Shown here: piece by piece, positions 1-29,172 of the stretch
How positions within the stretch are numbered: position 1 is the first letter of the stretch
Layout of the letters: each line of letters begins with the position of its first letter
Origin: a virus
Direction: 5' to 3' (one strand)
Length of the DNA stretch: 29,172 nucleotides
Virus record (IMG/VR): IMGVR_UViG_3300050136_000046
Span: 1-29,172 of that record
The notes under the pieces: model-generated
Told to the model about the DNA's origin: nothing
The model's input: the letters and a program-made list of their open reading frames with translations, nothing else
Database searches by the model: none
Program-made: the position numbers and the translations under genes

Positions 1-87
1 GACAATGCCCAAGGCTGGGCTTCCACGGTAGCGCAGGCGCTCGGCATCACGATTGCCACGACATTGCAGAGCTATGTTAACTCTTGA
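1..87 (+). CDS. C-terminal end of a truncated upstream protein
   Basis: Frame 1 is open from the first base of the window and ends at TGA 85-87, giving 28 residues that finish in LGITIATTLQSYVNS. There is no start codon, so the gene begins outside the window. It lies 41 bases upstream of a secreted-protein gene on the same strand and is probably the end of a late (virion-type) gene. The fragment is too short to assign a family. It could be the tail of a virion protein, but that is only a guess from position. Confidence 0.55.
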   Translation, partial: DNAQGWASTVAQALGITIATTLQSYVNS

Positions 88-128
88 TTTTTAGTGAAAA
101 GGGCGCACAATCGGCCCGAGAGGGGAAA

Positions 129-752
129 ATGAAAACAGCAATTCGCTTCGCAGTTCTCGCGCTCGCCTTGTTCTTGGCTCTGCCTGCATTCGCGCAGTCA
201 GCGCTTTCCAATGCCTCGATCAGCGGAAACTTTACGGGATTCTTCGGAGGAAGCGGCACCCAACCCGCGGTATTGGCCAGTGCCAGCTACCAAGTCACGC
301 AGCGTTGGACCGGAGCGTATTGGGCGCTGGCCGTTCCTGCCGTGTCGCGCTCGTACAATATGGGCGTAGCGACCTACACGCTGCCTCTTTCCTCGCTACT
401 CGGCAAGACGATTAGCTCGAAGCTTCTGTTCGATGCCTCAGCCATCCCGATAGGACTCAGCGCGGGCGCAGGAGAAGTCACGCAGTCCGGCATAACCCAT
501 GCCGCGGGGATTGCCGGTGCCAACTTCGGCATCCCCGTCAGCGAATCGGCCACCTTGAACGTATTTGAGTTCTACGGAGTGTTTGGTGGCGGCGGAACTT
601 CGGGCCTGTTTTCGAACATCTCGTCCACGACCTTCACGATGGCTACGGGCCTGACCGTGCAGCTTGACCATTTGGGGCCGAGTTTCAAGCACCGTTTCAC
701 CAACAAGAAAAAGGCAGCAATCAAGATGGGCCGCTGCATGGAGTGCCAATAA
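129..752 (+). CDS. Sec-exported beta-rich protein of unknown function
   Basis: This encodes 207 aa. The ATG at 129 is chosen because it follows a purine-rich Shine-Dalgarno (GAGAGGGG) and opens a textbook signal peptide: MKTAIRF, a leucine/alanine core, then LPAFAQ with likely cleavage around residue 22. An in-frame upstream start at 84 would put a charged extension before the signal and is rejected. The mature part (residues 23-190) alternates hydrophobic and polar residues with many Gly, Ser, Thr and aromatic residues, like an outer-membrane or surface beta structure. The C-terminus is different: basic (KKKAAIKMGRCMECQ) with a C-x2-C pair. It joins the next gene by a TAATG overlap. No family was recognised. 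A small outer-membrane barrel or a surface-exclusion protein is possible. Confidence 0.7.
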   Translation: MKTAIRFAVLALALFLALPAFAQSALSNASISGNFTGFFGGSGTQPAVLASASYQVTQRWTGAYWALAVPAVSRSYNMGVATYTLPLSSLLGKTISSKLLFDASAIPIGLSAGAGEVTQSGITHAAGIAGANFGIPVSESATLNVFEFYGVFGGGGTSGLFSNISSTTFTMATGLTVQLDHLGPSFKHRFTNKKKAAIKMGRCMECQ

Positions 753-1459
753 TGCCGCGAATGCGCGGAGCTTTTCCTTCCCCGAGACATAGATTGGCGG
801 CTGCGATGCCGCACCGAATCGTTGGCCCTACACCCATCCAGTTTCTCTGGAAGCCGGCGCAACTCTCCATGTGGCTCAATGACGTGGATGGGGATTGCGT
901 GACGGCCGAGGAAGCCTTTAAATGCGCGTGCAACTCGCCAGAGATTTTCATCACCGATGACACGGTCCTAGCATGGGCCACGGCCAACAATGTCTTGAAC
1001 GGTGCCGATCTCATAACCGTGCTGGACATAATGCGGACTGCAGGATTCCAGCAGGGCGGCAGCGTGTACAACGATGGGCCGGTCAGCGTGGTCGATTGGA
1101 CGAATACTACGGCGTTGCAGAATGCCATCGCGCAAGGCCCGGTGAAGATTGGTGTGGCAGCAGACCAACTGCAAAGCGCCGTGCCTGACCCGCCCACGAA
1201 TGGCTGGTTCGCGACAGGCTTTCAGAAAGATAGCAACGAAGATCATTGCGTGAGCCTCTGCGGGTATGGCTCCGTAGGTTGGCTTGCAAATCAACTCGGC
1301 GTTGGCTCTCCAGTGCCGGGAGATACACCAGCCTATGCACTTTTCACTTGGGACTCGATCGGCATCATCGACGTGCCGTCAATGCTCGCCATTACTGGAG
1401 AAGCGTGGCTGCGCTCGCCAGCGACGATTATAGCCGCGGCACCGAGGGGCCAATCGTGA
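752..1459 (+). CDS. Papain-like (C1-type) cysteine peptidase
   Basis: This encodes 235 aa. The ATG at 752 overlaps the preceding TAA and has GGAG about 8 bases upstream; a GTG at 743 is a weaker alternative. Visible papain-fold marks, in order, are: DGDCVTAEEAF around residue 50, resembling the catalytic-Cys helix; ALQNAIAQGPVKIGV near residue 125, like the segment before the active-site His strand; EDHCVSLCGYG near residue 165, matching the His-containing strand (HAVxLVGYG in papain); and ALFTWDSIGI near residue 195, where papains have the NSWG strand. The usual catalytic Asn appears replaced by Thr/Asp around TWDS, so activity is uncertain. No signal peptide is seen. The C-terminal 25 residues are Ala-rich. 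Known phage proteases act on capsid or host proteins, but no substrate can be named here. A GTGA overlap leads to the next gene. Confidence 0.65.
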   Translation: MPRMRGAFPSPRHRLAAAMPHRIVGPTPIQFLWKPAQLSMWLNDVDGDCVTAEEAFKCACNSPEIFITDDTVLAWATANNVLNGADLITVLDIMRTAGFQQGGSVYNDGPVSVVDWTNTTALQNAIAQGPVKIGVAADQLQSAVPDPPTNGWFATGFQKDSNEDHCVSLCGYGSVGWLANQLGVGSPVPGDTPAYALFTWDSIGIIDVPSMLAITGEAWLRSPATIIAAAPRGQS

Positions 1460-1986
1460 ACATCGAACACGAACTGAAAGAGATCAAGAGGATCTCAGAA
1501 GCCAATCTCCGGCAGTCCAACGAAATTTTCACAGTTGTGTCCAGAATTGAACGGAAACTCAACCAGCTTTTGCACCACAATAACGATGCACTTGTTTTAA
1601 CCATTCCAAATCAACAAGGAGAAACGACGATGGGAGCTCCAGCCACACTAGTACTAGGTCAACCCCCGGTTCAGGCAACAGTGCAGGAATCTTTGGGCGG
1701 AGTGAACGAGCCGAACACTGGCCCGATCGCATACGCCTCGGACAATCCGGCCGTTGCATCAGTGGATCCCGTTGCAGGACTTGTCACATCGGTATCAGCG
1801 GGAACGTGCAACATCAGTGCAACGGACAGCACGAACGTACCGGCGCTGTCGGACTCGGTTGCAGTTACGGTAGTGGCATCCGGCCCGCCGCCTCCGCAAC
1901 AGAACGACACGCTCGTATTGAGCATTCCGAGCCAAACGCAGAGCGCGCGCGGTGTGCAGTACCCCAGCAAGCGTACCCGCTTCTAA
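1456..1986 (+). CDS. Big_2-type immunoglobulin-like protein with coiled-coil N-terminus
   Basis: This encodes 176 aa from GTG 1456, which overlaps the previous TGA. Residues 1-40 (NIEHELKEIKRISEAN and on) are a charged helix or coiled coil. Residues 60-135 are a bacterial Ig-like group 2 pattern (YASDNPAVASVDPVAGLVTSVSAG, then CNISATDS and VAVTVV). A second strong initiation site exists inside the frame: AAGGAG at about 1617 followed by ATG 1630 (MGAPATLVLG), so a shorter 118-aa product may also be made or may be the only one. The motif NDALVLTIPNQ (about residue 45) recurs as NDTLVLSIPSQ (about residue 153), as if a second Ig unit had started and been cut off by the stop. Big_2 domains in phages usually decorate virions or fibres. 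The role is inferred. Confidence 0.6.
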   Translation: MNIEHELKEIKRISEANLRQSNEIFTVVSRIERKLNQLLHHNNDALVLTIPNQQGETTMGAPATLVLGQPPVQATVQESLGGVNEPNTGPIAYASDNPAVASVDPVAGLVTSVSAGTCNISATDSTNVPALSDSVAVTVVASGPPPPQQNDTLVLSIPSQTQSARGVQYPSKRTRF

Positions 1987-2096
1987 CGGAGTTGTTGGGA
2001 GGGATGCAGGGATAGGCAGGTCTGGCGCTGGGGGCGTTCCGATTACTCGGGGCGCCCTTCCTTCGTGGCCTTCGCAGGCGCAGCGGCCCGCTCCCG
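1987..2096. other. Convergent intergenic gap
   Basis: This 110-base gap separates the stop of the plus-strand late genes from the stop of the minus-strand operon, so a bidirectional terminator is expected. Only a weak GC-rich pairing was found (GGGCG near 2033 with CGCCC near 2052, loop about 16) and no T-run. No convincing terminator or gene is visible. Confidence 0.4.
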
Positions 2097-2339
2097 TCAC
2101 AGTGGCTTCCGTATCTTCCAGATAAAATCCCGAAGCTCTTGCGCCTGCCGGGGAGATAAGAGCACTCTTTCTTTCACTGCCCCGTTCTCATCGAATTGCG
2201 TGACACCGATGTAACCGGGTTCCCCCACGTATTTTTCTGGGCCAGTATTATCGAATCTGACAGCCCATTTGTAATTTGCTTCTTCTCCAGGAATCACTTC
2301 ACTGTAGGTCGTGACTTCCGCTTCATAACGTGTTCTCAT
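2097..2339 (-). CDS. Hypothetical 80-aa protein, last gene of minus operon
   Basis: The ATG at 2339 overlaps the upstream stop in an ATGA, which decides the start; a longer upstream frame exists but would run far into the neighbour. The protein begins MRTRYEAEVTTYSEV, has a central VGEPGYIGVTQFDENG stretch that looks like beta hairpins, and ends in a helix rich in charged and Gln residues (SPRQAQELRDFIWKIRK). There is no signal peptide, membrane segment or known motif. It is the 3'-most gene of the minus-strand operon and converges on the plus-strand late genes. The family was not recognised. Confidence 0.65.
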   Translation of the reverse strand: MRTRYEAEVTTYSEVIPGEEANYKWAVRFDNTGPEKYVGEPGYIGVTQFDENGAVKERVLLSPRQAQELRDFIWKIRKPL

Positions 2340-2956
2340 TTTCCACCTTCCTCCGCACCCGCTTCCGGCTTGCGTATTTCCATTTCTATTATTTCCCAAG
2401 GGTCACGCTCACTCAGTTCTTTTCTTCTGGATTCAGCACCTTCACGGGTCGCCCACAGCGAATCAACTTCAACTGGGATATAGTTAGAGTAGGCTACCGC
2501 GAAACATCGTGGCGCACCCGCTTCCGAAATGGTGGGCGCGGGCTGACGGATGGCGGCACGCAGCTTGGACAGTTTTTTGAACATACCAGGATGTGTTTGC
2601 CCCGTTTCAATTTCGTAATCTGCGAGCAGCACTCCCATTTCTTCGATAGCTTGCAGGCGCGCTGCTTCTGTTTCGGCGCGAGGATAGTAGGTCAGCAACA
2701 CTTTTTCCATTCGGTGCAGTTCAGCAGAGAGGCTTTCTCCGTCATGTGCTCCCAACTGAATGAGATTAGCAACATTATTCGCCCACTGTTCGCGCTCGGG
2801 TGCAGGCCCAAGTGATTCGGCGGCTTGGCGGGCGGCGGCGAGCACAGTTTCTAGCGCGTCATCCATAGCACCGATGCTCATTCTTTTAACGTATTCCTCA
2901 ACTAGCGCAATCGCCACTTGCAGTTTACTGTTCGCCCCTCGCAGTTCATCTGTCAT
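2336..2956 (-). CDS. Hypothetical helical protein, 206 aa
   Basis: The ATG at 2956 has GAGGAG 8 bases upstream. The protein is mostly helical: residues 1-65 (start MTDELRGANSKLQVAIALVE, later LAAARQAAESLG) and residues 85-140 (HRMEKVLLTYYPRAETEAARL) show heptad-like patterns. Residues 150-185 hold a short mixed segment, CFAVAYSNYIPVEVDSLWAT, followed by EGAESRRKELSERDPWEI. That last stretch resembles small phage proteins of the type 'W.T.e.A......l...dpwe' that occur alone in other phages. No catalytic motif was recognised. It overlaps an upstream 26-codon ORF by 11 bases and the downstream gene by 4. An early accessory function is likely from context. Confidence 0.65.
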   Translation of the reverse strand: MTDELRGANSKLQVAIALVEEYVKRMSIGAMDDALETVLAAARQAAESLGPAPEREQWANNVANLIQLGAHDGESLSAELHRMEKVLLTYYPRAETEAARLQAIEEMGVLLADYEIETGQTHPGMFKKLSKLRAAIRQPAPTISEAGAPRCFAVAYSNYIPVEVDSLWATREGAESRRKELSERDPWEIIEMEIRKPEAGAEEGGK

Positions 2957-3026
2957 GGTTCTGGCTCCTCAAGTCTTGGATGATGGCATCGAGTTCCTGT
3001 GCCTTCACCTTCGCTTGTTGGGTCAT
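2946..3026 (-). CDS. Possible 26-aa coupling ORF
   Basis: This minus-strand ORF reads MTQQAKVKAQELDAIIQDLR and then SQNHDR. Its ATG (3024-3026) overlaps the upstream stop in ATGA, and its stop lies 11 bases inside the next gene. A GAGG about 5 bases upstream of the ATG could serve as ribosome site. The peptide is a single amphipathic helix. It may be a real microprotein or simply a means of passing ribosomes to the 206-aa gene. Codon usage is unremarkable. Confidence 0.45.
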   Translation of the reverse strand: MTQQAKVKAQELDAIIQDLRSQNHDR

Positions 3027-3376
3027 CGGCCAGCCTCGCACTTAGTTAGCGGGTAGAGATAAATCTCATGTACCATCCTGCGCAGTCTGTTATATGGTTC
3101 GCCGTCTTCGTCCGTTGCAGCGTAAACTATTTCATAATTCCACCAACTCAATTTCCCGTTGCGCATTGGGTGGCGCGAACTTATTTTGGCGAACATCTGC
3201 ATATCTTCGCGCGCTCCGGCGTACTTATACAAAACAACCTGTCCCACGCGGAACTTCGCCTTCTTTCTCTGCACGGAAGGTCGGGTCATGGCTGGTTCAC
3301 GCTCATCACTTCCTCCTTTGATCATCCCCATCGTGTTAGGCCGAAAGTTGAATTCCCTATAAGCGATCTTTGGCAT
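3023..3376 (-). CDS. Hypothetical 117-aa protein with small beta-barrel-like core
   Basis: The ATG at 3376 is preceded by a strong GGGGAGGGGA and overlaps the TGA of the preceding tiny ORF (TGATG), so it is preferred over the GTG one codon upstream. Residues 1-40 are polar and basic. Residues 42-110 (KFRVGQVVLYKYAGA, MQMFAKISSR, LSWWNYEIVY, MVHEIYLYPL) look like a small beta-barrel of the kind seen in many phage early proteins, with the pattern 'f.vGq.V...' followed by 'Y.V....' and 'v.E..L.pl'. An internal ATG (MTRPSVQ, near residue 30) is an alternative start. Function unknown. Confidence 0.65.
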   Translation of the reverse strand: MPKIAYREFNFRPNTMGMIKGGSDEREPAMTRPSVQRKKAKFRVGQVVLYKYAGAREDMQMFAKISSRHPMRNGKLSWWNYEIVYAATDEDGEPYNRLRRMVHEIYLYPLTKCEAGR

Positions 3377-3429
3377 CACTCCCCTCCCCCACAGCAGCCC
3401 AGCAAGAACAGCAGCACAAGAGGCTTCAT
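3376..3429 (-). CDS. Micro-lipoprotein ORF 3 (17 aa)
   Basis: This minus-strand ORF reads MKPLVLLFLLGCCGGGE. It has a lysine after the start, an 8-9 residue hydrophobic core and a lipobox-like FLLGC, leaving only about six residues after the first Cys. Its ATG overlaps the methyltransferase stop (ATGA) and its TGA overlaps the ATG of the 117-aa gene (TGATG), so it fits exactly between two genes. Its last codons (GGGGGAGGGGAG) also form the ribosome site of the next gene. By general lipoprotein rules the peptide would be exported and lipidated. It could alternatively be only a translational coupler. It is one of three similar ORFs in this operon. Confidence 0.5.
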   Translation of the reverse strand: MKPLVLLFLLGCCGGGE

Positions 3430-4016
3430 GCGTTCACCAGCCTTTCAGCATAGTCCGCTACGCAGTTTGCTAATTCGATTGGAATAGTTGCAACCATCAG
3501 TTTCCTCTTTGTACTCCACATTTTATCTGCCGGCGCTGCATAAATTCTCTTGCCGTTCGCATCTCTCGCCCGGGACTGCGACATTCCTTTTCTGATATTC
3601 CTTGGTATCAACGGGGGCACGGCAGTTCCCCATAGGTAGAAGGGTCCGCAGTGATGCACCGCATCGCCAACAAATTTCTGCGCTCCTCGCACGTTCTCCA
3701 TAATGTAAGGAATTCCCGCCGCTTCAAGAATTGAGCGTGTGTGATTGAATAGCCTGATTCCCATCTCAGGATATTTTGGGTTGGGATGAAAGTGCGGCAT
3801 GTCGTGGACAGAAAATTCCTCGCACGGACTAGAAGCGCAAGCGAAATCGAACTCGGCGACGAAACGTGGCTTTATATCCAGCACGTCAAACTGGTTAAAA
3901 TGGCACCCACTGGGAGCGGGTGATTCCACTAAGTCCACGCCCAGAACTTCCCATCCCCGGGACGCGAAAGCGCGACTCCAACCCCACCGTCCGCAGAATA
4001 AATCTAGCACTCTCAC
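3426..4016 (-). CDS. DNA cytosine-C5 methyltransferase-like protein
   Basis: This encodes 196 aa from GTG 4016, chosen because AGGAGG lies 9 bases upstream and the codon forms a GTGA overlap with the preceding tiny ORF; an ATG 12 codons upstream has no ribosome site. The motifs fit an SAM-dependent C5-cytosine methyltransferase: motif I VLDLFCGRWGWS at residues 3-14 followed by VLGVDL; a motif IV-like SSPCEEFS with Cys at residue 65; and motif VI ENVRG at residues 107-111. A C-terminal IPIELANCVADY resembles the closing helix region. At 196 aa it is much shorter than typical Dcm enzymes and the target-recognition region is minimal. Motif IV has SSPC where PPC is usual. It may modify phage DNA against restriction; activity is not certain. 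Confidence 0.75.
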   Translation of the reverse strand: MRVLDLFCGRWGWSRAFASRGWEVLGVDLVESPAPSGCHFNQFDVLDIKPRFVAEFDFACASSPCEEFSVHDMPHFHPNPKYPEMGIRLFNHTRSILEAAGIPYIMENVRGAQKFVGDAVHHCGPFYLWGTAVPPLIPRNIRKGMSQSRARDANGKRIYAAPADKMWSTKRKLMVATIPIELANCVADYAERLVNA

Positions 4017-4102
4017 TTCCACTTCCCTCCTAAGAAATACGCCAGCCCGCATCCCGCAATCGACAGCGCCAGCACCGCGAGAGTTAGTTTTAGGAGCTTC
4101 AT
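4013..4102 (-). CDS. Micro-lipoprotein ORF 2 (29 aa)
   Basis: The ATG at 4102 overlaps the nuclease stop (ATGA) and has a strong GGAGGGG 7-8 bases upstream. The peptide begins MKLLKLTLAVLALSIAGC and continues GLAYFLGGKWK. It has a basic n-region, a hydrophobic core and a lipobox LSIAGC with the Cys at residue 18, then only 11 residues including a second short hydrophobic patch and a basic end. Its stop overlaps the methyltransferase GTG. Bases encoding SIAGCG are nearly the same as in the 18-aa ORF at 4659-4715, so the two are probably related by duplication. An exported, lipidated peptide is the literal reading; function unknown. Confidence 0.55.
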   Translation of the reverse strand: MKLLKLTLAVLALSIAGCGLAYFLGGKWK

Positions 4103-4662
4103 GGCTGCACCCCTCCAGCTAGTTCAAAGGCTTCTGATTGTGTATTTTCGGATTCGTAAAACTTTCTGTTTACGATTGCGAAGCGGAGATAATGAACTTC
4201 GGATGGGTAATCTACCTTCTCGCGTCTCGGAGCTTCAACTTCGACATGAATTCGCCGCCCTTGAACATAAAGCAGGCCGTGATCTGGCGCGTGTTTCAGG
4301 ATGTCTTCGCCAGCAATTACTTCCGCAGACTCACACATGAAATACCGAAAGTCGCCCATACGCTCAATCGTCTCCACTAGCCAGCCGTTCGCCTGAGCTT
4401 CTTTAGCATAAATGCGTCTTCCTGAATAAGTAAAATGGCTTTGGGGTGGACGATAGCGAACGCACTTTTTCTTGTCGGCGAGGAAATCTCCGCGCGAAGT
4501 CTTGCATTCCACGACAATGCTGCCGTAAAACTTCCCACGGCTAGTCCAGCCAATCGCGTCGGGAATTTCGCAGCAAGAAGCGTTCCCCGAATATGCCGGG
4601 TTACAGCGCATCGTCCCTCTCAGCCAGCGCAACGCTCTACTACATAATTCATCGTGTGTCAT
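4099..4662 (-). CDS. PD-(D/E)XK nuclease-like protein
   Basis: This encodes 187 aa. The ATG at 4662 overlaps the preceding tiny ORF in ATGA and is preferred over an open upstream extension that overlaps two other genes. Residues 1-30 (MTHDELCSRALRWLRGTMRC) form an N-terminal helix region. The nuclease core is visible as IPDAIGW (Asp35) and then GSIVVECKTSRGDF (Glu52-x-Lys54) followed by LADKKK. The pattern 'ECKTSR.DFL.DKK' is familiar from small phage and bacterial PD-(D/E)XK proteins of the MmcB/restriction-like class. The C-terminal half (RRIYAKEAQANGW, GLLYVQGRRIHVEV) keeps the beta strands expected around the active site. It lies one micro-ORF away from the methyltransferase, so it may act with it or in DNA processing. 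No recognition domain is evident. Confidence 0.7.
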   Translation of the reverse strand: MTHDELCSRALRWLRGTMRCNPAYSGNASCCEIPDAIGWTSRGKFYGSIVVECKTSRGDFLADKKKCVRYRPPQSHFTYSGRRIYAKEAQANGWLVETIERMGDFRYFMCESAEVIAGEDILKHAPDHGLLYVQGRRIHVEVEAPRREKVDYPSEVHYLRFAIVNRKFYESENTQSEAFELAGGVQP

Positions 4663-4715
4663 TGGCCACATCCCGCAATCGAGACCGCGAGCAGAACGAC
4701 GAGTAGAGATTTCAT
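4659..4715 (-). CDS. Micro-lipoprotein ORF 1 (18 aa)
   Basis: The minus strand reads MKSLLVVLLAVSIAGCGQ and stops. This is a complete lipoprotein signal peptide (Lys, hydrophobic core, lipobox VSIAGC) followed by just Gly-Gln. The ATG overlaps the zinc-ribbon stop (ATGA) with GAGG 7 bases upstream, and the TGA overlaps the ATG of the nuclease (ATGA). If processed normally the mature product would be a three-residue lipopeptide. Related by sequence to the 29-aa ORF at 4013-4102. Confidence 0.55.
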   Translation of the reverse strand: MKSLLVVLLAVSIAGCGQ

Positions 4716-4861
4716 GGGCGACCTCGGTGCTCACCATGAGTTGTGCGGTGCGCGTGGCACTTGCAGCATTCTTCGATGACCTCGCCACTGCGAAGAACCT
4801 GCATGAACGGGCCGCGAAACAGATGCCAACAATGCAAACACTTTTCTGCGACTTCACTCAT
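4712..4861 (-). CDS. Small zinc-ribbon protein (49 aa)
   Basis: The ATG at 4861 is preceded by an excellent GGAGGAGAA ribosome site. The product begins MSEVAEKCLHCWHLF and contains two C-x2-C knuckles: Cys8/Cys11 and Cys32/Cys35, the second as ECCKC, followed by several His residues. This four-Cys spacing fits a zinc ribbon that could bind nucleic acid or a host protein. It lies 22 bases downstream of the first gene of the operon and overlaps the 18-aa lipoprotein ORF by 4 bases. The competing longer frame over this stretch (the upstream extension of the nuclease) has no ribosome site, so this reading is preferred. Confidence 0.65.
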   Translation of the reverse strand: MSEVAEKCLHCWHLFRGPFMQVLRSGEVIEECCKCHAHRTTHGEHRGRP

Positions 4862-4883
4862 TTCTCCTCCTTCCTCACGATAA

Positions 4884-5138
4884 TCAACTGCCCTTCTTTT
4901 TGTGCTCCTGCGGCTCGCTCGGCACTTCTCCGCCCTTATACTCCACGCGGTCCTGATCTGGGTATTCGCCTAGGTCGTCTTCATCCACCGGAATCAGGCT
5001 TGCCAGCTTTTTTCTGCACCAGAGTTCCAGGCGGAATCTGTGATAAGGGTCAAGAGTGCAACCTACGATAGCCAAGCAGCCGCAAATCACAGCCAGTGTT
5101 CCTAGGTAGATGAGTACTTCATGCCAGAAAGGATTCAT
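4884..5138 (-). CDS. Small single-pass membrane protein, first gene of minus operon
   Basis: This encodes 84 aa. Residues 1-8 (MNPFWHEV) are followed by a hydrophobic segment LIYLGTLAVICGCLAIVGC (residues 9-27), then a polar, acidic tail (DEDDLGEYPDQD) ending in a basic EHKKKGS. It is probably one transmembrane helix with a soluble C-terminal part. A lipobox-like AIVGC is present, but the acidic/aromatic N-terminus is not signal-peptide-like. The ATG at 5138 has no Shine-Dalgarno and sits only 6 bases after the predicted -10, which suggests leaderless translation. As the promoter-proximal gene of the operon it is probably expressed early. Confidence 0.7.
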   Translation of the reverse strand: MNPFWHEVLIYLGTLAVICGCLAIVGCTLDPYHRFRLELWCRKKLASLIPVDEDDLGEYPDQDRVEYKGGEVPSEPQEHKKKGS

Positions 5139-5144
5139 GGATCA

Positions 5145-5174
5145 CTTATACGCCCGAGGTCTATTTCTTGTCAA
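5145..5174 (-). promoter_or_regulatory. Sigma70-type promoter of the minus operon
   Basis: On the minus strand a perfect TTGACA (complement of 5169-5174) is followed after 18 bases by TATAAG (complement of 5145-5150, one mismatch to consensus). The ATG at 5138 begins 6 bases beyond the -10, so the predicted transcript starts at or next to the start codon. The -35 box lies inside the left arm of the dyad at 5169-5205. Confidence 0.65.
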
Positions 5175-5205
5175 GAACTATTACGCGGAATAATAACACT
5201 TGACA
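5169..5205. promoter_or_regulatory. 37-bp dyad, probable operator between divergent promoters
   Basis: The sequence is symmetric about base 5187: TGTCAAG, 3 bases, TATTA, 7 bases (CGCGGAA), TAATA, 3 bases, CTTGACA. All 12 bases of each half-site are exact inverted matches and the 3-base spacers are equal in length. Each outer arm contains a TTGACA -35 box, one per direction, so a protein bound here would block both promoters. The ribbon-helix-helix gene starting at 5234 is the obvious candidate binder; this is inference. Confidence 0.7.
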
Positions 5206-5228
5206 GAATTTTGGTAACATGCCAGTAT
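5200..5228 (+). promoter_or_regulatory. Possible promoter of the plus early operon
   Basis: A perfect TTGACA lies at 5200-5205. With a 17-base spacer the -10 would be CAGTAT (5223-5228), which matches only the A, A and T of consensus, so the call is tentative. If used, the transcript would begin at about the ATG at 5234. An alternative pair, TTGTCA 5168-5173 with AATAAT 5189-5194, has a short 15-base spacer. Confidence 0.35.
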
Positions 5229-5233
5229 TGCGC

Positions 5234-5404
5234 ATGGCCACTACCACCGTAACGACCAAGACAAAAAGAAGCTTCCTCACGGCAATGGTTGACGACGAGA
5301 CCATCGCCTCACTCAAGCGTATCTCCAAGCGGAAAGAAGATCCGGTTAGCAAGCTAATCCGGCTGGCGCTTCGCCAATTCATCGAACGGGAGGGCAAAAT
5401 CTAA
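5234..5404 (+). CDS. Ribbon-helix-helix (CopG/Arc-like) regulator
   Basis: This encodes 56 aa from ATG 5234; an in-frame ATG at 5219 adds MPVLR. The order strand-helix-turn-helix is clear: KRSFLTAMVDDETIASLKRI forms the beta strand and first helix, then SKRKEDPVSKLIRLALRQ forms the turn and second helix. This matches the RHH_1 pattern with a basic N-terminal arm. RHH proteins of this size bind DNA as dimers on short inverted or tandem operators. The 37-bp dyad immediately upstream makes autoregulation and control of the divergent operon likely. No antitoxin partner toxin is adjacent: the next gene (TAATG overlap) is a zinc ribbon. There is no Shine-Dalgarno before 5234. Confidence 0.75.
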   Translation: MATTTVTTKTKRSFLTAMVDDETIASLKRISKRKEDPVSKLIRLALRQFIEREGKI

Positions 5405-5616
5405 TGGAAAACGAACGATGGGCAATACCTCTACGTAGTGCGCAGCTCTGTCTTGATTGTTCTGCGATAACCAGTACCGTGTGGGCCACCTGCACCTGCG
5501 GCTCGCACACCACGATGCCGCTGGCTGCGATACTGAACCGGGAATCTGCGCCGGAGTTGCCGCCCTTCGAGACCTTCGATGAGCGCAATCAAGAAGAACC
5601 AGGGCGGTCCCTGTGA
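5404..5616 (+). CDS. Small zinc-ribbon protein (70 aa)
   Basis: The ATG at 5404 overlaps the RHH stop (TAATG). After MENERWAIPLRSAQ come C-x2-C (Cys16, Cys19) and C-x-C (Cys30, Cys32) followed by GSHTTMPLAAIL. This is the arrangement of short phage zinc ribbons (C..C then C.CGS..l..la.iL), although the second knuckle is one residue shorter than usual. The C-terminal 25 residues are acidic and Pro-rich. A role in early regulation or nucleic-acid binding is plausible but not shown. A GTGA overlap leads to the next gene. Confidence 0.6.
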   Translation: MENERWAIPLRSAQLCLDCSAITSTVWATCTCGSHTTMPLAAILNRESAPELPPFETFDERNQEEPGRSL

Positions 5617-5732
5617 GCGTCTGGCACCGCAGTTCCGAAGTGAGGCCCGGAGACTTGGCTCTGGTGGTGGTCTTGGCTGGCGTGGTGGTTCTGTGCATCG
5701 TTCTCATCCTGAGCGATCTGGGGATTATCTGA
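5613..5732 (+). CDS. Micro-membrane protein (39 aa)
   Basis: This short gene runs from GTG 5613, inside the GTGA overlap with the preceding stop, to TGA 5730-5732, which overlaps the ATG of the HNH gene (TGATG). The product starts MSVWHRSSEVRPGDLALVV and continues VLAGVVVLCIVLILSDLGII, a polar, basic N-terminus followed by one strong transmembrane helix of about 22 residues. It encodes essentially only an anchor. Function unknown; small hydrophobic phage proteins can affect superinfection or lysis timing, but nothing here proves that. Confidence 0.55.
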   Translation: MSVWHRSSEVRPGDLALVVVLAGVVVLCIVLILSDLGII

Positions 5733-6097
5733 TGTCTCTCAAGGGCGGTGGGGCGAAGAAGGATTACGCAGCCACAGCCGAGGCCAAGGCCGCTCGGAAG
5801 ATACGCTGCAAAGACTCTTTCGTGAGCCTAGACGGAAGGATTTTCCTATCGGCGGGAGACTGGAAGAGACGCAAGAACGAATGCTTTCAGCGGGACGGGC
5901 ACTTGTGCAGAGCGGTAACAGGCAGTCATAATTCTGATTTTTGCTGTGCCCCGGCAGACCACGCGCACCACCAGAAACACCGGGGAGACGGCGGCGACGA
6001 CTCGCTCAGCAACTTGATTTCGCTATGCGCTTTCCATCATTCGCAGATGCACCCCGAGAAGCAAGTTCGATTGAAAAGCATTCCTACAGGAGAGTGA
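5732..6097 (+). CDS. HNH endonuclease domain protein
   Basis: This encodes 121 aa. The ATG at 5732 overlaps the previous stop; a longer frame from 5579 runs through two other genes and is rejected. The N-terminus is Lys/Ala-rich (GGGAKKDYAATAEAKAARK). Core features: Cys51 and Cys59 (ECFQRDGHLC), then ADHAHHQKHRG (Asp76-His77, His79-His80), Asn94, and LCAFHHSQMH (Cys99, His102-His103). This is the DH...N...LC..HH pattern of HNH nucleases of the McrA type. It sits directly upstream of the ERF gene. It may be a homing-type nuclease or may assist recombination or packaging. Confidence 0.75.
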   Translation: MSLKGGGAKKDYAATAEAKAARKIRCKDSFVSLDGRIFLSAGDWKRRKNECFQRDGHLCRAVTGSHNSDFCCAPADHAHHQKHRGDGGDDSLSNLISLCAFHHSQMHPEKQVRLKSIPTGE

Positions 6098-6098
6098 T

Positions 6099-6896
6099 AT
6101 GACCGAAGCGACGAAAGCACCCGAAGTTCTGGAAGGGTTTGCAGTGGTCAACAACAAGCCGATCGAGGAAGGCGGGCTGACCCTGCATCACCCGAATCCC
6201 TATGACAAGGTGTCCATCACTCCGATGGAGCTTTTGCAGATTGCGGTCAACAAGGACGCCGACATTGGCAAGCTCGAAGCCCTGATGAACCTGCAACTCA
6301 AGTGGGAAGCAAACGAGGCGCGCAAGGCATTCGTTGAAGCCATGAACGCGTTCAAGAAGAATCCCCCCGAGATTATAAAAAACAAGCTGGTGGCCTACAA
6401 GGATGTGTCCTACAAACACGCCACACTCGACCAGGTGTGCGACAAGATTACCGAGAGCCTCAGTACCCACGGAATTTCCCACCGTTGGAGAATTGAGCAG
6501 TCCGATGGTCTCATACGCGTGACTTGCATCTTGACGCACGATAAGGGGCACAGCGAGGAAACCACGCTCTCCGGTGCGCCGGACAACACGGGCAGCAAAA
6601 ATGCGATTCAAGCCATCAGTTCGACCGTGACTTACCTTGAGCGGTACACGCTCTTGGCGGCTACGGGCCTCGCGGCAGCCAACGGAGACAACGACGGCCA
6701 GGGCGCTCCGAAGTGGGAGAAGCTCCAGGAATACCTAGACTCGATGGTCACAGCTCCTAACATCAAGGTATTGGACGACACCTTCAAGGCCGGGTACAAA
6801 GAGGCGGTAGCCCTCAAGAACACCCAGGCCATGCTCGCTCTGATCACGGCCAAGGACGCGCGCAAGGCCATCCTGCAGAAGGAAGAAACGGTATGA
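6099..6896 (+). CDS. erf: ERF-family single-strand annealing protein
   Basis: This encodes 265 aa; the ATG at 6099 follows AGGAGAGTGAT. Residues 60-205 contain the ERF family body: EARKAFVEAMNAFKKNPPEI, then VSYKHATLDQVCDKITESLS, HGISHRWRIEQSDG, and ITCxLTH-like LIRVTCILTHDKGHSEET, followed by GSKNAIQAISSTVTYLERYT and LLAATGLA. ERF proteins pair complementary single strands during phage recombination and genome circularisation. The C-terminal 60 residues are a helical tail of the type that binds partner proteins in this family. An exonuclease of the YqaJ type follows after one HNH gene, giving the usual annealase/exonuclease pair. An ATGA overlap joins it to that HNH gene. Confidence 0.88.
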   Translation: MTEATKAPEVLEGFAVVNNKPIEEGGLTLHHPNPYDKVSITPMELLQIAVNKDADIGKLEALMNLQLKWEANEARKAFVEAMNAFKKNPPEIIKNKLVAYKDVSYKHATLDQVCDKITESLSTHGISHRWRIEQSDGLIRVTCILTHDKGHSEETTLSGAPDNTGSKNAIQAISSTVTYLERYTLLAATGLAAANGDNDGQGAPKWEKLQEYLDSMVTAPNIKVLDDTFKAGYKEAVALKNTQAMLALITAKDARKAILQKEETV

Positions 6897-7303
6897 AAAT
6901 ATCCGAGGAAAAAAGAGAACAACTGCGCGAGAACGCCAGAGCGCATTATTGGAGAAACAAAACCAAAATGAGAGCGAATGGCGCAGCCCACTATTGGAAG
7001 AACCGCGACCGCATTTTTGTGCGGAAGGCCGAGCAGAAGGTGAAAGTTCTCTCACATTACGGGCCAGATCAAGAGTTGAAGTGCTCTTGGCCTGGTTGCA
7101 TCGTGACAGATGTGGACATGCTAACGCTAGATCACATCATCGAAGTCGGCCGAGCGCGAGTATTTCAGGGTTGCGCTTTTTATTCCTACCTGTCGAAGCG
7201 CAATTTTCCCGATGGGTACCAAACGTTGTGCGCCAACCATCAAATGAAGAAGGAATTTGAACGAAGGCGCAGGGAGAGGAAAAATGTCCCGTCTGCCAAA
7301 TAA
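6893..7303 (+). CDS. HNH-type endonuclease with basic helical N-terminus
   Basis: This encodes 136 aa; the ATG at 6893 overlaps the ERF stop. The N-terminal 45 residues hold a repeated basic element (ARAHYWRNKTK and AAHYWKNRDR), typical of DNA-binding extensions on phage HNH proteins. The core has a zinc-type pair Cys64/Cys69, the catalytic-type LDHI (Asp80-His81), FPDGYQTLCANHQMKK with Cys113, Asn115 and His116, and a very basic end (ERRRRERK). It overlaps the YqaJ exonuclease by 20 bases. Its place inside the recombination gene pair suggests a homing-type insertion that has become part of the operon, or a nuclease used with them. Confidence 0.75.
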   Translation: MKISEEKREQLRENARAHYWRNKTKMRANGAAHYWKNRDRIFVRKAEQKVKVLSHYGPDQELKCSWPGCIVTDVDMLTLDHIIEVGRARVFQGCAFYSYLSKRNFPDGYQTLCANHQMKKEFERRRRERKNVPSAK

Positions 7304-7976
7304 CTTCCTGGACGTTGACCAGCAGACCCCAGAATGGCTCGCCGCGCGAATAGGGTGCGTAACGGCGAGCCGGGTGAAAGATGTGGTGGCAAAGCTCAAG
7401 AACGGCAAGGAAAGCGCTGCACGGACCTCCTATAAGCTAGAACTGCTAACTGAGGCGCTTACCGGCAGGGCCACGGAGCATTACGTCAGTCAGGCGATGG
7501 ACTTCGGCAGTGAGAACGAGCCCCTGGCTCGTACCACCTACGAGATCGCCAAGGGTGTCGAGGTCGAGCGGGTAGGCTTTGTGCTGCATCCCACAATCAA
7601 ACGCGCCGGCGCCTCGCCGGACGGCTTAGTGGGCGAGGATGGCCTGGTCGAAATCAAGGTGCCCAACACGACAACGCACCTGTCTTACGTGATCGGTGAG
7701 GTTGTGCCCGAGGAATACAAGCCGCAGATGATGTGGCAGATGGCTTGTGCCGACCGAGATTGGTGCGACTTCGTAAGCTATGATCCGCGGCTGCCCGAGG
7801 ACTTCGGCCTGTTCGTTGTGCGCTACCAGCGCGACGAAGATGTAATCAAAGAGATGGAGTTTGCGGTGCAGACGTTCATCAACGAACTTAACGAGATGTG
7901 CGGCAAGCTGTTAAAGCACAAGCAGGATGCAGAATTGACTGGCGTGCCACGCGCCGAGATTCCAGAATTTAAGTAG
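7284..7976 (+). CDS. YqaJ/lambda-exonuclease-family recombination nuclease
   Basis: This encodes 230 aa. The ATG at 7284 follows GGGAGAGGAAAA and is preferred over an in-frame ATG at 7257 without a ribosome site. Family motifs are clear: QTPEWLAARIGCVTASR (residues 14-30), FGSENEPLAR (Glu77/Glu79), AGASPDGLV with Asp113, VEIKVPNTTTH with Glu123 and Lys125, and YKPQMMWQMAC with Gln148 and Gln152. These are the metal-binding and catalytic residues of the PD-(D/E)XK exonuclease that chews 5' strands for the annealing protein. Length is normal for the family. It works logically with the ERF protein encoded upstream. Confidence 0.88.
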   Translation: MSRLPNNFLDVDQQTPEWLAARIGCVTASRVKDVVAKLKNGKESAARTSYKLELLTEALTGRATEHYVSQAMDFGSENEPLARTTYEIAKGVEVERVGFVLHPTIKRAGASPDGLVGEDGLVEIKVPNTTTHLSYVIGEVVPEEYKPQMMWQMACADRDWCDFVSYDPRLPEDFGLFVVRYQRDEDVIKEMEFAVQTFINELNEMCGKLLKHKQDAELTGVPRAEIPEFK

Positions 7977-7980
7977 CGGA

Positions 7981-8042
7981 GTTCGGGGCGGCATCCACCG
8001 GAACCGACGAGCGCGATCAAAGTCGGAACTGTCGCCCCGAGC
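7981..8042 (+). other. Long imperfect hairpin in leader
   Basis: GTTCGGGGCG (7981-7990) pairs with CGCCCCGAGC (8033-8042), ten pairs including one G-U. An inner CCGAC/GTCGG stem lies within the loop. It starts 4 bases after the exonuclease stop. It is followed by AATTTTA and, about 25 bases later, TTTTTT, so it may act as a weak terminator/attenuator or as part of the structured leader of the next gene. Confidence 0.5.
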
Positions 8043-8114
8043 AATTTTAGCTTGCAATTCGTCGGAGACTTTTTTATGATGTGCGGGCAAGAACCCCGAG
8101 AGAAACAACCAGAG

Positions 8115-8138
8115 GGCCGGGTGCTACACCACTCGGCC
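8115..8138 (+). other. Stable hairpin in leader
   Basis: GGCCGGGTG (8115-8123) pairs with CACTCGGCC (8130-8138) with one G-U pair and a six-base loop CTACAC. No T-run follows, so it is not a standard terminator. It is immediately upstream of the hairpin that covers the ribosome site. Confidence 0.55.
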
Positions 8139-8141
8139 TTC

Positions 8142-8157
8142 CCCTCGTGTAGGAGGG
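8142..8157 (+). promoter_or_regulatory. Hairpin that hides the Shine-Dalgarno of the replication gene
   Basis: CCCTC (8142-8146) pairs with GAGGG (8153-8157) across the loop GTGTAG. The 3' arm and loop together are the AGGAGGG ribosome site for the start at 8162. The site would be closed when folded, suggesting translational control. Confidence 0.5.
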
Positions 8158-8161
8158 ATTT

Positions 8162-8776
8162 ACGAAAGAAAAGCCTGTAATCCGTATTAAAAATTGGCAC
8201 GACTTCCAGCACTACCGCGACCGCAAACCGCCGTGGATAAAACTCCATCGTTCCATCTTGGACGACTACGATTTCCATTGCCTGGCCGACGCCAGTAAAG
8301 CGCTGGCCCCGTGCTTGTGGCTCCTCGCAAGTGAGTACCCTGAAGGCGAGATACCGTTCGAATTGCCGATGATCGGTTTTAGGTTCCACATGACGCCAGA
8401 TAAGGTTCAGAAGTGCCTTCAAGAGCTTAAGGACAAGGGGTTTATAGACTACGCTATCATGGCGATAGCAGCGTGCAAGCAAGATGCTATTCCAGAGGTA
8501 GAGGTAGAGACAGAGAGAGAGAAAGAGGCAGAGAGCGGAAACATCGCTTTGAGCGTGTCGCGAACCCGAAGTCAAATCGAAGCAAGAAGGGAGGTTTTCA
8601 GTGGGAGACCTAAAACGAATTTCGAACGAAGCGCAGGTGTCACGGCGGACGCCATCAGCCGAGTTCTTGCGGTGCCTGGCAAAGTGGATGACGGTGTTCA
8701 CCCACGTTTACCGGCAGCCCATGACGGAAGCAACGGTGTGGGCGTACCGCGAAACACTGTCCGATCTAAGCGTTGA
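8162..8776 (+). CDS. Phage replication initiator-like protein, apparent ACG start
   Basis: The frame is open from 8153 and encodes 204 aa if started at ACG 8162, which lies at ideal distance from AGGAGGG (8151-8157). The first standard start is TTG 8258, which would cut off the strongly phage-like segment PVIRIKNWHDFQHYRDR followed by KPPWIKLHRSILDDYDFH. That segment and SKALAPCLWLLASE are familiar from N-terminal domains of phage replication proteins, where they begin within about ten residues of the start. Residues 70-100 (MTPDKVQKCLQELKDKGFI) look like a winged helix. Residues 112-125 are Glu/Arg-rich low complexity (EVEVETEREKEAES). The last 58 codons overlap the next gene in another frame and look unlike a folded domain (rich in Arg, Pro, Val, Gly). 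Either ACG is used, or an ATG was mutated or misread. Confidence 0.65.
   Translation, partial: TKEKPVIRIKNWHDFQHYRDRKPPWIKLHRSILDDYDFHCLADASKALAPCLWLLASEYPEGEIPFELPMIGFRFHMTPDKVQKCLQELKDKGFIDYAIMAIAACKQDAIPEVEVETEREKEAESGNIALSVSRTRSQIEARREVFSGRPKTNFERSAGVTADAISRVLAVPGKVDDGVHPRLPAAHDGSNGVGVPRNTVRSKR
8494..8542 (+). repeat. Polypurine, GAG-rich low-complexity tract
   Basis: The plus strand is almost pure A/G with repeated GAGGTA and GAGA units. It is inside the replication gene and encodes the Glu/Arg-rich linker. Phage origins can lie inside initiator genes, so an origin role is possible, but no iterons or AT-rich block are seen beside it. Confidence 0.45.
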
Positions 8777-9071
8777 GGAATTGGACCGCGGATGCTGTGA
8801 AGCGATGAGGCAAACAAAATTCACACCCACACCTTCGGAGATCAGGGAGTACGGAATTTTGCCGCGTGAAACGATTCCATTCGCTCCGCCCGAACCGTTC
8901 ATCACGGATGATGAGGCGAAGGAATTTTTGCGGAAGATGAAAGCTGAAATCCCTTGCCTCTCGGATGAATCAATGCGAAACGAGGGAATAATCGTAATCA
9001 CCGATGAGAAGCGAGCCGAGTTTGAGCGGAAGAAAAAAGAAGCGATAGAGCGTTTCGGGAAATCAGCATGA
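8601..9071 (+). CDS. Helicase-loader/replisome-organizer-like protein
   Basis: This encodes 156 aa from GTG 8601, with AGGGAGG 7 bases upstream; an in-frame TGA at 8550 bounds the frame. Residues 20-80 (AEFLRCLAKWMTVFTHVYRQ, WAYRETLSDLSVEELDRGCC, MRQTKFTPTPSEIREYG) match the small helical domain of phage replication proteins and helicase loaders (pattern 'l..vf...l......y...L.dls.eel..a....l....ffPtpaei'). The rest is charged and helical, ending EAIERFGKSA. It overlaps the previous gene by 176 bases in a different frame, and since this frame carries the conserved pattern, it is the one under obvious constraint there. An ATGA overlap leads to the next ORF. Confidence 0.72.
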   Translation: MGDLKRISNEAQVSRRTPSAEFLRCLAKWMTVFTHVYRQPMTEATVWAYRETLSDLSVEELDRGCCEAMRQTKFTPTPSEIREYGILPRETIPFAPPEPFITDDEAKEFLRKMKAEIPCLSDESMRNEGIIVITDEKRAEFERKKKEAIERFGKSA

Positions 9072-9160
9072 GTCCGCTTCACTGGCTGCTCATCATCGCC
9101 CTGTTCGGCATCCCATTCTTTCTGATCCTGCGCGTCCTCTGGCGCAAAGGCAGCAAGTGA
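9068..9160 (+). CDS. Micro-membrane protein (30 aa)
   Basis: The ORF begins in the ATGA overlap at 9068 and ends TGA 9158-9160, whose last base is the first base of the next ATG (TGATG). The product MSPLHWLLIIALFGIPFF continues LILRVLWRKGSK: one hydrophobic helix of about 20 residues with a basic C-terminus. By the positive-inside rule the C-terminus should be cytoplasmic. No known family. It is linked to both neighbours by overlaps, which supports it being translated. Confidence 0.55.
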   Translation: MSPLHWLLIIALFGIPFFLILRVLWRKGSK

Positions 9161-9330
9161 TGGCACGAGAGTACGTCTCAGGCAACGATCTCCTGCGGAT
9201 GATGCGCAAGATGGCCAAACGGCTAGGAGTGAATCGCGCACTGACCCCTGAGCAGCTTTCGTTTCAGTTGTGCCTTGAGACGGCCGAGCGTTTCAAGAAG
9301 GCAGTCGGCCGAAGGATCTGGAGCTTATGA
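9160..9330 (+). CDS. Hypothetical small helical protein (56 aa)
   Basis: It starts at ATG 9160, overlapping the previous stop, and ends at TGA 9328-9330 in an ATGA with the next gene. The product begins MAREYVSGNDLLRMMRKMAK, contains GVNRALTPEQLSFQLCLETA, and ends basic (RFKKAVGRRIWSL). It is basic and helical, consistent with a small nucleic-acid-binding or partner protein. The family was not recognised. Confidence 0.6.
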   Translation: MAREYVSGNDLLRMMRKMAKRLGVNRALTPEQLSFQLCLETAERFKKAVGRRIWSL

Positions 9331-9542
9331 CCCTGCCCGTGCTCAAACTTCGCATGCTTCCAGAGGGTTTCTGTATGCGCTGCGGTGCACACGGCTACGT
9401 GGACGACAAGACCTGCCTCTGTGGAGGATGCTTGGGAATTTCTCTCGCGGTCTATCACAAGCGCAAGAGTATGAACTTGGCGGAGCAACTGAAACGGAAC
9501 TTCGATGAGTTTGGCCGACTCTGGAGGAAGAAACTTGTCTGA
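9327..9542 (+). CDS. Zinc-ribbon protein (71 aa)
   Basis: The ATG at 9327 overlaps the preceding stop. It contains C-x2-C at Cys16/Cys19 (FCMRCGAHGY) and a cysteine cluster CLCGGC (Cys30, Cys32, Cys35), giving a four-Cys zinc ribbon. The C-terminal half, with KRKSMNLAEQLKRNFDEFGR, is a basic amphipathic helix. This is the third small Cys-knuckle protein in the early region. A role in DNA or RNA binding is likely but not proven. It ends 8 bases past the start of the VRR-NUC gene. Confidence 0.62.
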   Translation: MTLPVLKLRMLPEGFCMRCGAHGYVDDKTCLCGGCLGISLAVYHKRKSMNLAEQLKRNFDEFGRLWRKKLV

Positions 9543-9852
9543 ACTTAGCGAGAGCGCGATCCAGAAACAGATTCTCGACCTGCTCAAGCGCCGGCGAATC
9601 TTTCACTACCGCAACAATACGGGCGGCGCAAAGCTCAAAGGCCACTACGTGCACTTCGGCAGAATCGGAGCACCCGATGTCATCTGCGTAATAAACGGCA
9701 AATATGTGGGCATCGAAGTCAAGAACACCAAAGGCGAACTCTCGCGCAAGCAGGTGGAATTTCGTGCAGAGCTTGAGAAGGCTGGAGGCATTTATCTTTT
9801 AGTGCGCAGTGCAATGGAACTGGATCAAGAGCTTATCAGGAGGTTTCTATGA
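9535..9852 (+). CDS. VRR-NUC domain nuclease (Holliday-junction-resolvase-like)
   Basis: This encodes 105 aa from TTG 9535, chosen because GGAGGAAGAAAC precedes it; ATG 9505 has no ribosome site. It is a stand-alone VRR-NUC: SESAIQKQILDLLKRR helix, FHYRNNTGGAKL, then the PD-(D/E)XK set GAPDVICV with Asp48, GIEVKNTKGELS with Glu61 and Lys63, RKQVEF with Gln73, and GGIYLLVRS. Members of this family from phages cleave branched DNA. With terminase just downstream, it may clear branches before packaging or resolve recombination intermediates made by ERF/YqaJ. It ends in an ATGA overlap. Confidence 0.85.
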   Translation: MSELSESAIQKQILDLLKRRRIFHYRNNTGGAKLKGHYVHFGRIGAPDVICVINGKYVGIEVKNTKGELSRKQVEFRAELEKAGGIYLLVRSAMELDQELIRRFL

Positions 9853-10070
9853 TTACGTCGCAATGGAATCCGCAACTCTGCGAAGAGACGCTGTTGCTTT
9901 TTGAGCGCCTGCGCAAAAAGAAGGAAGATGAATTCGACGCGCTGATTTGCGAAGCGAGCTGCGGTGGTGCGCGTAAAGTGACCGCCCTCGAACGCAAGCT
10001 GATGAAGCTCTCGCCCCGAACGCGTTACCGCATCCTATTTAATTCGTACAAAAGGAGAAATCGCCGATGA
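9849..10070 (+). CDS. Hypothetical basic protein (73 aa)
   Basis: The ATG at 9849 overlaps the VRR-NUC stop and has AGGAGG upstream. The sequence is helical: CEETLLLFERLRKKKEDEFD, then GGARKVTALERKLMKLSPRT, ending in RYRILFNSYKRRNRR. It has a high content of Lys and Arg, especially at the end. No domain was recognised. It could bind DNA. An ATGA overlap with the next small ORF supports translation. Confidence 0.6.
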   Translation: MITSQWNPQLCEETLLLFERLRKKKEDEFDALICEASCGGARKVTALERKLMKLSPRTRYRILFNSYKRRNRR

Positions 10071-10174
10071 ACAGGGAACAGAGAATCATCGCTTGGAGAC
10101 TGTACGAAATCTGGCGCAGAGAAGAATGCGAAATGATCTACCGCCTCGGCAGAACATACACGAGCCTCAAGTAA
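10067..10174 (+). CDS. Hypothetical 35-aa peptide
   Basis: The ATG at 10067 lies in an ATGA overlap and has AAAGGAG about 9 bases upstream. The product is MNREQRIIAWRLYEIWRREE followed by CEMIYRLGRTYTSLK, a basic, aromatic-rich helix. It is the last gene before the 40-base gap preceding the terminase genes. Function unknown. Confidence 0.5.
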   Translation: MNREQRIIAWRLYEIWRREECEMIYRLGRTYTSLK

Positions 10175-10214
10175 TCCCTTCCCAGCCCTTTCTCGCTAGT
10201 TCTCTAATAACATC

Positions 10215-10589
10215 ATGGGAAGGCCCCGCAAACCCGTTGACGCATTGGGAGTTGTGGAACTCGCCTCAAAATCCTTAACCCAAGAAGAGATAGCGGCCTA
10301 TTTTGGAGTTTCAGAGGACACTATCTCGCGCAACTTTGCGGACGAGGTAGAGCGAGGCCGAAAACTCTGCAATTCCAGCCTGCGCAGAAAGCAGTACGAC
10401 GTCGCAATGAAGGGCGAAGTCAGGATGCTCATCTTCTTGGGCCAACAGCGTTTAGAGCAGCATGACAAGAGCGAAGCACCCAGCTTATCTCTCAACGTGC
10501 AGATCGTGAACCTCATTGACCGTCCAAATAGAAACCTACAAGCCATTCCCGAGGCAGCAGGAGTTCCACCGATCGCCGGCGAAGTATAG
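10215..10589 (+). CDS. terS: Terminase small subunit-like DNA-binding protein
   Basis: This encodes 124 aa. Residues 1-45 contain a helix-turn-helix: SLTQEEIAAYFGVSEDTISR, followed by NFADEVERGRKLCNSSLRRK. The middle, QYDVAMKGEVRMLIFLGQQR, is typical of small terminase proteins, in which an N-terminal HTH is followed by a helix that packs in the ring ('A..G...a...LG...lg..d'). It lies directly upstream of and overlaps the large terminase gene by 74 bases. Its likely task is to recognise the packaging site and regulate the large subunit. The start at ATG 10215 follows the 11-mer TAGTTCTCTAA (10197-10207) rather than a clear Shine-Dalgarno. Confidence 0.72.
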   Translation: MGRPRKPVDALGVVELASKSLTQEEIAAYFGVSEDTISRNFADEVERGRKLCNSSLRRKQYDVAMKGEVRMLIFLGQQRLEQHDKSEAPSLSLNVQIVNLIDRPNRNLQAIPEAAGVPPIAGEV

Positions 10590-12138
10590 GCTGTTCGGTG
10601 GCGCAGCCGGCCCGGGTAAATCTCGCACGCTGCTTGAAGAGGCGTGCATTCAAGCTCTCGAAGTTCCAGGTGCCAAGACGCTGTTGCTCAGACGTACATT
10701 CCCTGAACTCGATGGCTCAATCATCTCGCAGTTCCGCAAGCACATCGCACCGAAGTGGAGAGACGTTGAAGGCTTCCGCTACAACCAATCCGAGCACATC
10801 GTATCCTGGCCTAACGGAAGCTCTACGCGCTTCGGTTACTGCCAGACGATCAATGATGTGTACCAGTACCAAGGCGATGAGTTCCTTTTCATCGGCGTTG
10901 ACGAACTCACCATGTTCAGCTACGAGATGTGGAGCTTTCTCACCACGCGCAATCGCTGCCCGATTCCCGGGACATTTGCGAACATGGCTGGCGCATCGAA
11001 CCCCGGCAACATTGGACATGACTGGGTGAAACGCTTATTTGTGCTGCATCAGCCTTGCCTTGAGATGGATCCGCAGGAAGTGCAAAAGTACGACCCTGCG
11101 GATTATGATTTCATTCCGGCCCGGGTAACTGACAACCCCATCTATGCGAACGATGCGAACTACATGAAGACGCTCAATGCGCTGCCCGGTCCACTAAAGC
11201 GTCAGTTCCTCGAAGGCGATTGGTCCGACATCATCGGCCAGTATTTCAGCGAGTACGACCGCGAATCCACTTACATCGAGCACAACGACTTCCTGCGAAT
11301 GTGGGGTGCGCAATACTGGCAGCCCATTTGGATCTCGATTGATTGGGGCTCAACGCATCATGCTTATGCGGCTTGGCACACGTTCATAACTCTGCCAGTG
11401 GATTACGAACAGCCAGCGCTTCCAGAACCTTTAGGCACCAAGGAATCGCGGCAAGCATTGATCCGTGCGGAGTTACAAAATCCATCCAATCAATTCGTCG
11501 CGCCGACACGCAACGTCCCATTCACTTTCAGAGAGTTTCTGACGTCTGGCTTAGGCGAGGAAGCATTGGCCGAAGAGATTGTGCGTCGCACGCCGCCTCC
11601 TGAACGGTCGCGCGTCAGCAAAGTCTTCCTATCACCGGACGCCGGCTTTGAATCAGAACTGATGCGCGGCGTAAGAATCGGCAATGTGTTCTTGCAAAGG
11701 CAGATGGTTCAAGCGATGGCAGCTTATAACGACCGCATTGACGGCTGGCGATTGATGCACGACAAGCTCCGCGATCGCATCGTCTCTCGCGGCATGATGT
11801 ATGCAGGCTGGTGCGTGACTTCGAATTGCGAGAACCTGCTTGAGGCAATCCCTTGGGCTGTCGCCGATCCGAAGAAAGACGGCGATATTATGAAAGAGGG
11901 CAACTCACCATTGCTTGATGTCTTGGATGGTGCGCGCTACGGCATTGCCAGTTACCAATGGGCTGAAGATAAGCCCGTCAGCGAACGCCGCAAAGAACTG
12001 CTCGCAGCTACGCCCGTCGAAGGCCCATTCCGTTTCATGGCCCAAAAGAAATTCGACGCAGAAGAGCGCAGCAAGAGCGGAGCGGTGTATATTGGCGGCC
12101 TGAGCAGCAAGAAACCAAGGAGGCATGGCAGATCATGA
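10516..12138 (+). CDS. terL: Terminase large subunit
   Basis: This encodes 540 aa. The only start upstream of the ATPase domain is TTG 10516, since an in-frame TGA lies at 10507; no clear ribosome site is seen, so coupling to the overlapping small-terminase gene is likely. ATPase motifs: GGAAGPGKS (Walker A, residues 28-36), FLFIGVDELT (Walker B, catalytic Glu130) and AGASNPGN (coupling motif, about residues 158-165). The nuclease domain begins near WISIDWGSTHH (Asp at about residue 276), with VFLSPDAGFES and VLDGARYGIASY supplying further acidic residues. Length and domain order match headful- or cos-type large terminases. It ends in an ATGA overlap. Confidence 0.92.
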   Translation: MTVQIETYKPFPRQQEFHRSPAKYRLFGGAAGPGKSRTLLEEACIQALEVPGAKTLLLRRTFPELDGSIISQFRKHIAPKWRDVEGFRYNQSEHIVSWPNGSSTRFGYCQTINDVYQYQGDEFLFIGVDELTMFSYEMWSFLTTRNRCPIPGTFANMAGASNPGNIGHDWVKRLFVLHQPCLEMDPQEVQKYDPADYDFIPARVTDNPIYANDANYMKTLNALPGPLKRQFLEGDWSDIIGQYFSEYDRESTYIEHNDFLRMWGAQYWQPIWISIDWGSTHHAYAAWHTFITLPVDYEQPALPEPLGTKESRQALIRAELQNPSNQFVAPTRNVPFTFREFLTSGLGEEALAEEIVRRTPPPERSRVSKVFLSPDAGFESELMRGVRIGNVFLQRQMVQAMAAYNDRIDGWRLMHDKLRDRIVSRGMMYAGWCVTSNCENLLEAIPWAVADPKKDGDIMKEGNSPLLDVLDGARYGIASYQWAEDKPVSERRKELLAATPVEGPFRFMAQKKFDAEERSKSGAVYIGGLSSKKPRRHGRS

Positions 12139-12500
12139 CCACGTTTTTTCACAGCAAAGTACCTGAACGACTCGCAGAACTGGAAGGCCAAATCAAAACG
12201 CTCAAAGCCGAGTTCGAACTGGCACTGCTCAAACAGAAGCAGGCATTCGAAGCTGAAATCGAGGAGCTGGAGAACGCACTGCTTGACCGCATCGAACAAG
12301 GCGAGAAATCACAACGCGCTAGTTCTCTAACAGGTGACAAGGCTAAGACCGAAGAGCCTGCGCAAGTTGGAGGATACACAAAATGGTCCCAGAGAAAGCA
12401 AGAGAGGATTTCGGCTACCGCGGACAAGGGATTCCCGCAGCGAGCGCTGCGCCGCGCCCAGCGAGCCCCAGCACAGCAAGCGACGACAGCAAAGCCCTGA
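12135..12500 (+). CDS. Coiled-coil protein downstream of terminase
   Basis: This encodes 121 aa from the ATG in the terminase stop overlap. Residues 8-62 are a long coiled coil (LAELEGQIKTLKAEFELALL and AFEAEIEELENALLDRIEQG). The C-terminal part is basic and Ala/Gln-rich (RALRRAQRAPAQQ), apparently disordered, and lies under a 118-base out-of-frame overlap with the next gene. Scaffold-like or packaging-accessory roles would fit the location but are guesses. Confidence 0.6.
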   Translation: MTTFFHSKVPERLAELEGQIKTLKAEFELALLKQKQAFEAEIEELENALLDRIEQGEKSQRASSLTGDKAKTEEPAQVGGYTKWSQRKQERISATADKGFPQRALRRAQRAPAQQATTAKP

Positions 12501-13009
12501 ACCTGCTGCAGGCAGACGGACATTCGCGTGAAGAGTCCCAAGCGCTTCTGGCGCAATACGGCTCTGCGAGAATCATTGCCGGTTATCCGGTGCAAGGCGC
12601 TGTTGCCCACGAGCCGCTAATCGGCGCCGAAGACAAAAGAAAGGCCCTCGATACAATCCGAGAGCGCGGCCTTAACCCTGACCAGGCCCGTGCGTTCATC
12701 ATGGAGCATGGCTACACGCGCGACGAAGCCTCGGCGATCATGGTCGAAGATAGCGACTGGGATCAAGTCGTAGGCCAGCGAGACGTGCCTGCCAACTGGC
12801 GACAGATGCGTCTGCCCGGACGACCTGCTGAGCCGAACGTCCCCGACGGCCCAACGCTTCCCTATTCGCACATCGGGCAGCCAGAAGTGGCATCGGGAGT
12901 TGGATTGCAGTGCGACGAAGACATCGCGCCATATGGTCTGGATACGAGGGATCCGCGTCGCGTGGAAAGAGCCGTATATCCTCCAAATCTTTCGCCCAGG
13001 AAGGTGTAA
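12383..13009 (+). CDS. Hypothetical virion-region protein with UBA-like repeats
   Basis: This encodes 208 aa; the ATG at 12383 follows GGAGGATACACAAA. After a Pro/Ala/Ser-rich linker (residues 15-35) come two similar three-helix segments: LLQADGHSREESQALLAQYG and RERGLNPDQARAFIMEHG followed by YTRDEASAIMVED. They look like UBA/TS-N-type helical repeats. The second half (residues 130-208) is Pro-rich and extended. No signal peptide. It overlaps the coiled-coil gene by 118 bases in a different frame. The function is not known; the position suggests a virion or assembly protein. Confidence 0.55.
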   Translation: MVPEKAREDFGYRGQGIPAASAAPRPASPSTASDDSKALNLLQADGHSREESQALLAQYGSARIIAGYPVQGAVAHEPLIGAEDKRKALDTIRERGLNPDQARAFIMEHGYTRDEASAIMVEDSDWDQVVGQRDVPANWRQMRLPGRPAEPNVPDGPTLPYSHIGQPEVASGVGLQCDEDIAPYGLDTRDPRRVERAVYPPNLSPRKV

Positions 13010-13010
13010 C

Positions 13011-13376
13011 TTGGCCTGGGTCAACGGCGAGAATCAAGGAACGAGTTCTATAGGCCGCTCCCTCGCGCGCCACAAGATGAAGCATCCCGCGCCAGAGGAA
13101 CACGGCGGCGGTGGGCAGAAGGAAATGACCATCAGCGAAAAGCCTGGTGGCGGCTTCCATTCCCATTCCAAGATGAATGCCATGGACACCGAAGGCAAGC
13201 ACGCTGAACATCCCACAATCGAGCACGCAGTCCAAGCCATGCACCAGCACTTCGGCCACGGTGGTGAGAAGAAAGAGCACGAGCCTAAAACCGAAGGCGA
13301 GCCTGGCGGCAGCGCTGAGACAACGCAGATGGGCGGTGGTGGCGGGCTGGAAGACATGGGCGTTACCGGGGCGTAG
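13011..13376 (+). CDS. His/Gly-rich hypothetical protein
   Basis: This encodes 121 aa from TTG 13011, preceded by AGGAAGGTG; a later ATG at 13077 has no ribosome site. The product has MAWVNGENQGTSSIGRSLAR, then a His/Gly/Glu-rich body (GGGFHSHSKMNAMDTEGKHA, HAVQAMHQHFGHGG, EKKEHEPKTEGEPGG). About 15 His residues suggest metal binding or simply a flexible polar tail. This composition is common in small phage proteins between terminase and capsid genes. Function unknown. Confidence 0.55.
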   Translation: MAWVNGENQGTSSIGRSLARHKMKHPAPEEHGGGGQKEMTISEKPGGGFHSHSKMNAMDTEGKHAEHPTIEHAVQAMHQHFGHGGEKKEHEPKTEGEPGGSAETTQMGGGGGLEDMGVTGA

Positions 13377-13538
13377 ATGCCCTTCGTTTCAAAGGCGCAG
13401 CAGGGCTACTTCGAGACGCACAAGAAGCAGCTTGAAGATCAGGGCGTCTCAGTTTCGGAATGGGAGCAAGCCAGTAAGGGCCAGCATGACCTGCCCGAGC
13501 ACGTAAACAAGGGGAAACCATGGCACTCAAAAACATGA
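13377..13538 (+). CDS. Conserved-type small phage protein (53 aa)
   Basis: The ATG at 13377 directly follows the previous stop. The product MPFVSKAQQGYFETHKKQLE followed by QGVSVSEWEQASKGQHDLPE is of a type I recognise in many phages ('MPF.SKaQqrffha....l...gvd..ew..as.g..LPerv'), function unknown. Its last 19 bases overlap the next gene. No membrane segment. Confidence 0.65.
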   Translation: MPFVSKAQQGYFETHKKQLEDQGVSVSEWEQASKGQHDLPEHVNKGKPWHSKT

Positions 13539-14047
13539 AGCGTTTCATAGTGATCTCGGCCTTGGCGGTAATGGCTGCGCTGGGCATCATGCTAGGCGTG
13601 GGTATTCCGCACGGCCATGTCTTGGGGCAAGGGCCAGCTCCGGCAACTGGTGTCGCTGCGATCGGCATGCTGGCGCAGGTGGCAAACATCGCCTCAACGC
13701 CCATCTCTCCCTCAGTTGATCCAGTAATCGTCGCTGCAGGGGGAATGTATCGCGCAGACTGTTACATGATCGAAACCGTTGCGGCCACGACGTCCTCAAC
13801 ACTGCCTGTTTGCAATGTGATTTACACGGACACCGATACGGGCAATAGCCACACGGTCGCGCTCACGGCGACATCGGCGGCCAACGCGGTTGACACGGTC
13901 GGCGCCGGGTCAACAACCGCTCCTTGGGGCGTATTCCATGCGAAAGGCGGCACAACCATTTCATTCTCAACATCGAGCTACGCCAGTTCAGGTGCAACAG
14001 CTATGGCCTATTCAATGCACTTCCGGCTGGAGTATATCGGAAAGTGA
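13520..14047 (+). CDS. Sec-signal-bearing beta-sandwich virion-like protein
   Basis: This encodes 175 aa. The ATG at 13520 follows AAGGGGAAACC. Residues 1-35 are a long signal peptide or anchor (MALKNMKRFIVISALAVMAA then LGIMLGVGIPHGHVLGQ). The rest is Ala/Thr/Ser-rich beta structure: GMYRADCYMIETVAATTSST, LPVCNVIYTDTDTGNSHTVA and SMHFRLEYIG. This 'yr...y.vet..a.tsstlp...i.ytD.dt' pattern also appears at the C-terminus of the 711-aa protein downstream, so the two probably share a fold, perhaps a decoration or fibre module. Export of a virion-type protein is unusual. Confidence 0.62.
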   Translation: MALKNMKRFIVISALAVMAALGIMLGVGIPHGHVLGQGPAPATGVAAIGMLAQVANIASTPISPSVDPVIVAAGGMYRADCYMIETVAATTSSTLPVCNVIYTDTDTGNSHTVALTATSAANAVDTVGAGSTTAPWGVFHAKGGTTISFSTSSYASSGATAMAYSMHFRLEYIGK

Positions 14048-14472
14048 GCCTCCCCGAGCAGGAACGGGCATATCAACGTGCTTGGTATCACAAGCGAAAA
14101 AATGGTCCGGGATACATGGAATCTGCAAGGAACAGAGCAGCTAGGTGGCACGCAAGGAACAGAGAAAAAGCTATCGCTGGAATGAGGGAACGGCGTAAAC
14201 GGGATTCTGGGGAACGCGAGCACAGGTGGCGATTAGAAAGGAAGTACGGGCTTACTGCGTCAGGGTATCAGGATATGATGAGCCGCCAAAACGGATTATG
14301 CGCCCTCTGCGGCCAACCACCGCAAGCGACTCGCTTGGCCGTAGACCACGACCACATTACAGGGAAAATTCGCGGTTTGATTCACAGAAAGTGCAACGTC
14401 GGACTTGGAATGTTCGATGATGACATTGAGAAGCTGAAAAGGGCAGTTGCATACTTAGGTGAATCAATCTAA
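14044..14472 (+). CDS. Recombination endonuclease VII-like
   Basis: This encodes 142 aa from GTG 14044 in a GTGA overlap. The N-terminal 60 residues are basic and helical (AYQRAWYHKRKNGPGYMESA and so on). The core matches the phage T4 gp49 family: GLCALCGQPP (Cys86, Cys89), LAVDHDHITGKIRGL (Asp101-His102-Asp103-His104), and HRKCNVGLGMF (His114, Cys117, Asn118), then DDDIEKLKRAVAYL. Endonuclease VII resolves branched DNA before packaging; the short stand-alone form is also common as a homing endonuclease. It sits between two virion-type genes, which favours a homing origin. It joins the next gene with TAATG. Confidence 0.85.
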   Translation: MSLPEQERAYQRAWYHKRKNGPGYMESARNRAARWHARNREKAIAGMRERRKRDSGEREHRWRLERKYGLTASGYQDMMSRQNGLCALCGQPPQATRLAVDHDHITGKIRGLIHRKCNVGLGMFDDDIEKLKRAVAYLGESI

Positions 14473-14846
14473 TGGCGATCTTCATTCCACCCCCGGGCGG
14501 TCCCGTCGTCTGCTTATCTCCAGGCGACCTCACGACTATCATCAACGGCGCTGCGGCTGGTGGAACTCCCACGAGCATCGTATTTTGCGTGCAGCGCGGC
14601 CCCGGCTCGACGGCTCCTACTTTAAATCTATATGCCTCAATCGGCGGCGCAACTGTAGTCAGTGCGACGTTGCAAGTTTCAGGGGATGGCGGAAAGACTT
14701 ATGTGACCGCGCCATCGGGCGCAACGCTGAACTTCGTAACCAATCCAGATCAGACATTCACCGTAATCCCCGGCAAGCTCTACAGGCTGGCCATCGGCAC
14801 CCTCACAGGCGGCACCGGCTTAACAGTCAACGCGGGAGTGAGTTAA
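14472..14846 (+). CDS. Hypothetical beta-rich virion-region protein
   Basis: This encodes 124 aa; the ATG at 14472 overlaps the endonuclease VII stop. There is no signal peptide: it begins MAIFIPPPGGPVVCLSPGDL. Residues 35-120 are alternating beta strands (SIVFCVQRGPGSTAPTLNLY, VVSATLQVSGDGGKTYVT, NPDQTFTVIPGKLYRLAIGT). The 'W/Y..v.p..lyRl.igt..g' ending resembles short phage fibre or decoration modules. Function unknown. Confidence 0.6.
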   Translation: MAIFIPPPGGPVVCLSPGDLTTIINGAAAGGTPTSIVFCVQRGPGSTAPTLNLYASIGGATVVSATLQVSGDGGKTYVTAPSGATLNFVTNPDQTFTVIPGKLYRLAIGTLTGGTGLTVNAGVS

Positions 14847-14849
14847 ACC

Positions 14850-16985
14850 ATGAGAAAGAAAATAGCGCTTTTGGCGCTTCTTCTGGTAGCGTTATGCTCA
14901 AAAGCTAATGCTCAGGCTACTATCGTGAGCGGCACGGTCGCTGATCCCGCAGGCTACGCCTACACCGGTGCGAATATGACCATGACCAGTGGCGGCGTGC
15001 TGGTTCCTCCGTCGTTTAACGTGAGTTCTACGGGCGCATTCAGCGTTAGACTTGCGCCCGGGACTTATACATTCTCGGCATCGTTTCAAGGCGTGCCTTT
15101 GCCGGTGGGGACAGGCCCGCAGACTTGTGTTGCTGCGAATCAGGTGATTAGCGGCGCAACGCAGACGGTTACGTTTACCTGCCCCGCGCTGACGAATATC
15201 ACGGCAGGGGGCGGGACGCCGGCTAGTCCCAATCAATCCGTTCAAATCAATAATAATGGCGTGTTTGGATCAGATACTTGGATCATTGATACTACCGGCG
15301 CAATTTTTACCCAAGATTCGTTGGGCGCTGTAGCCAACAACATTGCCATCGAAATGGCGAATGTTGCAACGACAATTAGTTTGGCGTTAGGTGTTGAGTC
15401 ACGGAACGGTGGCGATGCGTATTTTGGGGCAAGTAACTCTTCAGGCTCAAGTATTAATTTTAAAACTGGCTCGGGCCTGCAAATTGAGAACGCCTCCGGC
15501 GGAGCAGCGATTTCTGTTGAGTCGGACGACACCAATGGGGCTGCAACACCAACGGGCGTAGCTGGAACTGCTACCGAGACTGACAGCACGGGCTCGGGCG
15601 TTTTCGTGTCTGCTATTAACGGCAGCATACTGGTCGGCGGGACCAACGTAGCGGGCGACACTTTCATCGGCACGTATTCTGCGATTGGAGACAGCAGTTC
15701 GGGCGGAGCGGCAACAGAAGTATCAGGATTCAAGGCTGATGTACAAGCTAGTACCTTGGCTACCGTCGCAACCGGATTGCATGTGGAGGGCATTGTAGGC
15801 GGAGTAAGCTCTGCTGGTGTCTTGATTGATTCACAAGGTGGCCGTCGTGCCATTGTCACCGCGTCTGGAGACCCTTCCACTTTAGGGAATCTGACCGCAA
15901 CAAGCATAGTTGGGTTGGGAGCTACGGGCGGTTCGGAAGGCTCAGGAACAGTCAACGCGACAGGATTATATATAAACGGTGTGGCGGTGGCAGCATCTTC
16001 TTTCTCAACCAATGGAACCCCCAATTCCTTGCAGACAGGGCTGAATTTCTTAAACAATGCCGGAGTCGCAGGGGGAATCAGTCCGAGCAACCCGAGCGGG
16101 AATCAAGAGAGCTTTGCACTCGCAAACGTAGTGGGTGGCGGCGCTTCTATGCTGTCGGCCACGCTCACATCTCCCCAGTCTGGCGACATCATTTCCGTCA
16201 ACGGTTCGGGCGTTGTGGTGAACCAGACACCCGGATTCACATTCAACAATCAGACGGCTGCTTATGGCTGGTTATCTACTGACCGGGGCAAGTGGATTCA
16301 GAACACCAGCGCGAGCGGCGTCATCGATACAATCCCGCAAGACGGCTCAGCGGGATTTGCTGGAGGCTACTTTGCACGCGTGGCTAACTTTGCGGCTGCA
16401 GGCACCCTCACGCTCAAAGCCACAACCTCAACGGTCAATGGAGTGGCTGGCGCAACTGGAATTCCAATCCCCGAAGGCCAGTGGTGCGATGTAGGAAACC
16501 CGACCAGCGGATCGTGGATTGCGGCTTGCAGTCCTGGACTGCTCACCGCAGGATCCAATATCACGCTAACATCGACAGCATATGGAACCTCCATTGCAAC
16601 GAGTAGCGCCTACAACACAGCACACGCGGCGGGTACTTCCAGCATCAGCGCAACAACTATGATTACTTCCGCCGCCGCTACAGCTCTTTACGAGTTTAAT
16701 TTTTATATCGATGAAACTGTGGCGGGCACGTCCTGTGTAGGAAACACCACGGTTGCAGTAAACGCGATCTGGACTGATCCAAACGCCTCGACCGCGACAA
16801 CTTTAACTGTTGGAACTTTCACTATCTCAACGAATGGCACGGTAGGAAACTCTTTAGCCGGAAGTCCTGTGCAGATCGCGGCGAAGGCATCTACGGCCAT
16901 CCAATTTTCCACTACCTATACGGCGGGCACTGGCTGTTCGTCGTCTCCCACTGTACAGCTTTATCCGGCATTGAGGTCGCTATGA
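14850..16985 (+). CDS. Secreted fibre-like protein (711 aa)
   Basis: The signal peptide is MRKKIALLALLLVALCSKAN followed by AQ. Residues 24-100 form a carboxypeptidase-regulatory-like or Ig-like domain (VSGTVADPAGYAYTGANMTM, AFSVRLAPGTYTFSASFQG). A linker near residue 125 (GGGTPASPNQSVQINNNGVF) is a motif frequent in phage and surface fibre proteins. Residues 140-500 are Gly/Ser/Thr/Ala-rich repeats (SNSSGSSINFKTGSG, FSTNGTPNSLQTG), compatible with a fibrous shaft. The last 110 residues (AGTSSISATTMITSAAATAL, YEFNFYIDETVAGTSC) are a beta-sandwich like the 175-aa protein upstream. It may be a tail fibre or an exported adhesin. The signal peptide is odd for a virion part. Overlap ATGA with the next gene. 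Confidence 0.65.
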   Translation: MRKKIALLALLLVALCSKANAQATIVSGTVADPAGYAYTGANMTMTSGGVLVPPSFNVSSTGAFSVRLAPGTYTFSASFQGVPLPVGTGPQTCVAANQVISGATQTVTFTCPALTNITAGGGTPASPNQSVQINNNGVFGSDTWIIDTTGAIFTQDSLGAVANNIAIEMANVATTISLALGVESRNGGDAYFGASNSSGSSINFKTGSGLQIENASGGAAISVESDDTNGAATPTGVAGTATETDSTGSGVFVSAINGSILVGGTNVAGDTFIGTYSAIGDSSSGGAATEVSGFKADVQASTLATVATGLHVEGIVGGVSSAGVLIDSQGGRRAIVTASGDPSTLGNLTATSIVGLGATGGSEGSGTVNATGLYINGVAVAASSFSTNGTPNSLQTGLNFLNNAGVAGGISPSNPSGNQESFALANVVGGGASMLSATLTSPQSGDIISVNGSGVVVNQTPGFTFNNQTAAYGWLSTDRGKWIQNTSASGVIDTIPQDGSAGFAGGYFARVANFAAAGTLTLKATTSTVNGVAGATGIPIPEGQWCDVGNPTSGSWIAACSPGLLTAGSNITLTSTAYGTSIATSSAYNTAHAAGTSSISATTMITSAAATALYEFNFYIDETVAGTSCVGNTTVAVNAIWTDPNASTATTLTVGTFTISTNGTVGNSLAGSPVQIAAKASTAIQFSTTYTAGTGCSSSPTVQLYPALRSL

Positions 16986-17767
16986 TCCGGAAAATTTTCC
17001 TACTCGCGTTCGTCTTGCTGACGTTGTGCAAAGTTAATTTCGCGCAAACGAGTAGCACTGCCTATCCCGGTTTCTCTTTCCCGAACAGCGTCCCGCTTCC
17101 CAACGTAAAATTTATCAGTGGTTACGCTAACGTAGTCACCACTGGAAACGTTGACCTTTACACTGTTCCAGCAAACAGAAAAGCCTTTGTGTTTGGTATC
17201 TACTGCTATAACTATAGCGGCTCAACCTCCAGCAACTACGCGGAAACGAAAATCAGCGGAACTTATTACCGGATAAGCGCAACGGGCACGAACACAAACT
17301 TGTCCGTTAATAATATGAACCCAGCGGCCCCGATGGTTCTCCCAGCAGGGCAAACCCTTTCCATGAATAATACTCAACAGCCTCTTAACTGTTGGGCGCA
17401 AATTGCGGAATTCGACGCCACGTCAAGTCTGCAAAGTATTTTTCTCACTAGCTTCGCTGCTTCGGATAACACTATTTATACCGTCACCACCGGAAAAACT
17501 GCTGTGGCTGCTGGAGGAACCGGGGTTGGGTTTTCTAACTTTGGGTATGCGACAAGTAGCGCAGCAACGATCCACTGGAATTACGTGGCGTCTGGCGGCA
17601 CGGCGGGAGCTACAAATCAGGCTTCGGCAGCAACGGCAGTAGCTTCGGGTGGTGCAAATTCAAGTCAAAGTCCCGGCACAATGAACAGCGGGGACTTTGT
17701 TAGCATTAACACAAGTATCAGTACGGCGGGCGCTCAGCTTGCCTGGGTCACGGTGATCGAACAGTGA
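16982..17767 (+). CDS. Secreted beta-rich hypothetical protein (261 aa)
   Basis: The ATG at 16982 overlaps the preceding stop. The signal peptide is MIRKIFLLAFVLLTLCKVNF followed by AQ. The mature protein is Ser/Thr/Asn/Ala-rich beta structure: VVTTGNVDLYTVPANRKAFV, then FGIYCYNYSGSTSSNYAETK, TYYRISATGTNTNLSVNNMN and MVLPAGQTLSMNNTQQP. The pattern 'g...lytvP.nrka.v.....n' matches phage and bacteriophage-like baseplate or fibre knobs. The C-terminus (FVSINTSISTAGAQLAWVTV) ends in a strand. Role probably structural or surface-associated. Ends in a GTGA overlap. Confidence 0.62.
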   Translation: MIRKIFLLAFVLLTLCKVNFAQTSSTAYPGFSFPNSVPLPNVKFISGYANVVTTGNVDLYTVPANRKAFVFGIYCYNYSGSTSSNYAETKISGTYYRISATGTNTNLSVNNMNPAAPMVLPAGQTLSMNNTQQPLNCWAQIAEFDATSSLQSIFLTSFAASDNTIYTVTTGKTAVAAGGTGVGFSNFGYATSSAATIHWNYVASGGTAGATNQASAATAVASGGANSSQSPGTMNSGDFVSINTSISTAGAQLAWVTVIEQ

Positions 17768-20610
17768 AAAAGCTCTTAGTCCTCACATTCATCCTGGCAG
17801 TGATTCCCGTGCCCAAATTACCCCAAAGCCCTTCTTACATCGCGCGCAGTTTGTGGCGGGATGTGTTTTTTCTTTCGCATTACATGGCTCCGCCATCTCC
17901 GCTTCCGAATGTATATATCGCCCAAGTCGCGGCTGGCGGAAATACGGGCGCGGATTGCGCTGATGCTCTCGTTTACACGTACTTCAACACTTCGGGGAAT
18001 TGGAGTTCCTCGGGGCCGATCGGTCCGAGCACCAACGTGCATCTCTGCGGCACCATCACCGGGACGAACACCAGCAACGTGAACATTTTGACCACGCATG
18101 GAAATGGGACGAGTGGAAACCCGATCACGATTCTGTTCGAGACTGGCGCAATCGTGCAGTCGCCGGCGTGCCCGGGCGGCTCTGGGGGTAGCAACGCGTG
18201 CATTCTGGCTCCGAATTCCTACATCACCATAAATGGTGGAACGAACGGAACCGTACAGGCCATGCTCAATGGTGATTCGGGGGCGACGAATTGCCTCTCG
18301 GGAACCTGCACGATTCAACTGGCGCTGACGACCGGCGTAGCCGTCACCGGAACGAACGATACAGTAGAGAATCTGACCGTGACGCACATGTGTATGCACA
18401 CGTTCCAGGACAACGACGCCGGATTCTACCAGGGGAACTGCAACGGGATTTACGCTTCCAACACGAACGCGCTGATGACGCAGAACACGGTGGATAACGC
18501 CTCGACCGCGATAGCCGGGGGGAACAGCAGCCAAGAGTTTTCCTATAATACCTTGACCTATTGCAACCGTTGTATCGTGGTCGGAACGACCACGAGCGTC
18601 TATACCGGAGACAAGTTCCACAACAATGACATCAGCCAGCTTTACACTTGGGACGACGGCACGGGGAACAATTACCACCACAACGGCATCATGTTTGAAA
18701 TAGTCGGGTCAGGCGGACAGTTCATCGCGCCGCAGGTCTACGACAACTATTTTCACGGGCTGTGGTCGAACGACAACATCTACGGGTTTACGCACATAAC
18801 CAGCGAGGTTTTCCTGGATACGAATGGCGAGCCGGACTCAGTTCCGAATGCCTACATCGTTCGCAATATCTTTGAACTGGATGTGTCGAACTGCGTTGTG
18901 TCCGGCGCGGGAACCTGTCCCGGCGGTGTGGGACACCCACTGAATTACCCAGGTGACGGGTTCGTGAACGTGGGTGGGTGCAACGCGGCGGGTTGTTCTC
19001 CGCCGAACCAGTCTCTAATAGCGAACAACACAATGATCGGGCCGTCTGGAGCCGGGTGTTGGTCCGGCGGTGATTTTTCAAACAACATCAGCATCGAAAA
19101 CAATCTTTGCGCGACGACCAGCGGAGCGATCTTAGCCTGGCCGAGTTCACTACCTTTCCCTGGCAGCGGCAGCGGGTTAATTGACTACAACCTGTACCCC
19201 GGAGTGCCGACGAGCAACGCTTTTGCCGAACCTACCACCACCTGCCCGCCCGCTTCGTGCGGAAACCCCTATGCCAACATCAATAGCTGGACAGCTTGGA
19301 GCAGCGGCTCGCTGCTTCTCGATCGACACTGCACTCCGACAGGGAACACGCCGGGGACGGGGAATAGTTGCAACCCAACCTTGGCGGCCGCAGCTCTTAC
19401 TTCGAGCTACTACCTGGGAACGGGCTCAGTGGCGATTGGTGCCGCAGTCAATCTGACGACTGCGTGGTGCACCACCATCCCGGCTCTTTGCACGGGTGCG
19501 CCGTCCACCTTTGGCAGAGGCGGGGCCAATGACGGCGTGGCGCTTCCTTCGGGGACGACAGCCTGGGACACGGGAGCCCGCCCATATGCCGCTTCAGGGA
19601 GTCCATCGACCACGTTCAGTCCTACCAACTTGTCATTCGGAAATCAGGTGCAAGGAACGTCAAGCGCATCACAGACTGTTACGCTGACCAATAGCGGAAC
19701 GGCAAATCTGGTCATCACAACCATCGCAGCCGCGAATACGGACTATTCTCTTAGCAGCAGCCCATCCTGCCTTTCAGGGTGCACCGTTTCGGCGGCCGGA
19801 ACCGTAGTCGTCACGGTTACTTTTACTCCATCCGTGCTTGGCGCTGATAACGGTAGTATCTCATTCACGGATAATGCAGCCGGAAGTCCCCAGTCGGTAA
19901 CACTTGCCGGCACGGGAATCGCTGCCAACAATGTCGTGGTGATCAACGTAGCTCCTTGCGCTAATCAAGCGTTGAGCGGCACCTGCACGATTGGGACGAC
20001 CACCGGCGGCACTGAGCTCATCATGGACATCACTTTCAACGATGGCTCTGGTGCCTGCGTAGTGTCGAGCGTCACCGACAATAAATCGAATACTTGGGTG
20101 CAGGTACCTAACGCTAGGGCCACCGACGCGACACCCAACGATGCCTCCGACATCTGGCACACGGACAGTCCTGTGTTTTTGGTCTCGACCGTGACGATTA
20201 ACACCACACCCTCGACCGGATGCTCTGCCGAGGAAGTATTTTACGAAGTGGCCGGGGTGAACGCGCTCGATAATGGCACGCACGCGAACAGCCAGTCCAC
20301 ATCTACCACGCCTTCCGGGGCGCCTGTCACCACGACTGCGAACAACGAGTTCGTGAACTCCATCCTGAACTATCAAGGCTCAGTAACCGGAATTTTCAGC
20401 GGGAACATTTTCACCAATGATTCAACCTTGCAAGGCAATGGATGGGCGCACTATATTCAATCAGCCACCGGAACGCGCACCGCTCAATGGCAGTCCAGCG
20501 CAACCGGAACCTCGGCCTCGAGTACCGCGGCATTCAAGCTTGGTGGCAGCCCCGTGACGACTGGCCCGGTCGCGCCCACACTGGGAATGCCAACGGTTGT
20601 GCCACATTAA
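17764..20610 (+). CDS. Secreted beta-helix protein with choice-of-anchor-D (ASH) domain
   Basis: This encodes 948 aa from GTG 17764 with a signal-like start MKKLLVLTFILAVIPVPK. Residues 50-510 show parallel beta-helix features, with repeated N/G/T turns (ITINGGTNGTVQAMLNG, GTNDTVENLTVTHMCMHTFQ, NGIYASNTNALMTQNTVDNA, SYNTLTYCNRCIVVG). This fold is common in carbohydrate-degrading tail spikes and bacterial secreted enzymes. Residues 613-720 are an ASH/HYDIN domain (TFSPTNLSFGNQVQGTSSAS, SGTVTLTNSGTANL-like repeats, then GSISFTDNAAGSPQSVTL). This kind of domain is abundant in Acidobacteria. The last 230 residues contain CVVSSVTDNKSNTWVQV, a module I know only from secreted bacterial proteins. 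It could be a spike depolymerase or an exported host-like protein; no catalytic residues identified. Confidence 0.65.
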   Translation: MKKLLVLTFILAVIPVPKLPQSPSYIARSLWRDVFFLSHYMAPPSPLPNVYIAQVAAGGNTGADCADALVYTYFNTSGNWSSSGPIGPSTNVHLCGTITGTNTSNVNILTTHGNGTSGNPITILFETGAIVQSPACPGGSGGSNACILAPNSYITINGGTNGTVQAMLNGDSGATNCLSGTCTIQLALTTGVAVTGTNDTVENLTVTHMCMHTFQDNDAGFYQGNCNGIYASNTNALMTQNTVDNASTAIAGGNSSQEFSYNTLTYCNRCIVVGTTTSVYTGDKFHNNDISQLYTWDDGTGNNYHHNGIMFEIVGSGGQFIAPQVYDNYFHGLWSNDNIYGFTHITSEVFLDTNGEPDSVPNAYIVRNIFELDVSNCVVSGAGTCPGGVGHPLNYPGDGFVNVGGCNAAGCSPPNQSLIANNTMIGPSGAGCWSGGDFSNNISIENNLCATTSGAILAWPSSLPFPGSGSGLIDYNLYPGVPTSNAFAEPTTTCPPASCGNPYANINSWTAWSSGSLLLDRHCTPTGNTPGTGNSCNPTLAAAALTSSYYLGTGSVAIGAAVNLTTAWCTTIPALCTGAPSTFGRGGANDGVALPSGTTAWDTGARPYAASGSPSTTFSPTNLSFGNQVQGTSSASQTVTLTNSGTANLVITTIAAANTDYSLSSSPSCLSGCTVSAAGTVVVTVTFTPSVLGADNGSISFTDNAAGSPQSVTLAGTGIAANNVVVINVAPCANQALSGTCTIGTTTGGTELIMDITFNDGSGACVVSSVTDNKSNTWVQVPNARATDATPNDASDIWHTDSPVFLVSTVTINTTPSTGCSAEEVFYEVAGVNALDNGTHANSQSTSTTPSGAPVTTTANNEFVNSILNYQGSVTGIFSGNIFTNDSTLQGNGWAHYIQSATGTRTAQWQSSATGTSASSTAAFKLGGSPVTTGPVAPTLGMPTVVPH

Positions 20611-20619
20611 GGAGAGAGT

Positions 20620-20910
20620 ATGCACGTACTATTACTTTTGATGCTGTTGCAAGCGAATCCGCCGCATTCAGTGACGTTTCCGATCACTGACACTGAGGCG
20701 GGAGTATCGTTCAATCTTTATCGCGCGGCGACCTGCGCGGGACCGTTCGTCAAGGTGGCTTCGGCTCCGGTGGGTGCAACTACGATTGCGGATAGCGGGA
20801 TGACCTGGGGAACCTATTGTTATCAGGCTACAGCGGTGGGCGGGGGGATTGAAGGCGCGCCCAGCGCTCAAGTGCAAGTGAAGGTTGCTCCGTTTCCGCC
20901 GCAAATCTAA
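20620..20910 (+). CDS. Fibronectin-III-like small protein with short signal peptide
   Basis: This encodes 96 aa; the ATG at 20620 follows AAGGAGAGAGT. Residues 1-12 (MHVLLLLMLLQA) are a short hydrophobic start without basic residues, so export is possible but uncertain. The body, VSFNLYRAATCAGPFVKVAS, ADSGMTWGTYCYQATAVGGG and APSAQVQVKV, is the classic Fn3-like pattern 'Y.vyR.......f..v......t...D.......Y.Y.v.Av...g.es..s'. It probably mediates protein or glycan contacts on a virion or surface. Confidence 0.6.
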   Translation: MHVLLLLMLLQANPPHSVTFPITDTEAGVSFNLYRAATCAGPFVKVASAPVGATTIADSGMTWGTYCYQATAVGGGIEGAPSAQVQVKVAPFPPQI

Positions 20911-20924
20911 AATGAGAGGACAGC

Positions 20925-23900
20925 TTGTCTCTGAACCCGCGCGGTACATTCTCCACCGACCTTTCACTGTTTGGCTCGCGCGTAACCGACATCCAGCCGT
21001 CTGACGTTCCTGCGGGAATTTCTCCCGACACCGAAAATACTTGGTTCCAGCCTGGAATGGTTGCTACAAGACCGCGCTACGAGCGGATGCTCAACGCCGC
21101 AATCGCAGGGAATCCCAACATCCTCGCAGTGAAAGAGTTCGTATCACCCACCGGCGATCTGATGACCTGCTTTGTGGATTCGAATGGATCTGTCTGGCTG
21201 AATGACCCGCTGAATCCAACGGTGAATACGCTCATTGCATCTGTGGTCGCGGGCATGACCGCGAAGATGACGAATGCTTTCGATAAGCTATTCTTTGCGT
21301 TCTTTTCTCCAGCGCAGAGCGCCGCATTTTCCACTTCGCCTTTCGTTGGCGCCGGCGTGCCGATTTATTATAACGGGCAGAGCATCGGGCGCGTCACGAG
21401 CGATGCGCCGGGACTCACGCCCACATTCACGAACGTACCGACTCAGCAGCAGCCTTTGGGCGGAACGGGCGGAGGAACTTCTCTTTCCATCTCCGCGGCA
21501 GCCGTAGGCGGACTCACTCAAATTTGGATTCCCGGCAATCCAGGCTTCCCGCCAAAGATTCCAGCAACGCCAGGATACTACATCAACTCATGGACAACAG
21601 TTATTTACACAGCGACGACTGCGCCGCCCTCAAGCCTAATTGGCACAAGCATCACGATCACCGGAATGACCGGAAGTTATGCGGGATTTTTCAATCGCTC
21701 TGGCACGGTGGTAACTGCTGTGGCCGGTGACACTTTCACGGTTTCCGGGTACAGCACCGTGGATGCCAGTGCTACCGGGCAATCAGGAACGGCCTCAACG
21801 ACCTCCACAACCTATTTGCAGCGCCTTTCCAACATCGTGACGGTCTGGCTCGGCGGAGCTTCATTGCCGTCCCTTTTCCAGTCTGGATTCTGGGCTGCGG
21901 TGCTGAACTCGGGCGGCGGAATCATCAATGGCCCGAACTGGACGATCACGAGCATCTCGAGGGCGACCACAGGTCTTGTCACCGTCGTCGTAAGTTCGCA
22001 ACTCACCAACCTTCCAGTGGGCACGCAGCTTTTCCTAACGCCAGGGAATGCCGCGTTCTCGGGTACCGTGGCGGTGACCAACGGCGACCAGACTGTCTCT
22101 TGGGTGTCAGGTTCGCAGTTCGTGGACGACATGGTAGGGCAGGCTATCACGATCAATTCAGTCGTCTATACCGTACTCGCCGTTGATTCCCCGACTTCAC
22201 TCGTGTTGACGAGCAACGTCACATCCTCCAGCGGGACATACAGCTATAGTGCGTCGATTGCCGCATTCCCTACAGGTTTGCAAACGATCTACCAAGTGAC
22301 AAACACCACCAGCACTTCCACGACGTTTACTTATTTCAGCAACGACACGTCGATTGCCTCGGCCACGAGTGGAACGGTTTATCAGCAATGGTCGCCGCAG
22401 CTAGGGACCAACGGCAACGAAGCGCAGATTATCACTGCCGGCGTCGATCCGACCAATGGAGCCTATTTCACTTTCTTCCAACTTGGCCCGGATACTTCTC
22501 TCGCGCCAGGGCAAGGAAATGTCAACTCGCCCTACGCGCAGCTTCAATGCCAAATCCCCGCGGGCCTGCGAAACGTGGTGATGATGTTAGAATCGGAAGA
22601 TGGAGCTATTACGGCGCCGTCACCGATTCAGCAGATTACCGTGCTGGGCGGAAGCTACCTGCTGCAGGCTTCCAATGTTCTGCTGGGGCCCTCGGGAACG
22701 ACTGCGCGGCTTTTTGCCTTCACGCCTTATGAAGGCTCGAATTGGTACTACATTACGCCTTCGATCATTCCCGCCATTGGCAATAACGGAGAGCTGATTG
22801 CCCTGGGAACCACGATTCAGGATAATGTGAGCGCAGGTGCGACGATTGATTTCTCCGACGCGCAACTGACTTCCGCAACCCAGATCGACGTTGAAGGGAA
22901 TGACCTATTCAACCAGATCGTTTTGCCTCCGTGCTTGGGCGTTACGGAGTATGCCGAACGCTTGCACTGGTGGGGCGCGATCAACAACGTCCGCAACATG
23001 GTCAATATGGGATTTGATGGCGGATACACGCCGCCAAGTGGCGCGGTCGCAGCGACGAATGGATCCCCAAACATCTCACTGGTTAGCGGAAGTCTGTTTC
23101 AAAATAACCCGGCTACTATCTGGAACGGCTCGCAAATCCTGCTTGGTGGAGTCTTTTACACCGTCTTAAGCGTCACCGACACAACCGATCTGGTGCTGAC
23201 CTCAAATTATCTCGGCACGACCGCGACAGTGCCTTACATACTTCTGAATCCCTACAACACGCCACCGCCGGGCTGGACAATCGGGACGACAGGGCAATTG
23301 CCTTATCTCACGGTTTCACCTTTCACGCCGGGATTCGCCTGCGTAATTCCACTTGATGCCATAACCGAACACACGATTTCGCAACCCGCTTATCAGGATG
23401 AATTCGGCGGGCCAATCCTGTTGCCCTCGACGCTCTACGGGTTCAGGTTCCTTGGGCAAGCATCATCTGCGGCCAGCCTGACGGTAACTTTTTATAGCCC
23501 GAGTGAAGGAACACTGGCCACTGCCAGCGTGCCGGTTGGCGCTACTGCGGGCTGGTGCTATGCGCCATTCAATGCTGAGACCCCCGCAAGCATTCCTGCG
23601 GATACGACTCTTCTGATCACGGGCAGTCGAGGCTCGACCTTCACGATAGATGAACTCGAACTGATTTTTGCGAATCAGCCGGTGCAGAACCAAGAGACCA
23701 TTTCGAGTTACATTGAGAACGAATTCGGCTATGACGACCTGACCGGCGGAATCGGAATCGACGGGCCCTTTTCAATCACTGCGATGTTCCAACAGCGAGG
23801 CTATGCCTACCTGATTACAGACGACCCTCTGTTCCAGACGCAGCAAAACGCGCAATCAGAGCCGGATGGCTGGACGGTATCGAACTACGCGAGGGCTTGC

Positions 23901-24779
23901 GGATGTTCGGGGCCGAATGCTGTGGATGCTGGAGAAGACATTGCATGGTGGACGGGTCGCTTCGGGGGACGTCTTTTCAACGGCAATCCGCAAACCAAAA
24001 AGATGACGCAGGAAATTGCGTCTGATTGGGAAGACCATAACTGGGATTATTCCACGCTGGATTGGGTTGCGAACGATCCAGTGCAACGAATCGTCTATTG
24101 CGGATTCGTACAGCAGGGCGCGACTTCCTGCAGCGCAATGCTCCCGATGAATTACCGCATGGCTGATGATGCCTACAACGTGCCTGACCCTGTTCACGTC
24201 TCGACCTATTCAGGAAAGATGATTGCCACTGACCTGGGGCGCAAGTGGTCACTGTGGTACCCGGGTATGAATGCTGCGGCCATGTGCACGCGCGATGGTC
24301 CGAACGGCCTGGCGAGGCAGATGGTGTTCGCGGGAAGCGGCTTCGGCAATCTCTATTTGCTCGACACTGTGAACTTCCCTGGACTCATGGACACCGATGA
24401 CGACTATGGGCCGATCGGAGGCTATTACGTTTCTTATTTTGCGTTTGACCATGCAACGGAACAGAATCCCATTGTGGGAAGTTATCGCAAATTCTTCGGC
24501 TATCTCGCCGTACACACAACCGGAAAAGGACAGCTCGTCATCACGCCCTACGCTGACTCTCTCTCTCAGCCTTGGCCCAACTTCCCGCCCTTTAATCTGA
24601 CGGGCGATGATCCAGGCTTTGATTACCAGTTGGCGATGAATGTGCGCTGCGACCGTATGGCGGTGAAGGTGGGAACTCAGGCGCTCAACGGTTCAGCCGG
24701 CGGAGCGTTTGTGCTGACGCATCTGATTTTCTCGGGGCAGAAAGATATGAGCTTCCCCGTGAGGCAAAGTTTACTATGA
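20925..24779 (+). CDS. Very large tail-like protein (1284 aa)
   Basis: It starts at TTG 20925 behind GAGAGGACAGC. The N-terminus, SLNPRGTFSTDLSLFGSRVT followed by DIQPSDVPAGISPDTENTWF and QPGMVATRPRYERM, resembles the start of phage tail nozzle or tubular proteins (dlp.g.Sp...N.....G....Rpg). It then has beta-rich blocks with repeated elements such as TQLFLTPGNAAFSGTV, GDQTVSWVSGSQF and YTVLAVDSPTSLVLTSN; a second similar block occurs near residues 700-770 (GSPNISLVSGSLFQ, YTVLSVTDTTDLVLTSN). Late parts (YLITDDPLFQTQQN, GRKWSLWYPGMNAAAMC, YFAFDHATEQNPIVGSY) look like beta-propeller or lectin-like strands. No signal peptide. A podovirus tail-tube/nozzle role is an inference. Confidence 0.6.
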   Translation: MSLNPRGTFSTDLSLFGSRVTDIQPSDVPAGISPDTENTWFQPGMVATRPRYERMLNAAIAGNPNILAVKEFVSPTGDLMTCFVDSNGSVWLNDPLNPTVNTLIASVVAGMTAKMTNAFDKLFFAFFSPAQSAAFSTSPFVGAGVPIYYNGQSIGRVTSDAPGLTPTFTNVPTQQQPLGGTGGGTSLSISAAAVGGLTQIWIPGNPGFPPKIPATPGYYINSWTTVIYTATTAPPSSLIGTSITITGMTGSYAGFFNRSGTVVTAVAGDTFTVSGYSTVDASATGQSGTASTTSTTYLQRLSNIVTVWLGGASLPSLFQSGFWAAVLNSGGGIINGPNWTITSISRATTGLVTVVVSSQLTNLPVGTQLFLTPGNAAFSGTVAVTNGDQTVSWVSGSQFVDDMVGQAITINSVVYTVLAVDSPTSLVLTSNVTSSSGTYSYSASIAAFPTGLQTIYQVTNTTSTSTTFTYFSNDTSIASATSGTVYQQWSPQLGTNGNEAQIITAGVDPTNGAYFTFFQLGPDTSLAPGQGNVNSPYAQLQCQIPAGLRNVVMMLESEDGAITAPSPIQQITVLGGSYLLQASNVLLGPSGTTARLFAFTPYEGSNWYYITPSIIPAIGNNGELIALGTTIQDNVSAGATIDFSDAQLTSATQIDVEGNDLFNQIVLPPCLGVTEYAERLHWWGAINNVRNMVNMGFDGGYTPPSGAVAATNGSPNISLVSGSLFQNNPATIWNGSQILLGGVFYTVLSVTDTTDLVLTSNYLGTTATVPYILLNPYNTPPPGWTIGTTGQLPYLTVSPFTPGFACVIPLDAITEHTISQPAYQDEFGGPILLPSTLYGFRFLGQASSAASLTVTFYSPSEGTLATASVPVGATAGWCYAPFNAETPASIPADTTLLITGSRGSTFTIDELELIFANQPVQNQETISSYIENEFGYDDLTGGIGIDGPFSITAMFQQRGYAYLITDDPLFQTQQNAQSEPDGWTVSNYARACGCSGPNAVDAGEDIAWWTGRFGGRLFNGNPQTKKMTQEIASDWEDHNWDYSTLDWVANDPVQRIVYCGFVQQGATSCSAMLPMNYRMADDAYNVPDPVHVSTYSGKMIATDLGRKWSLWYPGMNAAAMCTRDGPNGLARQMVFAGSGFGNLYLLDTVNFPGLMDTDDDYGPIGGYYVSYFAFDHATEQNPIVGSYRKFFGYLAVHTTGKGQLVITPYADSLSQPWPNFPPFNLTGDDPGFDYQLAMNVRCDRMAVKVGTQALNGSAGGAFVLTHLIFSGQKDMSFPVRQSLL

Positions 24780-25333
24780 GCCCGATCAAGGCCGTCAAGG
24801 TCATCGTTCGCAACTTGAACTATTTGCAGAACACGAACATCAAGGGCGGGCGTGGAGATTTTGAAGGCTACAAAGTTGCCGAAGCATTCAACGATGTGGG
24901 CGATGCTATCGGGAACGTCGCAAAGCAGACAGCTTCAGATCCCAGCGGCGCGCCGGTAAATCCTTCTCCGATTGGAGGCTTCCAGGCGATTCATCTGGGC
25001 AGTGGGATGCTGAATTTTTCTTTCACGGATAACGGTACGGTACAGCGCGCGGTCGATTATGTCGCAGAGCTTTCCGACAATCCCGGCTTCTCGAATTCAG
25101 AGTACGTGCACTGGGGACCGCACAAAAACAACAGCGTGCCGGTGCCGAACGGAAACTGGTATCTGAAAGGCTATTCTCATTACCGCTACGGCGGGCTTCC
25201 ATCGAAGCCGGTTGTGGTCGGGCCGATCATTGTTTCCGGCTCGATTTATTCAGCGCGGCTCGCAGGTCAGGGCTGCGGCGTTGCGAAACCAGGCACGACG
25301 GGCCAAGGCGCAGGACTAACGGTCTCAAGATAG
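24776..25333 (+). CDS. Hypothetical virion-region protein (185 aa)
   Basis: The ATG at 24776 overlaps the previous stop. The N-terminal helix region (MSPIKAVKVIVRNLNYLQNT, AEAFNDVGDAIGNVAKQTAS) leads to a beta-rich half (FQAIHLGSGMLNFSFTDN, VQRAVDYVAELSDNPGFSNS, WGPHKNNSVPVPNGNWYL). The last pattern resembles a small tail or fibre domain. No signal peptide. Together with the 1284-aa gene and the ejection-type genes that follow, a tail-associated role is likely but not proven. Confidence 0.58.
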   Translation: MSPIKAVKVIVRNLNYLQNTNIKGGRGDFEGYKVAEAFNDVGDAIGNVAKQTASDPSGAPVNPSPIGGFQAIHLGSGMLNFSFTDNGTVQRAVDYVAELSDNPGFSNSEYVHWGPHKNNSVPVPNGNWYLKGYSHYRYGGLPSKPVVVGPIIVSGSIYSARLAGQGCGVAKPGTTGQGAGLTVSR

Positions 25334-25345
25334 TTCTCTAACTAC

Positions 25346-25744
25346 ATGATTGCGCGCGCCGCGACAACTCGGGACTGGGAGATAGTAAAACGGATGCACG
25401 AGGGGATGCGTTATGGATTTGAGTTGCCCGAAGGACTGAAAGGCGTGCATGTGGTGGAAGAGGATGGCACTGTCCTCGCCGCGGCAGGCTATGAACTGGC
25501 CGCGCAGATCGTGGCTGTCGTGAATCCGGTAGTTTTCAGCCCGATGCGGCGGCTGGCAGCAATCAAGGCTCTACATGCTCCGCTGGCGAAGGAAGTTTTG
25601 GCGCATGACATCAAATCGGTCTATGCGTTTTGCGACCCACAGTACCAGAGTTTCACGCGGCGGCTGATGCAGATGGGCTGGAATAAAAAGTTGTGGCCTT
25701 GTTGCTTTTTGGAACGCGCTGATATTCAAAGGGTGTTCGGATGA
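25346..25744 (+). CDS. GNAT-fold acetyltransferase-like protein in the tail region
   Basis: This encodes 132 aa. The start at ATG 25346 lies just after the 11-mer TAGTTCTCTAA (25331-25341). The order is GNAT-like: IARAATTRDWEIVKRMHEGM, then VVEEDGTVLAAAGYELAAQI as central beta strands, FSPMRRLAAIKALHAPLAKE as the helix after the expected acetyl-CoA loop, and IKSVYAFCDPQYQSFTRRLM with QMGWNKKL at the end. The usual Q/R-x-x-G-x-G/A acetyl-CoA loop is not obvious, so catalysis is doubtful. Small GNAT-fold proteins next to internal virion protein genes are known in T7-like podoviruses, which fits. It ends in an ATGA overlap. Confidence 0.62.
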   Translation: MIARAATTRDWEIVKRMHEGMRYGFELPEGLKGVHVVEEDGTVLAAAGYELAAQIVAVVNPVVFSPMRRLAAIKALHAPLAKEVLAHDIKSVYAFCDPQYQSFTRRLMQMGWNKKLWPCCFLERADIQRVFG

Positions 25745-26358
25745 ACTTAAGCGATTGGCTTCGCAGATTGGAAGTCCACTACGGCCCGGTCAACAAGGGC
25801 GATACGGCCAAGGGCGATGCGCTCAAGAACGCCACAACTGGCTCGCAGGGCTATGGGACGCTGATGGGCGAGGGCCAGCAAGAGCAAGGCGAAGTCCTGC
25901 CCTTCCTGAATCAGGAGGTTACCAATCCACAGGGCTTCGGGCAGCCCACCATGAACGCAATTACGACCCAGACCGGCCAAGCGGTGTCTGGGGCGACGTC
26001 TGCGGCCGACCAATCGGCGAAATTACAAGCTGCGCGCACCGGAAACCCCGCGGCGCAGTCAGCCATCATCGCAAACGCCGCGCGCACCGGTCAAAATGCA
26101 CAATCTGGCGCCAATCTTGAGACGAACATCCAGAATGCCGAGCTAAAACAGAAGCAGCAACAGGCCGGAGCAGCAGGAATTGAGAGTTTGACCGGTTTGG
26201 ACACGAACGCAGCCCTTGGAGACCTCGGACTGTCGAATAACGCCATCGGTGAATGGTCTGGAGCGAATAAGAGCGCCGGAAACCTGTGGTCGAACGCTTT
26301 CCTGCCAGTTATCACTGCGGGAGAGCAAGCTGCCGGGCAAGCAGCGAAGAGTATGTAA
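25741..26358 (+). CDS. Probable internal virion (ejection) protein, 205 aa
   Basis: The ATG at 25741 overlaps the previous stop. The sequence is Gln/Ala/Asn/Gly-rich and helical (AKGDALKNATTGSQGYGTLM, EVLPFLNQEVTNPQGFGQPT, AVSGATSAADQSAKLQAART, ANAARTGQNAQSGANLETNI, NAELKQKQQQAGAAGIESLT). This low-complexity Ala/Gln helix is typical of podovirus ejection proteins injected with the DNA. No catalytic motif. It is immediately followed by another long helical gene. Confidence 0.58.
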   Translation: MNLSDWLRRLEVHYGPVNKGDTAKGDALKNATTGSQGYGTLMGEGQQEQGEVLPFLNQEVTNPQGFGQPTMNAITTQTGQAVSGATSAADQSAKLQAARTGNPAAQSAIIANAARTGQNAQSGANLETNIQNAELKQKQQQAGAAGIESLTGLDTNAALGDLGLSNNAIGEWSGANKSAGNLWSNAFLPVITAGEQAAGQAAKSM

Positions 26359-27951
26359 ATGGCCGAAACCGACACACTTCCGATAGACACCACTGCCGAG
26401 GATGAAAAGCTCAAGCAGATGCAGGCTTTGCAGCCTATTGGGCAGGCAATGGCCGTTCCAGGCCCACAGGCGGCCCCAGAACCATCTCCGCAGCCAAAGG
26501 CTATGCCGGTGCCGCAAAACGCGCCAGCGCAAGCCCCTGCCTCACCAGCCATGCCTGTAGGGCCACCTGCGGGAGCTTCTCCGGCAATGCCTGCACCGAG
26601 TGCTCCAGCGATTACACTACCCACGCCCCAGAAATCCCTCACCACAAAGCTGTGGGACAAGACCGCGAACATAAACAATCCTTTTGAGCGCATTCTGGCA
26701 CGGACCGGGGTCGGAATCGGAAAAGCTTTGGACATCGCCGGTTCAGCACTGTTCCCGGGAATTGCCGCGAACATTCCGGGTTCGCAAATCAACACGCAGA
26801 TGGCGAATAGCCGTGCGAATAAGTTGGCGATGGAAGTGCCGGAAGCGAATGCGCGCATTGGCCTTGAAAAAGCGCAGACTACGAACCAGGAGGCGGAAGC
26901 GAAAGCCAGACTCAACCCCGGAGACAAGGCAATCGGTGAAGCGGTCGCAGATGGTAAAGGCGGCCTGATGCAGCAAGTCGAACATGCAGACCATACGTTC
27001 GGGTATGTGCCCATTTCGCAGGTTGCTGGCAATCAGCCAGCCATGCCCGGAGTCGCACCACCTTCTGCGCCTGGCGGAAGTGGGGCGCCCGCAATGCAGG
27101 TAGCCCCTGCAGGTGCAAAGCCTGGAACGCAGCTTCCAGAAGCCAAAACTCCACTGACTGATGCGCAGATTCAGGATGCGAATGCCCAAAACACCGCACA
27201 ATATCAGCAGGCATTCAAAGGCCAGCCATTGCCGCCCGCTTTCCAGATCAAGCCAGGTACGACGGACGCACAGGCCAAGGAAACCACTGCGGCGCTCGGG
27301 CGTCTCGTCTCAACGAACGATGCGAACGAGCAGCGCAAGATTATGAACGACCAGCGCGCGGCAACCGAGCGTAATACCGCCGAACTTCGCGCCGAGAACC
27401 GCTCGCGCCAAGCGGATGAGGCGACAAACAAGGAAATCGACAAGGCCCAAGCTCAGCTGAAGGACGTCCTGTCAAAGAGCGACGCGCGAATCGAGAACTT
27501 GAACGAAGCGATGGCCGACATCGACAAGCCAAACGGGGAAAAGGATGCAATGGGAGTCGTCAAGGCGCTGGTTTCGACTGCCGGAGGCCAAGGAAGCGGT
27601 GTGCGAGTCACGCAAGCCGAGTTGCAGCGGATTTCTCAGGCTCGCGGCTGGACTGACTCGGCCAAAGTCACCCTAAACAACATTTTCAATCCGTCCTCCT
27701 ATGAAAGTATGTCTCCTGCACAGCGTGAACAACTGAAAGGCATCGAGCAGGACGTTTATAACCTCGTGGAAGAAAAGAATGATGCCGCGCACCAGGCGTT
27801 TGGGGAAATCACTGGCGCACGAAGCATTCCCGAAGTGCGCGCGGCGCAAAACAAGTTCAATGATGTAATTCGCGGAGAAAATAAGGCTGGCGGCGGAAAA
27901 GCGGCCCCGGCCGAGGATCCGTTCGCCCAGTTCGGCGGAAAGGCGCACTAA
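26359..27951 (+). CDS. Large helical protein, probable internal virion protein (530 aa)
   Basis: The ATG at 26359 directly follows the preceding TAA. Residues 15-90 are Pro/Ala/Gln-rich and disordered (QAMAVPGPQAAPEPSPQPKA, PAQAPASPAMPVGPPAG). The body is helical, with possible coiled coils at residues 150-190 (ANKLAMEVPEANARIGLEKA) and 320-400 (NEQRKIMNDQRAATERNTAE, LRAENRSRQADEATNKEIDK, AQAQLKDVLSKSDARIENLN). A more globular end includes RISQARGWTDSAKVTLNNI and AREQLKGIEQDVYNL-type helices. No enzyme motif was recognised. Position and composition fit a podovirus ejection protein. Confidence 0.58.
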   Translation: MAETDTLPIDTTAEDEKLKQMQALQPIGQAMAVPGPQAAPEPSPQPKAMPVPQNAPAQAPASPAMPVGPPAGASPAMPAPSAPAITLPTPQKSLTTKLWDKTANINNPFERILARTGVGIGKALDIAGSALFPGIAANIPGSQINTQMANSRANKLAMEVPEANARIGLEKAQTTNQEAEAKARLNPGDKAIGEAVADGKGGLMQQVEHADHTFGYVPISQVAGNQPAMPGVAPPSAPGGSGAPAMQVAPAGAKPGTQLPEAKTPLTDAQIQDANAQNTAQYQQAFKGQPLPPAFQIKPGTTDAQAKETTAALGRLVSTNDANEQRKIMNDQRAATERNTAELRAENRSRQADEATNKEIDKAQAQLKDVLSKSDARIENLNEAMADIDKPNGEKDAMGVVKALVSTAGGQGSGVRVTQAELQRISQARGWTDSAKVTLNNIFNPSSYESMSPAQREQLKGIEQDVYNLVEEKNDAAHQAFGEITGARSIPEVRAAQNKFNDVIRGENKAGGGKAAPAEDPFAQFGGKAH

Positions 27952-29172
27952 ATGGGTGTCGTAGCCAATCCCGTAGGCGCCCTCGCAGACCTGGCTTCAG
28001 GCACAGCCCAAGATGTCGTTGGCGCGCGCGATGAAGGCCAAGCTCCTCCGAAACCCGTCGCACCAAAACCCACGCAGACGATGCTCGCGCCCAATGGACA
28101 ATCTGGAGAGATCCCCGTCGAGCACGTTGACGATGCACTGAAAGCGGGATTCAAGCATGGAACGGTAATGGTATCGCCCGATGGGAAGGAAGGTACTGTT
28201 CCTGCCGAGCGCGCCGCGGATGCCGCGAAAGCTGGCTTCAAGTCCAAGCAGCCTGCACCGACGAGATATAACTCCAACCCGAGCTTTGCGAATTACGCGC
28301 CGCCCGATTCTCCCTTGCGCAACGTACCGGAGCCTCATCCCGAGCAGAACCAGATTGTTGAGCCCGCCAAGCACGAGACCATTACCGGATTGGGTCGCGC
28401 AGCTTTGGGCGCAGTTCCATTCGCCATGGGCGGTGAGGGCGAGCTTGCCGAAGCTCCCGCGATGGAAATGCCTAGCATGGGCGCCGCGAAGCCGATCCTA
28501 ACTGCGCCTATCCGTCTCGCGGCACGCACCGCTGAGCGCGCGGTCAACGATATACCGATCCTGAATACTGCCAGGGCTGCTAAGGGCTTGATGAGCCCAG
28601 CCGACGAAGCCGCTGGCATGAGAATCAAAATTCCCGGCCGGGACGTTGGGCTTGGCACTGCTTCGCCGCCCATGACGCTTCCGCAGGACGCATTCGATAC
28701 GAGTGCAGCAGAGAAGGCCGTGACGCCAATTCAGGGCGTAGGAACCCCTGCGCCTCCGGGTAATCCCGTGCGACGTGTGCCCGGCGACATTCCCCGCGAA
28801 GCGGTAGCTCAGCCGCCTGCCATGCGTGTGCCAGCTATCGCGCAGCAAACAGGAACGTCTCAACTCCCTGGCGGTGGTGTGATTCAGCGGCCAGCAATGA
28901 TGCTCCCGCCGGCTCCGGAAGCTCCCGCCGCAGCCGCTCCTGCAATGTCCATCCCTGAATCCGCACCGGTTGAAGTAACACCCCAAGGCCCACCGCTGCC
29001 GAATCCCGTTCGACGTGTGCCTGGCGACATCCCCCGCGAGGCGATCGCTCAGCCGCCTGCCATGCGCGTGCCAGCTATCGCGCAGCAAACAGGAACGTCT
29101 CAACTCCCTGGCGGTGGTGTGATTCAACGGCCAGCGATGATGCTCCCGCCGGCTCCGGAAGCTCCCGCCGCA
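27952..29172 (+). CDS. Partial large protein with internal repeats, open at window end
   Basis: The ATG at 27952 follows the TAA of the previous gene. The frame is open for 407 codons to the last base. Residues 44-71 and 73-100 are two copies of a 29-residue motif: MLAPNGQSGEIPVEHVDDAL and MVSPDGKEGTVPAERAADAA, each ending KAGFK. I know this 'pdG..g.vP...v..al..Gf' motif from large phage virion proteins. Residues 150-240 are Ala-rich and helical (ETITGLGRAALGAVPFAMGG, PIRLAARTAERAVNDIPILN). Residues 271-327 and 351-407 are a near-identical 57-residue Pro/Ala-rich repeat. The C-terminus, where a catalytic domain would be expected in such proteins, is missing. Confidence 0.65.
   Translation, partial: MGVVANPVGALADLASGTAQDVVGARDEGQAPPKPVAPKPTQTMLAPNGQSGEIPVEHVDDALKAGFKHGTVMVSPDGKEGTVPAERAADAAKAGFKSKQPAPTRYNSNPSFANYAPPDSPLRNVPEPHPEQNQIVEPAKHETITGLGRAALGAVPFAMGGEGELAEAPAMEMPSMGAAKPILTAPIRLAARTAERAVNDIPILNTARAAKGLMSPADEAAGMRIKIPGRDVGLGTASPPMTLPQDAFDTSAAEKAVTPIQGVGTPAPPGNPVRRVPGDIPREAVAQPPAMRVPAIAQQTGTSQLPGGGVIQRPAMMLPPAPEAPAAAAPAMSIPESAPVEVTPQGPPLPNPVRRVPGDIPREAIAQPPAMRVPAIAQQTGTSQLPGGGVIQRPAMMLPPAPEAPAA
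28762..28932 (+). repeat. Repeat copy 1 of a 171-bp coding repeat
   Basis: This is one of two copies, 240 bp apart (start to start), of a segment encoding NPVRRVPGDIPREAVAQPPA through LPPAPEAPAA. Only about nine of 171 bases differ from the second copy. All but one are synonymous; the exception is a Val-to-Ile exchange. Confidence 0.8.
29002..29172 (+). repeat. Repeat copy 2, running to the window end
   Basis: This is the second copy of the repeat at 28762-28932; it runs to the final base of the window. Further copies may lie beyond, and repeats of this length are a common reason for a contig to stop. Confidence 0.8.

Follow-up and report, generated by a model that had tools for sequence, protein, structure and literature searches.

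Results and Discussion

An early-type gene block with three micro-ORFs

The window analyzed here, a linear viral contig from IMG/VR, is 29,172 bases long and itself partial. Its minus strand carries an early-type block with, in order, an 84-aa ORF, a 49-aa ORF, ORF1, a nuclease-like gene, ORF2, a DNA methyltransferase gene, ORF3, a 117-aa ORF, and more genes (Table 1). The original prediction had placed three very short minus-strand ORFs between the larger genes, and the sequence and ORF listing contain them with exactly the predicted coordinates and lengths. Leaving out ORF1, ORF2, and ORF3 would open gaps of 49, 82, and 49 nt, respectively, which the micro-ORFs bridge exactly. The short start/stop overlaps proposed for both sides of each one could be read directly at all six junctions, where they measure either 4 or 1 nt. 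ORF1 overlaps both the 49-aa ORF and the nuclease gene by ATGA; ORF2 overlaps the nuclease gene by ATGA and the methyltransferase gene by GTGA; and ORF3 overlaps the methyltransferase gene by ATGA and the 117-aa ORF by TGATG.

Table 1. Positions of the genes, micro-ORFs, and sequence signals in the window (SD, Shine-Dalgarno sequence)
Feature	Position	Strand	Description
84-aa ORF	4884-5138	-	Heads the block
49-aa ORF	4712..4861	-	Precedes ORF1 with an ATGA overlap
SD of ORF1	4721..4725	-	GAGGT, within the end of the 49-aa ORF; -6.6 kcal/mol
ORF1, 18 aa	4659..4715	-	MKSLLVVLLAVSIAGCGQ; predicted lipoprotein signal peptide, Cys16, mature CGQ
Repeat copy in ORF1, 28 nt	4666..4693	-	
Nuclease, 187 aa	4099..4662	-	PD-(D/E)XK-like; ORF1 on one side, ORF2 on the other; PHROG 631, E 2.9e-24
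SD of ORF2	4110..4116	-	GGAGGGG, within the end of the nuclease gene; -9.8 kcal/mol
ORF2, 29 aa	4013..4102	-	MKLLKLTLAVLALSIAGCGLAYFLGGKWK; predicted lipoprotein signal peptide, Cys18, mature part 12 aa
Repeat copy in ORF2, 28 nt	4047..4074	-	Includes TCGATTGCGGGATGCGG = S-I-A-G-C-G
SD of methyltransferase	4025..4031	-	AGGAGGG, within the ORF2 coding sequence; -10.7 kcal/mol
DNA methyltransferase, 196 aa	3426..4016	-	GTG start; ORF2 on one side, ORF3 on the other; PHROG 363, E 6.4e-13
ORF3, 17 aa	3376..3429	-	MKPLVLLFLLGCCGGGE; hydrophobic, lipobox-like, below PROSITE rule length
SD of 117-aa ORF	3381..3390	-	GGGGGAGGGG, within the ORF3 coding sequence; -11.8 kcal/mol
117-aa ORF	3023..3376	-	3' of ORF3, TGATG overlap
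Fourth micro-ORF, 39 aa	5613..5732	+	GTG start, one transmembrane stretch, no lipobox; overlaps a 70-aa ORF upstream (GTGA) and a 121-aa ORF downstream (TGATG)
Fifth micro-ORF, 30 aa	9068..9160	+	MSPLHWLLIIALFGIPFFLILRVLWRKGSK; doubly coupled, one transmembrane stretch, no lipobox

The 187-aa ORF is assigned as a putative nuclease from its motif PDAIGW...ECK, which is conserved among homologues, and the DLFCG, SPC, and ENV motifs are conserved in the methyltransferase alignment. That alignment has an invariant M1 at the methyltransferase start (4016), which is the first residue in 16/16 aligned homologues, and the nuclease start (4662) fits a homologue consensus that opens MTHxELC. Because the homologues start at 4662 and 4016, the gaps occupied by ORF1 and ORF2, and the exactness of their fit, do not depend on guessed starts. 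The 3' junction of ORF3 is less secure, as the 117-aa ORF lacks an independent homologue; its sole homologue sits in the near-identical IMG/VR contig 3300048808_000013. Two longer gene models were rejected since the homologues start at 4662 and 4016: a GTG-start nuclease from 4857, and a methyltransferase from ATG 4052, where the Shine-Dalgarno (SD) sequence is also poor.

The 49-aa ORF had no match in Pfam or PHROGs. The N-terminus of the 84-aa ORF is hydrophobic and contains two GC motifs (AVICGCLAIVGC) but no K/R in residues 1-7; the product is probably membrane-anchored. On the plus strand, genes for an ERF-family recombinase and a YqaJ exonuclease lie close together at 6099-7976, and similar DNA occurs in a locus with a homologous methyltransferase gene (L006). 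The same locus has, within the ORF at 1171-1833 (+), a lipoprotein-like ORF of ordinary length (MKGKKKLAVGILAAVLVVGCSAATF...). At the contig end (28498-29172), the window runs into a repeated protein segment in which PAMRVPAIAQQTGTSQLPGGGVIQRPAMMLPPAPEAPAA occurs twice.

Translation signals and coupling

SD duplex energies at the starts of ORF1, ORF2, and ORF3 are -6.6, -9.8, and -6.9 kcal/mol, against a background in which 16% of all minus-strand ATGs reach -5 kcal/mol and 3.5% reach -7. The prediction also allowed for translational couplers with a coding SD, and such SDs were found at the 3' ends of the micro-ORFs; they are strong in ORF2 and ORF3, while the nuclease SD inside ORF1 is weak (-5.0). 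Fusion of a signal peptide to an enzyme by frameshifting was considered and set aside, with no obvious slippery site visible by eye.

These signals bear on a reading in which the micro-ORFs would be pure translational couplers, a natural "bicistronic design" that carries ribosomes over a gap of 49-82 nt and opens the next SD, the peptide being a by-product that is degraded. Reinitiation is almost abolished at a spacing of about 20 nt in Escherichia coli and Haloferax (PMC10666635), a limit at which gaps of 49-82 nt would uncouple the genes, and the notion of a short ORF serving to deliver ribosomes is accepted (PMC12548453). All six junctions at -4 or -1 nt and the strong SDs of the methyltransferase and the 117-aa ORF within ORF2 and ORF3 fit such a role; the weak nuclease SD supplied by ORF1 fits it poorly. 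Since reinitiation needs overlaps or very short gaps, a gene lying between two coupled genes must start and end with overlaps, and a very small one must house the SD of its successor within its final codons, which explains the tails LGGKWK and GGGE. This accounts neither for the hydrophobic cores nor for the IAGC shared by ORF1 and ORF2. Coupling has no need of a hydrophobic core, and yet ORF1-3 and two more ORFs in the window have one, a degree of hydrophobicity reached by only ~0.5% of the doubly coupled ORFs that random sequence contains. We regard pure coupling as a possibility to be taken seriously, albeit with a probability well short of even. Our preferred reading, to which we give about an even chance, is that these are genuine micro-genes, specific to the lineage, that encode membrane peptides and serve as couplers as well; we prefer it because coupling leaves the cores and the IAGC motifs unexplained.

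Predicted lipoprotein signals and the ORF1/ORF2 repeat

All three micro-ORFs had been proposed to encode lipobox signal peptides. We applied a scripted rule of the PS51257 type, which requires K/R in residues 1-7, a Cys at 15-35, an uncharged h-region, and a final [AGS]C. ORF1 (Cys16) and ORF2 (Cys18) satisfy this rule and are probably lipidated, judging from their sequences, but ORF3 falls short of a standard lipobox signal peptide, with its Cys at 12/13 and a Lys among the 10 residues preceding it. The predicted mature peptides have 3 residues in ORF1 and 12 in ORF2, in line with the proposed range of about 3-12.

The two copies of the ORF1/ORF2 repeat are identical at 24/28 nt (86%), lie in the same codon register, differ in amino acids only by L/V, and span the end of the hydrophobic core together with S-I-A-G-C-G. 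This pattern fits duplication with the peptide kept, and ORF1 and ORF2 are probably paralogues. When both peptides were recoded with the window's codon usage, an equally long DNA match arose in 2-3% of trials (P ~0.02-0.03), so a duplication, though likely, falls short of certainty; the likeness of the DNA beyond what the peptides force is only modest.

The repeat also invites comparison with the MIRUs of mycobacteria, short mobile ORF-bearing units that enter at start codons with -4 nt spacing and do little harm (PMC12548453). Removing each unit here would restore a legal overlap. However, only 28 of 57-90 nt are common to ORF1 and ORF2, and ORF3 is unrelated; no exact copy of the repeat's core 17-mer exists elsewhere in the window, nor are its first 14 bases present in the fetched loci outside this phage. 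MIRU-like insertion seems very unlikely to us.

We give still less weight to a role as communication peptides, in which cleavage by LspA would free the hydrophobic ...LAVSIAG and ...LALSIAG. Enterococcal pheromones are the final residues of lipoprotein signal peptides, for example ...LFSLVLAGC (PMC7117660), and ORF1 and ORF2 encode little beyond a signal peptide. But any lipoprotein signal peptide would look alike in this respect, and the known cases come from Gram-positive hosts, whereas the host here is probably diderm. The pointer to the host comes from nuclease relatives in cellular genomes, found in several Acidobacteriota MAGs and also in Proteobacteria and others, with 44-51% over the first ~70 residues in most of the Acidobacteriota MAGs; this hints weakly at a diderm soil bacterium, in which the Lgt/LspA pathway is expected.

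Doubly coupled hydrophobic micro-ORFs exceed chance

The count took in every ORF of 12-45 aa that has an 11-residue stretch averaging at least 2.4 on the Kyte-Doolittle scale and, at each of its two ends, shares 4 or 1 nt with an ORF of 45 aa or more on the same strand. The window holds five of them, namely ORF1-3 and two plus-strand transmembrane ones (Table 1), against 0.013 expected per window in first-order Markov sequences. Related phage loci yielded eight matches, seven of them distinct, in 753 kb, or 0.27 per window. Poisson probabilities for the window's five are ~1e-5 relative to these relatives and 3e-12 relative to the Markov sequences, values that are indicative because the hydrophobicity cut-off was set after ORF1-3 had been seen. 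The excess in the relatives themselves is less affected by that choice (seven distinct examples versus ~0.34 expected, P ~8e-8). Under the rule we applied, tiny hydrophobic ORFs did not adjoin nuclease or methyltransferase genes preferentially to a significant degree (Fisher P 0.064).

The idea of a set of three is correct insofar as three real, coupled, signal-peptide-like ORFs are present, but it draws the group too narrowly: the window contains two further tiny membrane ORFs, both lacking a lipobox, that are coupled at either end as well, and ORF1 and ORF2 look like duplicates. The counts also speak to whether the micro-ORFs could be chance open frames within short intergenic gaps. They are very short and have no independent conservation, as chance frames would; nevertheless, the count statistics, the SDs at their starts, and the paralogous ORF1/ORF2 pair all argue against this, and we consider it most improbable.

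Conservation and relatives

Outside the window, the trio was found only in contig 3300048808_000013, where it is identical over the locus. Around the locus, up to about 9.4 kb, that contig and the window do not differ at all. Because the other record was deposited separately and diverges elsewhere, its unchanged ORF1-3 make an assembly error unlikely. The differences come in patches, at about 9450-10061 and, smaller, at about 13978-14041, with ~100 of them within 9450-9945, over and around a VRR-NUC-like gene; this looks like local gene exchange.

Scans of IMG/VR with the methyltransferase and the nuclease returned many homologues and no micro-lipoprotein. The original prediction had proposed, as a check, to look for the same micro-ORFs between homologous genes of related contigs, and the IMG/VR homologues have none. 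This comparison is blunted by the fact that the flanking gene pairs are not preserved in any distant relative; the homologues in other IMG/VR contigs have unrelated neighbor genes. In all, 93 of 135 homologue copies (near-duplicate contigs included) overlap some upstream ORF by 4 or 1 nt, and these upstream ORFs range from a few to >500 aa, some being trivially short. Tiny transmembrane ORFs lie directly 5' of one methyltransferase homologue (L009) and of a nuclease homologue (L046/L047), while the relatives have no both-ends-coupled lipobox micro-ORF with a mature part of at most 12 aa. The relatives thus hold unrelated coupled genes at these places, which marks coupled junctions as sites of fast small-gene turnover. 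That the genes stay coupled while the peptide is not kept also accords with pure coupling.

The DNA pattern for MK...SIAGCG occurs in tiny lipobox ORFs of IMG/VR in this phage only; its other matches were dismissed as chance or as an ordinary 208-aa lipoprotein (L091). Queries with the terminase, the 117-aa ORF, and the 84-aa ORF each returned the near-identical contig only. Among annotated phages, there was no match to the ORF2 protein (tblastn) or to the locus DNA; ORF2 had no match in PHROGs, ORF1 and ORF3 being below searchable length, and the methyltransferase alignment had no matches in GTDB genomes. The lipobox version so appears confined to this lineage.

Proposed mechanism

Based on these features, we propose how the micro-genes might work. 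Ribosomes ending the upstream gene would restart at the micro-ORF through the ATGA overlap and the SD in the upstream gene, translate 17-29 codons, and then restart on the next gene via the SD within the micro-ORF's last codons. The product would be a tiny membrane peptide. We infer that ORF1 and ORF2 would be recognized by the host lipoprotein pathway, Lgt and then LspA, leaving lipidated CGQ, a lipidated 12-residue peptide, and the released signal peptides, and that ORF3 would more likely remain a very short membrane-inserted peptide. In this scheme, the micro-ORFs would exemplify something that recurs in soil phages, namely tiny membrane ORFs lodged between early genes. Their likeliest target would be the host envelope, where they would work in parallel with the early DNA enzymes, for example by altering the entry of a second phage. 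Exclusion, or any other envelope effect, is a guess by analogy with other phage lipoproteins.

The preferred reading of membrane peptides that double as couplers draws on the exact fit at six junctions, the SD at each start, the excess of such ORFs in the window and in relatives, the lipobox signals of ORF1 and ORF2, and their shared repeat. Counting against it, the tail residues may be dictated by the SD, the trio has no independent conservation, annotated phages gave no match to the ORF2 protein or the locus DNA, the extra DNA likeness of ORF1 and ORF2 is modest, and ORF3 fails the lipobox rule. The stronger version, in which the phage releases near-minimal lipopeptides (lipidated CGQ and the 12-residue peptide) and production of each enzyme comes with that of a membrane-acting lipopeptide, we consider rather unlikely. 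If true, we would know of no smaller natural lipoprotein genes, and lipidated peptides of 3-12 residues would probe the minimum needs of the lipoprotein pathway. More generally, if the micro-ORFs are translated, a gap of 50-80 nt in a phage operon can contain a full gene for a membrane peptide and, with it, the ribosome-binding site of the gene that follows. ORFs of such length are usually omitted from annotation, and the combination of coupling at both ends, a length of at most 45 aa, and hydrophobicity would then offer a simple class for finding hidden phage micro-genes.

Comparison with known systems

Four kinds of known system come close: small phage membrane proteins, phage lipoproteins, short ORFs that deliver ribosomes, and coupled inserts of the MIRU type. 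Those small membrane proteins whose genes are coupled small ORFs of early operons are, like ORF1-3, tiny, hydrophobic, strand-consistent, and coupled to their neighbors. The seven distinct examples in the relatives are single transmembrane peptides, from which ORF1 and ORF2 differ by a lipobox and a mature part of at most 12 aa.

Llp of phage T5, Ltp of Streptococcus phage TP-J34, and the Rz1 spanins are phage-encoded, have a lipobox, and are located in the envelope, as proposed here. In Llp and the Rz1 spanins the mature part is much longer and the gene context is different, an Rz1 gene being nested in or adjacent to an Rz gene of a lysis cassette. Ltp is, like Llp, an exclusion lipoprotein, also with a much longer mature part and another gene context (PMC3952083). 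ORF1-3 differ from all of these in a mature part of 3-12 aa and in genes lying beside a nuclease and a methyltransferase, neighbors that, with such mature parts, set them apart from Rz1 spanins; no lysis gene was noticed in the neighborhood of ORF1-3. Neither do they join the Llp/Ltp type, which shows sequence homology and a structured mature domain: ORF2, the only one long enough to search, is unmatched in PHROGs and in annotated phages by tblastn, and the mature parts are below domain size. MIRUs are likewise short ORF-bearing units with -4 nt coupling, but they are repetitive elements, whereas here just a 28-nt stretch is common to two of the three units, and an interspersed unit in many copies was found neither in the window nor in the fetched loci.

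Our limited search of the open-access literature brought up no description of doubly coupled lipobox micro-genes with 18-29 codons. Their closest counterparts in arrangement are ribosome-delivering short ORFs and the synthetic bicistronic design, which likewise overlap the next start and place the downstream SD inside a coding sequence; ORF1-3 have both the stop/start overlap with the downstream gene and its SD within the short ORF, weakly in ORF1. In both of these, the peptide sequence is irrelevant, whereas the hydrophobicity and lipobox of ORF1-3 are non-random.

Follow-up and report, generated by a model that had tools for sequence, protein, structure and literature searches.

Does the 37-bp dyad in the divergent gap of this viral DNA mark the operator of the small ribbon-helix-helix (RHH) protein encoded beside it, or does it reflect two promoters that face away from each other? 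A preliminary description of the locus took the whole dyad as the RHH operator and as the early genetic switch of the element. Here, we examine the gap, its predicted promoters, the RHH protein and related sites in IMG/VR.

Gene organization of the window

The window, by which we mean the whole stretch of DNA analysed, is an entire virus record from IMG/VR, 29,172 bases long. Open-frame reading places leftward genes between 5138 and ~2097 and rightward genes from 5234 onward to the window end, making 5139–5233 the sole divergent gap. A 56-aa RHH protein is encoded first in the rightward operon, followed by an HNH-type protein, ERF, YqaJ, a protein resembling VRR-NUC (E 1.8e-4, narrowly missing the Pfam cut-off), the large terminase and genes that are presumably structural. 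The leftward operon starts with the gene for an 84-aa protein whose N-terminal stretch is hydrophobic, and also encodes a 49-aa protein rich in Cys, a PHROG 631 protein and one resembling methyltransferases. The scan of window proteins, which covered part of the open frames of a record that may be a fragment, revealed neither an integrase nor a CI-like/Cro-like repressor pair.

Within a 948-aa ORF (17764–20610), the section at window positions 19600–20300 resembles choice-of-anchor D / ASPM-Hydin domains, which are frequent in Acidobacteriota and provide a weak host hint. Bacterial YqaJ relatives gave no host assignment, the closest being mostly proteobacterial prophages at ≤57% identity. The last ORF (28700–29172) repeats a Pro/Ala-rich unit of ~39 aa, PPMRVPAIAQQTGTSQLPGGGVIQRPAMMLPPAPEAPAA, and runs past the contig end, which may lie within a repeat.

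The dyad and the predicted divergent promoters

The features of the divergent gap and of the two genes that flank it are listed below by position.

4884..5138, minus strand: 84-aa protein encoded by the gene that opens the leftward operon; its N-terminal stretch is hydrophobic, and its ATG falls at the predicted transcription start
5145..5150, minus strand: putative −10 box TATAAG of the leftward promoter, 18-bp spacer
5169..5174, minus strand: −35 box TTGACA of the leftward promoter, forming the left outer arm with G5175
5169..5205, no strand: imperfect 37-bp dyad, centre 5187, TGTCAAG-AAC-TATTA-CGCGGAA-TAATA-ACA-CTTGACA
5179..5195, no strand: inner inverted repeat TATTA-N7-TAATA, a candidate RHH site or upstream promoter DNA
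5200..5205, plus strand: −35 box TTGACA of the rightward promoter, forming the right outer arm with C5199
5220..5228, plus strand: putative extended −10-like element TGcCAGTAT of the rightward promoter, 17-bp spacer, weak hexamer (3/6)
5234..5404, plus strand: 56-aa RHH protein, Arc-like by profile; ATG at the predicted transcription start

The preliminary description had reported a dyad with perfect halves. Its position, sequence, centre at 5187 and 12 matches per half were all recovered, but the halves are imperfect, with 12 of 15 positions matched in each (13/18 with one core pair counted). It is nevertheless the top-scoring 37-bp palindrome of the window (runner-up 12/18), while a few palindromes of other lengths elsewhere in the window reach similar scores. 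As 37-mers lying wholly within the divergent gap make up only 0.2% of the total, the position of the dyad is unlikely to be due to chance. The same description correctly placed a TTGACA box within each outer arm and the RHH gene 29 bases beyond the dyad edge (ATG at 5234). TTGACA has five copies in the window, including the two dyad arms, where 14.5 would be expected, and the expectation for outward TGTCAA...TTGACA pairs within 33 bp is 0.07 per window. Across positions 1–29172, the hexamer stands at about one-third of expectation, as if stray −35 boxes had been selected against.

Outward-facing −35 and −10 boxes with spacers of 16–18 bp, lying between divergent genes, constitute a divergent sigma-70 layout, and the gap contains this arrangement as TTGACA-17-CAGTAT (with a TG extension) on one side and TTGACA-18-TATAAG on the other, both being predicted promoters. 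The two TTGACA boxes are 25 bp apart, about 96 bp separate the predicted transcription starts, and the rightward −10, CAGTAT, is weak. A generic promoter scan reported neither predicted promoter, as both fall short of its hexamer thresholds, and returned four promoter-like sites where 5.6 were expected by chance. An alternative leftward promoter, with the inner arm TATTAT (5195–5190) as −10 and TTACCA (5217–5212) as −35, matches at 9/12 positions and is possible, but sites of such quality are no commoner than chance. Together, the boxes, the candidate −10 elements and the divergent genes support the earlier proposal that two divergent promoters lie in the gap with their predicted −35 boxes in the outer arms.

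Predicted leaderless starts

In both directions, the first ATG lies 6–7 nt past the −10-like box, where transcription would start, and neither is preceded by a good Shine–Dalgarno sequence. Predicted Shine–Dalgarno pairing amounts to +0.9 kcal/mol for the RHH gene and a weak −2.4 kcal/mol for the 84-aa gene, compared with about −5 to −12 kcal/mol for most other genes. Leaderless expression of both first genes would be the simplest reading of this arrangement. We also considered whether perfect divergent promoter pairs are generally marked by leaderless starts, but the apparent peak mostly disappeared once redundant contigs were clustered (10.5% versus 7.1%, among the matches listed).

The 56-aa RHH protein

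The 56-aa protein matches the Pfam RHH_1 profile (PF01402) at 1e-5 with 25.7 bits, above the cut-off of 20.5, which places it in the fold family, and its best PHROG match is PHROG 3180, 'Arc-like repressor' (5.3e-6). An AlphaFold model built without an alignment has a mean pLDDT of 71 and contains two main helices (21–32 and 37–53) and no strand; a Foldseek search with this model found no structure match in the PDB. Given this pLDDT and the lack of a PDB match, the RHH assignment rests on sequence profiles. Searches of IMG/VR, phage and plasmid collections and the PDB returned no informative diverged homologues. The protein is probably a repressor, and autoregulation at the gap appears likely.

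Relatives of the window

The full dyad pattern is present in one other IMG/VR contig, L002, which is ~99% identical to the window and, because its control region carries no difference at all, is uninformative on conservation of the inner repeat. Elsewhere, ~625 bp in L002 (10021–11090) replace ~41 bp of the window (9505–10001) and carry two small ORFs of 100 and 76 aa; just upstream of this length difference, the VRR-NUC-like protein is clearly diverged. The difference is a local gene exchange between close phages. Terminase-based searches for relatives recovered only that contig in IMG/VR and yielded nothing from genomes.

A more distant relative, L006 (ERF 66%, YqaJ 65%), carries an RHH gene at 774, preceded by a TTGTCAAG-N8-CTTGACAA dyad. 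Its −35-to-ATG interval (739 to 774) nearly equals that of the window (5200 to 5234), and its RHH gene likewise has no Shine–Dalgarno sequence and only a weak −10. Its arms, however, are spaced 15 bp apart compared with 30 bp in the window, and BLASTP produced no alignment between the two RHH proteins. Between the −35 and −10 of the promoter of its RHH gene, L006 also contains a perfect AATATATT-N3-AATATATT repeat (744–762), which may be a candidate RHH operator of that contig. Directly after the RHH gene, a 242-aa ORF (943–1671) includes a long GCTGCG-type repeat run rich in Ala, Trp, Gly and Asp. No RHH match was found in L007 (ERF 61%).

Outward TTGTCAA/TTGACA pairs were found ten times across 79 YqaJ relatives, compared with 1.6 expected; they lie in eight loci, some of which are near-copies. 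In the seven loci besides L006, a small gene adjoins the pair, and all four of the proteins scanned match P22_Cro or YdaS. As such pairs lie beside Cro/YdaS-like genes or a different RHH gene, the arms accompany divergent promoters whatever the regulator.

Recurrence of the arms in IMG/VR

A search of IMG/VR for the arms alone (TGTCAAG-N23-CTTGACA) matched at least 119 stretches, at least 110 of them distinct. Of 110 distinct sites among the matches listed, 53 have −10-like boxes on both flanks, compared with 3.9% of random positions. The genes flanking these 53 two-sided sites are varied, among the matches listed, but the sites are not independent, because several of the flanking genes belong to recurring families. 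In the 50 records searched with the RHH_1 profile, drawn from the 53 among the matches listed, no RHH gene lies beside the arms; RHH_1 matches were present in two of the 50, one at 29.3–29.6 kb, ~16 kb off the dyad, and the other sub-threshold and ~4 kb off. Symmetry of at least 13/18, as in the window dyad, is reached by 17 of the 110 among the matches listed, many of the 17 being more A+T-rich.

In a second scan, divergent promoter pairs that were perfect and had gaps of 6–36 bp were sought, and at least 110 sites in at least 38 clusters were identified. Among the matches listed, inner symmetry in these pairs is ~40% above the base-composition expectation, and the level observed in the window is equalled in 5 of 27 independent clusters with gaps ≥20 bp. 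Most of the dyad therefore has the look of back-to-back promoters.

Operator or promoter DNA

With the arms attributed to the −35 boxes, the remaining candidate operator is the inner TATTA-N7-TAATA only. When the −35 boxes and their flanking C are excluded, 6 of 11 pairs in the inner 23 bases are symmetric, five of them in a row, and shuffling reproduces both features in 0.4% of cases (P about 0.004). This repeat would suit an RHH site, or it may be upstream promoter DNA.

The interpretation that we favour, and consider reasonably likely, is a phage early control region in which back-to-back sigma-70-type promoters, both leaderless, are combined with a 56-aa Arc-like RHH autorepressor acting in the gap. 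Face-out promoters of this type would start both early operons, with each transcript predicted to begin at or near its ATG. Less surely, the RHH protein would bind in the gap, most plausibly at the inner repeat, and the bound protein would then block RNA polymerase at one or both promoters, the outcome being negative feedback on two early operons. One regulator bound in the gap could control both. Divergent promoters beside a small probable-repressor gene are a common phage control-region layout.

We regard it as unlikely that the gap contains promoters only, the inner symmetry being chance or A+T-rich upstream DNA contacted by the polymerase and the RHH protein acting elsewhere in the phage or host genome. 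The A+T-rich inner arms are compatible with such an arrangement, as are the equal inner symmetry of those 5 of 27 independent pairs (gaps ≥20 bp, among the matches listed) and the identity of the sole close relative at the inner arms, which leaves no conservation signal; however, base composition is a poor explanation of the inner-arm symmetry at the P value given above, and phage RHH genes adjoining divergent control regions are commonly autoregulated, as in Arc, RelB and similar proteins. The proposal that the whole 37-bp dyad is the operator, with RHH dimers on the arms covering both −35 boxes to form a switch, appears more doubtful still. The adjacent RHH gene agrees with it, the L006 TTGTCAAG/CTTGACAA dyad likewise adjoins an RHH gene, and TTGTCA would fit the [A/T]TGT[A/C]A hexads that RelB, an E. 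coli RHH antitoxin, reads over its own promoter (PMC2812701). RelB, however, needs closely packed half-sites at fixed spacing, its operator relO being four such hexads at about −10 to +20 (PMC2812701), whereas 23 bp separate the TTGACA-like arms of the window and no toxin gene could be recognised downstream. The arms also match the −35 consensus of sigma-70 and are found again next to unrelated genes and Cro-like regulators, and the two RHH-bearing relatives differ in arm spacing (30 versus 15 bp) and carry RHH proteins that do not align. It is highly improbable that the −35 boxes serve as half-sites of a composite operator at which a single RHH repressor, in direct competition with sigma factor, switches both leaderless early operons. 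Describing the locus as the early genetic switch is also unproven: no integrase or CI-like repressor turned up in the scanned window proteins, and the gap may do no more than start transcription of both early operons under negative feedback.

Comparison with known control regions

Like P22 Arc (PHROG 3180), the window phage encodes a small RHH protein whose start codon adjoins the control region; unlike Arc, it has only a candidate operator, and the N-terminal DNA-contact strand is unformed in the single-chain model. Face-out promoters, a short shared gap and a small DNA-binding regulator gene are shared with lambda/P22-type control regions, and relatives of the window carry a P22_Cro-family gene at this place, whereas the regulator here is an RHH protein with no CI-like partner among the proteins scanned and the two transcripts seem to be leaderless. 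In E. coli and Salmonella, bidirectional promoters are pseudo-symmetric sites at which RNA polymerase is engaged in one of two orientations (PMC12825309, PMC10268837). The window resembles them in the association of DNA symmetry with two-way transcription and differs in having two full predicted promoters, with starts about 96 bp apart.

These results indicate that two back-to-back −35 boxes can largely account for a striking dyad next to a repressor gene. If the RHH step is true, the locus would be one more compact Arc-like control region, here in an uncultured phage and with leaderless early transcripts on both sides.
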